Source: Janibacter sp. A1S7
Lineage (GTDB): Bacteria; Actinomycetota; Actinomycetes; Actinomycetales; Dermatophilaceae
Assembly: GCF_037198315.1 (NCBI RefSeq)
Contig: NZ_CP144913.1
Span: 1,178,001 to 1,242,000, forward strand
Direction of reading: 5' to 3'
DNA length: 64,000 bases
The translations under genes and the position numbers were made by a program. The notes beneath the pieces are model-generated. The model had not been told where the DNA came from and searched no databases. It saw nothing but the letters and a program-made list of their open reading frames with translations. Positions 1 to 64,000 of the stretch are shown here, one piece after another. The first letter of the stretch is position 1, and every line of letters starts with the position of its first letter.

Positions 1-1
1 C

Positions 2-859
2 GACCACCACGTCGAGGAGTCGAACCGGCTCGCTGCGCAACGGGCGGGCATGTCGCCCGAGGACCCCGACTACGCACGGGTCGACCGGCAGTGGCGCGAC
101 GCGGCCGACCAGCGGGAGTTCGCCAAACGGCGCTACCAGAGCGAGGGGGAGCAGGCGACGCTCGACGAGGAGACCATGGCGCGGCGGCTCGACGACCTCG
201 CCTCGAGCTCGACCGACCCGTGGGGCTACGACCTCTTCGAGGGGCTGAGTGCTCTGGGTCGCAGCGGTGCCGTCGACAACCTCGCCATCGACGTCGTGCC
301 GGTCCTGCGACCGATCGGGCTGCTGCAGTTCGCGGACCCGATCGGCACGCTCGGCCTGCGTGCGCTCTACGACCAGGGCAGCTACTCGGGCGCCGGGAAG
401 GCAGCGTGGCAGGCCCTGCGCAACGTGGTGAAGGTCCCCGTGGGCGCCGGCGCCACGGCCGACCAGGCGGTGCGGAGAACCAGACGCGCGAGTGAGACGG
501 CCGCGGCGAAGGCTCGCCACGGCAACCCCGTCCGAGCGTCCGGGAGCGCACCGAAGCGCCTGCGGCACAAGGCCGGGGCCAGGGCCAAGCAGACGACGGC
601 AGGAGCGAGGGTCCGCGCCGCACACGCTGCCCGGGACGCCTTCGACGACGCCACCGGCATCCGACTGATCACCAACATGACCTCCGACTGGGCGGCGATC
701 GCCGGGGCGGGCCACGTGACCACGGGCGTGCACGTCCTGAAGTACTCCGTGGCCTCAGCGGACAAGGTCGACAGCACGATCCGGACCGCCCGGACGACCG
801 GCCAGACGATCAGGAACCGCCGGAAGCCACCCGGTGGAGGTGGACGCGCCGACGACTGA
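2..859 (+). CDS. Hypothetical protein, C-terminal part (5' end outside window)
   Basis: I do not recognise this protein. The frame is open to the left edge of the window, and the residues before the first ATG (position 50) read like normal helical protein. That ATG has no Shine-Dalgarno, so the gene probably starts upstream. The visible 285 residues have an acidic, charged first part, a short hydrophobic stretch around the sequence VVPVLRPIGLLQFADPIGTL, then a very basic Arg/Lys/Ala-rich middle (RTRRAS, KRLRHKAGARAKQ) and a basic Gly-rich C-terminus. No catalytic motif is visible. The basic C-terminal half could bind nucleic acid or a membrane surface, but that is speculation. It is followed by a separate acetyltransferase gene. 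Confidence 0.6.
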   Translation, partial: DHHVEESNRLAAQRAGMSPEDPDYARVDRQWRDAADQREFAKRRYQSEGEQATLDEETMARRLDDLASSSTDPWGYDLFEGLSALGRSGAVDNLAIDVVPVLRPIGLLQFADPIGTLGLRALYDQGSYSGAGKAAWQALRNVVKVPVGAGATADQAVRRTRRASETAAAKARHGNPVRASGSAPKRLRHKAGARAKQTTAGARVRAAHAARDAFDDATGIRLITNMTSDWAAIAGAGHVTTGVHVLKYSVASADKVDSTIRTARTTGQTIRNRRKPPGGGGRADD

Positions 860-925
860 CCAGCGAGTCGGTAGCCACACGAAAAGACATTGCCCGAGCG
901 GCCCCGAGGGCGCAGGATCGGCTGC

Positions 926-2209
926 ATGACCTCAGACGCGCACGCCCCGAGCCCCGTCGCCGTGCGCCGGGTCGACCCGGACAACGCCGCCGAGCTCGAC
1001 GCCGTCCTCGACATGGACCAGCTCGTCTGGGCCGACGACCTGCGCACCCCGCGCTCCCAGGCGCTGGCCGACACCCCCGGCCGGGCCGCGTGGATCGCCT
1101 CGATCGACGGCGAGGACGCCGGTATCGCCGCCTCCTGGGACGTCGAGCTGTCGATCCCCGCGGGAGGTGGGGGTGCCTCCCTTCGACCGGTCGAGGGCCT
1201 GACCTGGGTCGGCGTGCACCCCGACCACCGACGCCGGGGCGTGCTCACTGCGCTCATCCGTGAGCACCTCCGCTGGACCCGGGACGAGCAGGGTCGCTCG
1301 ATCAGCGTCCTCAAGGCCTCCGAGCCGGGGATCTACGGCCGCTTCGGCTACGGCGTGACCAGCTCGACGGTGATGTCCTCCTTCGGGCGCGGCACGACCT
1401 TCGACGCGCCGCCCGCGGTCCGGCAGGTCGCCGACACGACCACCCTGCGTACCACCACGGCGGGCCCCGAGCAGGGGAGGCGCTGGCACCAGCTGGCGAG
1501 GACGTGCGCCCGCACCGGCGCCGGACACATCGTGCGCAGCCTGCCGGACTGCGAGCGGCTGCTCGTCGACCACCCCGAGAGCCGAGGGCCCCGCGAGCCC
1601 GCCCGGCTGCTGTGGGCCACCCGGGACGGCCACGACGTCGGCGCCGCGCACTTCCACCGCACGCCGACGTGGACGCACGGGAAGCCGGACGGCACCGTCG
1701 GCGTCTTCTTCCTCATCTCCACCGACGCGGGCGCGCGGCTGGCGATCGCCGAGCGTCTCGTCGACATCGACCTGATGGGCACCACCGAGTACTGGGTGGC
1801 TCCCGACGACGCCCTCGCGCTGTGGCTGCCCTCGCCCCGGTCCGTCGGAGGCAGCGGGATGGCCGACAACCTCTGGCTGCGGCTCGTGGACCTGCCGGTC
1901 GCGGTCACCGAGCGCGGTCACGCCGCCGACCTGGACGTCGTGGTGGAGGTGCGGGACAGGATCCTGACGGACAACACCGGCACCTGGCGCTGGAGCGCCA
2001 CCGGCGGCGTGGGGACGTGTGTCGACACCGCGGAGGGTGCCGACATCACTCTCGACATCGGTGACCTCGGCGCGGTGTGGCTCGGTGGTCAGACCCTCGG
2101 CGCGCGGGCCGCCGCCGGCTTCGTCACCGAGCACCGCCCCGGCGCCGTGGCCGAGCTCGACGCCGCCCTGCGCACGCCCGTCGGCCCGGTCGGGACGATC
2201 GACTTCTGA
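926..2209 (+). CDS. Eis-type GNAT family N-acetyltransferase
   Basis: A 427-residue protein with the layout of the Eis family: an N-terminal GNAT fold, a second GNAT-like part and a C-terminal sterol-carrier-like domain ending in a free Phe carboxylate (GTIDF). The acetyl-CoA pyrophosphate loop is clear at about residues 97-115 (HPDHRRRGVLTALI). Eis proteins acetylate amines on varied small molecules or proteins using acetyl-CoA; several confer aminoglycoside resistance, but the substrate here cannot be read from sequence. I chose ATG 926 rather than an upstream TTG at 890 because CAGGAT lies 7 nt before it, a spacing that fits a leaderless transcript, and no Shine-Dalgarno supports either start. 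The gene stands alone ahead of hrpA with a 31-bp gap. Confidence 0.85.
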   Translation: MTSDAHAPSPVAVRRVDPDNAAELDAVLDMDQLVWADDLRTPRSQALADTPGRAAWIASIDGEDAGIAASWDVELSIPAGGGGASLRPVEGLTWVGVHPDHRRRGVLTALIREHLRWTRDEQGRSISVLKASEPGIYGRFGYGVTSSTVMSSFGRGTTFDAPPAVRQVADTTTLRTTTAGPEQGRRWHQLARTCARTGAGHIVRSLPDCERLLVDHPESRGPREPARLLWATRDGHDVGAAHFHRTPTWTHGKPDGTVGVFFLISTDAGARLAIAERLVDIDLMGTTEYWVAPDDALALWLPSPRSVGGSGMADNLWLRLVDLPVAVTERGHAADLDVVVEVRDRILTDNTGTWRWSATGGVGTCVDTAEGADITLDIGDLGAVWLGGQTLGARAAAGFVTEHRPGAVAELDAALRTPVGPVGTIDF

Positions 2210-2227
2210 CCGGAACGCCAGCGCACG

Positions 2228-2240
2228 TATCGTGAGCGCC
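2228..2240 (+). promoter_or_regulatory. Candidate leaderless promoter (-10) of hrpA
   Basis: TATCGT at 2228-2233 is followed by 7 nt and the ATG at 2241, with no Shine-Dalgarno. Transcription would begin at or next to the A of the start codon. The -35 region is weak. The same TANNNT-N6/7-ATG layout recurs before yggT, dnaE and the acyl-CoA dehydrogenase at 59876. Confidence 0.45.
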
Positions 2241-5200
2241 ATGCCCACCCCCGTCCGTGAACCCGTTGCGGCGGAGGACCTGCACTACCCCGAGGAGCTA
2301 CCGGTCGTCGCCCGCAGGGACGACATCGCCGAGGCCATCCGCGAGCACCAGGTCGTGATCGTCGCTGGAGAGACCGGGTCCGGCAAGACCACCCAGCTGC
2401 CCAAGATCGCCCTCGAGGTCGGCTGCGGCACCACCGGCCAGATCGGGCACACCCAGCCCCGTCGCATCGCCGCCCGGTCCGTCGCCGAGCGCATCGCGCA
2501 CGAGATGCAGGTCGAGCTCGGTGGGCTCATCGGCTACCAGGTGCGCTTCGCCGACCACAGCAGCGACGCGACCGCGGTCAAGGTGATGACCGACGGCATC
2601 CTGCTGAACGAGATGCAGCGCGACCGGGAGCTGCGCCGCTACGACACGATCATCATCGACGAGGCGCACGAGCGCTCGCTGAACATCGACTTCATCCTCG
2701 GTTACCTCAAGCAGCTGCTGCCGCGCCGACCCGACCTGAAGGTCATCATCACCTCGGCGACGATCGACCCCGAGCGCTTTGCCGCCCACTTCCGCGACGC
2801 CGACGGTGAGCCCGCCCCGATCATCGAGGTGTCCGGGCGCACCTACCCGGTCGAGGTCCGCTACCGCCCGCTGGGTGAAGACGATGGTGAGGACGGCGAC
2901 GGTGATGGTGACATCGACCAGGTCACCGGCATCTGCCGGGCCGTCGAGGAGCTGTGGACGGAGTCAACGAGCACAGCGGATGGCGTCCGAGACATTCTCG
3001 TCTTCCTCTCCGGCGAGCGGGAGATCCGTGACGCGCAGGAGGCCCTGACGTCGATGCACCTGCCGGATACCGAGATCGTCCCGCTCTTCGCCCGGCTGTC
3101 CGCGGCCGAGCAGCACCGGGTCTTCTCCTCGCACCCCGGGCGCCGGATCGTGCTGGCCACCAATGTCGCCGAGACCTCGCTGACCGTGCCCGGCATCCGC
3201 TACGTCATCGACGTCGGCACGGCCCGCATCTCGCGCTACTCCCAGCGCACCAAGGTCCAGCGCCTGCCGATCGAGCGCGTCTCCCGGGCCTCGGCCAACC
3301 AGCGCGCCGGCCGCTGCGGGCGCATCGCCGAGGGCATCTGCATCCGCCTGTACTCGCAGGAGGACTTCGAGTCGCGCCCCGAGTTCACCGACCCGGAGAT
3401 CCTGCGCACCAACCTCGCCAGCGTCATCCTGCAGATGACCTCCCTCGGCCTCGGGGACGTGGCCCGCTTCCCCTTCGTGGAACCACCGGATGCGCGCCAG
3501 ATCACCGACGGCGTCCGCCTCCTGCAGGAGCTGCAGGCCGTCGACACCGAGCGGACCGCGCCCACGGGGGCGAAGGGGGGCACCCGCGGGCGGCGCGGCG
3601 GCGGCCGGCGCCTGACGCCGACCGGCAAGACCCTCGCCCGACTGCCGCTCGATCCGCGCCTGGGACGGATGCTCATCGAGGCCGACCGACTGGGCTGCAC
3701 CACCGAGGTACTGGTCATCGTCGCCGCGATGTCGATCCAGGACCCACGCGAACGGCCTGTCGACAAGCGTGCGCAGGCCGACCAGCAGCACGCGCGCTTC
3801 CGGCAGGAGGGGTCGGACTTCGCCGGCTGGTGGAACCTGTGGACCTACCTGAAGGACCAGCAGAAGGCCTTGTCCGGCAGCGCCTTCCGCCGGATGTGCA
3901 AGCGCGAGTACCTGCACTACCTGCGCATCCGCGAATGGCAGGACCTGCACGCCCAGCTCGTGCGCGCCGCCAAGCAGCGCAAGCTCGACACCAGGCAGCG
4001 CACCGTCGCCCACGACGCCGAGCCGGACTGGGACACCATCCACCAGGCACTGCTGACCGGCCTGCTCAGCCACGTCGGCCTGCGGGACGAGGAGAAGCGC
4101 GACTACCTCGGCGCCCGCGGCGCCCGCTTCTCCATCCAGCCGGGGACGACCAACTTCAAGCGACAACCCCCCTTCGTCATGGCGGGGGAGCTCGTCGAGA
4201 CCTCGCGGCTGTGGGCCCGCTCGAGCGCCCGGATCGACCCCGTCTGGGCCGAGCGGGCCGGCGCCCACCTGGTCAAGCGGACCTACTCCGAGCCGCGCTG
4301 GAGCAAGAAGGCCGCGTCGGTCCTGGCGACCGAGCGGGTGACCCTCTTCGGCGTGCCGCTCGTCGTCGGTCGACCTGTCTCCTACGGCAGGATCGACCCC
4401 GTCGTCAGCCGGGAGCTGTTCATCCGACACGCGCTCGTCGAGGGCGACTGGGACGGCCGGCACGACTTCCTCGCAGCCAACCGCACGCTGGTGCGCCGCC
4501 TCGAGCAGCTCGAGGAGCGGGCCCGCCGCCGCGACCTGCTCGTCGACGAGGAGGACATCGCCGCGTTCTACGACGAGCGCCTCCCCGCGGAGATCGTCTC
4601 CGGCGCGCACTTCGACTCGTGGTGGAAGAAGGCGCGCCACGAGCAGCCCGAGCTGCTCACCCTCACCGAGGAGCTGCTCACCCGCACCGGCGCCGAGGCG
4701 GTGAGCACGAGCGACTACCCGAAGCGCTGGCGCAGCGACGGCCTCGAGCTCGCCGTCACCTACCAGTTCGAGCCCGGCCAGGAGGACGACGGCGTCACCG
4801 TGCACGTGCCGGTCGCCGTGCTCAACCAGCTGACCCCGGACGGCTTCGACTGGCAGGTGCCGGGCCTGCGCGCCGAGCTCGTGGCGGCTCTGATCAAGTC
4901 CCTGCCCAAGGCCACGCGCCGCCACCTCGTGCCCGCCCCCGACCACGCCCGCGCCGCCCTGGCCGAGCTCGACCCGGACGCCGGGACTGCGATCACCGGT
5001 CAGCTGTCGAGCGTTCTGGGCCGACGTGCCGGGGTGCGCATCGACGAGGGGGAGTGGGACTGGACGAAGGTCCCGGACCACCTGCGCGTGACCTTCGCCG
5101 TCGAGGACCAGCGCCGTCGGCGCCTCGGACGCGGCAAGGACCTCACCGAGCTCGCCGAGCAGATGGCCGGCCACCTGCAGCAGCGGATGTCGCGCGCCGG

Positions 5201-6080
5201 CGCCTCCATCGAGCGCACCGGCCTGACCGGCTGGGACATCGACGACCTGCCGGAGACCTTCACCACCAGGGCGGGCAAGCACACCGTGGTCGGCTACCCC
5301 GCCCTCGTGGACGACGGGGGATCGGTCGCCCTGCGCGTGCTGCCCGACGAGCAGCAGGCCCGTGCCGCGCACCGCGACGGAGTGCGCCGCCTGCTCCTGC
5401 TGAACACCAGCCCACCCTGGAAGCGCGTCCTCGCCCGCCTGACCAATGCGCAGAAGCTCGCTCTCGCGGACAATCCGCACGGCTCCGTCCCCACGCTCCT
5501 CGAGGACGCGCTCGCCGCCGCCGTCGACGACATCGTCGCCCAGCACGTCGACGGGCCGGTGCGCACCAACGCCGCCTTCGAGGAGGCGTTGGCCGCCACC
5601 CGCACGCACGTCGCCCAGCGGGTGCTGACGATCGTCGCCGAGGTCGAGCCGGTGCTCGCCCAGCGAAGCGAGGTGCTGCGGCTGCTGGACCGGATGCAGG
5701 CCCCGACGCTGACGGCGACCGTGGCCGATGCCCGCGCCCAGCTCGACGGGCTGGTGCGACCCGACTTCATCGCCGACACCGGCGTGGCGAGGCTGCCCGA
5801 CCTGCGCCGCTACCTGCGCGGGATCCTCGTCCGCCTGGAGCGGGCCGCGGAGAACCCGCGTCGTGACGCCGGCCACCGGGAGGCGATCGACTCCGTGGAG
5901 TCCGCCTACGCCGACCTGCTCGAGGCGTTGACCCCCCTTCGTCGTCGGGCGCAGGACGTCGTCGACATCGGCTGGATGATCGAGGAGCTGCGCGTCTCCC
6001 TCTTCGCCCAGTCCCTGGGGACCGCCTACTCGGTCTCCGCGAAACGCGTGCGCGCCGCCATCGCCGCGGTCCCCACCTGA
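2241..6080 (+). CDS. hrpA: ATP-dependent RNA helicase HrpA (DEAH box)
   Basis: A 1279-residue DEAH-box helicase, the usual HrpA length (about 1300). Walker A GETGSGKT is at residues 43-50, the DEAH box at 140-143, the SAT motif follows (ITSATIDPERF), and motif VI appears as QRAGRCGR. The helicase core, winged-helix and ratchet parts come first and the long C-terminal half matches the DUF3418 region of HrpA. HrpA unwinds RNA/RNP structures and rescues stalled ribosomes in E. coli. There is a charged Gly/Arg insert (GGTRGRRGGGRR) near residues 445-457. The frame extends upstream inside the Eis gene, but ATG 2241 sits directly after a -10-like element and is the first residue of the conserved N-terminus. 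Confidence 0.95.
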   Translation: MPTPVREPVAAEDLHYPEELPVVARRDDIAEAIREHQVVIVAGETGSGKTTQLPKIALEVGCGTTGQIGHTQPRRIAARSVAERIAHEMQVELGGLIGYQVRFADHSSDATAVKVMTDGILLNEMQRDRELRRYDTIIIDEAHERSLNIDFILGYLKQLLPRRPDLKVIITSATIDPERFAAHFRDADGEPAPIIEVSGRTYPVEVRYRPLGEDDGEDGDGDGDIDQVTGICRAVEELWTESTSTADGVRDILVFLSGEREIRDAQEALTSMHLPDTEIVPLFARLSAAEQHRVFSSHPGRRIVLATNVAETSLTVPGIRYVIDVGTARISRYSQRTKVQRLPIERVSRASANQRAGRCGRIAEGICIRLYSQEDFESRPEFTDPEILRTNLASVILQMTSLGLGDVARFPFVEPPDARQITDGVRLLQELQAVDTERTAPTGAKGGTRGRRGGGRRLTPTGKTLARLPLDPRLGRMLIEADRLGCTTEVLVIVAAMSIQDPRERPVDKRAQADQQHARFRQEGSDFAGWWNLWTYLKDQQKALSGSAFRRMCKREYLHYLRIREWQDLHAQLVRAAKQRKLDTRQRTVAHDAEPDWDTIHQALLTGLLSHVGLRDEEKRDYLGARGARFSIQPGTTNFKRQPPFVMAGELVETSRLWARSSARIDPVWAERAGAHLVKRTYSEPRWSKKAASVLATERVTLFGVPLVVGRPVSYGRIDPVVSRELFIRHALVEGDWDGRHDFLAANRTLVRRLEQLEERARRRDLLVDEEDIAAFYDERLPAEIVSGAHFDSWWKKARHEQPELLTLTEELLTRTGAEAVSTSDYPKRWRSDGLELAVTYQFEPGQEDDGVTVHVPVAVLNQLTPDGFDWQVPGLRAELVAALIKSLPKATRRHLVPAPDHARAALAELDPDAGTAITGQLSSVLGRRAGVRIDEGEWDWTKVPDHLRVTFAVEDQRRRRLGRGKDLTELAEQMAGHLQQRMSRAGASIERTGLTGWDIDDLPETFTTRAGKHTVVGYPALVDDGGSVALRVLPDEQQARAAHRDGVRRLLLLNTSPPWKRVLARLTNAQKLALADNPHGSVPTLLEDALAAAVDDIVAQHVDGPVRTNAAFEEALAATRTHVAQRVLTIVAEVEPVLAQRSEVLRLLDRMQAPTLTATVADARAQLDGLVRPDFIADTGVARLPDLRRYLRGILVRLERAAENPRRDAGHREAIDSVESAYADLLEALTPLRRRAQDVVDIGWMIEELRVSLFAQSLGTAYSVSAKRVRAAIAAVPT

Positions 6081-6167
6081 TACGAACTGCTGCAGGCTCG
6101 AGTTCGTATTGCCAGCCGCAGCACGAGGTGCTGCTGACTCAACGAAGTGCTGCCAGCAGCACTTCGT
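6081..6167. other. Three tandem hairpins after hrpA
   Basis: Three consecutive inverted repeats fill the space after the hrpA stop: TACGAACT (6081-6088) with AGTTCGTA (6101-6108); GCAGCAC (6118-6124) with GTGCTGC (6128-6134); and ACGAAGTGCTG (6142-6152) with CAGCACTTCGT (6157-6167), an 11-bp perfect stem with a 4-nt loop. None has a T-run, so an intrinsic terminator of the E. coli type is not shown. They may act as a transcript 3' end or be a REP-like element. Confidence 0.5.
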
Positions 6168-6245
6168 CGGGGCTCCGCGGATGGAATGGCTCCACCGGCG
6201 CGGATGTTGACACAATGGATGAAGAACCGACAAGGAGGACCTGAC

Positions 6246-7160
6246 GTGGCCGAGCGCCTCTACCGTTACGAGGTCGACACCGATCCCGCTTCCCTCGAGC
6301 CGGGGCCGATGATCGTCGCCTTCGACGGCTTCTTCGACGCCGGGATGGCCCAGCGCCTCCTCGTCGACCACCTCCTCGAGGTGAGCGAGCCGACCGTCGT
6401 CGCATCCTTCGACGTGGACTCCCTCGTGGACTACCGCAGTCGGCGGCCGGTGGTGACCTTCGACGCCAACCGGTACACCGACTACAACGACCCGGCGCTG
6501 GTGCTGTACCGCCTGGACGACCGGGACGGGCAGAGCTACTACATCCTCACCGGTCCGGAGCCGGACTACCGGTGGGAGGCGATGATCCGCGCGGTCACCA
6601 CGCTCATGGACGAAGTCGGAATCACCCTGGCGGTGCACGCCCACGGCATCCCCATGGCGGTGCCGCACACCCGGCCGGTCGGCATGACGGTCCACGGCAG
6701 CGACGAGCGCCTCATCGGCGAGCACAAGCCGGTCTTCGGCACCGTCCAGGTCCCGGCGAGCCTGGCCGCCCTGCTCGAGCTGCGGCTGGGGGAGTCCGGC
6801 CGCGATGCCGTCGGTTTCAGCCTGCACGTGCCGCACTACCTCGCCCAGTCGACCTTCCACGACGCGGCACTGACCGCGCTCAACGCGATCGTCGACGTCA
6901 CCGGCCTCAACCTGGCCAACGACGCACTCGCGGAGGCCGCCCGCGAGGGTCGGCTGCAGATCGAGCGTGAGGTCGAGGAGAACGACGAGGTCCGCGAGGC
7001 CGTCCAGGCGCTCGAGCGCCAGTACGACGTGCACCTGCGCGGGCTCGAGCGGCCCAGCCTGCTCGCCGGCGAGGGGCAGGACCTGCCCTCCGCGGACCAA
7101 CTCGGCGCGGAGTTCGAGGACTTCCTGCGCACCCGGGACGACTCCTCCGACTCCCAGTAG
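6246..7160 (+). CDS. PAC2 family protein (proteasome assembly chaperone-like fold)
   Basis: A 304-residue PAC2-family protein. The recognisable signature is the N-terminal FDGFFDAGMAQRLLVDHLL, followed by DVDSLVDYRSRRP and a central TVHGSDERLIGEHKPVFG. Actinobacterial PAC2 proteins resemble archaeal and eukaryotic proteasome assembly chaperones; their own role is not established. The C-terminal third (from about residue 250) is charged and predicted helical (EREVEENDEVREAVQALE). GTG 6246 is chosen because AAGGAGG at 6232-6238 is ideally spaced; longer in-frame starts would run through the hairpin region after hrpA. The gene is convergent with the polymerase gene, and the two stop codons abut (7160/7161) with no room for a terminator. 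Confidence 0.85.
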   Translation: MAERLYRYEVDTDPASLEPGPMIVAFDGFFDAGMAQRLLVDHLLEVSEPTVVASFDVDSLVDYRSRRPVVTFDANRYTDYNDPALVLYRLDDRDGQSYYILTGPEPDYRWEAMIRAVTTLMDEVGITLAVHAHGIPMAVPHTRPVGMTVHGSDERLIGEHKPVFGTVQVPASLAALLELRLGESGRDAVGFSLHVPHYLAQSTFHDAALTALNAIVDVTGLNLANDALAEAAREGRLQIEREVEENDEVREAVQALERQYDVHLRGLERPSLLAGEGQDLPSADQLGAEFEDFLRTRDDSSDSQ

Positions 7161-8831
7161 CTACGTCGCCTCGGACCACCGCCGCACGAGCGAGGTGTCG
7201 GCGACGAAGCGCACCTGCTCGCCGCCCAGCCAGCGCCGTGCCGCGTCGGTGAGCGCTTGGTCGACCGCTGCCGCGGCCTGCTCGGCGTGCTCCTGCGGGA
7301 CGTGGACGAGCAGCTCGTCGTGCAGGCACAGCACGATCCGGGAGGGAAGGGGGCGCACCGCCACCCGCACGGTCGCCGCCCAGGCCTTGAACAGCTCGGC
7401 CGCCGACCCCTGGATCACGGCGTTGCGCGCGAATCGGCCGCGTGCAGCGGAGACGGCTTCGCCCCCGTCATGCTCGTTGCCACCACCGCCGGGATGGTCC
7501 GTGCGCACGAGACGCCCGCCGAAGGTCACCACCGGCTCCCCGCGCCGGCCGGCCTCCTGCGCCCGCTGCAGGTGCGCCATCGCCACCGGGTACTCCCGCT
7601 CGAGCCCGCGCAGCGCCTCCGCGGCCGGGCCGGAGCGCTGGCCGTACATTGCCGCGAGCACGGCGATCTTCGCGATCGAGCGCTCCACCCCCAGCTGCGC
7701 GGCGACAGGGGAGTAGAGGTCGTCCTCGCGGGTCGCCGCGGCAAAGGCCGGGTCGCCCGAGACCGCCGCCAGCACCCGCGGCTCGACCTGCCCGAGGTCG
7801 GCGCGCACGAAGACCCAGCCGTCATCGGCGGCGACCGCCGACCGCAGCTCGGCGGGCAGGTTGTGCAGCCCGGCCTGCGCGGTCATCCGGCCGGCCGCGC
7901 CGTCGCAGGCCGCCCACCGGCCGCGCAACCGGTCATCGCTGCCGACGTGCTCGCGCAGCCACCGCCAGCCGTAGGTGGTCGCGATCCGTTCCTTCTTGCG
8001 CCACTCGAGCAGCGCCGGGACCACCGGGTGGGCGCTCACCTGGGCCTCGAGGACCCACTTGCGGGTCGAGGGCACGTCGACGCCGGCGCGGGCGAGCATC
8101 GTCTTGACCTGGGCCGGGTTGCGCAGGTCGACGTGACCCGTGCCCGGCAGCGCAGCGAGGACCGGTGCGTCGCGCACCTGCCGGGACGCGAGCTCCTCGG
8201 CGACGTCGTGCGGCTCGGGGCCGGCAGCCGCGGTGACCAGTCGGCGCGCAGCCTCCCGGTCGATGGGCAGGCCGGCGGCCTCCAGCTCGACACACAGGAC
8301 CGCGGCAGCAGACTCGGCGCATGCCGTGGCGACCGCACGAGGACCGGTGGCGGACCTGGCTTCGTGCTGGTGGCGAGCGACCTGCCGGGCCGCGTCCGCG
8401 AAGGCGGCACACCGCTGCGGTGTCGTCAACCACGCGCCGGAGACCGCGTCCGCGCGCAGGTGCCCGTCCGGACGGATCAGGTCCTCCGGGGGCAGCTCGT
8501 CGGGGAGCAGGTCGAAGAGGTCCCCGGTGGGTGCACTGGGCACCCCCTGCGGGTCCAGGCCGTGCGCGGCGGCCCAGGCCACCTCGGGCCCGGCCGCCCA
8601 TCCACCATGGATGAGGCGGTGCCCCTCCGCGACGTCCCACGTGCGGTCCAGACGCGCGCCGGTGCGGATGGCCGGCGCGACCGCGTCGGCCGACCACGTC
8701 ACCCACCGGATGGTGGGATCGAGCGCTGCCACGAGCGATGCGAGGTCGGTCGTGGGCACCGCAGGGGAGTGCGGAGGCAGCACAGCGCCGACGCCGTCCA
8801 CACCGATGACGACGGCCCCGAGATCCTCCAC
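7161..8831 (-). CDS. Family A DNA polymerase, stand-alone 'bifunctional 3'-5' exonuclease/DNA polymerase' type
   Basis: A 556-residue relative of the polymerase domain of DNA polymerase I. It lacks the 5' nuclease domain and is far shorter than PolA (about 900). Motif A is DLGQVEPR (from about residue 345; canonical DYSQIELR), so the metal-binding Asp, the Gln and the steric-gate Glu are kept. Motif B reads RSIAKIAVLAAMYG, with the Arg, Lys and Tyr-Gly of the fingers helix. Motif C is HDE at 504-506. The N-terminal half aligns in position with the exonuclease domain, but I cannot identify its carboxylates. Such proteins are common second PolA paralogues in Actinobacteria and probably act in repair; this is inference. 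GTG 8831 is the start best placed before the conserved GAVVIGVDGVG. Confidence 0.8.
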   Translation of the reverse strand: MEDLGAVVIGVDGVGAVLPPHSPAVPTTDLASLVAALDPTIRWVTWSADAVAPAIRTGARLDRTWDVAEGHRLIHGGWAAGPEVAWAAAHGLDPQGVPSAPTGDLFDLLPDELPPEDLIRPDGHLRADAVSGAWLTTPQRCAAFADAARQVARHQHEARSATGPRAVATACAESAAAVLCVELEAAGLPIDREAARRLVTAAAGPEPHDVAEELASRQVRDAPVLAALPGTGHVDLRNPAQVKTMLARAGVDVPSTRKWVLEAQVSAHPVVPALLEWRKKERIATTYGWRWLREHVGSDDRLRGRWAACDGAAGRMTAQAGLHNLPAELRSAVAADDGWVFVRADLGQVEPRVLAAVSGDPAFAAATREDDLYSPVAAQLGVERSIAKIAVLAAMYGQRSGPAAEALRGLEREYPVAMAHLQRAQEAGRRGEPVVTFGGRLVRTDHPGGGGNEHDGGEAVSAARGRFARNAVIQGSAAELFKAWAATVRVAVRPLPSRIVLCLHDELLVHVPQEHAEQAAAAVDQALTDAARRWLGGEQVRFVADTSLVRRWSEAT

Positions 8832-8942
8832 AGCAGCGAGGCTACCGGCGTGATGTGACACTCCTTCCCGCGCACGGTCGCTGCAGCTGCTGCATGGCAG
8901 GATCGACGGTGACACACCGCCCGCACCACCAAAGGACGTCAC

Positions 8943-9692
8943 ATGGGCTTCACCGACACGCTCGGCCTCGGGCGGAGCAAGGGCAAGCATGGCTCCCGGG
9001 ACAGCCGCCCGGCCCTCGAGCAGGCCCGCGACCCGCAGGAGCAGGCCGGTGCCAACGGCGCGGTCGTCCATCTCGTGCAGCAGCTGCTCGACGTCGGCAT
9101 CGAGGGATGCGGTCGCTTCGACTCGGCCGTCGCGGTCGGTGACGCCGCCCTGCTGAAGTCCGGCGGCAACGCCGAGCGGGCCATCGACCGGATCGTCGCC
9201 GACCACATCAAGCTCGCCGGTGCCAGCGGTTTCATCACCAATCTCGGCGGCTTCGCCACGATGGTCGTCGCGCTCCCGGCCAACGTCTTCGGCTTCTACG
9301 TCCTCGCCACGCGCATGGCCGCGGCCGTCGCCCACGTGCGCGGCCATGACCTGGCCCGCGGCGAGGTGCGCTCGGCCGCCCTGCTCAGCCTCGTCGGCGC
9401 CGACGCGCAGGACCTGCTGGCCAAGGCCGGGATGGCCGTCCCGAGCGGCCGCCTGGCCGGCTTCGCGTCGCAGCAGCTGTCCGGCCCGGCGCTGATGATG
9501 GTCAACAAGGCCGTCGGCTTCCGCATCCTCAGCCGGACGGGCAGGGGGGTCTTCGCCCGGTTCGGCAAGGCCGTGCCGCTCGTCGGCGGTGCCGTCGGTG
9601 CGGGGATGGACGTGTGGCTGCTCAAGCAGCTCGCCGACCACGTGCGTGAGGAGTTCCCGCCCGCCGACGAGGGACGCGCCGTGACCGGCTGA
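8943..9692 (+). CDS. EcsC family protein
   Basis: A 249-residue EcsC-family protein. Features seen are an N-terminal charged region, the conserved helix GAVVHLVQQLLDVGIEGCGRF at about residues 39-59, the hydrophobic segment FITNLGGFATMVVALPANVFGFYVL around 99-123, and a C-terminal glycine-rich helix (VPLVGGAVGAGMDVWLLKQLADHV). EcsC of Bacillus is encoded with an ABC exporter, but no transporter is near here and the function is unknown. The ATG has AAAGGA about 9 nt upstream. It is divergent from the polymerase gene across 111 bp and is followed 39 bp later by a YkvA-type gene. Confidence 0.8.
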   Translation: MGFTDTLGLGRSKGKHGSRDSRPALEQARDPQEQAGANGAVVHLVQQLLDVGIEGCGRFDSAVAVGDAALLKSGGNAERAIDRIVADHIKLAGASGFITNLGGFATMVVALPANVFGFYVLATRMAAAVAHVRGHDLARGEVRSAALLSLVGADAQDLLAKAGMAVPSGRLAGFASQQLSGPALMMVNKAVGFRILSRTGRGVFARFGKAVPLVGGAVGAGMDVWLLKQLADHVREEFPPADEGRAVTG

Positions 9693-9731
9693 GGAGTAGC
9701 CTGCTGGTGTCCGCCACCCGGAGGTGACCCG

Positions 9732-10145
9732 ATGCCCGTCGGCCCCAGCACGTACCGAGCTGCCCGCCTCGCCCACGCCCTGCGCGAGGCATCCGCGACC
9801 CCGGGAGCCCCGAGCCTGTGGGCGCGGATGCGCGCCGTCCCACGGATGGTCCGGGCCGTGCGGTCGGGGCAGTACACCGGCCTGACCTCGACGCGGCTGA
9901 TGATGCTGCTCGCCGGGATCGGGTACGTCGTCTCGCCGATCGACCTCGTCCCCGAGGGCCTCCTGCTCGTGGTCGGCCTCGTCGACGACGTCCTCGTCAT
10001 CGGGTGGGTTGCCACCGTGCTCCTGCGCGAGACGGAGGACTTCATCGTCTGGGAGCGGGACGCCGCCGCGTGGGCGGCACAGCACGGCCGGGATCACGCC
10101 GACCGTGGGGCGCGGACGGTGCCCTCCTACGTCGTCCCGGACTGA
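9732..10145 (+). CDS. YkvA family protein (DUF1232)
   Basis: A 137-residue small membrane protein. The DUF1232 signature is plain: GIGYVVSPIDLVPEG followed by LVDDVLVIGWV. Two hydrophobic helices span about residues 58-100, flanked by a basic N-terminus (RMRAVPRMVRAVRSGQY) and a charged C-terminus. The function of the family is unknown. The ATG follows GGAGGTGA with short spacing, and a TAGCCT (9697-9702) about 30 bp upstream could be its own -10. Confidence 0.8.
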   Translation: MPVGPSTYRAARLAHALREASATPGAPSLWARMRAVPRMVRAVRSGQYTGLTSTRLMMLLAGIGYVVSPIDLVPEGLLLVVGLVDDVLVIGWVATVLLRETEDFIVWERDAAAWAAQHGRDHADRGARTVPSYVVPD

Positions 10146-10236
10146 CCGGCTCCACAGCCGGAGCGACCGCCGGCGCTCATCCACAGGCGGCGAAGGGGGC
10201 CTGCCCCCGGCTGGTGCTCCGCGGCAGATTCGGGGC

Positions 10237-11376
10237 ATGACAACGACAGTTCGCCCCCGTGACCCTGCCGAGCTCGCCGTGCTGCTCCCGTACCAACTCG
10301 GTTACCACCCCGGACCCTCGGTCGTCGTGACCGTCCTGCACGACAAGCGGCTGGGGCTCGTCCAGCGCCATGACCTACACACCGACCCTGACGAGTGCCG
10401 TGACGCTGCCCGGCAGGCGATGGCGATCGTCGCCCGCGAGGCGGCGACCGCGGTGATCGTCATCGCCCACGAGGACGGTGTCGGGGACTCGGACCCCTTG
10501 TCGGAGGCCATGCTCGAGGCCGCTGTGGCAGAAGGACTCCACGTCCACGAGCGGGTCGTGGTGCGTGACGGCCGGTGGTACTCGCCCGACTGCCGGCAGA
10601 GCTGCTGCCCCGAGGGCGGGCAGCCCCTCCCGCGGCCGGAGGACGTGCCGGCGATCGCGGCCTTCGTCCACGCCGGTGTCGCGCCCCTGCCCAGCCGCGA
10701 GGCGATCGTCGCGGGAGTGCTGCCCGAGCGGGACGAGGAGCGGGCCCGCTCCGTCAGCCTGCGCCTTGCCTCGCTCGGGTACACCGGCAGCACGCAGATT
10801 TTCGGTGGTGGGCCGACCCGTCCCCCGGTGCACTGGCTGGACCGGGGCGAGGACGTCCTCGCGTGGTGGACCCTGCTTCTCGACCCGCGTCCGGACGCCA
10901 TGGCCGTCGAGCTGTTCGGTGACGAGGCGCTGGCGTGGCTGGCGGCCTCGCTCCACGACGTGATCTGGCGGGACGCCCTCATGGGCATCCTGTGCCCGGG
11001 AGCGATGCCGATGGCCGAGAGCGTGGGTCCGGAGACCGACGCCGCGATGCTCGCCGCGCGGTGGTGCCCGTGGCTCACCGACGACGACGGGCCGGACGCC
11101 TCGCCCCAGCAGTGGCACGAGGAGGTGCTCGCCGTGCGCTCACGTCTGATCGAGCTGACCCGACTGCTGCCGTCGGGGGCGACGCCGCCGGTCCTGACCC
11201 TGGTCGCCCACCTCGCCTGGTGGGTGGGGGACGGGACGATCGCCGGCATCTGCCTGCAGCGGGCGCTCGAGATCGACCCGGACCACCGCCTCGCCGAACT
11301 GATGCTGCGTCTGCTCTCCGCAGGGGTGCGGCCCTGGGACCGACCCGGCGGCCCGGTCGCGGGGGAGGCCGCCTGA
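10237..11376 (+). CDS. DUF4192 domain-containing protein
   Basis: A 379-residue soluble protein of the actinobacterial DUF4192 family. Its N-terminus PAELAVLLPYQLGYHPGPSVVV is the family hallmark. A cluster DCRQSCCPEGG near residue 120 holds three cysteines that might bind a metal. The C-terminal part ends in a helical repeat-like segment (LVAHLAWWVGDGTIAGICLQ), where family members often carry tetratricopeptide-like helices. Function unknown. ATG 10237 is chosen over longer in-frame starts, which run into the preceding YkvA gene; CAGATT lies 6 nt before it, so a leaderless transcript is possible. Confidence 0.8.
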   Translation: MTTTVRPRDPAELAVLLPYQLGYHPGPSVVVTVLHDKRLGLVQRHDLHTDPDECRDAARQAMAIVAREAATAVIVIAHEDGVGDSDPLSEAMLEAAVAEGLHVHERVVVRDGRWYSPDCRQSCCPEGGQPLPRPEDVPAIAAFVHAGVAPLPSREAIVAGVLPERDEERARSVSLRLASLGYTGSTQIFGGGPTRPPVHWLDRGEDVLAWWTLLLDPRPDAMAVELFGDEALAWLAASLHDVIWRDALMGILCPGAMPMAESVGPETDAAMLAARWCPWLTDDDGPDASPQQWHEEVLAVRSRLIELTRLLPSGATPPVLTLVAHLAWWVGDGTIAGICLQRALEIDPDHRLAELMLRLLSAGVRPWDRPGGPVAGEAA

Positions 11377-11435
11377 GGGTCCGGTGTGCGGACCCCACTC
11401 GATCCTCGTCGCCTCAATGGCTATGGTTGGGGACA

Positions 11436-11550
11436 GGTCATGAGTGCCAGCGTCAAGCCCCGGCTTGCTGGCCGGCAACCCTCCTCGCGACGGGGTGCCC
11501 CGGGTGATGACCAGGCTGCACCGTGGGGGTGTGGCAAGGCGAGCCCCGGG
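11436..11550 (+). ncRNA. SAM-IV-type riboswitch upstream of metX
   Basis: The leader has the conserved SAM-IV core: P1 pairs GGTCAT (11436-11441) with ATGACC (11507-11512). GAGTGCCAGCG and TCAAGCCCCGGCTTGCTGG follow in order, then CCGGCAACCCTCC, and GGTGCCCCGGGTGATGACC closes the core. The additional downstream helix typical of SAM-IV would lie at about 11513-11550. The GGGAG ribosome site of metX (11548-11552) sits at the 3' edge, so control of translation initiation is plausible. S-adenosylmethionine would repress metX. Assigned from remembered consensus; a covariance search would be decisive. Confidence 0.88.
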
Positions 11551-11560
11551 AGTCCTCGAC

Positions 11561-12703
11561 ATGAGCGTGACCACCAGGCCCCCGACGTCCTCGGGTTCCT
11601 GGCGAGACGGAGACCACCCCGGCCGCCGGAAGTTCGTCACCATCGGTGACCTCGACCTCGAGTCCGGCGACCGGTTGCCCGATGTGGTCCTCGCCTACGA
11701 GACGTGGGGTCGACTCAACGAGGCCCGCGACAACGCGATCCTCGTCGAGCACGCCCTCACCGGAGACAGCCACGTCGTCGGGCCGGCCGGTCCCGGCCAC
11801 CCGACGGCCGGCTGGTGGCCCGACCTCATCGGCTCCGGTGCGCCACTGGACACCGACGAGCTCTTCGTGGTCGCGATCAATGTCCTCGGTGGGTGCCAGG
11901 GCAGCACCGGCCCCGGCGCCCCGGCCGCCGACGGTCGGGCGTGGGGGAGCCGATTCCCCCGGGTGAGCATCCGCGACCAGGTCAGCGCCGAGGCGAGACT
12001 GGCCGACGAGCTGGGTATCCGGACGTGGCACACCGTCATCGGTGGGTCCATGGGCGGCATGCGCACCCTCGAGTGGGTCGCGAGCTATCCCGACCGCGTC
12101 GCCACCGCGGTGGCACTGGCGACGAGCGGCTACGCGACGGCCGAGCAGATCGGCTGGAGCCAGGCGCAGATCCTCGCGATCCGCAACGACCCGTGGTTCG
12201 CGGGCGGCGACTACTACGACCAGCCGCAGGGGCCCGAGGTCGGCCTGGGCATCGCCCGGCGCATCGCGCACATCACCTACCGCAGCGAGCCCGAGCTGCA
12301 CCAGCGCTTCGACCGCGACGTGCGGGACGAGCCCGCCGGGGACAACGGTCGACCGCGCTACGCCGTCGAGAGCTACCTCGACCACCACGGCGGCAAGCTC
12401 GCCGGTCGCTTCGACGCCAACTCCTACGCCGTGCTGTCCGAGGCGATGAACTCCCACGACCTCGCCCGCGGACGCGAGGATCTGCGCGAGGCCCTCGCCC
12501 CCTTCGCCGGCCGTCTGATCGTGGCCCCGGTCGACTCCGACCGGCTCTACCCGCCGCGCCTGTCCGAGGAACTCGCCGAGGCCAAGCCGGGCGCCGAGCT
12601 GGTGACGATCACCTCCGTGGTGGGCCATGACGGGTTCCTCACGGAGGTGGACCAGGTTGCCGACCTGCTGCGGTCCGTCGTGGTCGCGCCAGGCAGGCGC
12701 TGA
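11561..12703 (+). CDS. metX: Homoserine O-acetyltransferase MetX
   Basis: A 380-residue alpha/beta-hydrolase-fold transferase that acetylates L-homoserine with acetyl-CoA in methionine synthesis. The nucleophile elbow GGSMGGMR puts Ser at 163; the other triad members appear as Asp327 (VDSDRLYPP) and His356 (GHDGF). The family signature GGCQGSTGP is at about residue 108. ATG 11561 is preferred to an upstream in-frame ATG at 11444, because the latter lies inside the riboswitch core while 11561 follows GGGAG by 8 nt. The usual partner metY (O-acetylhomoserine sulfhydrylase) is not adjacent: upstream is a DUF4192 gene, downstream a stress protein. Confidence 0.93.
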   Translation: MSVTTRPPTSSGSWRDGDHPGRRKFVTIGDLDLESGDRLPDVVLAYETWGRLNEARDNAILVEHALTGDSHVVGPAGPGHPTAGWWPDLIGSGAPLDTDELFVVAINVLGGCQGSTGPGAPAADGRAWGSRFPRVSIRDQVSAEARLADELGIRTWHTVIGGSMGGMRTLEWVASYPDRVATAVALATSGYATAEQIGWSQAQILAIRNDPWFAGGDYYDQPQGPEVGLGIARRIAHITYRSEPELHQRFDRDVRDEPAGDNGRPRYAVESYLDHHGGKLAGRFDANSYAVLSEAMNSHDLARGREDLREALAPFAGRLIVAPVDSDRLYPPRLSEELAEAKPGAELVTITSVVGHDGFLTEVDQVADLLRSVVVAPGRR

Positions 12704-12737
12704 CCCCACGCAACCGATCGTCGCCACGCCATTGCCC

Positions 12738-12755
12738 GCGTGAGACAGGTCACGC
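12738..12755. promoter_or_regulatory. CRP/GlxR-like palindrome upstream of the universal stress gene
   Basis: GCGTGA (12738-12743), a 6-bp spacer and TCACGC (12750-12755) form a perfect dyad matching the TGTGA-N6-TCACA architecture of CRP/FNR-family sites, with C/G in place of T/A at the outer bases. A TAGCGT (-10-like, preceded by TG) lies at 12766-12771, so the site would overlap the promoter of the following gene. Confidence 0.45.
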
Positions 12756-12815
12756 AGTGGCGGTGTAGCGTTCGGCCAAGATCTCCCATCAGCGAGTTGT
12801 CCCGAGGAGCAGAAG

Positions 12816-13217
12816 ATGATCGTCGTCGGATACGTGTCGACCAAGGAGGGCGAGGCCGCGCTCGAGCGAGCCTTCGAGGAGTGCAAGCTGCGCAATGAGC
12901 CGCTCACCGTCATCCACTCCGATCGCGGCGGTGCCGGTCTCAGCGGCGACGCGGCCCGCAAGAACGACAGCGACCTGCGCCGTGTCGGGGCCCGCCTCGA
13001 GGACGCCGACGTCAAGGGTGAGGTCCGCGGGCTCGTGCGTGGCAAGGAGCCGGCCGAGGACCTCATCGCCGTTGCCGAGGAGACCGACGCATCGCTGATC
13101 ATCATCGGCCTGCGTCGCCGCACGCCCGTCGGCAAGCTGATCCTCGGCTCCAACGCGCAGCGTGTCCTGCTCGACGCGCCGTGCGACGTGCTCGCCGTGA
13201 AGGCGGCCGCCCGCTGA
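12816..13217 (+). CDS. Universal stress protein (UspA family)
   Basis: A 133-residue single-domain Usp. It begins with the beta strand MIVVGYVST and has the C-terminal nucleotide-binding signature IIIGLRRRTPVGKLILGSNAQRVLL (residues about 94-118; GxxxxxxxGxxxxGS pattern), so it is probably of the ATP-binding class. Usp proteins help survival in starvation, hypoxia or stress. GAGGAG 9-12 nt before ATG 12816 supports the start. A CRP-like dyad precedes the promoter and a strong hairpin terminator follows, so it is likely transcribed alone. Confidence 0.88.
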   Translation: MIVVGYVSTKEGEAALERAFEECKLRNEPLTVIHSDRGGAGLSGDAARKNDSDLRRVGARLEDADVKGEVRGLVRGKEPAEDLIAVAEETDASLIIIGLRRRTPVGKLILGSNAQRVLLDAPCDVLAVKAAAR

Positions 13218-13233
13218 GCGATGGACTCCACCC

Positions 13234-13270
13234 CGGCCGGGGCGCTTCCCCGCGGGAGGCGCCCCGGCCG
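13234..13270 (+). terminator. Hairpin terminator after the universal stress gene
   Basis: CGGCCGGGGCGC (13234-13245) pairs perfectly with GCGCCCCGGCCG (13259-13270), a 12-bp GC stem with a 13-nt loop, 17 bp beyond the stop codon. There is no T-run, as is common in high-GC actinobacteria. Confidence 0.65.
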
Positions 13271-13320
13271 CATATGCCCTCGGGGCGACCCTCGTGTACA
13301 CCTTCACGGGGGCGACGTTT

Positions 13321-13326
13321 TATAAT
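13321..13326 (+). promoter_or_regulatory. Consensus -10 element of the sigma factor gene
   Basis: A perfect TATAAT, rare in DNA this GC-rich, lies about 100 bp before the sigma factor start codon. No good TTGACA is seen 16-18 bp upstream (ACACCT at the expected place), so recognition may rely mainly on the -10. The resulting leader would be about 95 nt. Confidence 0.6.
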
Positions 13327-13427
13327 GGTGACCGAGCCCAACGCACAGCGTCCGGGCAAGTCGGGACACCGGGGACACGCCACCTCCGAAGTGCCCCGGC
13401 GGAATCCGCCGTGACGAAAGGTTGTTG

Positions 13428-15098
<1,671 letters not shown>

Positions 15099-15105
15099 GC
15101 ACCAC

Positions 15106-15153
15106 CACGACGAAGGGGGTGTCCACCGCGATGGTGGACCCCCCTTCGTCGTG
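15106..15153. terminator. Bidirectional terminator between sigA and the transglutaminase gene
   Basis: Arms 15106-15127 and 15133-15153 form a long stem with a 5-nt loop (GCGAT); the inner part GTCCACC/GGTGGAC and the outer CACGACGAAGGGGG/CCCCCCTTCGTCGTG pair almost perfectly. It sits between two convergent genes and serves both. Both arms carry the over-represented motif CGAAGGGGG. Confidence 0.85.
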
Positions 15154-15170
15154 CCCGGAGATCTCGTGGC

Positions 15171-17465
15171 TCAGCGCCGGCGGGCCGCCTCGGCCAGTCG
15201 CTGCGGCAGCGACAGCCAGGCCTCGACACCGGCGCGGGGCCACAGGCTCGCCTTCAGGCGTGAGCTCGTCATCCGTTGCCCGCGGACCTCCCCGACGATC
15301 GCGGAGACCTCTGCGCGGATGTCGGGCAGCTGCTGGTCGGGACGACCGTAGCGCGCCCGCTCCACGGTCAGCACGACGTGGTCGAGCTGCTCACGGGTCG
15401 GCTCGTCGAGGTAGCCGTGACGGCTGACCCAGTCACCGACGCGGTGTGGTGTGGCCCCCACGGGCGGGCGCAGACCCAGGTCGGCGAGCCGCTCGAGCAG
15501 GTCCTGCCACTCCGTCTCGATCCGGGCCGCGGCGTCGTCGGCCGTGGCACGGTCGCGTCGGCGCGCCACCCACGCGCTGACCGGCATGAGACCCAGGGCG
15601 GCCACGACGAGCAGGAGGCCGAGCAGCCACGTGCGCCACGGGAAGGTCTCCGCCTCGCCGGGCTGGTCGGTCGCGGTCGGGTCCTGCGGCGTCGGTGACG
15701 CCTGCGTCGTCGTGGTGGTCGCGCTCTCGCTCGTGGTCGTCGATTCGTCCGTGGGCTCGACTCCGTCACGCTCGATGGCGATGGAGTACGACGGCACGCT
15801 CGCGGCGCGGGCACCCGGGGTCGGCTCGAAGCGCGTCCACCCGACTCCCGGGAAGTACAGCTCCGGCCAGGCGTGGGCGTCGCTCGCGCGGATCACGCGC
15901 TCGTCGGTGCCCGACGCCGTGCCGGACAGGAAACCGACGACCACCCGGGCGGGAATGCCGTGGGCCCGTGCGAGCAGGGTCATGGTCGAGGCGAACTGCT
16001 GGCAGTAGCCGACCTTCGTCTCGAGGAAGGACAGGATCGGGTCGTCGGGGGATCCCGGGGGGTCGGGGATCTCCAGGTCGTACGTGAACTGCGACCCGCG
16101 CAGGTACTCCTGGAACGCCTGGGCCGCTCCCAGGTCGTCGGCATCCTCCGGGACGAGAGAGAGGGCCAGCTCGTGGATCGCCTCGGCCGACGCGGGGTCG
16201 AGCGCGAGGTTCTCATCGGTGTACGCACCGGCGTCGGCCGAGGACTGCGACCCGCCCGTGCCGAAGTCCTCCTCCTGCGGGTCCAGCTCGACGTAGGTGC
16301 TCGAATAGCTGCTCGGGGTGCGTTGGACCCGGGCGGTCCCGTCGGTGCCGAGCGCCCACGGGATGCCACCGACGTCGACCGTGGTGGGGTGGCGCGGCAG
16401 CGCGATCTGCGGGGCGGCCACACCGTTGGCCCCGACGGTGATGGTGCGGTCCTCCCGGGAGATGCTGTCGTCGGCGGCGGGGGCCGGGGCAGGCAGCCGG
16501 AAGCCCGCGCGCGGCGGGAGCGCGTCCGAGCGCATCCGCCCGAAGCCGTCCTCGAAGTCCGTGACCACAGCGATCCGCAACGGTTCCGGCGTCGGGTCGT
16601 CGGTCGTGTACCGCAGCACCGGTTCCTCGCTCGGCGAGGTGAGGCTGCGCTTGAGGTCGAGCTCGGTCGACAGGCGGATGCCGTCGGTGGAGCGGGCCGA
16701 TCCGGCACCTCCCGCTCCGAGCCCGTCGAGGACGTAGCGCGTGGGCAGGTGGGGCAGGGCCGCCGGGATCAGCACGGCGCCGGCAAGGCAGACCGCGGTC
16801 AGCTGAACGGCCTGCCACCGCGACGATCGTTCGGCGACGTCCGCCACGTCCGAGCCACCTGTCATGCGCGGGACGGCCGTCGTCCACTCCCGCAGCTCCC
16901 GGTCGGACTGGAGGGCCACCATCGCCAACCACAGCACGGCACCCACGGCGAACCAGCCCCAGGGCAGGGCGCCGCCGGAGTTGGCCGCGGAGACGAGGAA
17001 GAGGGAGAGCAGCGGGAGCCCCGCGACCGAGGGTGCCGCGGCCGTCGCTGCCGACATGTCGACGGCCAGCCCGACGACGACGACGATGATGACGAGCATC
17101 ACGGTCACCCCGGGACTCTCCGGGGCGGGGGCCGCGTAGGTGGTGATCGTCTCCCGGGCGTCGTGCACGTAGTTGAGCAGACGCGGCACCGTCCTGGCGG
17201 TCGGCACGGCCCCGTAGACGGTGGTTCCACCGAGCTGGGTGGCCAGGACGTACGTCGTCCCCACCAGGAGTTGACCGAGGATGGTCACCCCGGCCCGTCG
17301 CGTGAGCCGACGCAGCACGATGCCGGTGACCGTGACGAGGAGGACACCGAGCACTGCTGGCGGCAGCCACGCGGAGTCCCTGAAGAATGCCGTCAGCGGC
17401 ATCGCGACGACGATGGTGGCCATGGCCGCGAGCGACGCGGCGACACCGTGCGTCTGCGAGGTCAT
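15171..17465 (-). CDS. Transglutaminase-like membrane protein (TgpA family, DUF3488/DUF4129 ends)
   Basis: A 764-residue membrane protein. The first ~230 residues hold about six hydrophobic helices. A large exported domain follows, including a transglutaminase/protease-like fold with catalytic Cys488 (VGYCQQF) and His531 (DAHAWPELYF). The position where Asp is usual reads FEPTPG, so Glu replaces Asp. A further transmembrane helix lies near residue 625 (WLLGLLLVVAALGLMPVSAW), with a cytoplasmic tail after it. The role is unproven; the MoxR-DUF58-transglutaminase trio is widespread and is thought to act on cell-surface proteins. Start ATG 17465 overlaps the DUF58 stop by 4 bp (ATGA), indicating one operon. 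Confidence 0.85.
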   Translation of the reverse strand: MTSQTHGVAASLAAMATIVVAMPLTAFFRDSAWLPPAVLGVLLVTVTGIVLRRLTRRAGVTILGQLLVGTTYVLATQLGGTTVYGAVPTARTVPRLLNYVHDARETITTYAAPAPESPGVTVMLVIIVVVVGLAVDMSAATAAAPSVAGLPLLSLFLVSAANSGGALPWGWFAVGAVLWLAMVALQSDRELREWTTAVPRMTGGSDVADVAERSSRWQAVQLTAVCLAGAVLIPAALPHLPTRYVLDGLGAGGAGSARSTDGIRLSTELDLKRSLTSPSEEPVLRYTTDDPTPEPLRIAVVTDFEDGFGRMRSDALPPRAGFRLPAPAPAADDSISREDRTITVGANGVAAPQIALPRHPTTVDVGGIPWALGTDGTARVQRTPSSYSSTYVELDPQEEDFGTGGSQSSADAGAYTDENLALDPASAEAIHELALSLVPEDADDLGAAQAFQEYLRGSQFTYDLEIPDPPGSPDDPILSFLETKVGYCQQFASTMTLLARAHGIPARVVVGFLSGTASGTDERVIRASDAHAWPELYFPGVGWTRFEPTPGARAASVPSYSIAIERDGVEPTDESTTTSESATTTTTQASPTPQDPTATDQPGEAETFPWRTWLLGLLLVVAALGLMPVSAWVARRRDRATADDAAARIETEWQDLLERLADLGLRPPVGATPHRVGDWVSRHGYLDEPTREQLDHVVLTVERARYGRPDQQLPDIRAEVSAIVGEVRGQRMTSSRLKASLWPRAGVEAWLSLPQRLAEAARRR

Positions 17466-18670
17466 CGGTGCGCCGCCCGTCCGACCACCAGCTGCTCCCA
17501 CAGCCGGGGGAGCTGGTCACCGGGGTGCACGACCGAGCTGTGCCATCCGCCGAGGGCCAGCCGCTGCGCGGTCAGGTCGGCGGCGTCGGTGCTGCCCGAA
17601 CCGAAACCACCCCGGTCGACGACCAGGGCCAGCCCGTGCGCGGCGCGTGCGGCACACAGCTCGGCGTCCTCCTGGGTGAGCGCGCCGATGACGCAGACGA
17701 CGATCCCACCACCGTGCTGGGCGAAGTCCTCGAGCGCCTCGACCATGTGCTGCGCCGATGTCCGCTCTGCCGGCTGCACGGCGGCCAGCCGGTCGAGGGC
17801 GAGGTCGAGGTTCTCCAGCGGGACGGCTCGCCCGCCCTCGTCGGAGGCGAGGTGCAGGTGGACCTCGAAGCGCTCCCCGAGCAGCAGCGCCGTGATGGAC
17901 GCGGCGGCGGTGACGGACCACTCGAAGGAACCTCCGTTGCCGGTCCCGGCGTGCACGCAGGCGCGGTCGTCGAGGACGACCAGGGCGCGACGCCGGGTGG
18001 GCTCCTCGTCCTGTCGCACCATCGTCTCCCCGGTGCGGGCGGTGGAGCGCCAGTGGATGCGACGCAGGTCGTCGCCGATCCGGTACTCGCGCACCCCGAA
18101 GTCGTCCTCGCCGTGCAGCGCCATCCGCGGTGACGACGCCGACTCACCGCCGCTGCCTCCGGGCACGCCCAGGACGGGGAGCAGGGGCAGGGTGCGCGGC
18201 AGGACGACGAGCGCGTCGTGGCCCGGGACGGCGACCGAGCGGGTGGTCAGGCCGAAGGGGTCGCTCACGCGCACGGACAGCGGTCCGATGGTGTGGTGGC
18301 CGCGCACGTGGGAGCGCACCCGGTAGTGCAGCGCGCGCTCCTCGTCCCGCCGCAGCCGGGGGATCAGCAGGTGCGGCCGGTCGCCCAGGGCGTACGCCAG
18401 ACCCTCCTCGGCACGCAGCAGGGGGGAGGTGGTCCGGCCGGTGTTGCGGACCGTGAGCGTGACGTCGGCGTGCCCGTCGATCGGGACGCGGGCGGGGGAG
18501 AGGGAGCGGCCCGCCTCGAGCGAGACGGGGCGTCGGGTCAGGAGGGAGGCCAGCAGGAGCAGGACGACGAGCAGGGCCCCGATCCTCGTCAGGTCGTGCA
18601 GCCCGAGGGCCATGCCGCAGAGGGCGATGAGCGCCCCCGCCCCGACGAAGACGCGTCCACGGAGGGTCAT
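17462..18670 (-). CDS. DUF58 domain-containing protein
   Basis: A 402-residue protein with two N-terminal hydrophobic helices (residues about 8-45), then a beta-rich region, and the DUF58 signature VREYRIGDDLRRIHWRSTARTGE around residues 205-230. The C-terminal part resembles a von Willebrand factor A-like fold. DUF58 proteins are regular partners of MoxR AAA+ ATPases, which may help assemble or activate them. It starts 3 bp after the moxR stop and overlaps the transglutaminase gene start by 4 bp. Confidence 0.88.
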   Translation of the reverse strand: MTLRGRVFVGAGALIALCGMALGLHDLTRIGALLVVLLLLASLLTRRPVSLEAGRSLSPARVPIDGHADVTLTVRNTGRTTSPLLRAEEGLAYALGDRPHLLIPRLRRDEERALHYRVRSHVRGHHTIGPLSVRVSDPFGLTTRSVAVPGHDALVVLPRTLPLLPVLGVPGGSGGESASSPRMALHGEDDFGVREYRIGDDLRRIHWRSTARTGETMVRQDEEPTRRRALVVLDDRACVHAGTGNGGSFEWSVTAAASITALLLGERFEVHLHLASDEGGRAVPLENLDLALDRLAAVQPAERTSAQHMVEALEDFAQHGGGIVVCVIGALTQEDAELCAARAAHGLALVVDRGGFGSGSTDAADLTAQRLALGGWHSSVVHPGDQLPRLWEQLVVGRAAHR

Positions 18671-18673
18671 CGG

Positions 18674-19666
18674 TCAGCGGGGGCCGGGCACTCGCGTGCG
18701 GTCCACGATCTCGGCGACGACGTCGGTGGCGGAGTGGCGGGCGAGCCGGGCCTCGCTGCTCAGCAGCAGTCGGTGCTCGAGCACGACGGTGGCCAGCGCC
18801 TGGACGTCGTCCGGCAGCACGTGGTCACGTCCGGTGAGGGCGGCGTGTGCGCGAGCGGCCCGCAGCAGGTGCAGGGTGGCGCGGGGCGACGCGCCGAGGC
18901 GGATCTGGGAGCTGGTGCGGGTGGCGGCGGCGAGGTCGACGACGTACTGCCGCACGGCGGTGGAGGCGTACACGGTGCGGACGGCGCGCACGAGCCGGAC
19001 GATCCCCTCGGCGTCGGTCACCGGCTCGAGCCCGTCCAGCGGGGATCGCGCCCCGTGGTGGTCGAGCAGGTCGACCTCGGCGGCGGCCGTCGGGTACCCC
19101 ACGGACAGGCGGGCCATGAAGCGGTCGCGCTGGGCCTCGGGAAGGGGGTAGGTGCCCTCCATCTCCACCGGGTTCTGCGTGGCCATGATGATGAAGGGGT
19201 CGGGGAGCTGGTAGGTGGTCCCGTCGACGGTCACCTGTGCCTCCTCCATGCACTCCAGGAGGGCCGACTGCGCCTTGGGCGAGGCACGGTTGATCTCGTC
19301 ACCGACGACGACGTTGGCGAAGACGGCTCCGGGGCGGAACTCGAAGTGCCGGGACTCCTGGTTGTAGATGCTCACGCCGGTGATGTCGCTCGGCAGCAGG
19401 TCCGGGGTGAACTGCACCCGCCGCACCGAGGCGTCGATGCTGCGGGCGAGGGTCTTGGCCAGCATCGTCTTGCCGACGCCGGGCACGTCCTCGATGAGCA
19501 GGTGTCCTCCCGCCAGGAGGACGGTGATCGCGGTGCGCACGACGTCCGGCTTGCCCTCGATGACGCCGTTCATCGCCTCGGCCAGCCGCGTGCCCACCGC
19601 CACGACGTGCTCGAGGTCCTCGCTCGGCCTCTGCGCGGGAGCAGTGCCTTCCCTGCTCAGCGTCAC
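18674..19666 (-). CDS. MoxR family AAA+ ATPase
   Basis: A 330-residue AAA+ ATPase of the MoxR group, first gene of the moxR-DUF58-tgpA operon. Walker A is DVPGVGKTMLAK (GVGKT at 63-67), Walker B is VVVGDEINRASPKAQSALLE, and sensor 1 lies in MATQNPVEMEGTYPLPEAQRDRF, a MoxR hallmark. The C-terminal lid domain follows. MoxR ATPases act as chaperones for neighbouring vWA/DUF58-type proteins. Two consecutive GTG codons are possible; GTG 19666 has GGAG 5 nt upstream. The region upstream carries MraZ-type boxes on this strand. Confidence 0.9.
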   Translation of the reverse strand: MTLSREGTAPAQRPSEDLEHVVAVGTRLAEAMNGVIEGKPDVVRTAITVLLAGGHLLIEDVPGVGKTMLAKTLARSIDASVRRVQFTPDLLPSDITGVSIYNQESRHFEFRPGAVFANVVVGDEINRASPKAQSALLECMEEAQVTVDGTTYQLPDPFIIMATQNPVEMEGTYPLPEAQRDRFMARLSVGYPTAAAEVDLLDHHGARSPLDGLEPVTDAEGIVRLVRAVRTVYASTAVRQYVVDLAAATRTSSQIRLGASPRATLHLLRAARAHAALTGRDHVLPDDVQALATVVLEHRLLLSSEARLARHSATDVVAEIVDRTRVPGPR

Positions 19667-19697
19667 CACGACTCCGATCCGTGGGTTCCCGGGCGTC

Positions 19698-19722
19698 CCC
19701 CACTTCGCTCCAACACTCCCCG
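19698..19722 (-). promoter_or_regulatory. MraZ-type box cluster A, facing moxR
   Basis: Read on the minus strand from 19722 down: CGGGG-N5-TGGAG-N5-TGGGG, three pentamers at exact 10-bp spacing, ending 32 bp before the moxR GTG. The spacers and boxes give GAAGTGGGGG, near-identical to the mraZ-proximal cluster. MraZ proteins are known to bind TGGGN/AAAGTGG-type repeats of this spacing. Confidence 0.6.
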
Positions 19723-19834
19723 AGCCTACGTGGCTGACCGGCGCACACCCGCCCCTTGGCCCCGCAAACCTGCCGGGCCGGCCACCCCGACATCCCTCGG
19801 AGCGGCGGAGGGGCGGGCGCGATCGGAAATTTTC

Positions 19835-19849
19835 CCCCACTTTGCACCA
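19835..19849 (-). promoter_or_regulatory. MraZ-type box cluster B, facing moxR
   Basis: On the minus strand TGGTG-CAAAG-TGGGG, two boxes at 10-bp spacing followed by GAAAA. It shares AAAGTGGGGG with the plus-strand cluster C but points the other way. Confidence 0.55.
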
Positions 19850-19914
19850 CCCCCTCTGTGCCAGCGAAAACTTAGGCATCTCGCCGCACATTTTCCCGTG
19901 CGGAGAGTGTGTTT

Positions 19915-19939
19915 TGGCGCTTGGTGGAGTAAAGTGGGG
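19915..19939 (+). promoter_or_regulatory. MraZ-type box cluster C, facing mraZ
   Basis: TGGCG-N5-TGGAG-TAAAG-TGGGG, three pentamers at 10-bp spacing at 19915, 19925 and 19935, with a weaker TGGTG in phase at 19955. This is the expected autoregulatory operator of mraZ, 54-78 bp before its start codon, overlapping a possible -10 (TAAAGT). Confidence 0.75.
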
Positions 19940-19992
19940 GATCAAGGAAGCCGGTGGTGGCATTCGGATCGATTCGTAGGGGAGGTGGCGCG

Positions 19993-20424
19993 ATGTTTCT
20001 CGGGACGCACACCCCTCGTCTCGACGAGAAGGGGCGCCTCTTCCTCCCCGCGAAGTTCCGCGACAAGCTCGCCGGTGGACTCGTGATGACGCGCGGCCAG
20101 GAACGCTGTCTCTACGTCTTCCCCATGGACGAGTTCGTCAAGGTCACGCAGACCTTCCAGCAGGCCCCCACCTCCAGCAAGGCCGCCCGCGACTACATGC
20201 GCGTCTTCCTCTCCGGCGCGAGCGACGAGATCCCCGACAAGCAGGGCCGGGTCACCGTGCCCTCCGCGCTGCGCGAGTACGCCGGCCTCGACCGCGACTG
20301 CACCGTCATCGGGGCCGGCTCCCGGGTCGAGGTCTGGGACACCGCCGCGTGGAACGAGTACCTGGCCAGCACCGAGCAGGCCTTCGCCGACCAGTCCGAG
20401 GAGGTGATCCCCGGACTCATGTGA
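19993..20424 (+). CDS. mraZ: Transcriptional regulator MraZ
   Basis: A 143-residue MraZ, exactly the usual length, with two SpoVT/AbrB-like halves: [23 protein letters not shown] at the N-terminus and [19 protein letters not shown] in the second half. MraZ forms rings that bind TGGG-type repeats and controls the division and cell-wall cluster it heads. ATG 19993 is preceded by GGAGGTG (19981-19987); upstream in-frame starts precede that ribosome site and are rejected. First gene of the dcw cluster; rsmH follows after about 180 bp. Confidence 0.97.
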
Positions 20425-20603
20425 TCGCAGCTGCCATCCGGCCTCCAGCCGTGACGGCACCGACCCGACTTCCCCCGGGCCGGAACGTCCCGGATGGGGA
20501 CCAGGTGGCAGCTGATGGACATGGACGAGACACCGGAGATCACCCCACGTCCCCACAGCAACCACCACCGACCACACACGACGAGATGACGAAGGGAGTG
20601 CCG

Positions 20604-21635
20604 GTGGCCGACGCAGACACCCCGGGTGGAGTTCGACCCGTGTCGCAGGGCAGTGCCCGGCACGTCCCCGTCATGCTCGACGAGGTCCTCGACCTGCTCT
20701 CACCCGTCCTCTCGACGCCGTCACCGGGCGCCGGCAGGCTCGTTCACGTCGACGGCACCCTGGGCATGGGCGGCCACGCCGAGGCGGTCCTGGCAGCCGG
20801 TGCCGACGTGCACCTCGTGGGGATCGACCGCGACCCGCAGGCGCTGGAGCTCGCGAAGGAGCGGCTCGCCCGCTTCGGTGACCGCGTGACCCTCGTCCAC
20901 GCGACCAATGACGAGATCGACACGGTCCTCGACGACCTGGGCATCGACACCGTCACCTCGGCCTTCTTCGACCTCGGCGTCTCCTCCCTGCAGCTCGACG
21001 AGACCGAGCGCGGCTTCGCCTACGCACACGACGCCCCGCTGGACATGCGGATGGACCCGGGCGTCGGCATGACCGCCGCCGACGTGCTCAACACCTACCC
21101 GGCCCGTGACCTGGCCCGCGTCCTCTCCCAGTACGGCGAGGAGCGCTTCGCCCGCAGGATCGCCGCGGCGATCGTCCGGGAGCGGGAGGTCGCCCCCTTC
21201 GCCACCTCGGCACGCCTCGTGGAGCTGCTGCGCAGCACCATCCCGATGGCCACCCAGCGCGGTGGCGGCCACCCGGCCAAGCGCACCTTCCAGGCGCTGC
21301 GGATCGAGGTCAACGAGGAGCTGGCCGGCTGGAGCCGGGCGCTGCCCGTGGCCCTGCGCCGCCTGGCCATCGGCGGTCGGATCGCCGTGCTGTCCTTCCA
21401 CTCCCTCGAGGACCGCATCACCAAGCGGGCCCTCGCCGCCGGCGCGACCTCCACCGCGCCTCCCGACCTGCCCGTCGAGCCGCCCGAGCACCGGGCCGAG
21501 CTGCGACTGCTCACCCGCGGCGCCCTCCGGCCCACGCAGACCGAGCTGGACACCAACCCCAGATCCGCCTCGGTGCGCCTGCGCGCAGCCGAGCGCACCA
21601 CAGCCCCCAGGCCCACGAAAGGCACCGTGAGATGA
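20604..21635 (+). CDS. rsmH: 16S rRNA (cytosine1402-N4)-methyltransferase RsmH
   Basis: A 343-residue SAM-dependent methyltransferase (formerly MraW) that methylates N4 of C1402 in the 16S decoding site. SAM motif I is [15 protein letters not shown] near residues 50-65. The family blocks [26 protein letters not shown] and [12 protein letters not shown], and the C-terminal [12 protein letters not shown], are all present. GTG 20604 has GAAGGGAG 5-6 nt upstream; an ATG at 20586 would be placed before that site. The stop overlaps the ftsL start (ATGA). Confidence 0.96.
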
Positions 21636-22156
21636 GCCAGATGTCCGTGGCAACCACCGTCGCCAAGCGCTCCACCTCGGGCGCGCGGCGTCCCTCGCTG
21701 CGCGTCGTCATCCCGCAGGAGCGGACCGGCTCTGCCTGGTTCCCCGTCCTGTGCGTCGCGCTGCTGCTCGCAGGCCTGGCCGCCGTGTTGGGGCTGAACA
21801 CCGCGATGGCCCAGGACTCCTTCGAGGTCACCGCGCTCGAGGCCAGGACCGCCGAGCTCGCCGACACCCAGGCGGCCCTCCAGCAGTCGATCAACAGTCA
21901 CTCCTCCCCGCAGAACCTGGCCACCGAGGCCCGTGCCCTGGGCATGGCGCCCAGCGACACCGCCGCCTTCATCGACATCGAGAAGGGGCAGATCCTCGGC
22001 GTGGCGACGCTCGCGGAGAAGCCGGAGGGATTTACCGTGGACGCAGCATCCACGGCCACCGTGGAGGAGCAGACGTCGTCGAAGACCACGTCGGACGACG
22101 GGGAGGCCAAGGCATCGGACGAGCCGTCGGACGCCTCCAGGACCGGCACCGACTGA
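21632..22156 (+). CDS. ftsL: FtsL-like septum protein
   Basis: A 174-residue bitopic membrane protein in the ftsL position. It has a basic cytoplasmic N-terminus of about 35 residues, one transmembrane helix ([21 protein letters not shown], about 35-55), and an external coiled coil with heptad hydrophobics ([21 protein letters not shown], 65-90). A conserved [11 protein letters not shown] motif and a Ser/Thr/Asp/Glu-rich tail follow. FtsL joins FtsB and FtsQ and activates FtsW-FtsI at the septum. The sequence family is poorly conserved, so the name rests partly on position between rsmH and ftsI. Confidence 0.88.
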
Positions 22157-22193
22157 CCCACCCGACCACCCGCGACGCAGAGAGGCAGCGCCC

Positions 22194-24251
22194 GTGACCG
22201 AGCGTCGACCCGGCGGCAGTGGGTCCTCGCCCCGCCGTACGCCCGGAGCGAAGGGGGCGGCCCCCCGGCGAACCGCGCCCACAGCCAAGAAGGCCACGTC
22301 CAAGAAGGCCACGGCCAAGAAGGCCGGCGCAGGCAAGACGGCACCTCGTCGACCGGCTGCGCGAGGGGCGACGGCGAAGAAGGCGACGACCAAGCGACCG
22401 GCCCCGCGGCAGCCCGTCGCGGCAGCGCCGTCGGGCCCGGGCAACTCACGGGCCCGCATGCGGGCCCTGATGGTCACCTCGCTGATCGTGCTCAGCCTCT
22501 TCGCCGCGCAGCTGCTGCGCATCCAGGGATTCGACTCCGAGGCGGTCGCCGCCAATGCCCTGGCGCAGCGCACGCACACCGAGACCATCCCGGCCCAGCG
22601 CGGCACGATCTACGGCGTCAACGGCACGGTCCTCGCCCAGAGCCAGGAGCGGCGCACGGTCACCGTCGACCAGACGGCCGTGCCCGAGTACGAGAAGACC
22701 GTCGACGGCGAGCTGACCGAGGTCGGGGTCGAGGGCGCGGCCCAGGACCTGGCGCAGCTGCTCGACGAGTCGGCCGGGGAGCTGCAGGAGGTGATGACGG
22801 GGCAGGAGCGCTACGTCGTCCTCGCCAAGAACGTCTCGCCCCTGACCTGGCGCAGGATCAACGACCTGGGCATCCCCGGCATCTACTCCGAGCGCACCTC
22901 CCAGCGCACCTACCCGCAGTCGACGACCGTCGCCTCGCTCGTCGGGTTCGTCCAGCCCCAGGACCAGAGCGCCGGCGCCGGCCTGGAGCTGCAGTTCGAC
23001 GACGTCCTCACCGGCGATCCCGGCCGGGCGACCTACCAGATCGCCCAGGACGGATCCCGGCTGCCCAACGCCTCGGACGAGATCGACTCCGCCCGACCGG
23101 GGCGCGACATCCGCCTGACGGTCGACAACGACATCCAGTGGTATGCGCAGAACGCGCTGGCCAACCAGGTCGAGCAGACCCAGGCGCTCTCCGGCACGAT
23201 CGTCGTCCAGGACGTCAACACCGGTGAGCTCGTCGCCCTGGCCTCGTACCCGACCTTCGACCCCAACGACCTGGCCGATGCGGACGGCGTCTACACCAAC
23301 CTCGCCTTCAGTGACGTCTTCGAGCCCGGCTCGACCGCGAAGATCATGACCGTCGCCGCCGGCCTCGAGGAGGGCACGATCACGCCGATGTCGCCGATGC
23401 TCCTCCCGGGCTCGATGCGTCGCGGCAATGCCACGCTCAAGGACTCCCACCCCCATCCGGACGAGTACCGCACCGTTGCCGGTGCGCTCGCCGAGTCGAG
23501 CAACACCGGCATGATGCTCATCGGCGAGACCATGTCGCCCACAACGCTCGAGGAGTACCTGCGCCGCTTCGGTCTGGGCTCCCGGAGCGGGTCGGGCTTC
23601 CCCGGGGAGTCCGCCGGCCTGCTGCCGCCGGCCGAGGAGTGGAACGGCTCGCAGCGGTACACGGTGACCTACGGCCAGGGCGTCTCGACGACCGCGATCC
23701 AGGTGACCAACGTCTTCCAGGCCATCGCCAACGACGGCGTGCGGCTCAGCCCGACCTTCGTCGACGCGATCAAGGACGAGGAGGGCAACTGGCAGCCTGC
23801 GCAGGAGGCGAAGCGCACCCGAGCAGTGTCGAAGACGACCGCCAACCAGGTCTCCCGGATGCTCGAGGGCGTCGTCTCCGAGGAGGGCACCGCCCCCAAG
23901 GCGCAGATCGAGGGGTACAGCGTCGCCGGCAAGACCGGGACGGCGGACCGCTACGACCCCGACTCCGGTGGCTACTCCGGCAAGACCGCCAGTTTCATCG
24001 GCTACGCGCCGGCCGACGACCCGCAGCTCGTGGTCTCGGTGATCCTGCAGCGTCCGATCAAGGGGTACTACGGCGGCATCGTCGCCGCGCCGGTGTTCAA
24101 GGACGTCATGACCTACGCCCTGCAGAAGCAGAAGGTCCCGCCGACCCCGAAGGACCAGCGCACCCCGAAGGTGCGTACCGAGCCGCCCGGCAAGCCCGAC
24201 ATGGACGACCCTGACCTCCTGCGTGACCGGGGCGCCCCCGGCGGAGGGTAA
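22194..24251 (+). CDS. ftsI: Septal peptidoglycan transpeptidase FtsI (class B PBP)
   Basis: A 685-residue class B penicillin-binding protein that cross-links septal peptidoglycan with FtsW. After one transmembrane helix (about 91-108) come the pedestal domain (ETIPAQRGTIYGVNGTVLA) and the transpeptidase domain. The active site is S380-TAK, the second motif S435-S-N437 and the third K580-TG. The cytoplasmic N-terminus of about 88 residues is unusual: repeated AKKAT/KKA units give a histone-H1-like basic tail. GTG 22194 is the first start after the ftsL stop, with AGAGG about 9 nt upstream. The C-terminus is Pro/Lys-rich. Confidence 0.96.
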   Translation: MTERRPGGSGSSPRRTPGAKGAAPRRTAPTAKKATSKKATAKKAGAGKTAPRRPAARGATAKKATTKRPAPRQPVAAAPSGPGNSRARMRALMVTSLIVLSLFAAQLLRIQGFDSEAVAANALAQRTHTETIPAQRGTIYGVNGTVLAQSQERRTVTVDQTAVPEYEKTVDGELTEVGVEGAAQDLAQLLDESAGELQEVMTGQERYVVLAKNVSPLTWRRINDLGIPGIYSERTSQRTYPQSTTVASLVGFVQPQDQSAGAGLELQFDDVLTGDPGRATYQIAQDGSRLPNASDEIDSARPGRDIRLTVDNDIQWYAQNALANQVEQTQALSGTIVVQDVNTGELVALASYPTFDPNDLADADGVYTNLAFSDVFEPGSTAKIMTVAAGLEEGTITPMSPMLLPGSMRRGNATLKDSHPHPDEYRTVAGALAESSNTGMMLIGETMSPTTLEEYLRRFGLGSRSGSGFPGESAGLLPPAEEWNGSQRYTVTYGQGVSTTAIQVTNVFQAIANDGVRLSPTFVDAIKDEEGNWQPAQEAKRTRAVSKTTANQVSRMLEGVVSEEGTAPKAQIEGYSVAGKTGTADRYDPDSGGYSGKTASFIGYAPADDPQLVVSVILQRPIKGYYGGIVAAPVFKDVMTYALQKQKVPPTPKDQRTPKVRTEPPGKPDMDDPDLLRDRGAPGGG

Positions 24252-24262
24252 GGTCGTCGATC

Positions 24263-25819
24263 GTGCCATTCCCACGTCCTGAGCGGGTGCAGCCGCTGAC
24301 GCTGTCCGCGGTGGTCGAGGTCCTGGGACCCGACGCGGCCCGTCTCGTCGATCCCTCGACCGGACCCGTTGCCGTGACCGGTGTCTCCCTCGACACCGCC
24401 ACCGTGCGCCCCGGTGACCTGTGGGCCGCGCTGCCGGGTGCCCGGGTCCACGGCGCCGACTTCGTCGCGGCCGCCGCCGAGGCGGGGGCGATCGCCGTCC
24501 TCACCGACGCGGACGGGGTCTCGCGCATCGCGGCGAAGGGAGTGGACCTGCCCGTCATCGAGGTGACCGCCCCGCGCTCGCGCCTGGGCGAGGTCGCCGC
24601 GGCGATCTACGACAGCGCGGCGGTGATGCCCACGATGTTCGGCATCACCGGTACCAACGGCAAGACGACGATCGCCTACCTGATGGTCTCGGCACTGGAG
24701 GCACTCGGCCGCACCACGGGCCTCATCGGCACGATCGAGACCCGCGTGGGCGACCAGCGGATCAAGTCGGTGCGCACGACCCCGGAGACGACCGACCTGC
24801 ACGCGCTGCTGTCGGTCATGGGGGAGCGGGGCGTCGACGACTGCGTCATGGAGGTCTCCAGCCACGCGCTGACGCTCCACCGCGTCGACGAGGTCGTCTA
24901 CGACGTCGCCCTCTTCTCCAACCTCAGCCAGGACCACCTCGACTTCCACCTGACGATGGAGGACTACTTCCGGGCCAAGGCGAGCCTCTTCACGCCGCGG
25001 CGGTCCCGACAGGGGGTCGTGTGCATCGACGACGAGTGGGGTCTGCGGCTGGCACAGGAGGCGAGCGTCCCCATCACGACGGTGACCTCCCGCCTGGACG
25101 TCGAGGCCGACTGGGTGATCGGCGGCGACCCGCGTCAGCCCGACCTGACCCTCACCGGCTCGGACGGGATGCTCCACCTGCGCTCGGCACTGCCCGGCGA
25201 CTTCAACCGGGTCAACACCGCGATGGCGGCCGTCGCGCTGATGATCTCCGGCGTCGCGCCCGACGACGTCGCGGCGGCGATCCTCACCCGCCCGGAGGTC
25301 CCCGGCCGGATGGAGCTGGTCCTCCCGAGCGACACGGCGCGCCCCGACGTGGACGACCTGCCGACTGCCCTGGTGGACTTCGCGCACACCCCGGACGCCG
25401 TCGGTGCGGTGCTGTCGGCGCTGCGCCTGCAGACCAACGGCCTGCTCGTCGTCGTCCTCGGCGCCGGCGGCAGCCGCGATCCGGGCAAGCGTGGGGGCAT
25501 GGGCGCGGCGGCCGCCGCGCACGCCGACGTCGTGATCGTCACCGATGACAACCCCCGCGACGAGGAGCCCGAGGTCATCCGCGCGGCCGTCGCCGACGGG
25601 GTCTGGCCACGCTCTCGCGCCCGACTGGAGAACGTCCCGGGTCGCGGTGCCGCGATCGAGCTGGCCGTCGAGATCGCCTGCGAGGCCGGACCCGGCGCCA
25701 CCGTCGCCGTCCTGGGCAAGGGCCACGAGCAGGGCCAAGAGGTGCGCGGAGAGGTCCGCGACCACGACGACCGGGTGGTCCTGCGGGCCGCCCTCGACCA
25801 CCGGAGCGTCTCGGGATGA
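24263..25819 (+). CDS. murE: UDP-MurNAc-tripeptide synthetase MurE
   Basis: A 518-residue Mur ligase that adds the third stem-peptide residue to UDP-MurNAc-L-Ala-D-Glu. The ATP loop [10 protein letters not shown] is near residue 128. The substrate-selecting motif DNPR is at 429-432, the form known for meso-diaminopimelate-adding enzymes, so the wall is predicted to be meso-DAP type. LGKGHEQGQE near the C-terminus is typical. The GTG start is 11 bp after ftsI; TAAGGT 8 nt before it could be an internal promoter. The stop overlaps murF (ATGA). Confidence 0.96.
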   Translation: MPFPRPERVQPLTLSAVVEVLGPDAARLVDPSTGPVAVTGVSLDTATVRPGDLWAALPGARVHGADFVAAAAEAGAIAVLTDADGVSRIAAKGVDLPVIEVTAPRSRLGEVAAAIYDSAAVMPTMFGITGTNGKTTIAYLMVSALEALGRTTGLIGTIETRVGDQRIKSVRTTPETTDLHALLSVMGERGVDDCVMEVSSHALTLHRVDEVVYDVALFSNLSQDHLDFHLTMEDYFRAKASLFTPRRSRQGVVCIDDEWGLRLAQEASVPITTVTSRLDVEADWVIGGDPRQPDLTLTGSDGMLHLRSALPGDFNRVNTAMAAVALMISGVAPDDVAAAILTRPEVPGRMELVLPSDTARPDVDDLPTALVDFAHTPDAVGAVLSALRLQTNGLLVVVLGAGGSRDPGKRGGMGAAAAAHADVVIVTDDNPRDEEPEVIRAAVADGVWPRSRARLENVPGRGAAIELAVEIACEAGPGATVAVLGKGHEQGQEVRGEVRDHDDRVVLRAALDHRSVSG

Positions 25820-27219
25820 TCCCCACGACCCTGGGCGCCGTCGCCGACATCACCGGCGGGCGCCTGCACGGATGCAGCACGAGCGAGGCCGACGCGATCA
25901 CCGTCGACGGGCCCGTCGTCACCGATTCCCGCGAGGCGGCCCCCGGCAGCCTCTACATCGCCCGTGTGGGGGAGAGCGCCGACGGCCACCAGTTCGTCCC
26001 CGCCGCGGCGAAGGGGGGCGCCGTCGCCGCCATCACCACCCGGGAGGTCGACGGCCTGCCGGCCGTCGTCGTCGAGGACGACCAGGCGGCCTTCGTGGCC
26101 CTCGCCCGGCACCTCGTCGACTCCCGCCCGGATCTGACGGTCATCGGGATCACCGGCTCCTCGGGCAAGACGAGTACCAAGGACCTGCTCGGCGCGGTCC
26201 TCGAGGTCGACGGTGGCACGGTCGCCCCGCTCGGCTCCTACAACTCCGAGGTCGGTGTGCCGCTGACCGTCTGCCGGATCACGTCGGCGACCCGGCACCT
26301 CGTCGTCGAGATGGGCGCCCGGGGCATCGGCCACATCGAGTACCTCACCCACATCGCCCCGCCACGGATCGGGATCGTGCTCAACGTCGGTCACGCCCAC
26401 GTCGGTGAGTTCGGGTCGCTGGAGGCCGTCGGCAGAGCGAAGTCCGAGCTGCCCGCCGCCCTGCCGACCGACGGAGTCGCCGTGCTCAACGCCGACGACC
26501 CGGTCGTCGCCGCCATGGCCGGACGAACCGGGGCGCACGTCGTCCTCGTCGGAGAGTCCGAGACGGCCACCGTGCGCGCCACGGACGTGACCCTCGACGC
26601 GGCCGGTCGGGCCTCGTTCACCGTCACCGCCCCCTTCGGCACCGCACAGGTGACCCTCGGCCTCGTCGGCCGCCACCACGTCGGCAACGCCCTGGCCGTC
26701 ATCGCTGCCGCCCACGCGGCCGGCATGTCCCTCGACCGGATCGTCACCGCGATGGCCGCAGCGCGCCCGCGGAGCCGGTGGCGGATGGAGGTCACCCGTC
26801 GCGAGGACGGCGTGACCGTCGTCAACGACGCCTACAACGCCAACCCCGACTCGATGTCGGCCGCACTGCGCTCGGTGTCCGGGATGGCCACGTCGGGCCG
26901 CCGATGGGCCGTCCTGGGAGCGATGCTCGAGCTCGGTGACGACGCACCGGTCCTGCACGCGCAGGTCGGGAGCGAGGTCGCGCAGCTGGGCTTCGACGAG
27001 TTGCTCGTCGTCGGCGAGGACGCGCACCCGCTGGCCGACGGCGCGCGCGCGGCCGGGGCCGAGGACCTTCGCGTGCGGACCGTCCCCGATGCCGATGCCG
27101 CCGAGGAACTGCTGCGCGAGGAACTCTCGACCGGAGACGTCGTGGTGTTCAAGTCCAGCCGTGACGCCGGGCTACGGTGGCTCGGAGATCGAATCGTCCA
27201 GAGGGAGGCTCGCGCATGA
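25816..27219 (+). CDS. murF: UDP-MurNAc-pentapeptide synthetase MurF
   Basis: A 467-residue Mur ligase that adds D-Ala-D-Ala to complete the UDP-MurNAc pentapeptide. The N-terminal domain has [17 protein letters not shown], the ATP loop is [13 protein letters not shown] (from about residue 112), and the ADP-side residues lie in [13 protein letters not shown]. Length and order match MurF. It overlaps murE by 4 bp and mraY by 4 bp, so translation of the three is probably coupled. Confidence 0.96.
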
Positions 27220-28301
27220 AGGCGGTGCTCATCGCGTCCGTCGTGTCCCTCGTGGTGTCCCTGCTCGGGACGCCGATGTTCATCAAGTACCTCGTCAAGC
27301 AGGGTTACGGCCAGTTCATCCGCGACGACGGGCCCGACTCGCACCACACCAAGCGCGGCACCCCGACGATGGGCGGCGCGGTCATCATCCTCTCGACCGT
27401 CCTGGCCTACGCCATCGCCCACGTGGTGCTGTGGACACCGCCCACCGCGAGCGGCATCCTCGTGATCTTCCTCATGGTCGGCCTGGGTGCCGTCGGCTTC
27501 GCCGACGACTACATCAAGATCAGCAAGCAGCGCAGCCTCGGCCTGAAGTCGGGGGAGAAGCTGGTCGGGCAGGCCCTCGTCGGCGTGACCTTCGCCATCC
27601 TGGCCCTGCAGTTCCCCAACGAGGGGCTACGCACACCTGCCTCGACGCACATCTCCTTCGTGCGGGACCTGCCTCTCGACCTGTACTTCGCCGGACCGAT
27701 CATCGGCATGATCCTCTTCATCATCTGGTCCAACCTGATGATCGCGGGGACCTCCAACGGCGTGAACCTCACCGACGGACTCGACGGCCTCGCGACCGGG
27801 TCCGCGGTCATGGTCTTCGCCGCCTACGTCGTGATCGCGATCTGGCAGTTCAACCAGAACTGCCAGATCAGCCCGGGCGCCAAGTGCTACGACGTGCGCG
27901 ACCCACTCGACCTCGCGGTGGTCGCCGCCGCCGGCACCGGGGCGTGCTTCGGCTTCCTGTGGTGGAACGCCTCACCGGCGAAGATCTTCATGGGTGACAC
28001 CGGTTCGCTCGCGCTCGGGGGCGCACTGGCCGGTCTGGCGATCCTGTCGCAGACCCAGTTGCTCATCATCCTGCTCGGCGGCCTCTTCGTCACGATCACC
28101 CTGTCGGTGATCATCCAGGTCGCCTCCTTCAAGTCCACCGGCAAACGGGTCTTCCGGATGGCCCCGCTGCAGCACCACTTCGAGCTGCTGGGGTGGCAGG
28201 AGGTCACGATCGTCATCCGGTTCTGGATCATCGCCGGGCTCTTCGTCGGCCTCGGCCTGTCCGTCTTCTACGCCGAGTGGGTCGTGGGGGCCCCCACGTG
28301 A
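27216..28301 (+). CDS. mraY: Phospho-MurNAc-pentapeptide transferase MraY
   Basis: A 361-residue polytopic membrane enzyme, about ten transmembrane helices, that transfers phospho-MurNAc-pentapeptide to undecaprenyl phosphate (lipid I). Family motifs are GTPTMGG near the N-terminus, FADDYIK with the catalytic Asp pair, the cytoplasmic [12 protein letters not shown], and [25 protein letters not shown] is the histidine-rich C-terminal loop. ATG 27216 with GAGGGAGG upstream overlaps the murF stop. A GTGA overlap follows with murD. Confidence 0.96.
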
Positions 28302-29803
28302 CCGGTACGCCCGACCGCACCTCCCGATTGGCCCACCTGACCCACCGCGACGCCGACTGGTCAGGGCTGCGCGTCGTCGTCACGGGGCTGGGGGTCTCCG
28401 GCTTCGCTGCCGCGGACTCGCTGCTCGAGCACGGCGCCCGCGTGCGCGTCGTCGACGCGGTTGCGCCGGAGCCCGGGTCCGAGTCCGTGCTGGCCCAGCG
28501 CGCGCAGATGCTGGACGTGCTGGGGGCGCAGCTGCTGCTCGGCGACGGTGCGCCAGAGGCCCTGCCCGGGCCTGCCGAGGGGATCGACCTCGTCGTCACC
28601 TCCCCGGGGTGGCCGCCGCACCAGCCCCTGCTGGCGGCTGCTGCGGAGGCCGGCATCCCCATCTGGGGCGACGTCGAGCTCGCCTGGCGGATGCGACCGA
28701 GCCGGGGCGCCGCACCGTGGTTGCTCGTCACCGGCACCAACGGCAAGACGACCACCGTGCAGATGCTCACCGCGATGCTGCGGGCCGCCGGGCTGCGTGC
28801 GGCCAGCGGCGGCAACGTCGGCACGCCCGTGATCGAGCTGGTACAGGACCCGCAGCCCTTCGACGCCATCGCGGTCGAGCTGTCGAGCTTCCAGCTGCAC
28901 TGGACCCACTCCCTTCGCCCCCTGGCCGCGGCCTGCCTGAACATCGCGCCCGACCACATCGACTGGCACGGCTCGCTGGCGGCCTACACCGCCGCCAAGG
29001 GCCGGGTCTTCTCCGGTGCCGAGGCCGCCTGCGTCTACAACGTCGAGGACCCGGCGACCCGGCAGCTCGTCGAGGAGGCCGATGTCGTCGAGGGCTGCCG
29101 TGCGATCGGCTTCACCCTCGGCACGCCGCAGCCATCCATGCTCGGCGTGGTCGAGGACGTCCTGGCCGACCGGGCCTTCGTCGAGGACCGGCATCAGTCC
29201 GCCGCCGAGCTCGGCACGCTCGCCGACGTGCAGGGGGAGGCGGCCACGCTCGCCCCCCACCTCGTCGCCAACGCGCTGGCGGCAGCCGCCCTGGCGCGCG
29301 CCTGCGGGGTGCCACCGGTCGCCGTGCGCGAGGGTCTGCACGCCTGGCAGCCCGAGCCCCACCGGATCGCCCACGTCCTCACCTCGGGTGATGTGCACTG
29401 GGTCGACGACTCCAAGGCGACCAACCCGCACGCCGCACGGGCCAGCCTGCTCGCGCACGAGCACGTCGTCTGGGTCGCCGGGGGACTGCTCAAGGGTGCC
29501 GACGTCGACGAGCTGGTCGCAGCGGCTGCCCCGCGACTGCGCGCAGCCGTGCTCATCGGGCGGGACCGCGAGCAGATCGCCGCGGCGCTTGCCCGACACG
29601 CGCCCGAGGTCCCGGTGATCGACGTCGCCACGACGGACACTGGGGCGATGGATCTCGTCGTCCGGCACGCAGGTGAGCTCGCCCGGCCGGGTGACGTGGT
29701 GCTGTTGGCCCCGGCGGCGGCATCGATGGACATGTTCGACAACTACGGGGCCCGCGGCGATGCCTTCGCCGCAGCGGTGGATCGGTACGTGCAGGAGGGG
29801 TGA
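28298..29803 (+). CDS. murD: UDP-MurNAc-L-alanine:D-glutamate ligase MurD
   Basis: A 501-residue Mur ligase. A Rossmann-like N-terminal domain ([21 protein letters not shown]) leads to the P-loop [13 protein letters not shown] near residue 147. The central domain has ELSSFQLHW and [12 protein letters not shown], and the C-terminal domain has [21 protein letters not shown] and [12 protein letters not shown]. It adds D-glutamate to UDP-MurNAc-L-Ala in the cytoplasm. The GTG start overlaps the mraY stop (GTGA). Confidence 0.96.
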
Positions 29804-29804
29804 C

Positions 29805-31091
29805 GTGAGCAGCAACGCAGCGGCCGGACGTGGTCGACCTGCGACGCGCCGCGGTCGCCGCACCGGCAGCCCGCTGGAGCAGTGGTTGGCCCGCTTCGAG
29901 TCGCCGATGACGACCTACTACCTGCTGCTCGGCATCGTCGGGCTGCTCGTGGGCATCGGGCTGGTGATGGTGCTCTCCGCCTCGATGATCGTCTCGCTGA
30001 AGGAGAGCGACTCCTCCTTCACGATCTTCCTCAAGCAGTTCGTCTTCGCAGTCATCGGCGCCATCGTGCTGTGGTGGGCTGCGCGACGCAGTGTGGCGTT
30101 CTGGAAGTGGCTGGCGCTGCCGGCCCTGCTGGTCTCACTCGTGCTGCTCGCGTTGGTCTTCTCGCCACTGGGCTTCGGCTTCCAGGGAAACCGCAACTGG
30201 ATCGGTGTCGGTCCGGTCACCCTCCAGCCGAGCGAGATCGCCAAGCTCGCCCTGGTGCTCTCCGGGGCGCTGGTCCTGGAGCGCAAGCGCGAGCTGCTCG
30301 GCTCGATCAAGCACGCGCTGGTCCCCTTCGTCGTCCCGATCGCGATCCTGCTGCTCACGCTCGTGATGCTGGGGCACGACCTCGGGACCGCGACGGTCAT
30401 CGCGATGATCGTCGTGGGCATGCTCTTCGCCGCCGGTGTGCACCTGCGGTGGTTCGTGGTCGGTGCCGGAATCTTCGCCGCTGCCGGTGTCCTCGCGGCC
30501 GGGCTGGGCAACAGCCGCATGCAGCGCATCCAGATCTGGCTCGACCCGCAGGCCTGCGCACCGGGCAGCGACCTCTACTACGACATCTGTCGCCAGCCGA
30601 TGCACGGGCGCTTCGCCCTGGCCGATGGTGGCTGGCTCGGTGTCGGGCTGGGGGCCAGCCGCGAGAAGTGGGGCTGGTTGTCGGAGCCGTACAACGACTT
30701 CATCTTCGCGATCATCGGCGAGGAGCTGGGGCTGCTCGGCAGTCTGGCCGTTCTCGGGCTGTTCGCCGCCTTCGCCCTGACCGGGATGCGTCTGGTCTCG
30801 CGCACCGATGACCTCTTCGTGCGGATCGTCACCGCCGGGATCTGCACCTGGGTGCTCGTCCAGGCGACGATCAACATCGGTGCCGTCATCGGCATGCTCC
30901 CCGTCATCGGTGTCCCGTTGCCCTTCGTCTCCTCCGGCGGGTCATCGTTGGTGACCACGATGCTCGCCGTCGGCGTGCTCCTCAGCTTCGCGCGCAACGA
31001 GCCCGGCTGCTCTGAGATGATCGCTGCCAAGCCATCCGGGCTGCGTGCCCTGCGCGCCCGGCTCCCGATCAGGAGGACCTCCACCCGATGA
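29805..31091 (+). CDS. ftsW: Septal SEDS glycosyltransferase FtsW
   Basis: A 428-residue SEDS-family membrane protein that polymerises lipid II at the septum with FtsI. About ten transmembrane helices follow a basic N-terminus. SEDS features seen include NRNWIGVGPVTLQPSEIAKLAL, GHDLGTA, the external loop with HGRFALADGGWLGVGLGAS, EPYNDFIFAIIGEELG, and the C-terminal PLPFVSSGGSSL. GTG 29805 is 1 bp past the murD stop, with AGGAGG at 29793-29798. The stop overlaps murG (ATGA). Confidence 0.96.
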   Translation: MSSNAAAGRGRPATRRGRRTGSPLEQWLARFESPMTTYYLLLGIVGLLVGIGLVMVLSASMIVSLKESDSSFTIFLKQFVFAVIGAIVLWWAARRSVAFWKWLALPALLVSLVLLALVFSPLGFGFQGNRNWIGVGPVTLQPSEIAKLALVLSGALVLERKRELLGSIKHALVPFVVPIAILLLTLVMLGHDLGTATVIAMIVVGMLFAAGVHLRWFVVGAGIFAAAGVLAAGLGNSRMQRIQIWLDPQACAPGSDLYYDICRQPMHGRFALADGGWLGVGLGASREKWGWLSEPYNDFIFAIIGEELGLLGSLAVLGLFAAFALTGMRLVSRTDDLFVRIVTAGICTWVLVQATINIGAVIGMLPVIGVPLPFVSSGGSSLVTTMLAVGVLLSFARNEPGCSEMIAAKPSGLRALRARLPIRRTSTR

Positions 31092-32200
31092 CTGGCTCGC
31101 GCCCCACACGCATCCTTCTGGCGGGGGGTGGCACCGCGGGTCACGTCTCGCCGCTGTTCGCCCTCGCCGACTGCCTGCGGCGTCGTGACCCCGCTGTCGA
31201 CCTCGTCGCCCTGGGGACGGTCGAGGGGCTGGAGGCGCGCCTCGTCCCCGAGCGCGGCTATCAGTTCCGCACGGTCCCCAAGGTTCCGCTGCCCCGGCGG
31301 CCGACGGGGGACCTCGTCCGGCTGCCCGTCAACCTGCGCAGGGCAGTGGCCGCCGCCCAGCAGGCCATCGAGGAGATGGACGCCCAGGTCGTCGTCGGCT
31401 TCGGCGGGTACGTTTCCACGCCGGCCTACCTCGCCGCCCGTCGGCTCGGGGTGCCGATCGTCATCCACGAGCAGAACGCCCGCGCCGGTATCGCCAACAA
31501 GCTCGGCGCGCGATTCACCGACCACGTCGCGATGACCTTCCCCGGGACCAAGCTGCCCGGTGGCCGGGTCATCGGCATGCCGCTGCGCCCCGAGATCATC
31601 GCGCTCGACCGGTCCGCGTCCCGCGCCGGGGCACGGGCGCACTTCGGCCTGCGCGAGGACCTGCCGGTGGTGCTGGTCACCGGCGGTTCGCTCGGGGCCA
31701 AGCGGCTCAACGACGCCTTCGCGGCGAGCGTGCCGACGCTGCGCGACGCCGGCGTGCAGGTGCTGCACGCCACCGGTGCCGGCAAGGACTTCGACGCGGT
31801 CGGCGGGGACGCGTCGGTTCCCTACGTCGTCCTGCCGTACGTCGACCGGATGGACCTGGCCTACGCGGCCGCGGACACCGTCGTCTGCCGGGCCGGCGCC
31901 AACACCGTCTGCGAGCTCACGGCTGTGGGCCTGCCGGGCGTCTACGTCCCGCTGCCCATCGGCAACGGTGAGCAGCGGCTCAACGCGGCCGGTGTCGTCG
32001 AGGCCGGGGGTGGGGTACTCGTCGAGGACGCGGATGTCGACCCGGGCTGGATCGCCACCGGGATCGTCCCGATGCTGCGCGACGCGCAGCGGTTGGACGC
32101 GATGTCCGCGGCAGCGGCGTCGGTCGGTCACCGAAACGCCGACGAGACCCTGGCCGACCTCGTCACGACCGCGTGGATGGAGAACGGCAGCCGTGGCTGA
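31088..32200 (+). CDS. murG: Lipid II synthase MurG
   Basis: A 370-residue GT-B glycosyltransferase that adds GlcNAc to lipid I on the inner face of the membrane. The glycine-rich loop GGGTAGHVSP is at residues 13-22, followed by GGYVSTPAYLAARRLGVPIVIHEQNARAG in the acceptor domain. The donor domain has VTGGSLGAKRLND and CRAGANTVCELTAVGLPGVYVPLP, the UDP-GlcNAc site. It overlaps ftsW by 4 bp and murC by 8 bp. Confidence 0.96.
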   Translation: MTGSRPTRILLAGGGTAGHVSPLFALADCLRRRDPAVDLVALGTVEGLEARLVPERGYQFRTVPKVPLPRRPTGDLVRLPVNLRRAVAAAQQAIEEMDAQVVVGFGGYVSTPAYLAARRLGVPIVIHEQNARAGIANKLGARFTDHVAMTFPGTKLPGGRVIGMPLRPEIIALDRSASRAGARAHFGLREDLPVVLVTGGSLGAKRLNDAFAASVPTLRDAGVQVLHATGAGKDFDAVGGDASVPYVVLPYVDRMDLAYAAADTVVCRAGANTVCELTAVGLPGVYVPLPIGNGEQRLNAAGVVEAGGGVLVEDADVDPGWIATGIVPMLRDAQRLDAMSAAAASVGHRNADETLADLVTTAWMENGSRG

Positions 32201-33632
32201 GGCGCTGCCGCCCGTGCCGCGCAACCCGCGCTTCGACTACCTGTCTCCCCGGCTGGGTCTGACCGATCTCGGCGCCGTGCACGTGCTCGCCGCGGGCGGG
32301 GCCGGGATGTCCGCGATCGTGCGGCTGCTCCTCGACGCCGGGATGGAGGTGAGCGGCAGCGACGCGAAGGACTCCCCGCTGCTCGAGCGACTCCGCCGGC
32401 TCGGGGCCCGTATCCACGTGGGGCACGATCCGGCCCACCTCGAGGGTGCCGACACGGTCGTCGTCTCCTCCGCGATCCGTGAGTCCAACCCCGAGCTCGC
32501 CGCAGCCCGAGAGCGCGGTCTGCGCGTGGTCCACCGCAGCCAGGCCCTCGCCGCCGCGATGGGCGATCGGGAGCGAGTGGCCGTCGCCGGAGCCAACGGC
32601 AAGACGACGACGTCCTCGATGCTCACCGTCGCCCTGCTCGAGGCGGGCCAGGACCCCTCCTTCGCCCTCGGTGGGGAGCTGTCCACACAGGGCGTCAACG
32701 CGGCCCTCGGCCGGGGTACCGCCTTCATCGCGGAGGCGGACGAGTCGGACGGCTCCTTCATCGCCTACCGCCCGCACGTGGCCGTCGTGACCAACGTCCA
32801 GCCCGACCACCTCGACTTCTACGGCGACTTCGCCACCGTCGAGGCCGCCTACCTCGAGTTCACCGCGACGATCGAGCCCGACGGCCTGCTCATCGCCTGT
32901 GCCGACGACGAGGGATCGACCCGGTTGGCCGACCGGGCGGCCGGGGCGGGCCGGCGCGTGCTCACCTACGGCTTCGCCGAGGGCGCTGATCTGCGCCTGT
33001 CCGGCGCGACGCTCGAGGGGACGAACGCGCGCGCCACGCTGTCCGCGGCCGGGACCGACCGAGAGCTGGCGATCGCGGTCCCGGGACGACACAACCTGCT
33101 GAACGCGACGGCTGCCTACGCGGCCGCGGTCGAGGGGCTGGGTCTGGACGCCGAGGCCGTCCTGGCCGGTCTCGCGGCCTACGGCGGGTCCCGACGGCGT
33201 TTCGAGACGAAGGGGGTCGCCGGGGGCGTCACCGTGGTCGATGACTACGCGCACAATCCCGGCAAGGTCGAGGCCGTCGTGCGCACCGCCCGGGAGATCG
33301 CGGGGGAGGCCCGCCTCGTCGTCGTCTTCCAGCCGCACCTGTACTCCCGCACCCGCGACTTCGCCGACCTCTTCGCCCAGGGGCTGGCCCCGGCCGACGA
33401 GGTGCTGCTTCTCGGCATCTTCGGTGCCCGCGAGGAGCCCCTGGAGGGGGTGAGCTCGCACCTGGTCGCCGACCCGCTCGCTGCGTCCGGGACGGCGGTC
33501 TCGGTCGTCACCGAGGAGGAGGCACTCGAGCGGATCGTCGCGACGACCGCGCCGGGCGACCTCGTGCTCACGGTCGGCGCGGGCGACGTCACCGCTCTCG
33601 GCCCGCGGATCCTGCACGCCCTCGGCCGGTGA
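32193..33632 (+). CDS. murC: UDP-MurNAc:L-alanine ligase MurC
   Basis: A 479-residue Mur ligase that adds L-alanine to UDP-MurNAc, the first stem-peptide step. The N-terminal domain is VHVLAAGGAGMSAIVRLLLD; the P-loop VAGANGKTTTSSML is near residue 132. EADESDGSF and NVQPDHLDFYGD follow, and VVDDYAHNPGKV near residue 350 is the actinobacterial form of the C-terminal nucleotide-binding motif. FQPHLYSRTRDF supports MurC over other Mur ligases. It starts at GTG 32193 within the end of murG. Confidence 0.95.
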   Translation: MAEALPPVPRNPRFDYLSPRLGLTDLGAVHVLAAGGAGMSAIVRLLLDAGMEVSGSDAKDSPLLERLRRLGARIHVGHDPAHLEGADTVVVSSAIRESNPELAAARERGLRVVHRSQALAAAMGDRERVAVAGANGKTTTSSMLTVALLEAGQDPSFALGGELSTQGVNAALGRGTAFIAEADESDGSFIAYRPHVAVVTNVQPDHLDFYGDFATVEAAYLEFTATIEPDGLLIACADDEGSTRLADRAAGAGRRVLTYGFAEGADLRLSGATLEGTNARATLSAAGTDRELAIAVPGRHNLLNATAAYAAAVEGLGLDAEAVLAGLAAYGGSRRRFETKGVAGGVTVVDDYAHNPGKVEAVVRTAREIAGEARLVVVFQPHLYSRTRDFADLFAQGLAPADEVLLLGIFGAREEPLEGVSSHLVADPLAASGTAVSVVTEEEALERIVATTAPGDLVLTVGAGDVTALGPRILHALGR

Positions 33633-34447
33633 GGCGGGGTCGATGGCACCAGTCGGGAACACAGGGGCCTAGGCAGTTGCGAGAACAGGGCGGATCGATG
33701 CGACAGCGCAGCGGACACAGCGGGACGAGGGAGGCGACAGAACGTCGCTTCGTCGAACGGGCTGCCCGGGCCCGTGGGCAGCGGCTGCGCCGATGGCTGC
33801 TCACGCTGGTCGTCGTCGCCGTCCTGGTCGGGCTCGGCTGGCTCCTGGGTTTCTCCTCCGTGCTCGACGTGCGCACGGTCGAGGTCACCGGGGCGCAGAA
33901 GGCAGACGAGGCGGTGATCGAGCAGGTCGCGCAGCAGGAGCGCGGGACTCCGCTCGCCCGGGTCGACGCCGGCGAGGTGTCGACCCGGATCATCGACACG
34001 GTGCCCGGTGTGAAGTCGGTGGACATCGATCGCGACTGGCCACACACCCTCAATGTGAAGGTGACGTCGAGGGTTCCGGCGCTGGCGGTCCGTGAGGACG
34101 AGGGCTTCCGGCTGCTCGACATGCAGGGGGTGTCCATCCGCACGGTCGCGTCCGCGCCGAAGGGGGTTCCGACGGTCACGGCAGAGGACGGCGCGGACGT
34201 CTCGGGCCACGGCGTGCAGGCGGCCCGGGGGATGCTCCGGGCGTTGCCGGAGGACATGCGCGAACGGGTGCGTGACGTCACGGTCGACGGGGCGGACCAG
34301 GTCACCTTCCGACTCGGCGGCACGACCATCATCTGGGGCGACGCCGAAAGTCCGGACGTCAAGGTGAGGGTCATCCCCATCCTGCTGGAGAAGAAGCCCG
34401 AGATCATCGACGTCTCGGCCCCCGGGTCACCCGTCACGACGGGTTAG
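33629..34447 (+). CDS. ftsQ: Cell division protein FtsQ
   Basis: A 272-residue bitopic protein: basic cytoplasmic part, one transmembrane helix (56-75), an external POTRA domain (LDVRTVEVTGAQKADEAVIEQ through about 145) and the FtsQ beta domain. FtsQ recruits FtsL-FtsB to the divisome. GTG 33629 overlaps the murC stop (GTGA) like the other junctions in the cluster, but its first 23 residues are poorly conserved in type. ATG 33698, preceded by AGGGCGG, is a fair alternative giving 249 residues. Confidence 0.9.
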   Translation: MRRGRWHQSGTQGPRQLREQGGSMRQRSGHSGTREATERRFVERAARARGQRLRRWLLTLVVVAVLVGLGWLLGFSSVLDVRTVEVTGAQKADEAVIEQVAQQERGTPLARVDAGEVSTRIIDTVPGVKSVDIDRDWPHTLNVKVTSRVPALAVREDEGFRLLDMQGVSIRTVASAPKGVPTVTAEDGADVSGHGVQAARGMLRALPEDMRERVRDVTVDGADQVTFRLGGTTIIWGDAESPDVKVRVIPILLEKKPEIIDVSAPGSPVTTG

Positions 34448-34450
34448 GCT
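34445..34450 (+). promoter_or_regulatory. Candidate ftsZ promoter -10
   Basis: TAGGCT overlaps the ftsQ stop codon and begins the 150-bp ftsQ-ftsZ gap, the largest gap inside the division cluster. The same hexamer occurs before yggT (37936) and divIVA (38221). A further AT-richer stretch with CTGTAACCCTGAAGTTC at about 34528-34544 may hold another promoter. Internal promoters before ftsZ are the rule in this cluster. Confidence 0.4.
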
Positions 34451-34597
34451 GGGCGACACGCGGGTCATGCGTTTGCTCCCCGGTCCCGGGCCGCATAACG
34501 TCACCCGCACACCGAGCGTGACCAAACTGTAACCCTGAAGTTCACCTTGAGCTTCCGGGGTGACGGCACCACCGAGCAGCAAGCAACAGGAGTCCCC

Positions 34598-35923
34598 GTG
34601 GCATCAGCCCAGAATTATCTGGCCGTTATCAAGGTCGTCGGCATCGGCGGCGGTGGCGTCAACGCCATCAACCGGATGATCGAGGTCGGACTCAAGGGCG
34701 TCGAGTTCATCGCGATCAACACCGATGCCCAGGCGCTCCTGATGTCCGACGCCGACGTGAAGCTCGACGTCGGTCGGGACCTGACCCGTGGCCTCGGTGC
34801 CGGCGCGGACCCCGAGGTCGGCAAGAAGGCCGCGGAGGACCACGCCGAGGAGATCGAGGAGGTCATCAAGGGGGCCGACATGGTCTTCGTGACCGCTGGC
34901 GAGGGAGGCGGCACGGGCACGGGCGGTGCGCCCGTCGTCGCCAAGATCGCCAAGAGTCTCGGTGCCCTCACCGTCGGTGTCGTCACCCGCCCCTTCACGT
35001 TCGAGGGACGCCGCCGCGCCAACCAGGCCGAGTCCGGGATCGGTGCCCTGCGCGACGAGGTCGACACCCTCATCGTCATCCCCAACGACCGCCTGCTCTC
35101 GATCAGTGACCGCGCCGTGAGCATGCTCGACGCCTTCCGCTCGGCCGACCAGGTGCTCCTCTCCGGTGTCCAGGGCATCACCGACCTGATCACCACCCCG
35201 GGTCTGATCAACCTCGACTTCGCGGACGTCAAGTCGGTCATGCAAGGGGCCGGGTCCGCGCTCATGGGCATCGGCTCCGCACGAGGCGAGGACCGGTCCG
35301 TGCAGGCCGCCGAGCTCGCGATCTCCTCGCCGCTGCTCGAGGCGAGCATCGACGGTGCCCACGGTGTCCTCCTGTCGGTCCAGGGTGGGAGCGACCTCGG
35401 CCTCTTCGAGATCAACGAGGCCGCCCGCCTGGTGCAGGAGGCCGCGCACCCCGAGGCGAACGTCATCTTCGGCACGGTCATCGACGACGCCCTCGGCGAC
35501 GAGGTTCGCGTGACCGTCATCGCCGCGGGCTTCGACGGTGGCGCCCCGACGCCGCGCCAGGACGACCGCGCCCTGGGTCAGGTCCAGTCCGGTGGACGCA
35601 ACCAGTCGCCCGCCCAGCCGCAGTCGGCCGCCCAGCCGCAGCAGGGTGGCCAGCCGCAGCAGCAGCCACCGGCGCAGGCGCAGCCGCAGCAGGGACAGCC
35701 TGCCCAGCAGGGTGGCCAGCCGCAGGGCCAGCCCGCCCAGCCGACCCAGCCGACCCAGCAGCCACCCGCCCAGGGGCAGCCGCAGCAGGGACAGCCCGCC
35801 CAGCAGGGTGGCCAGCCGCAGGGCCAGCCCGCCCAGCCGACACAGCAGCCTCCGGCGGCGCCGCCGCGCCAGGTGACCTTCGACGACGGCGACGACCTGG
35901 ACGTGCCGGACTTCCTGAAGTGA
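34598..35923 (+). CDS. ftsZ: Cell division GTPase FtsZ
   Basis: A 441-residue tubulin homologue that polymerises into the Z ring. The GTP-binding signature [10 protein letters not shown] is at about residues 102-111, the T7 loop is [11 protein letters not shown], and the C-terminal peptide [10 protein letters not shown] is the conserved actinobacterial partner-binding end. The linker between core and tail (about residues 315-425) is unusual: nearly all Gln, Pro, Gly and Ala, with a repeated [20 protein letters not shown] unit. GTG 34598 has AGGAG at 34588-34592; a start at 34547 would lie ahead of that site. Confidence 0.97.
35681..35841 (+). repeat. 65-bp direct repeat in the ftsZ linker
   Basis: Positions 35681-35745 and 35777-35841 are 65-bp copies differing at one base (position 21 of the unit, t versus c), offset by 96 bp. 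They lie in the Gln/Pro/Gly-rich linker and are flanked by shorter CAGCCGCAG units. Near-identity, including synonymous positions, suggests a recent in-frame duplication. Confidence 0.9.
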
Positions 35924-35956
35924 TCCCCGGGCCGGTGGGCCGGGAGCGCTGCTGAC

Positions 35957-36688
35957 GTGTTCGCCTGGCGATCGAGCGCACCGGGAGCGGTGCTTGCCTT
36001 CACCGACCGGCGGGGTGGGGCGAGCAGCGCCCCCTTCGCCGGCCTCAACCTGGGCGCCCACGTGGGTGACGCACCCGAGGACGTGGCGACCAACCGCGCG
36101 CGACTGGAGGCGCAGATCGGCATGCCGACGGTCTGGGCCGACCAGGTGCACGGTACCGATGTCATCCACGTCACCGGTGAGGTGTTGCAGGGGCCGCGCA
36201 CGTCGACCGGCGCCGTCGGGACCGCCGATGCTCTCGTGACCGACCTGCCGGGGATCGCCCTGGGCGTCCTCGTCGCGGACTGCACCCCGGTGCTGCTCCT
36301 CGACGAGCGGGCCGGTCTCGTCGGAGTCGCCCACGCCGGACGTCATGGCATGACGAAGGGGGTCGTCCCCGCCGTCGTCGCCGCGTTGCGCGACCTCGGG
36401 TCCCGCGACCTTCAGGCCACGGTCGGTCCGTCCGTGTGCGGCCGCTGCTACGAGGTCCCCGCCGCCCTGCGCGACGAGGCCGCGGCCGTCACGCCGGTGT
36501 CCGCCACCCTCGCCTGGCAGGGCACCCCGGCGATCGACGTCGCCGCCGGCGTCGTCGACCAGCTGGCGGGGATGGGTATCCCCCTGACGTGGGTCCCCGG
36601 CTGCGCTCGTGAGATCGAGTCCCTCTTCTCCCACCGTCGCGACGGCACGACCGGACGCTTCGCCGGGATCGTCGGCAGGCCGGCATGA
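35957..36688 (+). CDS. pgeF: Peptidoglycan editing factor PgeF (YfiH/YlmD, laccase-domain protein)
   Basis: A 243-residue member of the multicopper-oxidase-like DUF152 family. Metal-site motifs are WADQVHGTDV, LVADCTPVLLLD and VGVAHAGRHG (canonical HAGWRG, so Trp is replaced here), plus GPSVCGRCYEV. E. coli YfiH hydrolyses mis-incorporated L-Ser from UDP-MurNAc peptides, so a wall-quality role fits the setting. GTG 35957 is 33 bp after ftsZ. The stop overlaps yggS (ATGA). Confidence 0.9.
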   Translation: MFAWRSSAPGAVLAFTDRRGGASSAPFAGLNLGAHVGDAPEDVATNRARLEAQIGMPTVWADQVHGTDVIHVTGEVLQGPRTSTGAVGTADALVTDLPGIALGVLVADCTPVLLLDERAGLVGVAHAGRHGMTKGVVPAVVAALRDLGSRDLQATVGPSVCGRCYEVPAALRDEAAAVTPVSATLAWQGTPAIDVAAGVVDQLAGMGIPLTWVPGCAREIESLFSHRRDGTTGRFAGIVGRPA

Positions 36689-37389
36689 GGGCCCGTCGGG
36701 ACGAGCTCGCCGAGGGGCTGGCCGCCGTCGAGGAGCGCATCGAGCGCGCCTGCCGGGATGCCGGTCGGTCGCGTGCGGAGGTGCACCTGATCGTGGTGAC
36801 GAAGTTCTTCCCGCGCAGCGACCTCGACCTGCTCGCCGATCTCGGGGTCACCGACATCGGTGAGAACCGTGAGCAGGAGGCGAGCGAGAAGCTCGCCGAC
36901 GGGGGGACGCCACCCGGGATGCGCGCCCACTTCATCGGTCAGCTGCAGTCCAAGAAGGCCGGCGCCGTCAGTCGATGGGCCGATGTCGTCCACTCCGTCG
37001 ACCGTCCCAAGATCATCGGGGCACTCGAGCGGGGTGCCCACACCGCCGGTCGCGAGCTGACCACCCTCATCCAGGTCGACCTCGACCCCGACCCAGCGGA
37101 GCACCGCGGGGGAGCGCAGCCGGTCGACGTGCCCGCCCTTGCCGACCAGATCGCGGCCAGCGCCTCCCTTCGCCTCGGTGGGCTCATGGCCGTCGCGCCT
37201 CTCGGAGGGGACCCGGACGAGGCCTTTGCCCGCCTAGCCGTGGTCGCGCAGCGCCTGCGGGCGGACCATCCGCAGGCCGACTGGGTCTCCGCGGGCATGA
37301 GCGGTGACCTCGAGGCGGCGGTGCGCCACGGTGCGACACACCTGCGTGTCGGGACGGCAATCCTCGGAGTTCGTCCGTCCCAGCGGTAA
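36685..37389 (+). CDS. Pyridoxal phosphate homeostasis protein (YggS/YlmE/PLPBP)
   Basis: A 234-residue TIM-barrel PLP-binding protein. The PLP Lys is Lys40 in VVTKFFP. GENREQEA, HFIGQLQSKKAG and the C-terminal SAGMSGDLEAAVRHGATHLRVGTAILG are family signatures. It keeps PLP and amino-acid pools balanced and has no known catalytic activity. Conserved in this position (ylmE) in Gram-positive division clusters; translation is coupled to pgeF by a 4-bp overlap. Confidence 0.93.
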   Translation: MRARRDELAEGLAAVEERIERACRDAGRSRAEVHLIVVTKFFPRSDLDLLADLGVTDIGENREQEASEKLADGGTPPGMRAHFIGQLQSKKAGAVSRWADVVHSVDRPKIIGALERGAHTAGRELTTLIQVDLDPDPAEHRGGAQPVDVPALADQIAASASLRLGGLMAVAPLGGDPDEAFARLAVVAQRLRADHPQADWVSAGMSGDLEAAVRHGATHLRVGTAILGVRPSQR

Positions 37390-37420
37390 CTTCGGTACCG
37401 ACGACGAGGACTACGAAGTT
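37388..37420 (+). promoter_or_regulatory. Short inverted repeat before sepF
   Basis: AACTTCG (37388-37394) and CGAAGTT (37414-37420) flank a 19-nt loop in the 45-bp yggS-sepF gap. It begins inside the yggS stop codon and ends just before the GAGG of sepF. It could be a processing or attenuation hairpin; there is no direct support. Confidence 0.3.
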
Positions 37421-37434
37421 GTGAGGATGCGGAC

Positions 37435-37905
37435 ATGACGGCACTGCGGAACGCGATGGTCTACCTCGGCCTCGCCGAGGACGACAAGCGTTACGACGAG
37501 TACGAGGAGTACGAGGAGTACGACGTGCCCGGTCACGACATGGCCCCGGGGGAGCCTGCCGCGGAGGTCACCCCGATCCGTCGGGTCCAGGCCGCGCCCG
37601 CCGTCCGCGAGGTGGAGGTCACCCAGATGAACCGCATCACCACGATCCACCCGAGCACGTACAACGATGCCCGGGCCATCGGGGAGAGCTTCCGCAGCAA
37701 CACCCCGGTGATCATGAACCTCACGGACATGGACGACTCCGACGCCAAGCGTCTCGTCGACTTCGCCGCCGGTCTCGTCTTCGGTCTGCACGGCTCGATC
37801 GAGCGCGTGACCAACAAGGTCTTCCTGCTCTCCCCGGAGCACATCGAGGTCGACGCCGAGGGCGGGGAGACCCCGCAGACCCGAGGGTTGTTCAACCAGT
37901 CCTGA
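37435..37905 (+). CDS. sepF: Cell division protein SepF
   Basis: A 156-residue SepF. It begins with the amphipathic membrane-targeting helix (TALRNAMVYLGLAEDD), followed by an acidic Tyr/Glu repeat (YDEYEEYEEYD, residues 20-30) and a linker. The SepF core covers about 62-142 (ITTIHPSTYNDARAIGESFR, VIMNLTDMDDSDAKRLVDFAAGLVFG). SepF anchors FtsZ to the membrane in bacteria without FtsA, consistent with ftsA being absent here. GAGG precedes the ATG by 9 nt. Confidence 0.96.
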   Translation: MTALRNAMVYLGLAEDDKRYDEYEEYEEYDVPGHDMAPGEPAAEVTPIRRVQAAPAVREVEVTQMNRITTIHPSTYNDARAIGESFRSNTPVIMNLTDMDDSDAKRLVDFAAGLVFGLHGSIERVTNKVFLLSPEHIEVDAEGGETPQTRGLFNQS

Positions 37906-37935
37906 CCTGCCCGGTCACGCCCTCGGTGCGGCACA

Positions 37936-37947
37936 TAGGCTTACGCC
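37936..37947 (+). promoter_or_regulatory. Candidate leaderless promoter of yggT
   Basis: TAGGCT (37936-37941) is 6 nt before the yggT ATG at 37948, with no Shine-Dalgarno in the gap. The layout fits a leaderless transcript. Confidence 0.45.
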
Positions 37948-38223
37948 ATGTTGATCGTCCGAGAAGTGCTCGACCTCCTGCTCGGCATCTACCTGTACAT
38001 CCTCATCGGACGGCTCATCTTCGAGTGGATCCAGGTCTTCGCGCGTCAGTGGCGTCCCCAGGGAGTGATCCTCGTCATCGCCGAGGCGATCTACACAGCA
38101 ACCGATCCGCCGCTGAAGGCCATCCGCAGGGTGGTTCCCCCGTTGCGACTGGGCGGCGTGGCCATCGACCTCGCATTCCTCATCCTCATCATCCTGGTCT
38201 CGATCCTGCGCGCGATCGTCTAG
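37948..38223 (+). CDS. YggT family membrane protein
   Basis: A 91-residue protein with two hydrophobic segments (residues about 5-27 and 68-91) around the conserved loop YTATDPPLKAIRRVVPPLRLGG. YggT proteins sit between sepF and divIVA in most actinobacterial division clusters; an envelope or division role is assumed, and precise function is unknown. The gene has no ribosome site and appears leaderless. Confidence 0.88.
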   Translation: MLIVREVLDLLLGIYLYILIGRLIFEWIQVFARQWRPQGVILVIAEAIYTATDPPLKAIRRVVPPLRLGGVAIDLAFLILIILVSILRAIV

Positions 38224-38226
38224 GCT
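38221..38226 (+). promoter_or_regulatory. Candidate divIVA promoter -10
   Basis: TAGGCT overlaps the yggT stop (TAG). Transcription starting about 38234 would give a leader of about 63 nt ending in GGAGGAAG just before the divIVA ATG. Confidence 0.4.
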
Positions 38227-38296
38227 GAGGGGTGATGCCCGTGCGTGCCGCGCGCCGTACGAGCCCCGCAACTGCCCGATCGCATACGGAGGAAGT

Positions 38297-39367
38297 ATGG
38301 CGCTCACGCCCGAGGACGTCCTCAACAAGACCTTTACCCAGACCCAGTTCCGTCGCGGATACGACGAGCGCGAGGTCGACGACTTCCTCGACGAGGTCGT
38401 CGCCGAGATGAGGCGCATGGTCAAGGACTCGGAGGACCTGCGCTCCCGAGCCGGCGATGGTGGGGCCGCTCCGGCCGCAGCCGCGACCGCTGGCGCCGAC
38501 ACGCCCGACGAGGCCGCGACCCGCGACCTGCGCAGCCGTCTCGAGAAGGAGACCGCCGCTCGCGCCGACGCCGAGAAGCGCGCCGGTGAGCTGGAGCGCC
38601 GGGTGGCCGAGCTCGAGTCGAGCACCACCCCGCGTGAGGGGAAGCCGAGTGGCGACTCCGCGAAGGTCTCCTCCGCCCAGGCCAGCGCCGACGAGCGCAT
38701 CGCCACGGTCAACGCCCGCGCCGACGAGGCCGAGAAGAGCGCGCAGGAGCGCATCGCGGCCGCCAACGCCGCTGCCGAGAAGGCCGAGGCCGATGCCAAG
38801 GCCGCTGCGGACACCACGGCTGCCCAGCCGGCCGCGGACTCCGCCGATGCCGGCGCCGGCCAGATGGCCGCTGCCGCCGGCGGTGGCGCCGGGGCCTCCG
38901 GCCTGATCGCCCTGGCCCAGAAGCTGCACGACGAGCACGTCGCCGAGGGCCAGACCCAGCGCGACAAGATGGTCGCCGAGGCCGAGCGCCAGCACCAGGA
39001 GCTCGTCACCAAGGGGCAGCTCAAGCACGACGAGCTCTCGACCTCGGGCCAGAGCAAGCACGACGAGTTCGTCAAGTCCGGTCAGGCCAAGCGTGACCAA
39101 CTCGTCGGCGAGGGCACCAGCCAGCGTGACAAGCTCGTCTCGGATGCCCAGGCCAAGTCCGCCTCGCTCGTCAGCGAGGCCGAGGCGAAGCGCAAGAAGA
39201 TCCTCGACGACCTGAACGCGCAGAAGACCAGCCTGGAGACCCGCATCTCCGAGCTGACCACCTACGAGCGCGACTACCGCAGCAAGCTCAAGGACTTCAT
39301 CTCCGGTCAGCTCAAGGACCTCGAGACCGCACCCTCGCTCGCCCCCCAGGAGAGCGCAAAGCACTGA
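38297..39367 (+). CDS. divIVA: Polar growth/division scaffold DivIVA (Wag31 type)
   Basis: A 356-residue DivIVA. The N-terminal membrane-curvature domain is LTPEDVLNKTFTQTQFRRGYDEREVDDFLDEV. A Gly/Ala linker and a first coiled coil follow (about 75-110). Residues 217-304 are eight consecutive 11-residue repeats of the type (E/S)GQ(S/A/T)(K/Q)(R/H)D(K/E)(L/F)V(x), a hendecad coiled coil. A conserved C-terminal helix ends the protein (RISELTTYERDYRSKLKDFI). In actinobacteria it organises polar wall growth. GGAGGAAG precedes ATG 38297 by a few bases, and a strong terminator follows. Confidence 0.94.
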   Translation: MALTPEDVLNKTFTQTQFRRGYDEREVDDFLDEVVAEMRRMVKDSEDLRSRAGDGGAAPAAAATAGADTPDEAATRDLRSRLEKETAARADAEKRAGELERRVAELESSTTPREGKPSGDSAKVSSAQASADERIATVNARADEAEKSAQERIAAANAAAEKAEADAKAAADTTAAQPAADSADAGAGQMAAAAGGGAGASGLIALAQKLHDEHVAEGQTQRDKMVAEAERQHQELVTKGQLKHDELSTSGQSKHDEFVKSGQAKRDQLVGEGTSQRDKLVSDAQAKSASLVSEAEAKRKKILDDLNAQKTSLETRISELTTYERDYRSKLKDFISGQLKDLETAPSLAPQESAKH

Positions 39368-39400
39368 TCAGGCCCTGATCGGGTGCGTCCCGATCGTCCG

Positions 39401-39440
39401 ACGAGAGCGGCGGTGTCCTTGCGGGCACCGCCGCTCTCGT
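39401..39440 (+). terminator. Terminator closing the division cluster
   Basis: ACGAGAGCGGCGGTG (39401-39415) is perfectly complementary to CACCGCCGCTCTCGT (39426-39440). Three further inner pairs (one a G-T wobble) leave a TTGC loop. It lies 34 bp after the divIVA stop and marks the end of the cell-division transcription unit. Confidence 0.8.
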
Positions 39441-39572
39441 GTCGTCCGGGACGGGTGGTGCACTGCAGGGGAAACGCCGCAGCGTGATCCTGCTCTCCTC
39501 GCCCAAAACGTCGTACTCTGCGGGCACACCAGGTCCGGGCACGGCACGGACCTCCGGAAATCGAGGACGATC

Positions 39573-40220
39573 ATGGCGGCGAAGAAGTCGACGGCCCGTA
39601 CTGCGGCCCCCAAGAAGTCCGCGCCTGCACAGGGCGCGACCGGCACCACGGCGAACAGGACGACGAAGACGGCGAAGAAGTCCACCACGAAGTCCGCCTC
39701 GACCACGGCGAAGACGCCTGCCAAGAAGACCGCGGCAAGCAAGACGGCGGCGAGCAAGACGGCGGCGAAGCCGGCGAAGGCCAAGGCGCCGGGGAAGAAG
39801 GCGCCGGCCGGCGGGGTGGCCCGGGCCGAGCACCTCGTCGTCCGTGAGGACGAGTCGCCGTGGAGCCCGGAGGAGCTGAAGGAGGTCCGCGTGGAGCTCG
39901 AGGGCGAGATCGCCCGACTGCGTGCGGATCTCCGGTCCTCGGAGAACGAGTTGACCGTCTTCCTCAGGGAGCCGATCGACGGTGCCGGCGACGACCCCGC
40001 CGACGCCGGAGCGAAGTCCTTCGAGCGCGAGCACGAGTTGAGTCTGCTGGCGGGGGCCCGGACCGGGCTGGAGCAGAACCTCCATGCGCTCGAGCGGCTG
40101 GAGGACGGGACCTACGGGATCTGCGAGTCCTGCGGTACCCCGATCGGCAAGCTTCGACTCCAGGCCTATCCGCGTGCGACCCTGTGCATGACATGCAAGA
40201 GCACACAGGAGCGTCGCTGA
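39573..40220 (+). CDS. TraR/DksA-type zinc-finger protein with Lys/Ala-rich tail
   Basis: A 215-residue protein. Residues 1-80 are a histone-H1-like tail of KKS, AKK and KTAAS units. A coiled-coil stem (about 95-165, acidic) leads to a four-cysteine zinc finger, Cys184-x2-Cys187 and Cys205-x2-Cys208. The finger and coiled coil match the TraR/DksA/RbpA-like fold that inserts in the RNA polymerase secondary channel, so a transcription role is likely, but the canonical DksA tip residues cannot be confirmed. The basic tail could hold it on DNA. It starts a new unit after the divIVA terminator and overlaps lspA. Confidence 0.82.
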   Translation: MAAKKSTARTAAPKKSAPAQGATGTTANRTTKTAKKSTTKSASTTAKTPAKKTAASKTAASKTAAKPAKAKAPGKKAPAGGVARAEHLVVREDESPWSPEELKEVRVELEGEIARLRADLRSSENELTVFLREPIDGAGDDPADAGAKSFEREHELSLLAGARTGLEQNLHALERLEDGTYGICESCGTPIGKLRLQAYPRATLCMTCKSTQERR

Positions 40221-40792
40221 GCGCCACACAGCCACCCCGGGACGGTGACACCGGCCCGGCGGGGTCCCGCACGCGGGTCCTGGCGTGGTACGTCATCGCC
40301 GCAGCCCTCGTCCTGGTCATCGACCAGGTGAGCAAGGTGTGGGCACTCACCGCACTCGAGGGGGAGCCGGGCGTCAGCCTGGTCGGTGACCTGCTCGGCC
40401 TGCGGCTGATCCGCAACTCGGGCGCCGCGTTCTCCATCGGCGACTCGATGACCTGGGTGATGACCCTCGTCGCGATGGCCGTGACGGTGGCGATCCTCGC
40501 CGTCGCCCCGCGGATCGGCTCCGCACGATGGAGCCTGGCCCTGGGACTGGTGCTCGGCGGATCGCTGGGCAACCTGGTCGACCGCTTCTTCCGCGATCCC
40601 GGCCCCCTGGAGGGACACGTCATCGACTTCATCGACTACGGCGGCCTCTTCGTCGGGAACGTCGCCGACATCGCCATCGTCGGTGGAGCACTCCTGCTGC
40701 TGTGGCTCGTCTTCACCAACATCGGCATCGACGGCTCGCACCCGCAGCACGCGTCGGGTCGGCGCCACGCCAAGGAGGACACCGATGAGTGA
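40193..40792 (+). CDS. lspA: Lipoprotein signal peptidase LspA
   Basis: A 199-residue membrane aspartyl protease that cleaves prolipoproteins before the lipid-modified Cys. Four hydrophobic helices are visible. Conserved blocks are [36 protein letters not shown] with catalytic Asp130, and [10 protein letters not shown] with catalytic Asp159. ATG 40193 lies inside the end of the TraR-like gene and lacks a ribosome site. CAGGAG sits farther in, ahead of CTG 40217, so the true start may be that CTG; this is uncertain. The stop overlaps the next gene by 8 bp. Confidence 0.9.
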
Positions 40793-41720
40793 CATCCGCA
40801 ACGTCCTCGTCCCCGAAGGGCTCGAGGGGGAGCGCCTGGACGCCGCAGTGGCGCGTCTCTTCGGTCTCTCGCGCACCCGGGCCGCCGAGCTCGCCGCCGA
40901 GGGCAAGGTCGAGGTCGATGGCGCCGGCGTCGCGAAGTCCACGCGGGTGACCACCGGCGCCCGGATCGAGATCAGGCTGCCGCCGGCACCGACCGACCCC
41001 GGCCTCGAGGTCGTCGCCGAGCCGGTCCCGGGGATGCGGATCGTCCACGACGACGACGACATCGTCGTCGTCGACAAGCCCGTGGGTGTCGCCGCGCACC
41101 CGAGTGTCGGCTGGACCGGACCGACCGTGCTCGGCGGGCTCAAGGCCGCCGGCTACCGGATCACCACCAGCGGCGCCAGCGAGCGGCAGGGGATCGTCTC
41201 CCGGCTGGACGTCGGCACGAGCGGCCTGATGGTGGTGTGCAAGAGCGAGTACGGCTACTCGGTGCTCAAGCGTGCCTTCAAGCAGCGCACGGTCGACAAG
41301 ACCTATCACGCGCTCGTCCAGGGCCTGCCCGACCCGCACGTCGGTACCATCGACGCGCCGATCGGCCGCCACCCCAGCGGCGACTACAGGTTCGCCGTCA
41401 TGGACTCCGGCAAGCACGCGGTCACCCACTACGAGCTGATCGAGGCCTTCCGGCACGCGTCCCTGCTGGACGTGACGCTCGAGACCGGACGCACCCACCA
41501 GATCAGGGTGCACATGGCCGCCCTTCGTCATCCGTGCGTCGGTGACCCGACCTACGGCGCGGACCCGACCCTGGCGAAGAAGCTCGGCCTGGAGCGGCAG
41601 TGGCTGCACGCGATGGGCCTGGGCTTCACCCACCCGGGCTCGGGGGAGTACGTGTACTTCGAGAGCACCTACCCCGACGACCTGCAGCAGGCGTTGGACC
41701 GGCTCGGCGCGATGTCCTGA
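40785..41720 (+). CDS. RluA/RluD family rRNA pseudouridine synthase
   Basis: A 311-residue pseudouridine synthase with an N-terminal S4 RNA-binding domain ([23 protein letters not shown]). The catalytic domain carries Asp142 in [16 protein letters not shown] (canonical RLDKDTSG) and the [11 protein letters not shown] and [10 protein letters not shown] motifs. RluD-type enzymes modify helix 69 of 23S rRNA, but the target cannot be fixed from sequence. AAGGAGG at 40772-40778 selects ATG 40785. The lspA-rluD pairing is usual in actinobacteria. Confidence 0.9.
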
Positions 41721-41730
41721 CGCGCCTGCG

Positions 41731-41949
41731 TCAACGGCGCACGGAGAAGAGCTCGCCGGGGGTGCACCCGAGCACGTCGCACAGCGCCGTCAGCGTCGAG
41801 AAGCGGATGGCCCGGCCGCGGTTGTTCTTCAGCGCCGAGAGGTTGGCGTGGGTGATGCCGATCCGACGACTCAGCTCGGTGAGGGTCATGCCGCGGGCCT
41901 CGAGCAGCGCGTCGAGGTGGCACTCCACCCGGTGGTCCTCGGGGGGCAT
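41731..41949 (-). CDS. Small Xre/Cro-type HTH regulator
   Basis: A 72-residue protein that is almost entirely one helix-turn-helix domain: MTLTELSRRIGITHANLSALKNNRGRAIRFSTLTALCDVLGCTPGELF. This is the YozG-like class of single-domain regulators commonly encoded with DUF2975-type membrane proteins. Its start overlaps the stop of the upstream membrane-protein gene (TGATG). It probably represses its own operon through the 34-bp palindrome at 42532-42565; this is inference. Confidence 0.85.
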   Translation of the reverse strand: MPPEDHRVECHLDALLEARGMTLTELSRRIGITHANLSALKNNRGRAIRFSTLTALCDVLGCTPGELFSVRR

Positions 41950-42512
41950 CAGATGAGCCCGTCCTGGTCCTCCTGGAGCTGGCTCCCGCGCCGCAGGACG
42001 AGCGCGAGGAAGGACAGCGTCATCATCCCGACGTAGAGGTACCACCACTCGGGGGTGACGGCGTGCGGCTCCCACCGCTCGGTGCCGACGGTGGCGTGGA
42101 GGGCGACGTTCGTCGCCAGGCCGCGCAGCAGCGGGGGCAGCAGGAGCAGGAGCAGCGCCGCCCAGCTGGCCCCCGTCGCCCATCGTGCGGTCGAGCGGGT
42201 GAAGATCTCCCCCCGGATCATCCGGACCACGCACACGGTGAGCATGACGAGGACGGCGGCTCCTGCGAGCCACTGGCCCAGCTCTGCGGCGCGCAGCGTC
42301 GTGAGTGCCCATGCGGGGACCTGCGCCGAGTCCACGCGGAGCGTGCTCGCGCCGAGGTCGCCGGCGCCGGTGACGCGCAGGGCCACCCGGCCCTCGCCCC
42401 AGTCATCGGTGAGGGTGGCGGCGACGTGGACCACGAGGGCCCCGCCGGCCAGGGCGTACGCGAAGACCGAGGCCGCGGCATCGCGACGGAGCTTCGTCGA
42501 TGGAGTGGTCAT
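41949..42512 (-). CDS. DUF2975-like membrane protein
   Basis: A 187-residue protein with four hydrophobic helices (about 14-32, 75-100, 115-140 and 155-175), the topology of DUF2975 proteins. The link to an adjacent YozG-type HTH gene is characteristic. Function unknown; such pairs may sense an envelope or membrane signal. AGGAGGG lies 5 nt before ATG 42512, and the operator palindrome lies 20 bp upstream. Confidence 0.7.
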   Translation of the reverse strand: MTTPSTKLRRDAAASVFAYALAGGALVVHVAATLTDDWGEGRVALRVTGAGDLGASTLRVDSAQVPAWALTTLRAAELGQWLAGAAVLVMLTVCVVRMIRGEIFTRSTARWATGASWAALLLLLLPPLLRGLATNVALHATVGTERWEPHAVTPEWWYLYVGMMTLSFLALVLRRGSQLQEDQDGLI

Positions 42513-42531
42513 GGCATCCCTCCTGCGCCTG

Positions 42532-42565
42532 TACATCGTTTCTCGATGCATCGAAAAACAATGTA
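42532..42565. promoter_or_regulatory. 34-bp palindromic operator before the membrane-protein/HTH pair
   Basis: An inverted repeat with 15 of 17 matched pairs, centred at 42548.5; the core CGATGCATCG (42544-42553) is perfect and the ends are TACAT/ATGTA. On the minus strand it contains TTGTTT and, 18 bp on, GATGTA, so it overlaps the likely promoter. Only 20 bp separate it from the start codon. A repressor site, probably for the HTH protein, is the simplest reading. Confidence 0.65.
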
Positions 42566-42607
42566 GCAGACGGGCGAAGGGAGTGGGACCCCGTCGTCGG
42601 GTACGCA

Positions 42608-42645
42608 AACGGCCCCCTTCGCCCGAGTGGGCCAAGGGGGCCGTT
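42608..42645 (-). terminator. Terminator of the acyl-CoA synthetase gene
   Basis: AACGGCCCCCTT (42608-42619) and AAGGGGGCCGTT (42634-42645) form a perfect 12-bp stem, with an inner GCCC/GGGC pair. It lies 10 bp beyond the stop of the minus-strand synthetase gene. Confidence 0.8.
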
Positions 42646-42654
42646 GGAGCGCGG

Positions 42655-44199
42655 TCAGTTGACCTTGCGCTCCCGACCCTCCCAGTAGGGGGCCCGCAGC
42701 TTGAACTTCTGCAGCTTGCCGGTCGCCGTGCGGGCGAGCTCGTCGCGGAACTCGACGGACGTCGGGGACTTGTAGCCGGCGACGCGCGACTTGCACCAGG
42801 CGATGATGTCGGCCTCGGTGGCCGTGGACCCTTCCGTGACGACGACGAGGGCCTTGATCGTCTCGCCCCACTTGTCGTCCGGGACGCCGATGACGGCGGC
42901 CTCGACGACGTCCGGGTGGGAGAACAGGACGTCCTCGACCTCGACGGAGGCGACGTTCTCGCCACCGGTGATGATGACGTCCTTCTTGCGGTCGCTGATC
43001 GTGACGTAGCCGTCGTCCTCGATGTAGCCACCGTCACCGGTGTGGAACCAGCCGCCCTCGAAGGTGCGCTCGGTCTCCTCGGGGAGGTTCCAGTAGCCCT
43101 CCATGATGACGTTGCTCCTGGCCAGGACCTCGCCGGACTCCGACACCGACATCTCGACACCGAGGGCAGGCATGCCGGCCCGCACGAGCTTGCCGGCCCG
43201 GTCCTCGGGCGACAGGTCGTCCCACTCGGCGCGCGTGGTGTTGACCGTCAGCAGGGGAGAGGTCTCGGTCAGACCGTAGATCTGCTGGAACTCCCAGCCG
43301 AGCTCGGTCTCGACGCGGGCGATCGTCTGCGTGGGCGGCGGGGCGCCGGCGACGATGATGCGCACGCGGTCTCGGCCGGGGATCTCGCCCTCCCACTCCG
43401 CGGCCGCCGCCAGGACGGCGTTGACCACGGCCGGCGCGGCGCACATGACGGTGACACCGTGGTCCCGCACCCGCCTGAGGATCTCCGCGCCGTCGATCTT
43501 GCGGATGACGACGTGCTGGGCGCCGACGCCCGTCATGGCGAAGGGCATGCCCCACCCGTTGGCGTGGAACATCGGCAGCGTGTGCAGGTAGACGTCCCGG
43601 TCGCCGATGCCGGCGTGCAGGCCGAAGGTGACGGCATTGACCCAGATGTTGCGGTGGGTGATCTGCACGCCCTTGGGGCGGGCCGTCGTGCCGGAGGTGT
43701 AGTTGATCGTCGCGATGGCGTTCTCGTCCGGCTCCCAGGGGCGCGGCTCGGCGGCGGCGATCTGCTCCTCGGTGCCGAAGAGGTGCTCGTCCTCGCCGAG
43801 GACGAAGGTGTGCTCGGCCTGCACCTCCTCGATGAGGGAGGTCAGCTCGGGGTCGATGTACAGCACGCGAGCCCCGGAGTGCTCGACGATGAACTTGACC
43901 TCCTCGGGGGCGAGGCGGAAGTTGATCGGCACGAGGACGCGCCCGGAGCCGGCGACACCGAAGAAGCTCGTCAGGAGGCGGGCGGAGTTGTGCGAGACGA
44001 CCGCGATCCGGTCGCCGACCTCGATGCCCAGCGAGTCCAGGTGGGCCGCCTGGGCCCGGGCGAGCTGGCGCATCCGGGCGTAGGTCACGCCCGTCAGCGG
44101 CGCCGCCGGCTGGTCCGGCTCGTCGACGACGGCGGTGCGCTCGCCGTAGACGTTCGCAGCGCGGTCGAGGAAGTGGTTCACGGACATGGGGACGTGCAT
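42655..44199 (-). CDS. Acyl-CoA synthetase (AMP-forming, long/medium-chain type)
   Basis: A 514-residue adenylate-forming ligase activating a fatty acid to its CoA thioester. The P-loop is YTSGTTARPKGV, with IYGLTETSPL (A5) and GGWFHTGDGGYIEDDGYVTISDRKKDVIITGGENV (A7-A8) following. The C-terminal catalytic Lys lies in ARTATGKLQKFKLR. The pattern LPMFHANGWG is typical of the FadD/AlkK-type branch. ATG 44199 has AGGAGG 8 nt upstream; an in-frame ATG 12 bp later is possible. It stands alone, divergent from dnaE, with its own terminator. Confidence 0.88.
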   Translation of the reverse strand: MHVPMSVNHFLDRAANVYGERTAVVDEPDQPAAPLTGVTYARMRQLARAQAAHLDSLGIEVGDRIAVVSHNSARLLTSFFGVAGSGRVLVPINFRLAPEEVKFIVEHSGARVLYIDPELTSLIEEVQAEHTFVLGEDEHLFGTEEQIAAAEPRPWEPDENAIATINYTSGTTARPKGVQITHRNIWVNAVTFGLHAGIGDRDVYLHTLPMFHANGWGMPFAMTGVGAQHVVIRKIDGAEILRRVRDHGVTVMCAAPAVVNAVLAAAAEWEGEIPGRDRVRIIVAGAPPPTQTIARVETELGWEFQQIYGLTETSPLLTVNTTRAEWDDLSPEDRAGKLVRAGMPALGVEMSVSESGEVLARSNVIMEGYWNLPEETERTFEGGWFHTGDGGYIEDDGYVTISDRKKDVIITGGENVASVEVEDVLFSHPDVVEAAVIGVPDDKWGETIKALVVVTEGSTATEADIIAWCKSRVAGYKSPTSVEFRDELARTATGKLQKFKLRAPYWEGRERKVN

Positions 44200-44368
44200 C
44201 CTCAGGGCCTCCTGTGGCTGGACGATGGTGTCACTCCTGACGGTAGACCCACCGGTGGGCGGAGAGAAGATCCGCACGGCACGAGGAGCGGTGAACGGCG
44301 CGTGGCCCGCGGTCGGCGGCCGATCGCGCCAGTCCTCGGGCAGGGTCCGGGTTGTCCGTGGCTCGGCC

Positions 44369-44381
44369 TAGACTCGTGGCG
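44369..44381 (+). promoter_or_regulatory. Candidate leaderless promoter of dnaE
   Basis: TAGACT (44369-44374) then 7 nt then ATG 44382, with no Shine-Dalgarno. The 182-bp gap shared with the divergent synthetase shows nothing else I can identify. Confidence 0.45.
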
Positions 44382-47300
44382 ATGTCCGAGCTGCCGCGTT
44401 CCGAGAACTTCGTCCACCTGCACAACCACACCGAGTACTCCATGCTCGACGGGGCTGCCCGGATCACGGACATGTTCTCCACCGCCCAGGAGATGGGGAT
44501 GCCGGCGATCGCGACGACCGACCACGGCTACCTCTTCGGGGCGCACGAGTTCTGGAAGACGGCGCAGTCCTACGACGTGAAGCCGATCATCGGGCTCGAG
44601 GCCTACGTCGCACCCGGCCACACCAGCCGCAAGGACAAGACCCGGGTGAAGTGGGGTGACGAGCGCACCCGCAAGGGCGATGACGTCTCCGGTGGCGGTG
44701 CCTACACGCACATGACGCTGCTGGCGCGCAACAACACCGGCATGCACAACCTGTTCCGGATGGACTCGATGGCCTCCCTGGACTCCGTCTACGCCAAGTG
44801 GCCGCGCCTGGACCGTGAGCTGCTGTCGCAGTACGGCGAGGGGCTCATCGCCACGACCGGCTGTCCGTCCGGCGAGATCCAGACGCGACTGCGCCTGGGG
44901 CAGTATGACAAGGCGATCGAGGCCGCCGGCGAGTTCCGGGACATCTTCGGCACGGAGCACTACTTCCTCGAGCTGATGGACCACGGCAACGAGATCGAGC
45001 GTCGGGTGCGCGAGGACCTGATGCGCCTGGCCAGGGACCTCCAGCTGCCGCTGCTGGCGACGAACGACCTGCACTACGTCAAGCAGGAGGACTACATCGC
45101 CCAGGATGCGCTGCTGTGCATCAACTCCGGCTCGACGCTGCTCGACCCGGACCGGTTCTCCTTCGAGGGGGACGGGTACTACCTGAAGTCACCGGCGCAG
45201 ATGCGTCACCTGTGGCGCGAGCTGCCCGAGGCCTGCGACAACACGCTGCTGGTCGCCGACATGTGCGAGGTCTCGTTCACGGAGGGCGAAGGGCGGTACA
45301 TGCCGCGATTCGACGTTCCCGCCGGGGAGGACGAGCACTCCTGGTTCGTCAAGGAGGTCCAGACCGGTCTGTCGCGGCGCTTCCCCGACGGCATCCCGGA
45401 GTACGCGCAGCAGCAGGCGGACTACGAGGTCGACGTCATCGCGGGCAAGGGGTACCCGGGGTACTTCCTCGTCGTCGCCGACTTCATCAACTGGGCCAAG
45501 CGCAACGGCATCAGGGTGGGGCCGGGCCGTGGCTCGGGTGCCGGCTCGATGTGTGCCTACTCGATGGGGATCACCGACCTCGACCCGGTTCCGCACGGCC
45601 TGATCTTCGAGCGCTTCCTCAACCCCGAGCGACAGTCGATGCCGGACTTCGACGTCGACTTCGACGAGCGTCGTCGCTCGGAGGTCATCCAGTACGTCAC
45701 CGACAAGTACGGTGACGAGCGGGTGGCGATGATCGCCACCTACGGCACGATCAAGGCCAAGCAGGCCGTCAAGGACGCTGCCCGCGTCATGGGCCACCCC
45801 TTCTCCGTCGGCGAGCAGCTGACCAAGGCCATGCCGGCCGACGTCATGGGCAAGGGCGTCCCGCTGAACAAGATGTACGACCCCGAGCACGAGCGCTACA
45901 ACGAGGGCCAGGAGTTCCGCGACCTCGTCGAGAGCGAGAAGCACCTCGGCGAGATCGTCGAGACGGCCAAGGGGCTGGAGGGGCTGAAGCGTCAGTGGGG
46001 CGTGCACGCCGCCGGTGTCATCATGTCCAGCGAACCGCTGATCGACGTGATCCCGATCATGCGACGCCTGCAGGACGGGCAGGTGCTCACCCAGTTCGAC
46101 TACCCCACGTGCGAGACGCTCGGGCTGGTCAAGATGGACTTCCTCGGCCTGCGCAACCTGACGATCCTCGACGACGCCCTGGTCAACATCAGGACGAACC
46201 GTGACGAGGAGATCGACCTCGACGCGCTGAGCAAGGACATGACCGACACGGCGACCTACCGCCTGCTCGGTCGGGGTGACACCCTCGGTGTCTTCCAGCT
46301 CGACGGCGGCGGCATGCGCACGCTGCTGCGGCTGATGCAGCCGGACAACTTCGAGGACATCTCCGCCGCGCTCGCGCTCTACCGGCCCGGACCGATGGGC
46401 GTGAACGCCCACACGAACTTCGCCCTGCGCAAGAACGGTCGCCAGGAGGTCGTCCCGCTCGACCCCCAGCTGAAGGGCAAGCTCCAGCCGCAGATGGTCG
46501 AGGCACTGGAGCCGATCCTGGGTACGACCCACGGCCTGTGCATCTACCAGGAGCAGGTGATGGAGATCGCGCAGAAGCTCGCGGGGTACACCCTGGGCAA
46601 TGCCGACCTGCTCCGGCGCGCGATGGGCAAGAAGAAGAAGGAGGTCCTCGACAAGGAGTACGTGCCCTTCTCCGAGGGGATGAAGGCCAACGGCTACAAC
46701 GAGGACTCGGTCGCCGCGCTGTGGGGCGTGCTCGTCCCCTTCTCCGACTACGCCTTCAACAAGGCGCACACCGCGGCCTACGGCCTCGTCTCGTACTGGA
46801 CCGCCTACCTCAAGGCCAACTACCCGGCCGAGTACATGGCGGCGTTGCTCACCTCCGTCGGCGACGACAAGGACAAGTCGGCGCTGTACCTCAACGAGTG
46901 CCGCCGCATGGGCATCAACGTGCTTCCCCCGTCGGTCAACGAGTCCCAGGGGCCCTTTGCCGCCGTCGGCGAGGACATCCGATTCGGCCTGCTCGCGATC
47001 CGCAACGTCGGTCGCAACGTCGTCGACGCGATCATCGCCACCCGCGAGGAGAAGGGGGCGTTCACCTCCTTCGAGGACTTCCTCGCCAAGTGCCCGGCGA
47101 TCGTCTGCAACAAGCGCACCATCGAGTCGTTGATCATGGCCGGCGCCTTCGACGACCTCGACCATCCCCGCCAGGGCCTGGTCATGGTCCACGAGGAGTA
47201 CGTCGAGGCCTTCGTCGGCGTCAAGCGTCAGGAGGCGGTCGGTCAGGACTCGCTGTGGGACATGTTCGGCGGCGACGAGGCCGACGACGCCCCCGGGGGC

Positions 47301-47984
47301 GGCATCGAGGGGATGGGCCTGCGCTCGATCCCCGACGTCGAGTGGGACAAGAAGGCCAAGCTCGCCAACGAGCGCGACATGCTCGGTCTCTACGTCTCCG
47401 ACCACCCGCTCTTCGGCGTCGAGCACGTGCTGCAGCGTGCCGCGGACACCTCCATCGCCACGCTGACGCAGTCCGACAACGGCGTGAAGGAGAACAGCCA
47501 CGTCACCATCGCCGGGCTCGTCACCGGGCTGAGCGTCAAGCGCACCAAGAAGGGCGACCTGTGGGCCATCGCGACCGTCGAGGACCTCGAGGGAGCGATC
47601 GAGTGCCTGTTCTTCCCCAAGACCTACCTGACGGTGCAGACGATGCTCACCCAGGACATCGTCGCCGTCGTGCGCGGCCGGGTGAACGTGCGTGACGACT
47701 CCGTCTCCCTCTACGCCGAGGACCTGAAGATCCCCGAGCTGACCGACGGGCCCCGTGGCCCGGTGGTGCTCACCCTCGACTACGCCCGCGCGACGACCGG
47801 ACGGATCGAGGAGGTCAAGCAGGTGCTTGCGCAGCACCCGGGCAGCACCGACGTGCAGATCAAGCTCGTCCAGCCGGGACGCGCGGTGACGATGGCCGTC
47901 GACGCCAGCTACCGGGTCGAGCCGAGCGAGGCGTTGATCGGAGACCTGAAGGTGGTCCTCGGCGCCCGCGCGGTGACGGCATGA
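44382..47984 (+). CDS. dnaE: DNA polymerase III alpha subunit DnaE (DnaE1 type)
   Basis: A 1200-residue replicative polymerase catalytic subunit, the usual DnaE1 length. It begins with the PHP domain (FVHLHNHTEYSMLDGA, then ATTDHGYLFG), which in actinobacteria carries the proofreading 3'-5' exonuclease. The polymerase palm has the catalytic pair in MPDFDVDFDERRR (Asp424 and Asp426). Later parts are the finger domain, the tandem HhH region and the OB domain (HVTIAGLVTGLSVKRTKKGDLWAIATVED). An in-frame TTG at 44352 would add 10 residues but would lie upstream of the -10-like TAGACT. The next gene has a possible start overlapping this stop. Confidence 0.97.
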   Translation: MSELPRSENFVHLHNHTEYSMLDGAARITDMFSTAQEMGMPAIATTDHGYLFGAHEFWKTAQSYDVKPIIGLEAYVAPGHTSRKDKTRVKWGDERTRKGDDVSGGGAYTHMTLLARNNTGMHNLFRMDSMASLDSVYAKWPRLDRELLSQYGEGLIATTGCPSGEIQTRLRLGQYDKAIEAAGEFRDIFGTEHYFLELMDHGNEIERRVREDLMRLARDLQLPLLATNDLHYVKQEDYIAQDALLCINSGSTLLDPDRFSFEGDGYYLKSPAQMRHLWRELPEACDNTLLVADMCEVSFTEGEGRYMPRFDVPAGEDEHSWFVKEVQTGLSRRFPDGIPEYAQQQADYEVDVIAGKGYPGYFLVVADFINWAKRNGIRVGPGRGSGAGSMCAYSMGITDLDPVPHGLIFERFLNPERQSMPDFDVDFDERRRSEVIQYVTDKYGDERVAMIATYGTIKAKQAVKDAARVMGHPFSVGEQLTKAMPADVMGKGVPLNKMYDPEHERYNEGQEFRDLVESEKHLGEIVETAKGLEGLKRQWGVHAAGVIMSSEPLIDVIPIMRRLQDGQVLTQFDYPTCETLGLVKMDFLGLRNLTILDDALVNIRTNRDEEIDLDALSKDMTDTATYRLLGRGDTLGVFQLDGGGMRTLLRLMQPDNFEDISAALALYRPGPMGVNAHTNFALRKNGRQEVVPLDPQLKGKLQPQMVEALEPILGTTHGLCIYQEQVMEIAQKLAGYTLGNADLLRRAMGKKKKEVLDKEYVPFSEGMKANGYNEDSVAALWGVLVPFSDYAFNKAHTAAYGLVSYWTAYLKANYPAEYMAALLTSVGDDKDKSALYLNECRRMGINVLPPSVNESQGPFAAVGEDIRFGLLAIRNVGRNVVDAIIATREEKGAFTSFEDFLAKCPAIVCNKRTIESLIMAGAFDDLDHPRQGLVMVHEEYVEAFVGVKRQEAVGQDSLWDMFGGDEADDAPGGGIEGMGLRSIPDVEWDKKAKLANERDMLGLYVSDHPLFGVEHVLQRAADTSIATLTQSDNGVKENSHVTIAGLVTGLSVKRTKKGDLWAIATVEDLEGAIECLFFPKTYLTVQTMLTQDIVAVVRGRVNVRDDSVSLYAEDLKIPELTDGPRGPVVLTLDYARATTGRIEEVKQVLAQHPGSTDVQIKLVQPGRAVTMAVDASYRVEPSEALIGDLKVVLGARAVTA

Positions 47985-48016
47985 GCGACCCCACGACCGA
48001 TGAAGGAGGCCGGGCC

Positions 48017-50173
48017 ATGACGCCGGACGAGCAGAGGCACCCCACGCCGCCCACGCCGCCCGTGGCGCCCGTGCGCGAGCACGTGCGCAGTCACCACGGC
48101 GACGAGGTCGTCGACCCCTACGAGTGGTTGCGTGACGGCGAGGACCCGGACGTGCTGGCCCACCTCGAGGCGGAGAACGCCTACGCCGAGGCGTCGACGG
48201 AGCACCTGGCTCCCCTTCGCCGACGGCTCTTCGACGAGATCAAGGAGCGCACCCTCGAGACCGACCTGTCGGTGCCGGTCGCGTCGGGTCAGTGGTGGTA
48301 CTACGCCCGCACGGTCGAGGGTCAGCAGTACGCGATCCACTGTCGCGCGCCGTTGACCGATGCGAGGGCCGTGCCCGAGCTGGATCCGAGTGAGCCGTTG
48401 CCCGGTGAGGTCGTCCTGCTCGACGGCAACGCGCTCGCGGACGGGCACGAGTTCTTCTCCCTCGGCGGTCTCGAGGTCAGCCACGACCACTCCCGCCTCG
48501 CCTACGCCGTCGACGTCACCGGTGACGAGCGTTTCGACGTGCGCGTGGTCGACATCGCCTCCGGAGACCTCCTCGACGAGGCCGTGACCGGTGCCGGGTA
48601 CGGGTTGGCCTTCTCCCGCGAGGGGGACCACCTCTTCCACGTCGGCGTCGACGACGCGTGGCGTCCGCACGAGGTGTGGCGCCACGAGGTCGGCACCGCC
48701 CGCGAGGACGACGTGCTCGTCCACCGCGAGGAGGACGAGCGGTTCTGGATGGGGCTGGGCACCAGCCGCGACGACCGCTGGATCGTGCTCGCCCTCGGAT
48801 CCAAGACGACCTCGGAGATGCACCTCATCGACGCCGCCGACCCGACGGCGCCGGCCCGGTGCGTCGCACCACGGCGGGAGGGCATCGAGTACGACGTCGA
48901 GCCGGCCGCCGACCACCTGCTCATCGTGCACAACGAGCGTCAGCCCGAGGGCGACCTCGCCTGGGCGCCGCTCGACGCGACGAGCCGGGACCAGTGGCAG
49001 CCGCTCCTGCAGCGGGCCGAGGACGAGCGCTTCATCGGCGTCGATGCCTTCGACGACTTCGCCGTGCTGTCCTTGCGGGCCGGTGGCCTGCCGGCGCTTC
49101 GGATCCTGCCCCGGGGGGTGAGGTCCGCCCCCTTCGCCGCCTCCGACTACGGCAGCCCCGTCGACGTCTCCTTCGACGACGAGCTGCACTCCGTGGCCCT
49201 CGGGCCGGTTGCCGAGATGGGCACCGACCGCATCCGGGTGATCCACGAGTCGTGGGTCAGCCCCCGCTCCGTCCTCGACGTCGTCGTGGCGACCGGCGAG
49301 CGGGTCGTCCTCAAGCGCCAGCGTGTCCTCGGCGGCATCGACCCGGCCGACTACGAGCAGCAGCGCACCTGGGCCACGGCGCCGGACGGGACGCAGGTGC
49401 CCGTCTCCCTCGTCATGCGTCGCGGCACTCGGGCCGACGGCACCAACCCCGGCCTGCTCTACGGGTACGGCAGCTACGAGATGAGTTTCGACCCGTACTT
49501 CTCCATCGCGCGTCTGTCGCTGCTCGACCGGGGCGTCGTCTACGCCGTGGCGCACGTGCGCGGCGGCGGCGAGCTCGGCCGGCACTGGTACGACGACGGC
49601 AAGATGCTGGCGAAGAAGAACACCTTCACCGACTTCGTCGCCGCCGCTGAGCACCTCCACGAGAGCGGCTGGGTGGCGCGTGACCGCCTGGCGGCCGAAG
49701 GGGGGTCCGCCGGCGGTCTCCTCGTCGGCGCCGCGACCAACGTGGCACCCGACCGCTTCGCGGCGGTTCTGGCGGCGGTGCCCTTCGTCGACACCCTGAC
49801 CACGATCCTGCGCCCTGACCTGCCGCTGACGGTGCAGGAGTGGGAGGAGTGGGGCGACCCGCTGCACGACCCCGAGGTCTATGCCTACATGCGCAGCTAC
49901 ACGCCGTACGAGAACGTCGCGGCCGTGCCCTACCCGGCGATCCTCGCCACGACGTCGCTGCACGACACCCGCGTGTACTTCACCGAGCCGGCGAAGTGGA
50001 CCGCCCGACTGCGGGCGGTGACCGATCACGACGCGGACCGGCCGATCCTGCTGCGCACCGAGATGAGCGCCGGGCACGGTGGCCGCTCCGGCCGGTACGA
50101 CGCGTGGGAGCAGACCGCGTGGGAGTGGGCCTGGCTGCTCGACCGACTCGGGGCCGTCGACCCGGTGGACTGA
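48017..50173 (+). CDS. S9 family prolyl oligopeptidase / oligopeptidase B (PtrB-like)
   Basis: A 718-residue serine peptidase: an N-terminal seven-blade propeller that limits access to short peptides, then an alpha/beta-hydrolase domain. The triad reads Ser564 (GGSAGG), Asp650 (SLHDTRV) and His687 (SAGHGGRSG). Length and the EYDVEPAADHLLIVHN-type propeller blades fit oligopeptidase B, which cleaves after Arg/Lys in peptides. No signal peptide is seen, so it is probably cytoplasmic. ATG 48017 is chosen because AAGGAGG (48003-48009) is 7 nt upstream; ATG 47981 overlapping dnaE is the alternative. Confidence 0.88.
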   Translation: MTPDEQRHPTPPTPPVAPVREHVRSHHGDEVVDPYEWLRDGEDPDVLAHLEAENAYAEASTEHLAPLRRRLFDEIKERTLETDLSVPVASGQWWYYARTVEGQQYAIHCRAPLTDARAVPELDPSEPLPGEVVLLDGNALADGHEFFSLGGLEVSHDHSRLAYAVDVTGDERFDVRVVDIASGDLLDEAVTGAGYGLAFSREGDHLFHVGVDDAWRPHEVWRHEVGTAREDDVLVHREEDERFWMGLGTSRDDRWIVLALGSKTTSEMHLIDAADPTAPARCVAPRREGIEYDVEPAADHLLIVHNERQPEGDLAWAPLDATSRDQWQPLLQRAEDERFIGVDAFDDFAVLSLRAGGLPALRILPRGVRSAPFAASDYGSPVDVSFDDELHSVALGPVAEMGTDRIRVIHESWVSPRSVLDVVVATGERVVLKRQRVLGGIDPADYEQQRTWATAPDGTQVPVSLVMRRGTRADGTNPGLLYGYGSYEMSFDPYFSIARLSLLDRGVVYAVAHVRGGGELGRHWYDDGKMLAKKNTFTDFVAAAEHLHESGWVARDRLAAEGGSAGGLLVGAATNVAPDRFAAVLAAVPFVDTLTTILRPDLPLTVQEWEEWGDPLHDPEVYAYMRSYTPYENVAAVPYPAILATTSLHDTRVYFTEPAKWTARLRAVTDHDADRPILLRTEMSAGHGGRSGRYDAWEQTAWEWAWLLDRLGAVDPVD

Positions 50174-50206
50174 GCGCGATCGGTCGAGTTCGCGTGGGCC
50201 CGTCCG

Positions 50207-51082
50207 TCAGGTCGACGTGCGGGTCGGTTGGTCCGTCCACGGCAGCGATGACGGCAGGTCGTGGGGCACGGTTCCCGGGAAGTTCGGTGGGCGCTTGTCG
50301 AGGAAGGAGCGCACTCCCTCGATGGCGTCGGGGTTGGTGGGGAGGTCGCGGATGAGTTGCGAGTCGACCTCGTGGGCGGGGAAGGGAGAGGGCTCGCCGG
50401 CCAGTCGGGCGAGCATCTGTCGGGTGACGGCCACCGACACGGGTGCGGTGGTGTCGCGGATGTCGTGGGCCAGTGCCCGGGCTGCCCGGTGCACGTCGTG
50501 CGGTGCGTGGACGGATGTGAGCAGGCCGGATGCGAGGGCTTCGTCGGCGTCGAAGATCCGGCCGCTGATCATCCAGTCGCTGGCTCTGGTCATCCCGACC
50601 AGGCGTGGGAGGTACCAGGCGGATGCGCCCTCGGGGTAGATGCCCCGGCGGGTGAAGACGAGGCCGAAGCGTGAGTCGGTCGCGGCCAGGCGGAAGTCGC
50701 AGGAGAGGGTGATCGTCAGGCCTCCTCCCACGGCGGCGCCGTGGATGGCAGCGATGACGGGGGTGTTCATCAGGTGGATGGTCCGCGAGCAGCGTCCAGC
50801 GGGTTCCTGCCAGTGGTCCTGACCGGAGGTCTCGTCCCCTGCGCTGACGTCGAAGCCGCCCCCGCTCAGGTCGGCGCCGACGCAGAAGTCGGTGCCTGCG
50901 CCGGTGAGGATGACCACGCGCACGTCCTCGTCGCGATCGGCTCGCTGCAGCGCGTCCTCGAGCTCGTCGGACATGCGCAGGGTGTACCCGTTGCGCGCCT
51001 GCGGACGGTCCAGCCGGATCGTCGCGATCCGCTCCTCGACCTCGTAGGTGATGTCGCCGTAGTCACTGATGTCCATGCTCAC
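50207..51082 (-). CDS. Enoyl-CoA hydratase/isomerase family protein (last gene of catabolic operon)
   Basis: A 291-residue crotonase-fold protein. The oxyanion-hole segments are FCVGADLSGG and HGAAVGGGLTITLSCDFRLAA; a Glu is present in RRGIYPEGASAWYLPRLVG, in the catalytic region. It would hydrate or isomerise an enoyl-CoA. It is longer than LiuC-type hydratases, with a 30-residue extension (KRPPNFPGTVPHDLP). The start overlaps the tetR end; GTG 51082 or ATG 51076 are both possible after GGGAG. Last gene of the minus-strand operon. Confidence 0.85.
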   Translation of the reverse strand: MSMDISDYGDITYEVEERIATIRLDRPQARNGYTLRMSDELEDALQRADRDEDVRVVILTGAGTDFCVGADLSGGGFDVSAGDETSGQDHWQEPAGRCSRTIHLMNTPVIAAIHGAAVGGGLTITLSCDFRLAATDSRFGLVFTRRGIYPEGASAWYLPRLVGMTRASDWMISGRIFDADEALASGLLTSVHAPHDVHRAARALAHDIRDTTAPVSVAVTRQMLARLAGEPSPFPAHEVDSQLIRDLPTNPDAIEGVRSFLDKRPPNFPGTVPHDLPSSLPWTDQPTRTST

Positions 51083-51689
51083 TCATCTCCCGGTCGCCCG
51101 GATCGAGCTCGGCGGCCAGCATCTGCGACCAGGTGCGCACGATGCGGCGGCGGCGTTTGGAGTCGTCGGATAGCAGGTCCGCCAGTGCCAGACCACGGGC
51201 CAGGTCCAGCGTGGTCTGGATGAGCGTCCGCGCGTGAGGGTCGTGGTCATCGACCCCGAGGTGCTCCACGGCGGCCGCGTGCACCGACCGCGCGAAGCGA
51301 CGCTCGAGCGGCTGGATGATCTGCAGCATGTGCGGGTCCGATGCCGCCGCGACCCATGCCTGCAGAGCCGCCCTGAAGAGGTCGCCCATGTAGAGCTCGA
51401 CCAGTGTCGCCACCACGGCGTGCACGCGCTCGGCACCGGTCAACTGGGGCGGCGTCATGGCCTCGACCATCAGCCGCCGTTCGTCGAACATGTGCTCCAG
51501 CGCGGCGACGACCAGTTCCTCACGCGTCGGGAAGTGGTGCTGCAGGGCGCCGCGACTGATGCCGGCGTCGGCGGCGATGACCGAGACGGTCGCTGCGGAC
51601 CACCCGCGGGTGGCCACGCAGTGCACGGTCGACTCGAGCAGGCGCTGGCGGGTGGCCCGGCTGCGGTCCTGCTTCGGCTCGAGGCTCAC
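51063..51689 (-). CDS. TetR/AcrR family transcriptional regulator
   Basis: A 208-residue TetR regulator. The DNA-binding domain covers about residues 10-60 (TRQRLLESTVHCVATRGWSAATVSVIAADAGISRGALQHHFPTREEL, with TREEL in the usual helix 4 place). The ligand domain follows. It is encoded inside the operon between two hydratase genes, overlapping both, and probably senses an acyl-CoA and represses both divergent operons through the 34-bp palindrome at 59820-59853. AtuR and LiuR-type regulators of similar clusters are the functional analogy, not a proven orthology. Confidence 0.9.
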   Translation of the reverse strand: MSLEPKQDRSRATRQRLLESTVHCVATRGWSAATVSVIAADAGISRGALQHHFPTREELVVAALEHMFDERRLMVEAMTPPQLTGAERVHAVVATLVELYMGDLFRAALQAWVAAASDPHMLQIIQPLERRFARSVHAAAVEHLGVDDHDPHARTLIQTTLDLARGLALADLLSDDSKRRRRIVRTWSQMLAAELDPGDREMSEHGHQ

Positions 51690-52468
51690 GCCGACCAGCG
51701 GGGTGCGCGTCGCTGAAGGAAGGCGGTCATGCCCTCCTTGGCCTCCTCGCTGGAGAACAGGCGCGAGGACTGCGCGGCCACCCGATCACGGTGCTCGTCC
51801 AGGTGGGCGAGCAGCTCGTGGTTGACGAGCGCCTTGCTCTCGCGCAGGCCCTGCGGCGAGCACTTCGCGAGGTCGCCGGTGAGCGTGTCCAGGGCCGCGG
51901 TCAGGTCCTGCGCAGACTCGGTGACCATGCCGATGCGGGCCGCTTCGGCAGCGTCGAACTTCTCGCCGGTGAGGAACACCCGCGAGGCCGCCCGCGGGTC
52001 GATCCGCGGAAGGACGGTCAGTGAGATGACCGAAGCGGCCAGGCCGAGGCGCGACTCGGTCAGGGCGAAGGTCGCGGACGGTCCGGCGAGCACGATGTCG
52101 CAGGCGGCGACCAGGCCCATGCCGCCGGCGCGCACGTGCCCGTCGACGACTCCGACGACCGGCTTGGGCAGCGTGACGATGAGCCGGAGCAGGTCGACGA
52201 GCTCGTCCGCGCGAGCGCGGGCCGGGTCGTCCTCGGGGGCCGCGGACGCCTCGGACAGGTCCGCGCCCGCGCAGAAGGTGCCGCCGGTGTGGGTGAGCAC
52301 GACCGCGCGCACGGCCCCGTCGGCCGCCGCGGCCTCGAGCGCTTCGCGCAGCTGCCCCACGAGCAGGCCGGACAGCGCGTTGCGGTTGTGCGGAGAGTCC
52401 AGCGCCACCGTCGTGACACTGCCCGTTGTGGTCACGCTCACGCGTCGCTGCGTCTCCTGGGTGCTCAT
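51686..52468 (-). CDS. Enoyl-CoA hydratase, methylglutaconyl-CoA hydratase (LiuC/AtuE)-like
   Basis: A 260-residue crotonase-fold protein. FCAGADLSEA and VRAGGMGLVAACDIVLA form the oxyanion hole. ALTESRLGLAASVISLTVLPRI and the following RVFLTGEKFDAAEA resemble methylglutaconyl-CoA hydratases, where RLGLAPA-IS is typical and the second catalytic Glu of classical hydratases is replaced. Immediately downstream of the carboxylase, it would hydrate the carboxylated enoyl-CoA. It overlaps the carboxylase alpha gene and tetR by 4 bp each. Confidence 0.85.
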   Translation of the reverse strand: MSTQETQRRVSVTTTGSVTTVALDSPHNRNALSGLLVGQLREALEAAAADGAVRAVVLTHTGGTFCAGADLSEASAAPEDDPARARADELVDLLRLIVTLPKPVVGVVDGHVRAGGMGLVAACDIVLAGPSATFALTESRLGLAASVISLTVLPRIDPRAASRVFLTGEKFDAAEAARIGMVTESAQDLTAALDTLTGDLAKCSPQGLRESKALVNHELLAHLDEHRDRVAAQSSRLFSSEEAKEGMTAFLQRRAPRWSA

Positions 52469-54522
52469 GCCTCGTCCTGCCCTTCGCTGTCGTCCTCGAC
52501 CACGGCCAGCGTGGCGCCCTGCTCGACCTGCTGACCCGTCGAGACCGAGATCTCGACGACCGTGCCGGAGGCCGGGGCAGCCACCTCGTGCTCCATCTTC
52601 ATCGCCTCAAGGTAGAGCAGCGGCTGGCCCACCGTCACCTCGTCGCCGACCTCCACGGCGATGCCGATGATCGATCCCGGCATCGGCGCGACGAGCGTGC
52701 CGGCCGGCTTCTGCGCGGCCGGGTCGACGAAGCGCGGCAGCACCCGCAGCGTCAGGGAGCCCATGGGTGAGTCGACCGCGACCTGCGTGCCGGACCCGTC
52801 GGCGTCGTCGATCGTGGCGACGTCGAAGCGCCGGCGCACCCCGTCGAGGTCGATGACGACGGACCCTGCGGTGGCCTCGACGAGTTCGATGCTCGTCACG
52901 TCCGCCGGGAGTGTCTCCACCTCGAGCCCCTCGTGGCCGATGCGGTACCCGACGTGGATCTCCCGGTCGCCGTGACCGAAGCCGCGGCGTTGGAAGATGC
53001 TCGGCACATTGCGGAACCCACCACTGACGGTCCCGAGCACCGTGCGCTCGGTACGCTGCCGTGCGCCGTCGGCGATCGAGGCCACGAGCGCGGCCAGGTC
53101 GGGGGCGAGAGCAGCGTCAGCGGTCAGCGAGGTGGGGTCGTGCCGGTCGTAGAAGCTCGTGTCCGCGGTACCGGCAAGCATCTCCGGGTGGAGCAGACTC
53201 GCCACGAGCAGGTCCCGATTGGTCGCCAGACCGTGCACCCGGCCGCGTCGCAGCGCGGAGGCGAGCTCACGAGCTGCCTCGGCGCGGGTCGGGGCGAAGG
53301 AGATCACCTTGGCGATCATGGCGTCGTAGTGGGTGCCGATGACCGAGCCGACCTCGACGCCGGAATCCAGGCGCAGACCGTGGTGCGCCGGGATCGCGAA
53401 GTGCGAGGTCACCCCCGGCAGGTCGAGCGCGGCGACGGTCCCCGTCTGCGGGCGCCAGTCGTCGCCCGGATCCTCGGCGTAGAGCCGGGCCTCCATCGAC
53501 CACCCCCGGGGGCTCGGCTCGTCCCCGATGAGCTGCCGGCCCTCGGCGACCTCGATCTGCAGACCGACCAGGTCGGTGCCGGTGACGCACTCGGTGACCG
53601 GGTGCTCCACCTGCAGTCGGGTGTTCATCTCGAGGAAGAAGAAGGACCCGTCCGGCATGGCGAGGAACTCGACGGTGCCGGCTCCGCGGTAGCCGACGGC
53701 AGCAGCAGCGTTGCGTCCGGCGTCGAGCAGCGCGGTGCGCATCTGCTCACCGACCCGGTCGACGAGCGGCGAGGGCGCCTCTTCGATGACCTTCTGGTGG
53801 CGTCGCTGCAGAGAGCACTCGCGCTCACCGAGGGCCCACACGGTGCCGTGGGCATCCGCCATGATCTGGACCTCGACGTGGTGACCGGACTCGAGGTATC
53901 GCTCGACGAAGACGGTCGGGTCGCCGAAGGCGGACGCGGCCTCACGGGAGGCGGAGGCGACGGCGTCGTCGATCTCGGCCAGGCTGCGCACGATGCGCAT
54001 CCCCCGGCCGCCGCCTCCCGAGGAGGCCTTGACGAGCACCGGGAGGTGCTCCTGCGCGACCTCGGCCGGGTCGAGGCGGTTGAGCACCGGGACGCCGGCA
54101 TCGGCCATCCGCTGCTTGGACTCGACCTTGCTGCCCATGATCCGGATGGCCTGCGGGTCGGGTCCGATCCAGGTCAGGCCGGCCGAGAGGACCTGCTCGG
54201 CGAAGTCGGCGTTCTCGGACAGGAAGCCGTAGCCGGGGTGGATCGCGTCCGCCCCGGCCCGCTGGGCGGCCTCGATGATCAGGTCGCCGCGCAGGTAGGT
54301 CTCGCCCGGAGCGTTGCCGGGCAGGTGCACGGCGGCATCCGCGTCGGTGACGTGGGGACTGCCGGCGTCGGCGTCGGAGAAGACCGCCACGGTGGTGATG
54401 CCGCGCCGACGGCAGGCCGCGAAGACGCGTCGGGCGATCTCGCCGCGGTTGGCGACCAGGACTGTGGAGATCGCGCCGCTGGTGGTGGGGGTGGTGCCGG
54501 AAGGTTCAGGCTGAGTGGTCAT
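52465..54522 (-). CDS. Acyl-CoA carboxylase alpha subunit (biotin carboxylase + BCCP), MCC/GCC type
   Basis: A 685-residue fused subunit. The biotin carboxylase part starts at VLVANRGEIARRVFAACRRRG, has the ATP-grasp loop KASSGGGGRGMR, RECSLQRRHQKVIEEAP and EMNTRLQVEHPVTE. A linking BT-like domain follows, then the biotinyl domain with Lys642 in EAMKMEHEV. It carboxylates biotin with bicarbonate and ATP for the beta subunit. Domain layout fits methylcrotonyl- or geranyl-CoA carboxylase alpha. The ATG is preceded by GAGG and lies 7 bp after the beta-subunit stop. Confidence 0.92.
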   Translation of the reverse strand: MTTQPEPSGTTPTTSGAISTVLVANRGEIARRVFAACRRRGITTVAVFSDADAGSPHVTDADAAVHLPGNAPGETYLRGDLIIEAAQRAGADAIHPGYGFLSENADFAEQVLSAGLTWIGPDPQAIRIMGSKVESKQRMADAGVPVLNRLDPAEVAQEHLPVLVKASSGGGGRGMRIVRSLAEIDDAVASASREAASAFGDPTVFVERYLESGHHVEVQIMADAHGTVWALGERECSLQRRHQKVIEEAPSPLVDRVGEQMRTALLDAGRNAAAAVGYRGAGTVEFLAMPDGSFFFLEMNTRLQVEHPVTECVTGTDLVGLQIEVAEGRQLIGDEPSPRGWSMEARLYAEDPGDDWRPQTGTVAALDLPGVTSHFAIPAHHGLRLDSGVEVGSVIGTHYDAMIAKVISFAPTRAEAARELASALRRGRVHGLATNRDLLVASLLHPEMLAGTADTSFYDRHDPTSLTADAALAPDLAALVASIADGARQRTERTVLGTVSGGFRNVPSIFQRRGFGHGDREIHVGYRIGHEGLEVETLPADVTSIELVEATAGSVVIDLDGVRRRFDVATIDDADGSGTQVAVDSPMGSLTLRVLPRFVDPAAQKPAGTLVAPMPGSIIGIAVEVGDEVTVGQPLLYLEAMKMEHEVAAPASGTVVEISVSTGQQVEQGATLAVVEDDSEGQDEA

Positions 54523-54529
54523 CAATTCC

Positions 54530-56128
54530 TCACATCCGGAAGACGCCGAAGGACGAGGTGCCCTCGACCGGTGCGGTGTGGACGGCGGACAGGGCGATGC
54601 CGAGGACGTCACGGGTGTCCCGGGGGTCGATGATGCCGTCGTCGTAGACCAGACCGGACAGGACCATGGGCATGGCCTCGGCGGCGATCTGCGCCTCGAC
54701 GGCGGTGTGCATCGCCTGGGCGCCCTCCTCGTCGAAGGGCTTGCCCTGCGCCAGGGCGGATGCGCGCGAGACGTTCGTGACGACATCGGCCAGCTGGGTG
54801 GCACCCATGACCGACGAGCGGGCCGAGGGCCAGGTGAAGACGAACCTGGGGTCGTAGGCCCGTCCGCACATCCCGTAGTGCCCGGCGCCGTAGGAGTTGC
54901 CCAGCAGCAGCGAGATGTGCGGCACGGTCGAGTTGGACACGGCGTTGATCATCATCGAGCCGTGCTTGATGATCCCGCCCTGCTCGTACTCCTTGCCGAC
55001 CATGTACCCGGTGGTGTTGTGCAGGAAGAGCAGCGGGGTGTTCGAGCGGTTGGCCAGCTGGATGAACTGCGTCGCCTTCTGCGACTCCTCGCTGAAGAGC
55101 ACGCCCCGGGCGTTGGCGAGGATGCCGACGGGGAAACCGTGCAGCTGGGCCCAGCCGGTGACGAGCGAGGAGCCGTAGAGCGGCTTGAACTCGTCGAAGT
55201 CGCTGTCGTCGACGATCCGGGCGATGACCTCACGGGGGTCGAAGGGGGACTTCAGGTCCGGCGGCACGATCGACAGCAGCTCCTGCGCCGGGTAGCGCGG
55301 CGGCCTGGGCGTACTCGTCGCCGGACCGGAGGCCTTGCGGTGGTTCAGTCGCGCGACGATGTTGCGTCCGATGCGGATGGCGTCCTGCTCGTCGAGCGCG
55401 TAGTGGTCGGCCAGCCCGGAGACGCGGGCATGCATGTCCGCACCGCCGAGGGACTCGTCGTCCGACTCCTCGCCGGTGGCCGCCTTGACCAGCGGCGGGC
55501 CGGCCAGGAAGACCTTGGACTGCTCCTGGATCATCACGACGTGGTCGCTCATGCCCGGCAGGTAGGCGCCACCGGCCGTCGAGTTGCCGAAGACGAGGGC
55601 GATGGTCGGGATGCCGGCCTGGGACAGGCGGGTGAGGTTGCGGAAGGTCGCCCCGCCGGGGATGAAGATCTCCTTCTGGGTCGGCAGGTCCGCGCCGCCG
55701 GACTCCACGAGGGAGATCACCGGCAGCCGGTTGGCCAGCGCGACCTCGTGCATCCGCAGGGTCTTCTTCAGTGACGGCGGATTGCTCGTCCCTCCCTTGA
55801 CGGTGGGGTCGTTGGCCAGCAGGAGGCACTCGACGCCGCTGACGAGGCCGATGCCGGCGACCACCGAACCGCCGACCGGGAAGTCCGACCCGTACCCGGC
55901 CAGCGGCGCCAGCTCCAGGAAGGGGGAGTCCAGGTCCAGGAGCAGCTCGATGCGCTCGCGGGCGGTCAGCTTGCCGCGCGCGTGGTGGCGGGCGGTGTAC
56001 TTCTCCCCGCCGCCGGCCACGGCCCTGGCGACCTCCACCCCGATGTCGGCGAGGGAGGCCTGCATGGCCTCGGCCGCCTCCTGTGCCTGCGGGCTGGTGG
56101 GGTCGAGGGTGCTGCTGAGGATCGTCAT
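54530..56128 (-). CDS. Acyl-CoA carboxylase beta subunit (carboxyltransferase), MCC/GCC type
   Basis: A 532-residue carboxyltransferase. GYGSDFPVGGSVVAGIG, NDPTVKGGTSNPPSLKKTLR, LVESGGADLPTQ and GNSTAGGAYLPGMSDH fit the methylcrotonyl/geranyl-CoA group, and so do FLHNTTGYMVGKEYEQGGIIKHG and the C-terminal GVFRM. It transfers the carboxyl from biotin to the gamma carbon of a beta-methyl enoyl-CoA. It overlaps the acyl-CoA dehydrogenase gene by 4 bp. The choice between a 5-carbon and a terpenoid substrate cannot be made by eye. Confidence 0.92.
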   Translation of the reverse strand: MTILSSTLDPTSPQAQEAAEAMQASLADIGVEVARAVAGGGEKYTARHHARGKLTARERIELLLDLDSPFLELAPLAGYGSDFPVGGSVVAGIGLVSGVECLLLANDPTVKGGTSNPPSLKKTLRMHEVALANRLPVISLVESGGADLPTQKEIFIPGGATFRNLTRLSQAGIPTIALVFGNSTAGGAYLPGMSDHVVMIQEQSKVFLAGPPLVKAATGEESDDESLGGADMHARVSGLADHYALDEQDAIRIGRNIVARLNHRKASGPATSTPRPPRYPAQELLSIVPPDLKSPFDPREVIARIVDDSDFDEFKPLYGSSLVTGWAQLHGFPVGILANARGVLFSEESQKATQFIQLANRSNTPLLFLHNTTGYMVGKEYEQGGIIKHGSMMINAVSNSTVPHISLLLGNSYGAGHYGMCGRAYDPRFVFTWPSARSSVMGATQLADVVTNVSRASALAQGKPFDEEGAQAMHTAVEAQIAAEAMPMVLSGLVYDDGIIDPRDTRDVLGIALSAVHTAPVEGTSSFGVFRM

Positions 56129-57294
56129 GCCGTCAGTCCCATCCGTCGTGCGGCCATCTGGTTGAGGATCTCGACGGTGCCTCCGCCGATGCCGATGATG
56201 CGCATGTCGCGGTACTGCCGCTCGATCTCGCACTCGGCCATGTAGCCCATCCCGCCGAAGAGCTGGAGCGCCTCGTGGGCCACCCACTCGCCGGCTCGGG
56301 TGGCGGTGTTCTTCGCGAAGCACACGGCCGGGATGAGCGAGGTCAGGTCCTCGCCGGCCTCGTGGCGGTCGACCACGGCCCGGGTGTACGTGCGCGCGAC
56401 GTCGATGCGTGAGGCCATCTCGACGAGGGTGTTCTGCACCGACTGCCGCGAGATGAGCGGCTCGCCGAAGGTCGTGCGCTCCCGGCACCATGCCGTGGCC
56501 AGGTCCATGCAGCGCTGGGCTTGCGAGTAGGCCTGTGCGGCCATGGCGATCCGCTCGGTGAGGAAGGCGCTGCCGATGAGCAGGAAGCCGGCGTTCTCCG
56601 GGCCGATGAGGTTGGTGGCCGGCACCCGCACGTCCGTGAAGGACAGCTCGGCGGTGTCCGAGCACCGCCAGCCCAATTTCTCCAGCCGGCGGCCGACCTC
56701 GAACCCGGGGGTGCCCTTCTCGATGACGACCAGCGACAGGCCGCGCCCACCGGGGTGCTCCCGGCCGCCGGTGCGTACCGCCGTCGTGACGAAGTCGGCG
56801 CGGACCCCGGAGGTGATGTACGTCTTGGCGCCGTTGACGACGTAGTCGTCGCCGTCGCGGCGCGCGGTGGTGCGCAACCCGTTCACGTCGGATCCGCCGT
56901 CCGGCTCGGTGATCGCCAGGGCGCCGATCTGCTCACCGGCCAGGGTCGGGGCCACCCAGCGGTCGATCTGCGCCGGGTCGCCCGCGGTGACGATGTGCGG
57001 ACAGGCGATGCCGGCCGTGAAGAGGGATGCGTAGGCCCCGCCGGCGCCCCCGGCCTCGTGGAAGGCCTCGGTGACGGTGACCCCGGCCCGCTGGCCGCCG
57101 CCTTCGCCCCCGGCGTGCTCGGGGAAGCTCGCGCCGAGCAGCCCCTGCCGTGCGGCGGCGGCGTGCAGCGAGCGGGGCAGCTCCCCTGCGCGCTCCCAGT
57201 CGTCCTGGTGCGGCAGGACCTCGCGCTCGACGAACTGACCCGTCGTTTCGCGCAGGGCGCTGATCTCGTCGGTGTACCAGTCGGCGTGGCTCAT
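56125..57294 (-). CDS. Acyl-CoA dehydrogenase (minus operon)
   Basis: A 389-residue FAD enzyme. ALAITEPDGGSDVNGLRTTARRDGDDYVVNGAKTYITSG covers the FAD/substrate-binding beta domain and HEALQLFGGMGYMAECEIERQYRDMR the C-terminal helical domain. The AECEIERQYRD pattern occurs in isovaleryl-/citronellyl-CoA-type and other short-branched dehydrogenases. It would introduce the alpha-beta double bond before carboxylation. It overlaps both neighbours by 4 bp (ATGA), so expression with the AtuA-type protein and carboxylase is tightly coupled. Confidence 0.9.
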   Translation of the reverse strand: MSHADWYTDEISALRETTGQFVEREVLPHQDDWERAGELPRSLHAAAARQGLLGASFPEHAGGEGGGQRAGVTVTEAFHEAGGAGGAYASLFTAGIACPHIVTAGDPAQIDRWVAPTLAGEQIGALAITEPDGGSDVNGLRTTARRDGDDYVVNGAKTYITSGVRADFVTTAVRTGGREHPGGRGLSLVVIEKGTPGFEVGRRLEKLGWRCSDTAELSFTDVRVPATNLIGPENAGFLLIGSAFLTERIAMAAQAYSQAQRCMDLATAWCRERTTFGEPLISRQSVQNTLVEMASRIDVARTYTRAVVDRHEAGEDLTSLIPAVCFAKNTATRAGEWVAHEALQLFGGMGYMAECEIERQYRDMRIIGIGGGTVEILNQMAARRMGLTA

Positions 57295-59027
57295 CGGTGG
57301 TCCTCGGGGGGCGAAGGGAGCAGGTGGTCGGGGATGTCGACGTGCCGGGAGCGCAGCCACTCGCCCAGCCCCTTGGCCTGCGGGTCGAAGCGCGCGTTGT
57401 AGGCCACGCCCTCGCCCAGCAGGTCGTGGACGACGATGTTCACCGCCAGCAGGTTCGGCAGGTGGGTCACCGTAACCGGCAGGTCGGCGGCCTCGGGCAG
57501 CAGCTGCCGGATCCGCTCGGGAGTGAGCAGCGCGGACAGCCACGGCCAGGCCGCCGCGTCGCGCACCCACACGCCGACGTTGGCGTGACCGCCCTTGTCG
57601 CCGGAGCGGGCCCCGGCGATCGTGCCCAGCGGCGCCGTCGTCGTCGGCCACCCCGTCGGCGCGGGGTTCGCCGCTGCGGGCTGGCCGGTGAGCGGTTCGA
57701 GCGCCTGGGTCCGCTGCGGGGGACCCACGGCCACGACGGTGCCGTCGTCGAGGACGACCTCGTGCTCGGGGACCGACTGCGGGACGTAGCCGGGGGTGAA
57801 GACGCCGTACGGGGACCCTCCCGAGGGTGGCGCGAGCGTGTGGCAGCCGGGGTAGGTGCCCAGGGCGATGTCGATGCCGGCCTGGGAGAAGGGGCGGCCG
57901 ACGACCTTCGGGTCGCTGTCGCGGGCGACGACGGTCAGCAGCGCCGCGGCCTGCTGCTGGGTGGGGGCGTCGGGTCGGTCGGTGCGCGCGAGCGTCCACG
58001 TCATCTCGGCGGGGGAGGTGGTCAGCTCCTCCTCGAACTGCCGTTGGACGAGCTCCGCCTTCGCCCGGATGTCCAGTCCCGTCAGGACCATCGTCATCTC
58101 GTTGCGGAAGCCGCCGAGGGCGTTCAGCGACACCTTGACGTCCGGCGGGGGAGCCTCGCCCCGGATGCCGGTCATCGAGACCCGGTCCGGCCCGTCCTGG
58201 GCCAGGACGATCGTGTCCAGGCGGGTCGTGACGTCCGGACCCGGGTAGCGGGCGTCGGCGATCTCGTAGAGCAACTGACTCTTGATGGTGTCGACGGTCA
58301 CGGCGCCGCCGGTCCCGGGGTGCTTGGTGATGATGCTGGAGCCGTCGCGACGGATCTCGGCGAGGGGGAAGCCGAGGTGGCTGAAGTTGTCGATCTCGGT
58401 GAAGAAGGCGTAGTTGCCACCGGTGGCCTGGGTGCCGCACTCGATGACGTGTCCCGCGGCCGTGGCTCCGGCGAGGGCGTCCAGGTCCTCGCGGCCCCAC
58501 CCGAAGTGGGCGATGGCCGGGCCGACGATGACCGAGGCGTCCGTGACCCGTCCGGTGACGACGATGTCGGCGCCGGAGTCGACGGCACGGGCGATGCCGA
58601 AACCGCCGAGGTAGGCGTGCGCCCCCATCGGCCGGCCCAGATCGAGCGCGGCGGCGCGCGGGGTCAGGTCGTCGCCGCGGACGTGGGCGACCCTCGGGGA
58701 GAGTCCCTGCTCGGTGGCGAGCTCGCGGATGGCGCTGACGAGGCCGGGGGTGTTGACGCCACCGGCGTTGGCGACGATCGTCACGCCCTTCTCGAGGGCC
58801 AGTCCGAGGCAGTCCCGCAGCTGCACCAGGAAGGTCCTGGCGTACCCGGTGTCCGGATCCTTGAGCCGGTCGCGGCCGAGGATGAGCATCGTCAACTCGG
58901 CCAGCCAGTCGCCGGTGAGGACGTCCAGCTCGCCACCCTCGAGCATCTCGCGCATCGCGGAGAGCCGGTCGCCGTAGAAGCCGGAGCAGTTGCCGACCCG
59001 CAGCACCTCCCGTTCGGCGGCGCTCAT
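57291..59027 (-). CDS. Acyclic terpene utilization AtuA family protein (DUF1446)
   Basis: A 578-residue protein of the AtuA family: an N-terminal DUF1446 part (LRVGNCSGFYGDRLSAMREMLEGGELDVLTGDWLAELTM, then NAGGVNTPGL and VTGRVTDASVIVGPA) and a C-terminal AtuA-like domain from about residue 465 (TIAGARSGDKGGHANVGVWV). In Pseudomonas the atuA gene heads the citronellol/geraniol degradation cluster, but its biochemical role is unknown. Its position directly before the dehydrogenase and carboxylase genes repeats the Atu order. ATGA overlaps occur at both ends. Confidence 0.9.
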   Translation of the reverse strand: MSAAEREVLRVGNCSGFYGDRLSAMREMLEGGELDVLTGDWLAELTMLILGRDRLKDPDTGYARTFLVQLRDCLGLALEKGVTIVANAGGVNTPGLVSAIRELATEQGLSPRVAHVRGDDLTPRAAALDLGRPMGAHAYLGGFGIARAVDSGADIVVTGRVTDASVIVGPAIAHFGWGREDLDALAGATAAGHVIECGTQATGGNYAFFTEIDNFSHLGFPLAEIRRDGSSIITKHPGTGGAVTVDTIKSQLLYEIADARYPGPDVTTRLDTIVLAQDGPDRVSMTGIRGEAPPPDVKVSLNALGGFRNEMTMVLTGLDIRAKAELVQRQFEEELTTSPAEMTWTLARTDRPDAPTQQQAAALLTVVARDSDPKVVGRPFSQAGIDIALGTYPGCHTLAPPSGGSPYGVFTPGYVPQSVPEHEVVLDDGTVVAVGPPQRTQALEPLTGQPAAANPAPTGWPTTTAPLGTIAGARSGDKGGHANVGVWVRDAAAWPWLSALLTPERIRQLLPEAADLPVTVTHLPNLLAVNIVVHDLLGEGVAYNARFDPQAKGLGEWLRSRHVDIPDHLLPSPPEDHR

Positions 59028-59797
59028 GCCCGGGCCCGTCGGGGGGCGCCGGCGAAGACCTGCGCGATGGACAGCCACTCCACGGCCTCGCCGGTGGCGT
59101 GCAGGTCGGTGTCAGCGGCGTCCCGACGCTGGGTGACGACCAGGCAGAAGTCCTGCGCGGGCCCGGTCACCCGGTCGGCGCTGCGCTCACCGTCCTCGTC
59201 ACCCCAGATCCACAGGTCCCCGTCGGGCCCGGTGAGCTCGATCCGAAAGGGCTGGACCGGGGGAGTGAGGTCGTTGATGAGGTAGGCGAAGTCTCGGGTG
59301 CGGACTCCCAGATGGCAGATGTCACGCAGGCGCGCCGTGGGAGCGCGCCGGACCCCGAGGGCGTCGGCGACGTCCTGACCGTGCGCCCACGTCTCCATCA
59401 GACGGGCGGTGGCCATCGAGCGGGGGCTCATCGGGGGTCCGAACCACGGCAGCTTGGTGTCAGCGGGGGCATCGCGCAGGACCTGCGCGAGCGTCTCCCG
59501 ACCGTCCCGCCAACGGGCGAGGATCTCGGCGGGGGTGTCGACGGCGCCCTGCTCCGTGCGGGTGTCCACGTGCCCCACGGGGTCCTGCACGGCGATCTCG
59601 ACCTCGTCGGCGAATGCCTGCGGATCGGTGGTGGCGACGGCCGCGATCTCATCGGTCCACGCCAGGTGGGCGATCTGGTGGGCGATCGTCCACCCCTGCG
59701 CCGGGGTCGATTGTGCCCAGGCTTCGTCGTCGAGGTCGGCGACGAGGACGTCGAGGTCGGCGCACTCGTCGAGGAAGGAGGCCACGGTGTCGCTCAT
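59024..59797 (-). CDS. DinB/mycothiol-type metal-binding protein (TIGR03084-like), first gene of the minus operon
   Basis: A 257-residue protein with a DinB-like four-helix N-terminal domain of the mycothiol-dependent maleylpyruvate isomerase type. The metal-ligand His cluster is suggested by GWTIAHQIAHLAWTDEIA (about 36-53) and METWAHGQDVADAL (about 136-149). Family members are actinobacterial and many lie in lipid or acyl-CoA clusters; the reaction is unknown, and a mycothiol-linked isomerase or detoxifying step is possible. ATG 59797 lacks a ribosome site and lies 7 nt after a -10-like CACGCT. Confidence 0.8.
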   Translation of the reverse strand: MSDTVASFLDECADLDVLVADLDDEAWAQSTPAQGWTIAHQIAHLAWTDEIAAVATTDPQAFADEVEIAVQDPVGHVDTRTEQGAVDTPAEILARWRDGRETLAQVLRDAPADTKLPWFGPPMSPRSMATARLMETWAHGQDVADALGVRRAPTARLRDICHLGVRTRDFAYLINDLTPPVQPFRIELTGPDGDLWIWGDEDGERSADRVTGPAQDFCLVVTQRRDAADTDLHATGEAVEWLSIAQVFAGAPRRARA

Positions 59798-59810
59798 GGG
59801 CCAGAGCGTG
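59798..59810 (-). promoter_or_regulatory. Candidate leaderless promoter of the minus catabolic operon
   Basis: On the minus strand TTGCTT (59833-59828), 17 bp, CACGCT (59810-59805), 7 nt, ATG 59797. The -10 is poor, but the geometry mirrors the plus-strand promoter exactly. Confidence 0.4.
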
Positions 59811-59819
59811 GCACGTTGC

Positions 59820-59853
59820 CACCAAACAAGCAAGCATGCTTGCTTGTTTGGTG
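59820..59853. promoter_or_regulatory. Perfect 34-bp palindromic operator between the divergent catabolic operons
   Basis: The left half CACCAAACAAGCAAGCA (59820-59836) is matched without error by its complement in 59837-59853. The centre (59836.5) is exactly midway between the two start codons (59797 and 59876). The -35 elements of both candidate promoters lie inside it, so a bound TetR dimer (or dimer pair) would block both. The in-operon TetR at 51063-51689 is the likely ligand-responsive repressor. Confidence 0.85.
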
Positions 59854-59862
59854 ATTCGCGGC

Positions 59863-59875
59863 TAGCGTCCCGGCC
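59863..59875 (+). promoter_or_regulatory. Candidate leaderless promoter of the plus catabolic operon
   Basis: TTGCTT (59840-59845, inside the palindrome), 17-bp spacer, TAGCGT (59863-59868), 7 nt, ATG 59876. No Shine-Dalgarno precedes the ATG, so transcription and translation probably start at the same base. Confidence 0.5.
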
Positions 59876-61021
59876 ATGCGCCTCACTGATGAGCACTCCG
59901 CCTTCCGCGCCAGCGTGCGGGCCTTCGTCGAGTCCGAGATCAACCCGCGTGCGGACGAGTGGGAGGCGGCTGGCATCTTCCCGGCCCACGAGCTCTTCCC
60001 CAAGGCGGCCGCCCTCGGGCTGTTCGGTCTCGAGTACGACACCGAGTTCGGGGGAGAGGGGGCTGACCACTCCTTCCAGATGGTCGCCGCCGAGGAGCTC
60101 GGTCGGTGCGACTCGGCCGGTGTCTCGATGGCCATCGGCGTCCAGTCGATGATGGCCACCCCGTCGTTGGCGCAGTTCGGTACCGACGAGCTCAAGCGCA
60201 CCTACCTGGCCCCGGCGCTCGCCGGCGAGATGGTGACGGCGATCGCCGTCACCGAGCCGGACACCGGGTCCGACGTCTCACGCCTGCGCACGAAGGCGCG
60301 ACGCGACGGCGACGACTGGGTGATCACCGGACGCAAGACGTACATCACCAACGGCACCCAGGCCGATTGGCTCTGCCTGTTGGTCCGCACGTCCGACGAG
60401 GGTGGACACCGCGGGATGTCCCAGATCATCGTCCCGACGAACAGTCCCGGCTTCTCGGTGGCCAAGCGCCTGGACAAACTCGGTAACCGCAGCTCCGACA
60501 CCGCTGAGCTCGTCCTCGACGAGGTCAGGGTGCCCGTGTCGAACACGATCGGAGAGATCGGCCGTGGCTTCCAGCAGCAGATGGCGCAGTTCGTCATCGA
60601 GCGGATGTTCGCTGCCTACAACGCCGTCGGCAGCTGCGACCGCGCCCTCGAACGCACCCGGGGCTACATCGCCGAGCGTGAGGTCTTCGGCCAGCCACTG
60701 GCCACGAAGCAGTACGTGACCTTCCGTCTGGCGGAGCTGCAGGCCCGGGTGGAACTGCTGCGCAGCCACAACGCGGCCGTCTGTGAGGCACATCTGGCGG
60801 GCGAGGACATCATCCGCGGTGCCAGCGTCGCCAAGCTGACCGCGGGCAGGCTCATCCGCGACGTCGCCGACTCCTGCATCCAGTTCCACGGCGGGATGGG
60901 GTACATGGAGGAGACGTGGACGGCACGTTTCCTGCGCGACACCCGGCTCGCGTCGATCGGTGGCGGCGCCGACGAGGTCATGCTCCAGGTCCTGGCCCGC
61001 CTCGACGGGATGCCCGCGTGA
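59876..61021 (+). CDS. Acyl-CoA dehydrogenase (plus operon), citronellyl-CoA dehydrogenase-like
   Basis: A 381-residue FAD enzyme: ITDEHSAFRASVRAFVESEINP-type N-terminal helices, the beta domain AIAVTEPDTGSDVSRLRTKARRDGDDWVITGRKTYITNGTQADWL, and the C-terminal FHGGMGYMEETWTARFLRDTRLASIGGGADEVM. The ADEVM position is where short-chain dehydrogenases keep their catalytic Glu. It is a second dehydrogenase beside that of the minus operon, suggesting a second oxidation step or a different chain length. Its stop shares one base with the next ATG (TGATG). Confidence 0.9.
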   Translation: MRLTDEHSAFRASVRAFVESEINPRADEWEAAGIFPAHELFPKAAALGLFGLEYDTEFGGEGADHSFQMVAAEELGRCDSAGVSMAIGVQSMMATPSLAQFGTDELKRTYLAPALAGEMVTAIAVTEPDTGSDVSRLRTKARRDGDDWVITGRKTYITNGTQADWLCLLVRTSDEGGHRGMSQIIVPTNSPGFSVAKRLDKLGNRSSDTAELVLDEVRVPVSNTIGEIGRGFQQQMAQFVIERMFAAYNAVGSCDRALERTRGYIAEREVFGQPLATKQYVTFRLAELQARVELLRSHNAAVCEAHLAGEDIIRGASVAKLTAGRLIRDVADSCIQFHGGMGYMEETWTARFLRDTRLASIGGGADEVMLQVLARLDGMPA

Positions 61022-62580
61022 TGGACCACGGATTCGGCAGCTGGGCCACCATCCACCACCTCCGCAACGCAGACCGCGTGGCCTACGTGGACGGGCTCGC
61101 CGGCGTGCAGACCACCTACGCCCAGCTCGAGGAGCGGACCAACCGGTTGGCCGACGCACTGCGGGCGAAGGGGGTGTCACACGGTGAACGGGTGGCGCTT
61201 CTGTGCCTCAACAGCCCGCAGATGATGGAGATCTATCTCGCGGTCGCCAAGCTGGGAGCCATCAGCGTGCCGGTGAACTTCCGCCTGCACCCCGATGAGA
61301 TCGCCCATGTCCTCAGCGACTCCGGAGCGAGCCTGCTCTTCGTCAGCACCCCCTTCGTCGATGCTGCAACGCAGGCCCTGGCGAGCGGGACGTCCGTGCG
61401 CGAGACGATCCGGGTACCGGCACTGGCTGAGCGGGAAGCAGGCGAAGGGGGCGACTACGAGCCCCTCGTGTCCTCGGGCGCCTCCGAGCGGGTCGTGGCC
61501 GACGTGGGACACGACGACGTGTGCGTGATCATGTACACCTCCGGCACGACGGGACGTCCGAAGGGCGCCATGCTCACCCACGGCAACTTCTTCTACAACG
61601 CCATCAACGCGATGGGGTTCGCCTCGGGCATCGGACGCACCGATGTCACGATCTCGGCCGCGCCCCTCTTCCACATCGGGGCGCTCGGGGTGCACACCCT
61701 GCCCTTCCTCTTCGTCGGTGCCGGCGTCGTGGTGATCGAGGCCTTCACCCCGGACCAGTGGGTCGAGGCAGCCGCACGACACCACGTGACGCAGGCCTTC
61801 CTCGTCCCGGCGATGTGGGCGGCCGTCGCTGCGTCGCCGGCACTGGAGACGGCGGACCTGTCCTCCCTTCGACTGGCGATCAGCGGCGGGGCGCCCTGCC
61901 CACTGCCGGTGATCTCCGCGATGAAGAGCCACGGGGTGGCCTTCACCGAGGGCTTCGGCATGACCGAGACCTCACCCAATGCCGCGTGCCTCCAGCCGGA
62001 GGACGTCGTCGAGCACGCGGGCTCGGTCGGGCGACCGGTCGCCTTCATGGACTTCCGGATCCTCGACGAGATGGACCAGGACGTCCCCGTCGGGCACGTC
62101 GGTGAGCTCTGCCTGCGGGGCCCGAGCGTCTTCGTGGGGTACTGGGACAAGCCCGAGGCAACGGCCGAGGCGATCCGGGACGGCTGGTTCCACACCGGCG
62201 ACATGGCCCGGGTCGACGAGGAGGGCTTCTACAGCCTCGTCGACCGGAAGAAGGACATGATCATCACCGGCGGGGAGAACGTCTACCCGATCGAGGTCGA
62301 GCAGGTGCTCTACGGACATCCTGACGTCGTCGAGGTCGCGGTGATCGGGGTCCTCGACGAGACCTGGGGCGAGACCGTCGCCGCCGTCGTCGTGCGCGCC
62401 GCGGACTCGAGCCTCACCGCCGACGGGTTGCGCGAGTGGGCCCGGGAGCGGATCTCGCACTTCAAGGCACCCCGTCGAGTGGCCTTCGTCGACGAGCTGC
62501 CCCGCAACGCCACCGGCAAGATCCTCAAGCGCGAGCTGCGCATCACCGAGGGCGGCGGCCACACGGCCGTCTCCCGCTGA
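61021..62580 (+). CDS. AMP-dependent acyl-CoA ligase
   Basis: A 519-residue adenylate-forming ligase. The P-loop is MYTSGTTGRPKGAMLTHGN (about residues 171-189), then TEGFGMTETSPNA and DGWFHTGDMARVDEEGFYSLVDRKKDMIITGGENVYP, with the catalytic Lys in PRNATGKILKRELR. It would activate the free acid that feeds the dehydrogenases (AtuH-like role by position). GTG 61018 directly precedes ATG 61021; either could be used. The SDR gene follows after 20 bp. Confidence 0.9.
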   Translation: MDHGFGSWATIHHLRNADRVAYVDGLAGVQTTYAQLEERTNRLADALRAKGVSHGERVALLCLNSPQMMEIYLAVAKLGAISVPVNFRLHPDEIAHVLSDSGASLLFVSTPFVDAATQALASGTSVRETIRVPALAEREAGEGGDYEPLVSSGASERVVADVGHDDVCVIMYTSGTTGRPKGAMLTHGNFFYNAINAMGFASGIGRTDVTISAAPLFHIGALGVHTLPFLFVGAGVVVIEAFTPDQWVEAAARHHVTQAFLVPAMWAAVAASPALETADLSSLRLAISGGAPCPLPVISAMKSHGVAFTEGFGMTETSPNAACLQPEDVVEHAGSVGRPVAFMDFRILDEMDQDVPVGHVGELCLRGPSVFVGYWDKPEATAEAIRDGWFHTGDMARVDEEGFYSLVDRKKDMIITGGENVYPIEVEQVLYGHPDVVEVAVIGVLDETWGETVAAVVVRAADSSLTADGLREWARERISHFKAPRRVAFVDELPRNATGKILKRELRITEGGGHTAVSR

Positions 62581-62600
62581 CCACACAGGAGTTCACCACC

Positions 62601-63428
62601 ATGACCGCGAATCTTCAGGGACGCACGATCCTCATGTCCGGCGGCAGCCGCGGCATCGGACTGGCCATCGCCGAGCGGGCTGCCCGGGACGGCGCCAACG
62701 TCGCCATCGTCGCCAAGACGGATACCCCGCACCCGAAGCTCGAAGGCACCATCCACACCGCCGCCGCTGCCATCGAGGCCGCCGGTGGTCGGGCGCTGCC
62801 GATCCTCGGCGACGTCCGCTCCGAGGAGTCGGTCCAGGAGGCCGTGGACCGCACCGTCGAGCGCTTCGGTGGCATCGACATCGTCGTCAACAACGCCAGC
62901 GCCATCGACCTCTCTCCCACGGAGGAGCTGCCGATGAAGAAGTACGACCTGATGCAGGACATCAACTGCCGCGGGTCCTTCCTCCTGGCGAAGACCGCGC
63001 TGCCGCAGCTGAAGGCATCCGAGGCGGCACACGTGCTCACCCTCTCGCCGCCGATCAACCTCGCACCGCGCTGGGCCGGTAGCCACCTGGGCTACACCAT
63101 CGCCAAGTACGGGATGAGCCTGGTCACGCTCGGCCTGGCCGAGGAGTGGGCCACGTACGGCATCGCGGCGAACAGCCTGTGGCCCAGGACGGCCATCGCC
63201 ACGGCGGCCGTGGAGAACCTCCTCGGCGGCGAGCAGACGATGGCCCGCAGCCGCAGCCCGCAGATCATGGCCGATGCGGCCCACGCGATCCTCACCCGGG
63301 ACCCTGCAGAGTTCACCGGACACTTCCTCATCGACGACGACGTCCTCGCCGAGGAAGGTGTCACCGACCTCTCCTCCTACGGGCCGCCGCTCGAGGAGCT
63401 CCTGCCCGACTTCTTCCTCGGCGAGTGA
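62601..63428 (+). CDS. Short-chain dehydrogenase/reductase (AtuB/AtuG- or HSDL2-like)
   Basis: A 275-residue classical-type SDR. The cofactor loop is SGGSRGIGLAIAERAARDG (about residues 13-31), with NNAS following; the catalytic pair is Tyr165 and Lys169 (GYTIAKYGMS). LSPPINLAPRWAGSHLGYTIAKYG resembles the HSDL2-like SDR group, to which AtuB/AtuG belong. It may oxidise a terpenol, aldehyde precursor or hydroxyacyl-CoA; this is inference from context. ACAGGAG precedes ATG 62601 by 9 nt. Confidence 0.85.
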   Translation: MTANLQGRTILMSGGSRGIGLAIAERAARDGANVAIVAKTDTPHPKLEGTIHTAAAAIEAAGGRALPILGDVRSEESVQEAVDRTVERFGGIDIVVNNASAIDLSPTEELPMKKYDLMQDINCRGSFLLAKTALPQLKASEAAHVLTLSPPINLAPRWAGSHLGYTIAKYGMSLVTLGLAEEWATYGIAANSLWPRTAIATAAVENLLGGEQTMARSRSPQIMADAAHAILTRDPAEFTGHFLIDDDVLAEEGVTDLSSYGPPLEELLPDFFLGE

Positions 63429-63472
63429 CTGCCGCCCCGGACCACTCACCCCTTCGCGACAAGGACCTCCCG

Positions 63473-64000
63473 ATGCAACCCGACCTGTCACTCGTGGACC
63501 CCCTCGAGTACAACCTCGCGACCCGCACCAACGCGGGTGACGTCATCATCCGCTCGGCCGCGATCTTCCCCGACCGGGTGGCGATCGTGGACGGCGATCG
63601 TGAGGTGACCTACCGGGAGCTCGCCGAGACGGTGGACCGTCTCGGCCACGCACTGCTGGGTCTGGACCTGCCCGCCGGAAGCCCGGTGGCGCTGACGATG
63701 ATGAACTCCTGGCGGTTGCTGGCGACCTACTACGCCTGCGCCCGCGCCGGGCTGGTGTGCATGCCGCTGAACTTCCTGCTGGCCGGGGAGGACCAGGCCT
63801 GGATCCTGCAGGATGCGACGCCGCGCGCGCTCGTCACCGACGCGGCGTTCCGACCGTTGCACGAGCAGGTGCTGCCCGGCGTGACCTCCGTGGAGCACGT
63901 CATCGTCACCGACGAGGAGAGCCCGCAGCCCGTGGCCGGGCGGTCGACGCACCACTGGCAGTCGCTCGTCGACCGGGCGCCGGCGACGCCCCTGGAGGTG
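63473..64000 (+). CDS. AMP-dependent acyl-CoA ligase, N-terminal part (runs off the window)
   Basis: 176 codons are visible from ATG 63473 (AAGGA about 8 nt upstream). The start LEYNLATRTNAGDVIIRSAAIFPDRVAIVDGDREVTYRELAETVDRLGHAL and the later ARAGLVCMPLNFLLAGEDQAWILQDATPRALVTD are the N-terminal subdomain of an acyl-CoA ligase. The ATP-binding P-loop lies beyond the end. It is a second ligase in the same operon, 44 bp after the SDR, perhaps for another chain length or a pathway intermediate. Confidence 0.85.
   Translation, partial: MQPDLSLVDPLEYNLATRTNAGDVIIRSAAIFPDRVAIVDGDREVTYRELAETVDRLGHALLGLDLPAGSPVALTMMNSWRLLATYYACARAGLVCMPLNFLLAGEDQAWILQDATPRALVTDAAFRPLHEQVLPGVTSVEHVIVTDEESPQPVAGRSTHHWQSLVDRAPATPLEV

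Follow-up and report, generated by a model that had tools for sequence, protein, structure and literature searches.

The two divergent operons in the 64-kb stretch of DNA analysed here (the window) very likely share a single TetR-family operator, a palindrome laid across two leaderless promoters, through which one site would control both operons. An earlier note on this DNA had proposed one operator over both -35 elements, two leaderless promoters and a co-encoded TetR protein, and this arrangement is supported by comparison with relatives, in the conservation of the site, its association with the TetR gene and the covariation of the two. The result appears to be a familiar kind of switch, and a tidy example of one, in which the palindrome is very probably the docking site of the encoded repressor.

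The operon on the minus strand opens with a TIGR03084-family protein (59024..59797; 329.6 bits against a cut-off of 247.95) whose ATG is a predicted leaderless start, followed by an AtuA-family protein (57291..59027; PF07287), which is present as a single copy in the genome and whose ATG at 59027 overlaps the preceding stop, with GTG 59078 as an alternative start. Then come an acyl-CoA dehydrogenase (56125..57294), assigned by sequence and sharing 38-41% identity with its plus-strand counterpart in several loci, an acyl-CoA carboxylase beta subunit (54530..56128), a biotin carboxylase (alpha) subunit (52465..54522) recognised by eye and from its conserved position, an enoyl-CoA hydratase family protein (51686..52468; NF005879, above cut-off), the TetR-family regulator (51063..51689; PF00440), which association and covariation with the operator mark as the predicted repressor at the palindrome, and a second enoyl-CoA hydratase (50207..51082) that overlaps tetR by 20 nt. 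When the AtuA start is taken as ATG 59027, six of the seven junctions between these genes overlap and the seventh is a 7-nt gap, and because the overlap is nearly continuous, tetR is very probably read from the minus promoter. The plus-strand operon begins with another acyl-CoA dehydrogenase (59876..61021), again with a predicted leaderless ATG, and continues with an acyl-CoA synthetase (61021..62580) and a short-chain dehydrogenase of the PRK08278 type (62601..63428), and a further acyl-CoA synthetase-like gene, recognised by eye, that runs out of the window (63473..64000). Among named organisms, Janibacter supplies the closest relatives of both AtuA and TetR. For the carboxylase beta subunit, the next best genomic copy is 37% identical, and the closest PDB match is the methylcrotonyl-CoA carboxylase beta subunit (554 bits), with geranyl-CoA carboxylase ranking sixth (485.5 bits). 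We rejected naming the pathway from this subunit, and leucine/isovalerate, a terpenoid or another branched acid are all still candidates.

The palindrome, CACCAAACAAGCAAGCA/TGCTTGCTTGTTTGGTG, occupies 59820-59853 between the two operons and is perfect over 34 bp, just as first described: its arms (59820-59836 and 59837-59853) are 100% complementary and free of any spacer, and its centre at 59836.5 does lie 39.5 bp from the A of both ATGs, at 59797 on the minus and 59876 on the plus strand. Perfect palindromes of this length are expected by chance at about 6e-5 per 64 kb of the window's composition, and 20 windows simulated with a Markov-1 model yielded none longer than 22 bp, a few of them reaching 20-22 bp. 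The window's own runner-up is likewise 22 bp and intragenic, at 60232-60253 within the acyl-CoA dehydrogenase gene. A scan of the genome (3.36 Mb, one contig) with the palindrome's central 20 bp found no second copy within 3 mismatches, its six matches all falling on this one site, read from either strand or in a shifted frame.

The site is kept well beyond this genome. Among the AtuA relatives retained (the best 80 of 397 in the species collection), it lies ahead of the operon in all 80 loci as a 22-bp version; 77 match the main pattern, and three Rhodococcus loci (L070, L074 and L080) carry one substitution and match a wider pattern. With the substitution-tolerant pattern the site was found in 100 of 101 regions, made up of the 80 loci, 19 further stretches, one plasmid locus and the window. 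The only miss (L131) was a stretch that ended at the first gene, and when this locus was taken again as L211 the site was there, with one mismatch. The operator consensus is WAACAAKCANGCNNGMTTGHTT. Around AtuA in the proteobacterial plasmid loci H16, H17 and H98 no annotated TetR gene was seen, the gene tables of these plasmids being incomplete. Judged by the comparison between species, the palindrome is functional.

Each promoter has the layout originally read from the window. The plus promoter reads TTGCTT (59840..59845), 17 bp, TAGCGT (59863..59868), 7 nt and ATG, and on the minus strand TTGCTT (59828..59833) is followed by 17 bp, CACGCT, 7 nt and ATG, so that both -35 elements do fall inside the palindrome. 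Inspection by eye also bore out the lack of a ribosome site, the 22 nt before each ATG holding no Shine-Dalgarno-like sequence. The minus -10-like hexamer is where it was said to be, but it departs from TANNNT and makes a poor plain -10; an extended -10, TGC-CACGCT (59805..59813), is the better reading, and this form is kept in relatives. This minus-type promoter, TTG-17-TGn-nAnnnT, occurs in 94 of 96 distinct sequences of operator plus 40 nt (mean 0.27 and maximum 2 when the downstream 40 nt are shuffled). At other spacings the motif is found with 13 bp in 19 of the 96, since TTG is often repeated 4 bp away, and with each of the remaining spacings from 12 to 22 bp in 0 or 1. The plus-type promoter, TTG-17/18-TAnnnT followed by the start, is present in all 15 divergent loci, that is, the window and 14 relatives (shuffled mean 0.07, maximum 3), while in these relatives 5-21 of the 35 nt before the dehydrogenase ATG are identical to the window. 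These promoter counts are not independent because many of the loci belong to one genus.

In all 15 divergent loci, including 14 of 14 relatives, the -10 ends 6-8 nt ahead of the start on both sides. In leaderless actinobacterial genes TANNNT is found at such a distance from the start (PMC3898074; PMC3160421, in the parts of these papers available). Because the -35 in the operator and the -10 at 6-8 nt before the start are both kept in 15 of 15 loci, both transcripts are predicted to be leaderless. On the AtuA side, 14 of the 15 loci have the start in the reading frame of the first known gene. At L011 (Leekyejoonella; 9933-9980) the ATG at leaderless distance begins a reading frame of 15 codons. 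Its TGA overlaps the ATG of atuA, which gives the impression that a mini-ORF has taken the place of the TIGR03084 gene, of which the locus holds no match. Over a wider set of 100 loci, an AtuA-side start stands at leaderless distance in 40 and is missing in 60, 50 of the latter being named Nocardia; the placements behind these figures were picked as the best of several and therefore lean to the motif, the spacing count over 96 sequences being the fair test. In the 50 named Nocardia loci (in the range L014-L079) the AtuA-side promoter is retained and no start codon stands at leaderless distance; other Nocardia loci (e.g. L021, L024 and L082) have one.

That the regulator acting at the palindrome is the TetR protein at 51063-51689 is very likely on the comparative evidence. 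The protein has an N-terminal TetR helix-turn-helix domain (PF00440, 42 bits against a cut-off of 24), its model (mean pLDDT 90.6) has the all-helical TetR fold, and the 50 best PDB matches listed by the fold search are all regulators by title, most of them named TetR-like. No clue to a ligand came from the PDB sequence and fold searches with this protein, which returned general TetR matches alone. We surveyed 296 genomes of the class, 71 of which have this TetR at E up to 1e-40. A strict form of the site is present in 14 of the 296 genomes, in 14 of the 71 with the TetR and 0 of the 225 without it (p 7e-10, a figure that ignores kinship), and a reversed control pattern gave no match among the matches listed for the 296. 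Thirteen of these 14 genomes carry the site on the same contig as tetR and no more than about 10 kb from it. In the other (G206, locus L125) the strict site lies on a different contig than tetR, at G206:C33:234742-234762, and is perhaps a second target or part of a second cluster. The strict pattern is missing from 57 of the 71 TetR genomes, where looser forms were found. We also took the surroundings of each of the 70 other TetR genes, 43 of them with the same recognition helix and 27 diverged. A site was found in 42 of the 43 (40 with zero mismatches to the loose pattern and 2 with one), each time no more than 200 nt from the first gene match; the exception, L163, stops where its contig does. 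No shuffled stretch came below 2 mismatches to this loose pattern.

The diverged TetRs, which are 41-48% identical, add a second line of evidence. We compared residues in 141 TetRs, including those of the 71 of 80 AtuA loci that extend to tetR, in groups that we drew ourselves. All 114 proteins of the first type have Q at residue 50. In the 27 diverged ones this position is taken by L (25), V (1) or R (1), and 26 of them have Q at residue 49. A tighter AACAAGC-type dyad occurs somewhere in 109 of the 114 Q50 loci, and 22 of the 27 diverged loci have AACAGTC or GACTGTT in the 220 nt preceding tetR (shuffled mean 0.24, maximum 2). The two classes of site were scored by different rules, and a Fisher test of residue 50 against site class was set aside for that reason. 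Five of the 27 (L191, L197, L199, L202 and L210) do not fit the changed half-site, and L199 has a mixed site ahead of its AtuA-side gene. The half-site thus usually differs where residues 49-50 of the recognition helix differ, as expected if the TetR reads the palindrome. The diverged proteins come from three families, 24 from one, 2 from a second and 1 from a third, and with 24 of 27 in a single family the covariation may be a single event. In the diverged loci (L172, L180 and L186-L210) AACAGTC/GACTGTT usually sits immediately ahead of tetR, and the AtuA-side gene follows about 700 bp further on. This placement of the changed operator suggests that in this group tetR has shifted to the operon's front end.

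The exact symmetry of operator and start codons, which the earlier note had singled out, is real in the window, but as a functional need it is not supported. Over the 15 divergent loci the best-scoring centre lies 38.5-41.5 bp from the start on the dehydrogenase side and 36.5-41.5 bp on the other, and the two distances are equal in 5 of the 15. We therefore rejected exact symmetry as a requirement. The spacing from start to start stays within 77-82 bp in all 15, and given this and the variable distances to the centre, the symmetry is best regarded as a by-product of the compact layout. In most relatives the operator is a 22-bp dyad (the perfect core being 0-20 bp in 12 of the 14 divergent ones), and in the window and L013 the 34-bp palindrome amounts to two 22-bp registers offset by 4 bp, which in the window run from 59824 to 59845 and from 59828 to 59849. 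Full symmetry arises in the window because each of the two registers in its palindrome lines up with one promoter, and with the 4-bp offset each promoter meets an identical arrangement.

We infer TetR binding, repression, an inducer and leaderless translation from these sequence features, and the model that we favour is as follows. The palindrome would be the operator of the TetR encoded by the seventh gene of the minus operon, and a dimer on the dyad would cover the -35 elements of both promoters and block RNA polymerase both ways. One site would then silence the AtuA/carboxylase operon together with the divergent acyl-CoA dehydrogenase/synthetase operon, and with tetR itself inside the silenced minus operon this would form a feedback loop. 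A metabolite of the pathway, perhaps an acyl-CoA, may release the TetR, although acyl-CoAs as inducers are a guess. Both transcripts would begin at the ATG or within 1-2 nucleotides of it and be translated leaderless. Near-symmetry would follow from the two -35 elements lying in the two arms, followed by fixed spacers and fixed distances from -10 to ATG.

Other readings of the same features need to be weighed against this model. Hairpins, terminators and repeats can also contain long perfect palindromes, and the element could owe its form to structure or chance with no regulator involved. Yet there is no loop between the arms, only a single genomic copy exists, and place and sequence are conserved while the flanks have diverged. 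With the chance expectation of 6e-5 per window and the simulations also against it, we rejected this reading as scarcely credible. It is considerably less far-fetched, if still improbable, that the palindrome serves a regulator encoded elsewhere and that the operon's TetR acts at other sites, given that such a genome encodes many TetR-family proteins (31 first-look candidates here). Against this stand the confinement of strict sites to genomes with this TetR, the change of half-site with the recognition helix, and the position of the diverged group's site, mostly just upstream of tetR.

The operator may have been identified correctly and one or both transcripts still start upstream, with leaders, the -10-like hexamers being there by chance. 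CACGCT is indeed far from TANNNT, and the 60 of 100 loci (the 50 named Nocardia included) whose AtuA-side promoter has no start at leaderless distance lend this some weight. However, the -10 elements keep a fixed distance from the operator whether or not a start is nearby, they stand 6-8 nt from the start on both sides of every divergent locus, and no Shine-Dalgarno-like sequence was seen by eye, so we regard upstream starts as unlikely. Within the favoured model of a shared TetR operator, there is also the question of whether the window's palindrome takes two dimers at once, one per 22-bp register, or one dimer in either. QacR binds its operator as pairs of dimers; the two registers here, 4 bp apart, are each positioned alike to their own promoter, and the same 34-bp form recurs in L013. 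One 22-bp dyad nevertheless seems to be enough, with a perfect core of 0-20 bp in 12 of 14 divergent relatives, and we consider joint occupancy conceivable but rather the less probable of the two.

Among described systems, the nearest are AtuR and RdmA of Pseudomonas, TetR repressors that act on the atu and dmg clusters via AGCAAGCGCTTGG and CCAAGCGCTTGCT, as far as the available part of PMC9973270 goes. As there, a TetR-family regulator stands beside a cluster of AtuA, carboxylase, dehydrogenase and hydratase genes, the published half-site AGCAAGC/GCTTGCT is close to that of the window, and the site adjoins a promoter. Unlike the window's operator, theirs consists of two 13-bp repeats, AGCAAGCGCTTGG and CCAAGCGCTTGCT, set 40-42 bp apart and without the central 2 bp (PMC9973270, same part); the window has a single dyad, its arms AAGC/GCTT and its centre longer by 2 bp. 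An Acinetobacter atu cluster includes a divergent TetR gene, and CCAAGCGCTTGCT precedes its atuA. On an Acinetobacter plasmid (L158:3499-3514) CCAAGCGCTTGCTTGG, which includes one published AtuR repeat, lies between a divergent TetR gene and atuA, and no second repeat was seen by eye in the 201 bases there. Against the AtuR-like TetR of the Acinetobacter cluster, the window's TetR shows 30% identity along 53 residues, all within the DNA-binding domain. Because the likeness to this AtuR-like protein (which is not AtuR itself) is confined to that domain, with no full-length homology, we did not file the window's TetR as AtuR: the half-site is alike and the protein is not. To go by these comparisons, the system is one that works like AtuR and differs from it on two counts, the repeats and the full-length protein.

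TetR-family repressors of close divergent genes are common, and TetR itself has an 81-bp intergenic region (PMC3511530, available part). Like such TetR/tetA-type pairs, the window has what we predict to be a site for a TetR-family dimer between close divergent genes, but here the regulator comes seventh in one operon and leaderless transcripts are predicted on both sides. AccR of Streptomyces avermitilis, whose site is given as GTTAA-N6-TTAAC in the part of PMC10933834 available, resembles the predicted repressor as an actinobacterial TetR acting on acyl-CoA carboxylase, dehydrogenase and hydratase genes; we rejected identity with it, the window's palindrome being unlike that site. The prpD/Rv1129c pair of Mycobacterium tuberculosis is another divergent actinobacterial pair that is leaderless both ways, as is predicted for the window, with both mRNAs beginning at the start codons and TANNNT just upstream, but the window has a shared operator holding both -35 elements and none is described for that pair in the available part of PMC3898074.

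No description of this actinobacterial TetR/operator pair was found in the titles and abstract openings among the matches listed, subscription papers lying mostly outside the search, and six operator fragments searched for in papers gave no title on a bacterial TetR operator among the matches listed. It is only tentatively that we put forward a TetR-operator lineage new to the searched literature, which would control AtuA/acyl-CoA-carboxylase clusters in at least five actinobacterial families and is unlike the AtuR type over the full length of the protein, with nearly the same half-site. One branch would have the compact two-way leaderless promoter with starts 77-82 bp apart, two dimers sharing the 34-bp palindrome here, one per promoter, and in another branch residues 49-50 would change with a rewritten operator.

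The analysis provides a precise operator consensus and a candidate regulator for an acyl-CoA cluster that is widespread in actinobacteria and for whose control we found no description, and with these the inducer, and through the inducer the substrate, can be sought directly. Among related species this same promoter is sometimes followed at leaderless distance by a start codon and sometimes not, which offers a natural comparison for the gain or loss of leaderless starts. Finally, the paired difference between recognition helix and half-site is likely to represent a natural specificity switch attached to this TetR-operator system, of a kind relevant to TetR-type sensors.
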